From Acanthamoeba castellanii str. Neff (Eukaryota > Discosea > Longamoebia > Acanthamoebidae), in the NCBI RefSeq assembly GCF_000313135.1, contig NW_004457355.1:1-12041 (forward strand): 12,041 bases of DNA, given 5' to 3'. Position 1 is the stretch's first letter; every line of letters begins with the position of its first letter. The translations under genes were made by a program, and so were the position numbers. Positions 1 to 12,041 of the stretch are shown piece by piece. The notes below the pieces were generated by a model that worked only from the letters and a program-made list of their open reading frames with translations, was not told where the DNA came from and made no database searches.

Positions 1-535
1 CGATGTAGTGCGGCTTCTTCATGTCGTCCAGGAAGGCCATCAACGACTGCAACGACTTGCCGTTCACTTCCTACGTGCACAACAGGGCAGGGTTGGTCAC
101 ACGCACACGCACACGCACACGCACACGCACACGCACACGCACCTGCTCTTTTGGGTAGTCGGAGAAGAGGTCGGGGTGGACGAGGAGGTAGAGCCGATTG
201 AGGAGGGTCTTGATGGGGGTCGACTTGAGCTCCGCCCGTGGGTCGCCCTCCACGTCTGCAGCGCGCCTGCTCGCAGATGAAGTCGCGATGGATCGAACAG
301 CACAGGAAGCAGCGGCGGGGCGGTGGTGGGAGCCGGCAAAGACTGAAGAGAAGCAAACCGTGCGTGGATGAAGAGGGCGCGGACAGGCCGGTGGATGCTC
401 CTTCGCATTTCCTCGCGGAAAGGCCTTGGTCGATCGCCCATCGTGGCCCTTATTGCAAGCGGAGGTGGCAGTGCCGTGAGCGAGCCTGGCCTCCACCACG
501 CCCCTGCAGCCTCGAAGCTTGACAGCTCTGCGCAT
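1..535 (-). CDS. TCAIM-like DUF4460 protein, 5' part (partial; continues left of window)
   Basis: The exon ending at 143 encodes a segment with LLVHPDLFSDYPKEQ. A 72-nt phase-0 intron (71-142; donor CAG|GTGCGT, acceptor CACGTAG) joins it to the exon 70-1, which begins EVNGKSLQSLMAFLDDM. A VHPDLF block followed by an N-x-xSL-x-xL block is the hallmark of DUF4460, the N-terminal domain of T-cell activation inhibitor, mitochondrial (TCAIM) and its protist and plant relatives. TCAIM is mitochondrial in animals; its biochemical role is poorly defined. The residues before the domain are rich in R, S and A and poor in acidic residues (for example VRSIATSSASRR), which suits a mitochondrial presequence. 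The start is uncertain. The in-frame ATG at 535 is the best visible choice, but a good acceptor (cttctcttcag, AG at 344-343) suggests another intron with a start in a different frame, for example the R-rich ATG at 408. The domain is secure; the first exon is not. Confidence 0.7.
98..142. repeat. Hexamer microsatellite (CACACG)n inside the TCAIM-like intron
   Basis: About 7.5 copies of a 6-bp unit fill most of the 72-nt intron. On the sense (minus) strand the array reads GTGCGT repeated, starting exactly at the 5' splice site. Conceptual translation gives the spurious VRVRVR and HTHTHT peptides. Confidence 0.95.
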
Positions 536-820
536 CGACACCTGGGTCTTGATCTGTCCTTTTCCTACTTCTTTTCTCTGTTCGATTTCTTTTTCTTCGT
601 TATTTTCTACCAGAACGACGAATTGGGTCCCATTATTCGAACTCTCATGAGACGCCGCAACATCAGCAAGAAAGAAGAAGAAGAGGAGGAAAGTGAGACA
701 CTGTCCGTGACACACACCCTCAGTAGCATTGTAAATCACGGGTATGTCTCGCTCTTCCCTGTGTTGGCCTCATCTATCATTTTTTCTTTCCGATTTACCC
801 CCCCCCCAAGTAGCGGCAGC
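536..820. promoter_or_regulatory. Divergent promoter region between the TCAIM-like and vWA genes
   Basis: This 285-bp gap separates two genes transcribed away from each other, so it must hold both promoters if the start assignments are right. It contains a pyrimidine-rich stretch (about 556-608), a purine-rich stretch (668-693, AAGAAGAAG type) and a run of ten C (798-807) shortly before the vWA start codon. I see no convincing TATA box. Transcription start sites cannot be placed from sequence. Confidence 0.45.
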
Positions 821-1751
821 ATGAACAACACAGGGAAGAGCGAGGAGGACACCAAGGGAAAGGCCAAGGAGGAGGCGAAGGAAGCGGCGTCCGCCACGCC
901 CCAGGCTTCTTCTTCTTCTTCGTCCCAACCGAAGCGGCACTTCACGCTGCTCATCGACAAGAGCGGGAGCATGACCACGCGCGACTGCCCCAACGGACGG
1001 AGCCGATGGGAGCTGGCCAAGGACGCCGCCAAGGCCTTCGCCCAGGTCTGCTGCACCTTCGACGCCGACCACACCGTCGACGTTTTCTTTTTCGGTACGT
1101 GGCGTGTGCGTGTGCGGTGGCGTGTGCGGTCGGAGCAGTGTCTGAGTTGACAGACGGGCCGAGCAGGAAGCCGAGGGAAGGACGAGCACATGGCGGTGAG
1201 ATCTGGGAGCGATATCGAGGCCCGGTTCGCGCGAGGACCGACCGAGGGCACCTACCTGGCGGGGTGCCTTCAGAAGGCCATCGAACTCGTGCCCTACGAT
1301 CAACTGGTAACACGCACACGCACACGCACACGCACACGCACACGCACACGCACACGCACACGCACACGCACACGCACGCTGACCCTGTTGGGTTGTACAG
1401 CACACGATCATGGTGATCACCGACGGAGAGGCGAGCGACAAGGGGCCGTTGGAGAAGGTGCTGGTCGAGGCATCGCACAAGATCGCCCGAGACGAGTGCC
1501 TGGCCATCTCCTTCATCCAGGTCGGGCAGGACAAGGGCGCCCGCCGATTCCTGAAAATGTTGGACGACGACCTCACCGGCTGCAAGTTTGATATTGTCGA
1601 TACCAAGGCATGTCGCGACAGCCACTCCACCGCGCCACCGCACACACCACACAGCGAGCGAAGTGGCCTAACCGGTTGCTTTCACCAGAGCTGCGACGAG
1701 GTGGCTCAGATTGGGCTAATCGAGACTCTGCGGCAGGCCATCACCGACTGA
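821..1751 (+). CDS. von Willebrand factor A (vWA) domain protein
   Basis: Exons 821-1094, 1167-1306, 1401-1607 and 1689-1751 give 227 residues. A charged, Ser-rich N-terminus (about 1-38) precedes one vWA fold. The metal-binding MIDAS is complete: DKSGS (D46, S48, S50), the GTYL threonine (T120) and ITDGE (D146). No signal peptide or membrane segment is seen, so it is probably cytosolic. vWA domains with a full MIDAS usually bind partner proteins through a bound Mg2+; the partner is unknown. The ATG at 821 follows GCGGCAGC and is the first Met of the compositionally sensible part. Intron 1 (1095-1166) starts GTACGT; its acceptor is chosen among three in-frame AGs (1164, 1167 or 1176 as first exon base). 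Intron 2 is mostly microsatellite. Intron 3 (1608-1688) uses a GC donor; retaining it would keep the frame open and add 27 residues. Confidence 0.85.
1311..1378. repeat. Hexamer microsatellite (CACACG)n in vWA intron 2
   Basis: About 11 copies of the 6-bp unit lie between the donor CTG|GTAACA and the acceptor TTGTACAG. In this gene the RNA carries the CACACG-type strand, opposite to the TCAIM-like intron. Confidence 0.95.
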
Positions 1752-1901
1752 TGCCAGGCGGGATCGCGCTCGATGATCGACACATGTGAATTCTACTGTG
1801 CTAAAATAACTTTCTCTATTTTCTTCCCACGGTTTGCAGGTGTCGATGCACACATCGCCACACTCACGCGCGCCCAACGCTAAGAGAACGCCTTCGCTAG
1901 C
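1752..1901. other. Convergent intergenic region (3' ends of the vWA and glycosyltransferase genes)
   Basis: A 150-bp spacer lies between a plus-strand TGA (1749-1751) and a minus-strand TAA (1904-1902). It includes an AT-rich patch near 1797-1825. No AATAAA is present on either strand, so polyadenylation must use variant signals. No gene or RNA is seen. Confidence 0.6.
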
Positions 1902-4387
1902 TTAGGCGTAGTCGTCGTTGTTAATGGGCGCGTAGCCGACGTGCTTCTTCCTGTGCTGGAGGATGAAGTAGGTCGTGAGGCCGCCCACCACCACCAGGGC
2001 CACGCCGCCGCCCACACCGATGCCGATGCCGAGCTTGGCCACCATCGAGTAATCAGACTCTGCGGTGCGCACACAGGGGAGAGACGACGTGTGTGAGCGA
2101 ACGAGAATTCGATAGGAACACGCACGCACGCAAGCTGGGCGTCGCGACGTACCGGGAACCTTGTATTGGGGGTAGTTCGGGTAGTTAGGGTAGTTAGGGT
2201 AGGCAGGGTAGGCAAGAGCGTCCGACCGGACGGGCATCAGCTCAGGGCGGTTCCACTGGATAAGGTCCGAGCTGTGGTGCGCGTGTGTTAATGCGTGCGC
2301 GGCGGCGGTGCGCAGGGATGGAACCGTGGGTGCGGGGTGTCGTTGCGTGGAGAGTAGGCGCGTACGCGAAGTGGTTGGGGGGCTTGATGGAGATGGGCTC
2401 CGACTCGACGGTGGAGAAGTGCTCCCAGTCGAGGTCGCTCACGAAGGCCGGGCGGTCGACCTTCTCGACCTGGACGTCGAAGTCGGCGAAGTCGAACTCC
2501 CACGTGTTGTGGTGGCGCACGTACACGTGCTTGCCGTCCTCGTTGTTCATCACGTACACACTGCCCCGAGTCGCAGCATTGTCTAGTCAGCCCCCCCCCC
2601 CACAGTGCACTATGAAGAGGGAAGATCGAAGCGATGGCGCACGTACGTGGCACCCTTGTTGAGGGCGAACTCGGCGAAGGCGTAGTCCTCGGCCACCGAG
2701 TTGTCGGGGTACCTGAGACCGCTGTCGAACAGGCTCTGCGTCACACACACGTGGGAGTCGTGAGTCGTCGTATCGACAACAAGCAATGCTGACGTGTCAC
2801 GCGTGAGCGTGCGTGAGTGCGTGGGTGGTACCTTGCGGTAGACGAAGGTGCCGAAGTGGGGACCCCACGTGGAGGCGCGCTTGACGATGTAGAAGGACTG
2901 GGTCGGGAGGATGTAGTAGTAGTGGTGCTCGAGCACGGTCATGTCCACCTCGCCGCGGATGATGGGCGCCACCTGAGCCGAGATACGGTGCTCGCGGAAG
3001 TAGTCGTCGTCGTCCCAGTGCACCACGATCTCGCCGCGCGCGTTCTCGACAGCGATGTTGCGCTTGACGCCGATGGAGCGGCGCTCGGTGAGGTGGATGT
3101 AGCGCACGTTGGCGGCCGACAGCGCGGCGATCATGGCGGGGTTCTCGGCCTGCGACACGCGACCATCGTCGACGATCACGATCTCGATGTTGGGGTAGTC
3201 CTGCCTCTGGACGAGCTCGATGGCCTTTCCCAGGAACTGCGGGCGCTCGTAGGTGGGCATGATCACGGTGACCAGAGGGTACTCAGCTGCGCAGACACAA
3301 CACACAGCACACACACACACGCACACGTGACACAACGCACAACACATGGCACACGTCAGCGGTTTGTGGATGCACGCCGGCGGGAGAGGTGAACGTACTG
3401 GCCATGCCGGCGTGAGGCGTGACGTAGGACATGTGGGTCCACGAGAAGGCCTTCTTGTTGGGCGCATCGAGCTCGCTGCCGTACTGGCCCACAAGGAACG
3501 CCTTGGCGTCGGCCGGCACGCGGATGGTTCCCTCGTGGAACGAAGCCTGTGCGAAAGCACACGCACACGCACACGCACACGCACACAACAAGCTGGGTGA
3601 GCGCCCGTGTGCGTGTGCGTGCGGGTAGTGGACGGCGGAGGTACCAGCTTGGTGGGGAAGACGGTGGCGACGGCGGGCTGGTAGGACAACCACGGGTGCA
3701 CGAGACGCTCGCCATCGTCGGACCGCGAGTAGACGAACAGGTTGACGAAGGCCGACACCTCGCCGTCGATGACGATCGACACCTTCAGGTGCTTCACGTC
3801 CTCATCGCCCTGCACCAGGTAGTTGCTGCCGGTCTCCAGCTCCGCGAGCAGCACCTGCGTGATTTTTTATTTGGTTGCGGTCCAAAACAAAAAGACATGA
3901 GGTGACGTCTGCAATCTTTACTATTGGACGGAGTTGCATAACCAAAATCTGATTAGGATTGTTATTTAAATCAATAAAAAAAATATGGGGAATGCAATGG
4001 ACAAGGTAAAAATGGCAAATTGGAAAATTGGTTTTTGATTGGAATTGATGGGCATACCTGGCGAGCGGTGTCGAAATTGACTGACTCGATGGCGAGGTCG
4101 ACAGAGTGGGCGTGGTGGGGCATCGAAGCGGCATGGCGCCAAACGCCCTCGAGCGTGCGACCGGTGGCAAAGTAGCACACGCCGGCGCTCTCGAGACGCT
4201 CGTGGATGGTGGCAACGAGGCGGGCGATGGCAAGGGCGCGGTTGAGCTGCTTCTCGCCGCCGTGGGGGCCGGGCCGCGAAATCTCGTGCACCAGGCGCTC
4301 TTCGCTCTTGCACGAGGGGGTGGCCGAGGCGGTGATGGCCAGGGCGAGAAGCGCCAGGCTCAAGAGCAGGAAGAATCGATTAATCAT
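1902..4387 (-). CDS. Secretory type I membrane protein: LicD/fukutin-like domain fused to a GT2 glycosyltransferase
   Basis: Exons 4387-4058, 3854-3645, 3546-3399, 3286-2832, 2735-2647, 2560-2366, 2271-2153 and 2059-1902 join in phase to 567 residues. A signal peptide (about 1-22: MINR then a Leu/Ala core) is followed by a LicD-like region (about 45-225), with GRTLEGVWRHA (76-86) matching the GTLLGavRh motif and IRVPADAKAFLVGQYG (188-203) matching the vP...yL...YG block. A GT-A/GT2 domain follows (about 232-435): VTVIMPTYERP (235-245), VDDG (268-271), HWDDDDYF (319-326, the DXD-type metal site), ED (397-398, candidate base) and VRHHNTW. Then come a YPN-repeat stalk (497-512), a Gly-rich membrane helix (about 523-549) and a tail HRKKHVGYAPINNDDYA. 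Predicted topology puts the enzyme in the ER/Golgi lumen or outside the cell. Substrate is unknown. The ATG at 4387 gives the better signal peptide than an upstream in-frame ATG at 4429. Confidence 0.85.
2163..2210 (-). repeat. YPN tandem repeat encoding the membrane-proximal stalk
   Basis: Nine-base units coding Tyr-Pro-Asn/Ala/Gln repeat about five times in exon 7 of the glycosyltransferase gene. They lie just outside the predicted membrane helix, so they probably form an extended proline-rich stalk holding the catalytic domain off the membrane. Confidence 0.8.
2591..2601. repeat. Homopolymer run of 11 C (G on the sense strand) in intron 5
   Basis: An uninterrupted C run lies within the 86-nt intron 2561-2646 of the glycosyltransferase gene. 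A similar run of ten C lies at 798-807. Such runs are prone to length error in assemblies but here fall outside coding sequence. Confidence 0.9.
3557..3622 (-). repeat. Inverted pair of hexamer microsatellites in intron 2 of the glycosyltransferase gene
   Basis: Plus-strand 3557-3586 is (CACACG)n, and 3607-3622 carries the complementary GTGTGCG-type repeat. About 15 bases can pair perfectly across a roughly 20-base loop (3587-3606). The whole element sits inside the 98-nt intron 3547-3644, so the pre-mRNA can fold into a hairpin between donor and acceptor. Confidence 0.85.
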
Positions 4388-4655
4388 CTCTCCTAAGCGT
4401 ACCGCTTTTTTCAAGGGACGGATGCGCAATCGATGGAGGAAACTGATCAGATGGCTTCCGTCGCGGCTGCAAAGAAAAAGGGAGCGAAGGCGGCCACGAA
4501 GGAAGACGGACTAGAAAGTTCTTTGTTGCGTCGGGCGGTAATGAAGGACATAAAAACTCCGAACCGCACATCTTCAGCAAACGCTTTATTGTACTTCTCT
4601 TCTTCATCTTCTTCGAGATTGTTGGTGCCTTACATACCTCCACTTCGCGCGTGCA
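4388..4655. promoter_or_regulatory. Intergenic region: 5' side of the glycosyltransferase gene and 3' side of the F-box/Hsp40 gene
   Basis: 268 bp separate two co-oriented minus-strand genes. It holds the poly(A) signal of the upstream gene (4585-4590) and must contain the glycosyltransferase promoter. On the minus strand a pyrimidine-rich tract ending in CTTTGCAG (around 4468-4482) resembles a 3' splice site, so a 5'-UTR intron is possible. No coding sequence is convincing here. Confidence 0.45.
4585..4590 (-). terminator. Canonical AATAAA polyadenylation signal of the F-box/Hsp40 gene
   Basis: On the minus strand AATAAA lies about 65 nt past the TGA stop (4658-4656), a normal 3'-UTR distance. 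It is the only AATAAA I found in a plausible 3'-UTR position in the window. Confidence 0.65.
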
Positions 4656-7600
4656 TCATTGTTGGTGGCACTTGACGCTCTCGGCGTCGTTCTTGTCTTC
4701 CTCCTGCTTCTTGCGCTTCTCGGCCTTCCGCCTGGCTCTGGCCTCGCCGCCATCGCCGTTTCGGTGGTGGTGGCCGCGGTGGTGGTTGTCCGGCTGCGTG
4801 GCCGGTTTGGCCGGGGCCTTAGTCGCGAACACGGGTACCACGCTCCGGCCGGCGATGACCGCTTCGATGGGTTCCCGCGGCTGCAGGAGGGCCAAGTCCT
4901 CCACCACCCGCGCAAAGACCTGCGAGGGAAGAAGTTGAGGGTCAAAAGCCCTGATGGTGGTGGTAAGGAGAAGAAGAGGGCGGACGAATACCTTCTTCTT
5001 CTCTTCCGACTTGGCGATGTCGTCTTGTGTGGGGAAGACGACGTTGAAGATGATGTGCAAGTCGCCCGCCTTGGGCTTCGGGGCCGAACTGTAGGCCGGA
5101 GTCTTGGGCATGTTGGGCAGCACCGGCATTCCCTCGCCCTGTTCGCGACGGCGACGAAAAAAGTCAGGCGCTGCGGGAGGCGTGTGCACTGCGCACGACA
5201 GCGAACAAGTGCGTACCCGAATGACCACCATGTCGCCCGTCTTGATGATGCCCGCAAAGGAGCCGTATTCGTGGGGTCGGACCAGGAGGACCCGGTTGTC
5301 CATGTGGATGATAGGGAAGGCCGCCCCCGTGAGCGCTTCGTGGAGGGTCAGGTGTTGCGTGTAGAGAAGATCGTTTGATGTCCCGATGCGTTGGAAGGGC
5401 TTGTTGTCCTCCTTCTTCTCTGCGATCGTGAAGATGACATCCCCCGCTCTGCTGCCCGGCTGCAGAAGGCGCGTAGAAAGAGTAAAGTGAGACGGCGCCG
5501 CTCGATGAAGAACGTTACCATCTTCTTGTGGGCGAGGCAGTACCTTAGCGTCCGACATGCCAGCGAAAACAAGTCGCTGGCCCAGAGCCATCCCTCGTTC
5601 CACCTTGACCTCGAGTATTTCGGGCCGGTAGACCACAGAGCGACCAGCACAAAGTGGGCACCTGGAAGACCCGAAAGAGAGAGGGAGAGAGAGAGGGAGA
5701 GAGAATGAGCCGAGGGTAATAAGCGAGCGTTGTGCTGACGTTAGGACGTACCTCTCACAGGCCTTGAGTGTGTAGCCTCGAGTGTTGCACTTGCGGCAAG
5801 GACTCACCAACTGCTGAAACAGAGGCGGCATGATCTTCGTGATGCTGATGTTTTGCGAGATATGAGCATCGGAAAAGAGAAAGCGCGGTGTGGAGTGGAT
5901 GGGGAACACGAGGAGAGACAAGTACGTTTTGGTGCCAATTCCGTTGCACTCGGTACACTCCTCGGCTGCGCCCTCTGTCATGCCTCCAGCACTGAAATGG
6001 CAAGAAGAACGGTCAGTTGCAACCAATACAAAGGGACAAAATGCGGAAAAGGCAGGAGGACGTTACCCGCCGCACATGGTGCAGACCACGTGACGAGTGA
6101 TCTTCATCTTCCTCACGCGCCCATTGTACAGCTCCTCGAGCGAGCACGGCAGGGAGTGCACGAGGTCCTCCTCCTTGGGCAGAGCCTGCAGCAGCTTCCT
6201 CTCGTATTTTTTCTGTTTATACAGAACACGCGCGTGAGAAGGGACCCTGGTCACAACGATACATTCTAGGCATTCCACAGGGAATACGTGTTCTGTGGTC
6301 CTGACTTTCTGACCATTGGACCTTGCCAATGAATAGCGACGAACACAAACCTAAAAGCGAAGTTGCAATGCTTAGGTACCTTCGCGAAGAAGAGGCTCTT
6401 CCAGCGGCCGTGGACCTTGAGCGGGGGCTTGGACAGGACCACTTGCTTTCGCAGCAGCGGGTTGACTGCAGGAGGGATGGGCGCTTGTCAGGCAAAGGCG
6501 CAGCAACAACAACATCTGATCCCTCGCGCAGGCGTGAATATGTGAGCAGCGCCGTACCGATCTCCAGCCCGTGCTGTTTGCGGTTGATATTGAAGACTCT
6601 GCTGAGGATGTCGTGTGCGCCGTCGGACCTGGGCTTGTGCGTGTCGCTCGTTTCGAGCGCACCCGCGAGGTGCGGGCTGACCGTCACCACCATCTCGTCG
6701 TCGTCCGTTTCTCCCATGACGGGAGAGCCAAAGGCCTCGTCGGCCGTCGCGGACAGTCGCCCGCGCTTCTCTCGCTTCTCCTTCTCGATGCTGTCGACCC
6801 TCGCGCTCCCTTCCTTGTTGCTTGCGACCTCGTCGGCCTTCCTCTTGCGAGAGCCGTTGAGCTGCGACGACGAGGTACCACCGACCACGCCTCGTGGGTG
6901 CGGCACGGCGAAGGTGTGGCCGGCAGTTGCGCTCTTGCTCCTCTTTTTGACGTCGTGCTGCTCGGGGCCATCCGTTCCCGCGTCCGCCGACGAGTCCCTC
7001 CTCTGCACGCGGCCCGCCGTCGCCAACACGCTCGTCTCCCACGGCCAGGCTGCCCGATAGTGCTCCTTCCACAACATGTCTGCAGCACATACCACCACAA
7101 ACGCGAAGAAGGGGACGTCAGAGACTGCTACCCGCGCACACCAAATTTGGTTTTAAATATGGTTTTAAATATACGGAGCGTGTGTTTTTTAAATATAGAA
7201 ATATAGCCGCGCAGGATAATAGCGAGCCAAAGGGCGGAGCTCGCTGATTCAGGAAGGCGCATCTGAGATCTCAACCCAATAATTCGCATTGGGGTGGGCT
7301 TTAGAACAACGAAGGTGTGGATTGCCGATGCTATTGTCCCAGATGATGAAGGCTGGGTAGCTACCGAGCAAGCAAAAAGGGAACAAACAAAAGATCGAAG
7401 TGAAGAAGAGATGGGAGAGCGTACTGTCGCAGGCAAGGCGCTGCCATTCGGAGCAAACGAGGCCCACTTTGCAGAGCACATGAGGAGGTAGGAAAGCAAA
7501 AATCTTAATCCACATCTCGTCGCTCATTAGGTGCGTCGTGTGGTGGTGCTGTTGAGATGTGGAGATGCTCGGGAACGCGTGGTGGGAAAAGCTCGGGGGC

Positions 7601-7701
7601 TTTGATGAGGAAGTAGAGGTGGAGGTATTGTTGGCTGGACTTGGGATGTCGAATTCAGCCACTTCATCGACGTCATTGCTCAACAATTTGTGAATCTCCA
7701 T
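4656..7701 (-). CDS. F-box protein fused to the zinc-finger and client-binding half of a type I Hsp40 (no J domain)
   Basis: Ten exons: 7701-7425, 7079-6558, 6465-6380, 6212-6067, 5991-5926, 5844-5752, 5661-5544, 5459-5217, 5138-4992 and 4919-4656. They join in phase to 653 residues. An F-box (about 58-102) starts LMSDEMWIKIFAFLPPHVLC; its end (CSEWQRLACD, then NMLWKEHY) crosses intron 1. A charged linker (103-295) carries NLS-like basic runs (KKRSK, SRKRKAD). The DnaJA-type part begins DLVHSLPCSLEELYNGRVRK (311-330). All four zinc motifs are intact: CTMC 339-342, CTEC 356-359, CRKC 382-385, CPLC 398-401. The C-terminal domains follow (EILEVKVERGM, GDVIFTI, HLTLHEALTGAAFPI, GEGMPVLP). A His-rich patch, a basic helix and CHQQ end the protein. 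No HPD-bearing J domain exists, so Hsp70 stimulation is not expected. F-boxes bind Skp1 in SCF ubiquitin ligases; a role in ubiquitinating misfolded clients is inference. Confidence 0.88.
5675..5705. repeat. GA-rich simple repeat (TC on the sense strand) in intron 6 of the F-box/Hsp40 gene
   Basis: On the RNA this is a CT-rich tract about 13-40 nt upstream of the acceptor CTTCCAG (AG at 5663-5662), so it probably serves as the polypyrimidine tract of the 90-nt intron 5662-5751. Confidence 0.85.
7080..7424 (-). other. Long first intron of the F-box/Hsp40 gene, with an AT-rich repeat and CArG-like palindrome
   Basis: At 345 nt this is the longest intron in the window. The donor ACA|GTACGC and acceptor GCTGCAG|AC join phase 1 to phase 1 and restore the F-box. 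It contains the 10-bp palindrome CCAAATTTGG (7141-7150), a tandem 12-bp duplication of GGTTTTAAATAT (7149-7172) and a related TTTTTTAAATATA (about 7185-7197). No gene is seen inside. Confidence 0.75.
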
Positions 7702-8268
7702 CCTTTGTGCCCTCTCGATCCTCTGCTCCCTCTTTCGTCCTCTCGTCCTCTGCCCAGGAGCAACTGGCAGCTCGAGCGAGTCGTTGGCGTGGGTTGCTGA
7801 TTGGATAGGATGTGGTTCCGGGCGCGAATCGAACGATGAAAGAAGGAATTAAGGAAAAGCTGCTCGCTTTCTCACAAACCGCTCACCGAGAAGAGCCAAG
7901 ACGAAGGAGGAGGAGAATGGAAGTTAAGATCTTGGAGGGGCAGCTGGCCTCTCGATGCTGCGCAGAAGTTTGGGTGTTGGCGCAGCCCGAGAACCACTGA
8001 GGAAAGACATGGTCAAAAAATTCCCTTGTATCGCTCCCGTTGGTGGATGTGCGGTGCAGTCGTCCTATTGGGCGGCGGTTCCCGAGGTTTGGAGGCCGAC
8101 AAAAGATCCCATTGGTGTTCGCATATTCCTCCGCCCGCGGGCGGTTGCCGTTGGCTCGCGTCGTCGCTGTTCCGCGGCTGGCCCCGTCGGGTGTTGTTAC
8201 GGGGGGTGAGGAGTGGAGAAAGAAGGCGAGAGGCCGTCCCGGGATGAGACCACTAAAGAGAGAAGTAA
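7702..8268. promoter_or_regulatory. Intergenic region upstream of the F-box/Hsp40 gene
   Basis: 567 bp lie between the stop of the RCC1 gene (8269) and the F-box/Hsp40 start (7701), both on the minus strand. Open frames on both strands here lack recognisable motifs and look random. The sense strand of the downstream gene carries CCAATCAG about 100 bp before the ATG, and further CCAAT pentamers near 8066-8072 and 8110-8116. I see no RNA gene and no AATAAA for the RCC1 gene. Confidence 0.45.
7797..7804 (-). promoter_or_regulatory. CCAAT-box candidate (CCAATCAG)
   Basis: The minus-strand octamer CCAATCAG lies about 95-103 bp upstream of the F-box/Hsp40 start codon and matches the classical NF-Y consensus and spacing. 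It is short and could be chance. Confidence 0.35.
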
Positions 8269-11200
8269 TCACTGGCCGGAGCCGGGAGGAACCTGCGGAG
8301 TCGTCTAGGGGATGATGGAGCGGGTAAGAAAGGGGCCGCGGGTAAAGTGGTCAAGCAAGATCGCGGGAGGCACAGTACCGTCGACGGATCGCCTTGCGTC
8401 GGTGGTGTGCTCTGGGCTGCGGGCTGCTGGCCGAGCACGACCGGGGCCTGACCGCCGAATACCACCGTCTGCGGGTTCATGAACACAGTTGGCTGTTGTT
8501 GCGGTTGGGGCGTCGTGGCAGTGGCACCGGCGGCGTAGGGGTTCATGGCCATGGGGTTCATCATCATCGGGTTCATCATCATCATACTCATCATCTGCGG
8601 ATTCATGGCCTGCATGGCCTGCATGGCCTGGAGGTACGGGTTCGTCGCAGCGTCGCCAGATCCAGAGCTCTGCGTGGCCGCCGTCGCCTGCATCGCCTGC
8701 ATTGCTTGCATGGCTGGCATCGCGGGCATGGCGGCAGCAGCGGTGGCCTGCTGTCCTTCACCCGTCGGCGCCGCCACCGCCGTGGGGGCGCCAGCTGTTG
8801 TTGGGCGCACGGTGGTCAGCTACTCAGTAAAAGTCGGTTGCACGGGGAAAGCATCACAGAAGGGAGTAAGTACCTGCGGCAGCCATGTAGGGGTTCATGG
8901 CCATGGCTTGCTGCATGTAGGGGTTCATGGCCATGGGGTTCATCATCATGTAGGGGTTCATCATGCCCATGGGGAAGGCCGGCATCACCGGAGGGGCAGT
9001 CTGCACAGTGATGACGGTCGGGCACCGGTACACCGTCCTCATGCCCATTGCGGCCATCGCAATATACCTCACCGTGTAGGTGTCTGGAGCAAGGACACGT
9101 CAGGCTCGATGTGCCGGCGGTCAAATAGACAAAACAGCGGCGGAACAGTACCGACAGTGTACGGCCCGTTGATGGTGGCCTCGCCGCTGTCGGTCGTGAC
9201 CTGGTGTATCGCCTGCGGCCTGCAAAGGGGGAACAAACAAAGTCTGAGAAAGACAGAGAGGCTCTGCAAGGTCCCGGGTGTTTGGGTTCGTACCTGGTGT
9301 CGGTGGTGTCGCTGACCGGGAAAATGCCGAAGTATTGGTACGAGTCAGGTCGGGTGCCGGGCCTTATGTTCCATTTGAGCGTGATCTGTTGGCCTGCAAA
9401 AAAGGGTCAACTCCACGACCCTAAAATGCCGTACGCTAATAAAACAATAAAACAATTAAAAAAATGATCAGAATAATAAGATTACCAGTGGTGATGGTGG
9501 TGGGCGAGACTTCAAAGCTGAGCACGTCATCGGCCGATATGAACTCGTCCTTGATGGCGAAAGGCTGGTAGGAGAACATTCTACGCGAGACGAGAAAACA
9601 AAGAGCGTAAGGCGCACCCCACGCATATTACATATCATCTTGTGTCGTGCGTGTTGGGTGGTACCTCTTTTCGCCCCATCTGTAGACCAGCAAGGCGTAC
9701 TGGCCCTCATAGTACCACCCCGACGCTGCCCACACGCCCTCGGGTTGCATTCGGGTCGTTTCTGTCGAAAGCGGAGAGCGCGGGTGTGAGTGGTCGCTGT
9801 GGTCCTCGAGACAGTCGATCCAAACAAACAAAGATCGATAGATGGACGGGGGTAGCAGCCTACCCGCGTTGATAGTCTCGGCCAAGACAAGGTCCAGGAC
9901 TTCTGGGTCGTCCTCCTTGAACTTGGGGCGACCTTGCTCGTCGGTTTTGGCCAGTACCAGGCCAAAATCGGCACCACGGGCCTCGTCGCTGATCTGGGGG
10001 TGGGGGAAGGCGCCGAGAGCACGTCAGAAGCTATTTAACGAGTGCGGCGTATTGTGTAGTGTTGTGTCGTTGGGGCGCACACCTTCCAACGGATCGTGAA
10101 GGGCTTTCCAATCGGCGCGGAGGCAGGGGCGTCTACAATGAAATCCTCGGCTCCTGTTAAATCAGGAAATGTGTGAGCGTAAGGGCCACGCACATCACAT
10201 CGCATCACATAGGCGCGCCCAAGAAAAGGGCACGAAAGGCGAGAAGGAGCCTGTACCCAGCGAGCGAACGGACACCACAATCGACCTGAAGTAGTGGTTG
10301 CTGGAGAAAATGGGCTCACGGTAGCGCTCCATGACGAAGTAGTACTTGCCCTCCTTCGGGAAGGTGATCGATTCGCTTTGCCATTCGCCATGCCACATCT
10401 GGGTGTCGGCATCTGGCATTTCGAAAATGCGCAGACGCGTTGGGTATTGTGGTGTGAGACTGCACGCTGTGGACGGGTAAAAAACAGGCTAAACGAACGC
10501 ACCCAAGGTTTCAAAGGCGGTCATCGGCCAGTACCCGACGTCGCGCTCTGAACACGCCCCGGAAGTAAGTAAAGGGTGCACGACACACACACGTCCATGG
10601 GGTCACGCTGTATGTCGGCTCGCGAGTGCGCAGGAGTGACCGTACCTCGATTGCTCTCGTGATAGAGAACGATGCTCCACTTGTTGTGGCTGATGAAATT
10701 GGGCCGCGACCACTTGAAACGCAGCCCCTCCGAGATCTCAACACCGCGAATAAACCTGCGCAGGCGACGATGTGAGGATCGGGCACACGGGCACGCGCGA
10801 CTCGATAGTGGGAGGTGCGAGGCGCACTTTTGACGACTGACGGTGAAGGTGGTCTTCCAGGCGAGCAGCTGCTTTTCGCGGAGTGCCAGCCCGCGGTTGG
10901 TGACCGCGTCGGCGGGGAGCGCCGGAGCCGACGGAGAGGTCTCATCGATGGTGGCGAACAGGCGCTTGTGGGGCGCCGCGAACACGCTAGGATTTTGTTT
11001 AACCCGACACGCGGAGGCGCGATCAGCCGACCATCCATTTCAATCGCCGGCGGAAAGGCAAGGCGCTGGGGTTGCGTACCGCGTGATGCGGGTCCGTTTA
11101 TCGCCGCGGCCTTGCCTGGTCAGCTCCTTGGCCAAATACGGGATGTAGAAGCCGTCGCCCCAGTAGTAGACCTCGCCTGCGGAACGCATCGTGACACCGA

Positions 11201-12041
11201 TGCGTGTGATGCACCGCACATGTGCAACAGCGGCATACAGGAGGCCGGCGCGTTCGTACCTTGGTCGGTGAGGGCGCAGCACATCTTGTCTTGCGCAGAA
11301 ATCTGGACCACCTGTGCACCACCGGAGTCCCCCGGTGACAGTCAGTATCGTGACTCGAGGCCGCCAGGTGAGTATGTGCGTGTGTGCGTGTGCGGCGGCG
11401 TTTTACCTTTTTGCCCTTCAGGTGGCCTTGAACAGGTTCCAAGACGGGGGGCGGACAGTCGTCGCGCAGGTAGTACGTTCCCATTGTCACATAGTTCCTC
11501 CGATTGCTTCCGTTGCCTTTAAACAAGAATGAACGAAAGCGTAGGGATCAGCTCTGAGCGCACACCTAGAATTATAAATACGAAATCATGTGGTGCACCG
11601 TACCAAGAACGCCTCGGTCGCCGAGACCCCAGTTAAAGAGCTCGCCCTTGTCAGTAAGAAGCATGGAAAAGCCGTCGCCAACCGCAACGGCCACGAAGCA
11701 GTGCGACAGGAGACTTTCGACCAGGGCCGGCACAGGGAAGCAGGCGCCTGTTTTCCAGTACGCAGGGTGAGGCCGGGCCAGGTGTCACATGGAGTGGGAA
11801 GGCGAAGGAGGAGGTATGTACCGCATCGCTTCACGCCATAGTTCACACCCCACACCCATACCATGCCCTCTTCGGAGATGGCCACTGTCGTCTTGACCCC
11901 TGTTGCACACCCACCGCCGCACACGCACGACACGACACGCATGACATGCGCACGCACACCTAGTCAGGACAGAACGGTCAACACAAAGCGCCAGACGCAG
12001 GAGGAACGTACCGGAGGCGATTGAACGATGCGCTGGTGAAT
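8269..12041 (-). CDS. RCC1-repeat protein with three Ig-like modules and a Met-rich tail (5' partial)
   Basis: Nineteen exons: 12041-12012, 11899-11822, 11747-11604, 11516-11407, 11311-11260, 11176-11080, 10986-10828, 10755-10646, 10547-10503, 10412-10257, 10153-10083, 9993-9864, 9761-9665, 9580-9486, 9393-9294, 9219-9152, 9083-8874, 8794-8379 and 8304-8269. All junctions keep phase and give 733 visible residues. Residues 1-180 hold RCC1 propeller blades (IASG, then VKTTVAISEEGMVWVWG; VAVGDGFSMLLTDKGELFNW; VVQISAQDKMCCALTDQGEVYYWG, one more degenerate). Missing blades should lie right of the window. Three beta-rich modules follow at about 200-327, 328-435 and 436-545, each with a lkW strand and a G-x-Y strand late in the module (GKYYFVMER, GQYALLVYRW, DTYTVRYIA), suggesting tandem Ig-like sandwiches. 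The tail (546-733) is rich in M, N, P, Q and A. Function is not recognised; RCC1 propellers act as protein-binding or exchange-factor scaffolds. Confidence 0.82.
8472..8988 (-). repeat. Coding region for the Met/Asn/Pro/Gln-rich low-complexity tail
   Basis: Units such as MNPY, MAMNP, QAM and MMMNP recur on both sides of the intron 8795-8873. By hand count about 33 of roughly 144 residues are Met. A 33-bp stretch is identical at 8535-8567 and 8917-8949, showing internal duplication. Confidence 0.85.

Follow-up and report, generated by a model that had tools for sequence, protein, structure and literature searches.

A single spliced transcript of Acanthamoeba castellanii str. Neff joins an F-box to the cysteine-rich and C-terminal half of a class A (DNAJA/Ydj1-type) Hsp40 that lacks the J domain. 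At least one such transcript exists, and there may be further isoforms. A profilin encoded in the same assembly is identical over 125 residues to profilin II of A. castellanii (PDB 1f2k/2acg), which puts the genome at or close to this species. The gene lies in the window, the whole stretch of 12,041 nucleotides that was analysed; its architecture is genuine, has transcript support, and is conserved in partial sequences from relatives. Judging from its domains, the protein could act as the substrate receptor of an SCF ubiquitin ligase for non-native proteins, a reading for which the chances seem evenly balanced.

Gene model and transcript

The initial annotation placed the gene at positions 7701-4656 of the minus strand, and these coordinates are correct. 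In the ten-exon gene model, 653 residues are encoded by ten exons separated by nine GT-AG introns of 72-345 bases, with the following layout.

7425..7701, minus strand: exon 1, with MEIHKLLSND (7672-7701), a Ser/Thr-rich stretch, and the start of the F-box (7425-7527, residues 59-92); gene model and Pfam
7080..7424, minus strand: intron 1, phase 1, GT-AG; gene model, with the public protein P0001 reading LACDNMLWK across the junction
6558..7079, minus strand: exon 2, with the end of the F-box (7054-7079), a linker with basic clusters (residues 111-245), and DILSRVF (6592-6612); gene model
6380..6465, minus strand: exon 3, VNPLLRKQ...WKSLFFAK; gene model and P0001 junctions
6067..6212, minus strand: exon 4, where the DnaJ half begins (EDLVHSLPCSLEELYNG), with zinc-finger motif 1, CTMCGG; gene model, Pfam, solved relatives, and Ydj1 alignment
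5926..5991, minus strand: exon 5, zinc-finger motif 2, CTECNGIG; gene model and Ydj1 alignment
5752..5844, minus strand: exon 6, zinc-finger motif 3, CRKCNTRG; gene model and Ydj1 alignment
5544..5661, minus strand: exon 7, zinc-finger motif 4, CPLCAGRS, and DnaJ_C; gene model, Pfam, and Ydj1 alignment
5217..5459, minus strand: exon 8, DnaJ_C
4992..5138, minus strand: exon 9, the end of DnaJ_C and then the start of the following helix
4656..4919, minus strand: exon 10, the remainder of the post-DnaJ_C helix, a basic tail, CHQQ (4659-4670), and the stop codon (4656-4658); gene model and predicted structure

The gene model also bears out the earlier proposal that the F-box helix is rebuilt across intron 1, LACD being followed by NMLWKEHY with phase 1 on both sides. 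That the F-box exon and the DnaJ half belong to one transcript is established by P0001, a public protein of 595 aa retrieved by protein search (8 member sequences from 12 contigs of at most 2,822 bases), which runs through all nine junctions. P0001 corresponds to residues 59-653 of the window protein and is identical at 594 positions, A430P being the sole difference. The unspliced DNA for these residues takes 2,872 bases, more than the 2,822 bases of the longest contig, and P0001 shows no intron reading; therefore, it derives from spliced RNA. Its source label, 'lgn', is read here as denoting assembled public sequencing runs. An artefact in which two adjoining genes were wrongly merged was rejected as highly improbable, since P0001 contains the residues flanking all nine junctions, given non-chimeric contigs, and nothing except the low-complexity linker was found in its favor. 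P0001 itself begins at Met59, and the start at Met1 is supported separately by the exon-1 pieces of three relatives (P0058, P0064, and P0065), which start with MEIHKLLSND, identical at 10/10 positions.

In the predicted structure, the linker has pLDDT values mostly below 50, and its basic clusters (KKRSKS, RKRK, and KREKRGR) look like nuclear localisation signals. No Rfam family matched the window at its gathering score.

The F-box and the J-less DnaJ half

Searching the spliced product against Pfam listed seven families up to E 10, three of them below their own cut-offs. Both F-box families lie above their curated cut-offs, in agreement with the F-box named in the initial annotation: F-box-like (PF12937) at E 2.1e-10 over residues 61-101, with 40.6 bits vs a cut-off of 24.3, and F-box (PF00646) at E 2.4e-5, with 24.5 bits vs 20.5. 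The usual form of the motif is LPxE; here it reads MSDE, with MS at the usual LP position both in the window protein and in 3/3 exon-1 pieces of relatives and, thus, affinity for Skp1 cannot be assumed. The rows of the structure comparison span only model residues 235-523, and the F-box lies outside them. The same assembly contains Skp1-family sequences (3 matches), cullin-family sequences (21 exon-level matches), and a large F-box family with at least 150 matches (150 of 452 candidates scored).

The substitution of MS for LP, shared by the window and its three exon-1 relatives, would suit a protein that works outside degradation, as a holdase or decoy whose F-box has only weak affinity for Skp1 or a different binding partner, and that buffers misfolded proteins without Hsp70. 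A precedent is ZnJ2, described as a DnaJ-type zinc-finger protein without a J domain but with holding chaperone activity (PMC5818400); it is an algal chloroplast protein and has no F-box. Nevertheless, such a role seems improbable, as the F-box scores well above its Pfam cut-off and is strongly conserved in each of the exon-1 pieces.

This conservation was quantified among the pieces retrieved by a profile search (16 matches), which were taken as orthologues. Of these, P0054 and P0055 span the DnaJ half, with 82% and 57% identity in the profile-search listing, and P0060 and P0063 are further DnaJ-half pieces; P0058, P0064, and P0065 correspond to exon 1, and P0066 and P0067 to exon 2, the last being almost the window itself (134/135 linker residues). 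Counted region by region, after removing intron readings from four pieces, identity in P0058, P0064, and P0065 amounts to 32/34, 31/34, and 30/34 residues in the exon-1 part of the F-box, vs 45/48, 23/48, and 23/48 in the stretch preceding it. The F-box is, therefore, kept much better than the preceding stretch in the two divergent relatives, but not in the close one.

The second half of the protein was originally described as the cysteine-rich and C-terminal portion of a class A protein with all eight zinc cysteines, and both Pfam and the alignment with Ydj1 agree. DnaJ_CXXCXGXG (PF00684) matches residues 339-404 at E 1.6e-8 (35.1 bits vs a cut-off of 32.7), and DnaJ_C (PF01556) matches residues 313-553 at E 3.6e-23; the DnaJ C-terminal fold of a class A client-binding half is present. 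All eight Ydj1 cysteines that we take to be zinc ligands have a cysteine partner in the window protein, and motifs 3 and 4 (CRKCNTRG and CPLCAGRS) are partly degenerate apart from these cysteines. Over the aligned region, identity with Ydj1 reaches 40% (82/205 aligned). The five positions presumed to form the peptide pocket of Ydj1 are occupied by L, M, I, L, and F, and these hydrophobic residues make client binding plausible. The best of 14 solved relatives listed by sequence are DNAJA2 (E 3.9e-45) and Ydj1 (E 3.4e-38), whereas a bacterial DnaJ in the list is far weaker (E 1.2e-11).

The Hsp70-recruiting J domain is missing, as had been noted at the outset: PF00226 is not found in the product, which thus lacks the J domain with HPD that defines the strict J-domain protein (Hsp40) family. 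A hidden J-domain exon was rejected on the basis of a six-frame search of the assembly, in which the 36 matches listed (E 0.1 or better) all lie outside the window. The DnaJ half is preceded by the F-box and a linker of ~200 residues. Within exon 2, DILSRVF (residues 249-255) sits where class A rows carry their DIF/DIL motif, and P0066 reads DIF at this place; this likeness was spotted post hoc, about 50 residues lie between DILSRVF and the DnaJ half, and its interpretation as a remnant of the G/F region is suggestive only.

Relatives, kinship and the C-terminal CHQQ

Both halves in one chain are seen only in P0001 and in the window, and the F-box and DnaJ pieces of a divergent relative probably belong to one gene. 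Among the matches listed in the fusion searches (18, 36, and 16, the last by profile search), P0001 alone carries both an F-box and DnaJ_C. These searches scored the candidates sharing most words (7,993, 2,575, and, in the profile search, 7,992), and the absence of other fusions is thus a negative limited to those candidates. A viral origin was considered and rejected: scanning viral contigs with P0001, which addresses close relatives only, gave 4 pattern matches, 0 of them confirmed.

The DnaJ half is kin to eukaryotic class A proteins and not to bacterial-type DnaJ. A tree of 23 rows contains one split supported at 100/100, with 16 rows on one side, including the eukaryote-named P0003, P0004, P0006, and P0012, the paralogues C15, C60, and C73, and the window clade, and 7 rows on the other, including a named bacterium and the paralogue C9. 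The window groups with P0054 and P0055 in a clade supported at 100/100, with a stem of 1.52 changes/site and end branches of 0.03-0.37; the tree fixes neither the root nor the exact sister of this clade. With such a long stem, the client preference of the DnaJ half may have changed. The protein could, then, be a dedicated receptor whose DnaJ half, like the substrate modules of other F-box proteins, was re-tuned from general misfolding to a single native substrate or a small set of them: a long stem followed by short branches, here without time calibration, fits a function that changed and was then fixed, and no heat-shock element stands out, the window's only match with one mismatch allowed (vs 2.17 expected) lying inside the gene and not upstream. 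The retained zinc cysteines and hydrophobic pocket positions speak against such specialization, which we regard as rather unlikely.

The assembly contains at least 17 DnaJ_C matches at nine loci, and a J-domain match adjoins six of them (C15, C60, C73, C9, C44, and C197); the fusion, thus, exists beside ordinary Hsp40s. Another DnaJ_C locus (C124:511 kb) is preceded by sequence given as N. A further locus, C124:636523-637427, has no J-domain match nearby and could encode either a J-less Hsp40 or one whose J domain is split by an intron. At C9:694838-698568, an F-box match precedes a DnaJ gene by ~3.4 kb, both in the same orientation, and the two are probably separate genes. Moreover, P0014, a protein of 389 aa ending in CSQQ, has DnaJ_C with no listed J domain and no F-box; it is either a further Hsp40 that lacks the J domain or a prediction that was cut short.

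The window protein ends in CHQQ, a prenylation-type CxxX motif that the initial annotation overlooked and that is also present in P0001. It is identical in 3/3 orthologue pieces reaching the end (P0054, P0055, and P0060), a conservation equivalent to about two lineages, since P0054 and P0060 differ very little. Among the 12 other rows of a 14-row alignment (A1), 10 end in CxxQ, one in CATS, and one without such a motif. The open frame directly downstream of the canonical paralogue C15 ends in CAQQ and is taken as its last exon; two Hsp40-type proteins of the assembly, then, appear to end in CxQQ. The CASQ end of Ydj1 is reported to be farnesylated but not cleaved, and growth at high temperature needs this farnesylation (PMC5014548, PMC10320760). 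CHQQ does not appear in the body text of the CXXX screen. The enzymes found speak against this modification: two clear prenyltransferase beta loci occur in the assembly, their best solved relatives being GGTase-I beta and Rab-GGTase beta, and an exon-by-exon search of the 38.4 Mb assembly (250 contigs, possibly incomplete) found no farnesyltransferase beta. CHQQ could serve as a prenylation site of the window protein and provide membrane attachment, with which the nuclear-looking basic clusters of the linker sit badly.

Proposed function and comparison with known systems

The chain that carries the F-box also carries a candidate substrate-binding domain, both being present in P0001. In the preferred reading, that of an SCF receptor for non-native proteins, the F-box, standing where a class A Hsp40 has its J domain, would dock on Skp1-Cul1, the peptide-binding domains and the zinc finger would hold non-native proteins, and the SCF would ubiquitylate the held clients and send them to the proteasome instead of the Hsp70 refolding cycle. 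The protein would probably be dimeric and, if CHQQ is prenylated, located partly at membranes. Skp1 binding, client binding, ubiquitylation, dimerisation, and prenylation are the inferred steps of this reading. The MS of the F-box, the lack of a conspicuous heat-shock element, and the long stem weigh against it.

The initial annotation had already cast the protein as a possible triage receptor created by loss of the J domain and gain of an F-box. The structural part of this proposal holds, as the F-box/J-less class A architecture is present in one transcript and the F-box, the hydrophobic pocket positions, and the zinc cysteines that a triage receptor would require are kept, while the function itself is a proposal. 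However, losing the J domain need not cut off Hsp70, since a mixed dimer with the J-bearing class A proteins of the genome could supply the domain in trans; only failing this should the client skip the refolding cycle. Such pairing might even be the main mode of action, the C-terminal dimerisation segment joining a canonical class A Hsp40 to give a dimer that bears a J domain on one subunit and an F-box on the other, so that Hsp70 and the SCF would meet on a common client, or else the Hsp40 partner would itself be the substrate. We consider this unlikely, though slightly less so than a dedicated receptor, the DnaJ half being only 40% identical to Ydj1. A tentative combination of these elements, somewhat more probable than the mixed dimer and clearly less so than the simple receptor, would be a quality-control ligase of an undescribed kind, a prenylated, dimeric SCF that uses its class A half as receptor, with unfolded-chain recognition and ubiquitylation fused in one chain, and that pairs with ordinary class A Hsp40s, thereby bringing Hsp70 and the SCF onto one membrane client and setting the choice between repair and destruction.

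In relation to known systems, the window protein shares with DNAJA2 and Ydj1 the eight-cysteine zinc finger, the DnaJ_C fold, the peptide-pocket positions, and a C-terminal CxxQ, but has an F-box and a linker of ~200 residues instead of a J domain. Like F-box receptors of SCF ligases, it has an F-box followed by a candidate substrate-binding module. The usual modules of these receptors are WD40, LRR, and Kelch, whereas here the module is the client-binding half of an Hsp40 and MS replaces LP. CHIP/STUB1 is likewise a chaperone-linked triage ubiquitin ligase, but it is a U-box protein that binds Hsp70/90 via TPRs and has no chaperone client-binding half. In yeast, Ydj1 is described as a substrate adaptor of the ligase Rsp5 after heat shock (PMC8698790, PMC7463752). 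In that pairing, too, a class A Hsp40 passes misfolded clients to a ubiquitin ligase, but there the partners are separate proteins that associate when needed, and the Hsp40 still has its J domain, whereas in the window the SCF docking piece is fused. FBXL2 differs in its LRR substrate module and geranylgeranylated CVIL end (PMC9141697). No description of an F-box/DnaJ fusion was found among the listed titles and abstract beginnings of openly licensed papers.

The choice between refolding and destruction has been studied mostly with chaperones and ligases that meet transiently. If the proposed function is true, an SCF docking piece joined to an Hsp40 client half that lacks the J domain would keep these two fates apart within a single molecule. 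It would also be the counterpart of the yeast Ydj1-Rsp5 pairing, made permanent and moved to the SCF.

Elsewhere in the window, CA/TG tracts at ~97-200, 1300-1390, and 3550-3600 (coordinates estimated from open frames) read as HTHTHT, VRVRVR, or RTRTRT in several frames, and a weak RCC1-repeat match (E 0.005, under the curated cut-off) lies at 11963-11589 on the minus strand. An open frame at 776-1147 on the plus strand contains a partial VWA domain (PF13519, E 3.7e-7), and another, at 3866-2613 on the minus strand, contains a glycosyltransferase family 2 domain (PF00535, E 1.5e-23).
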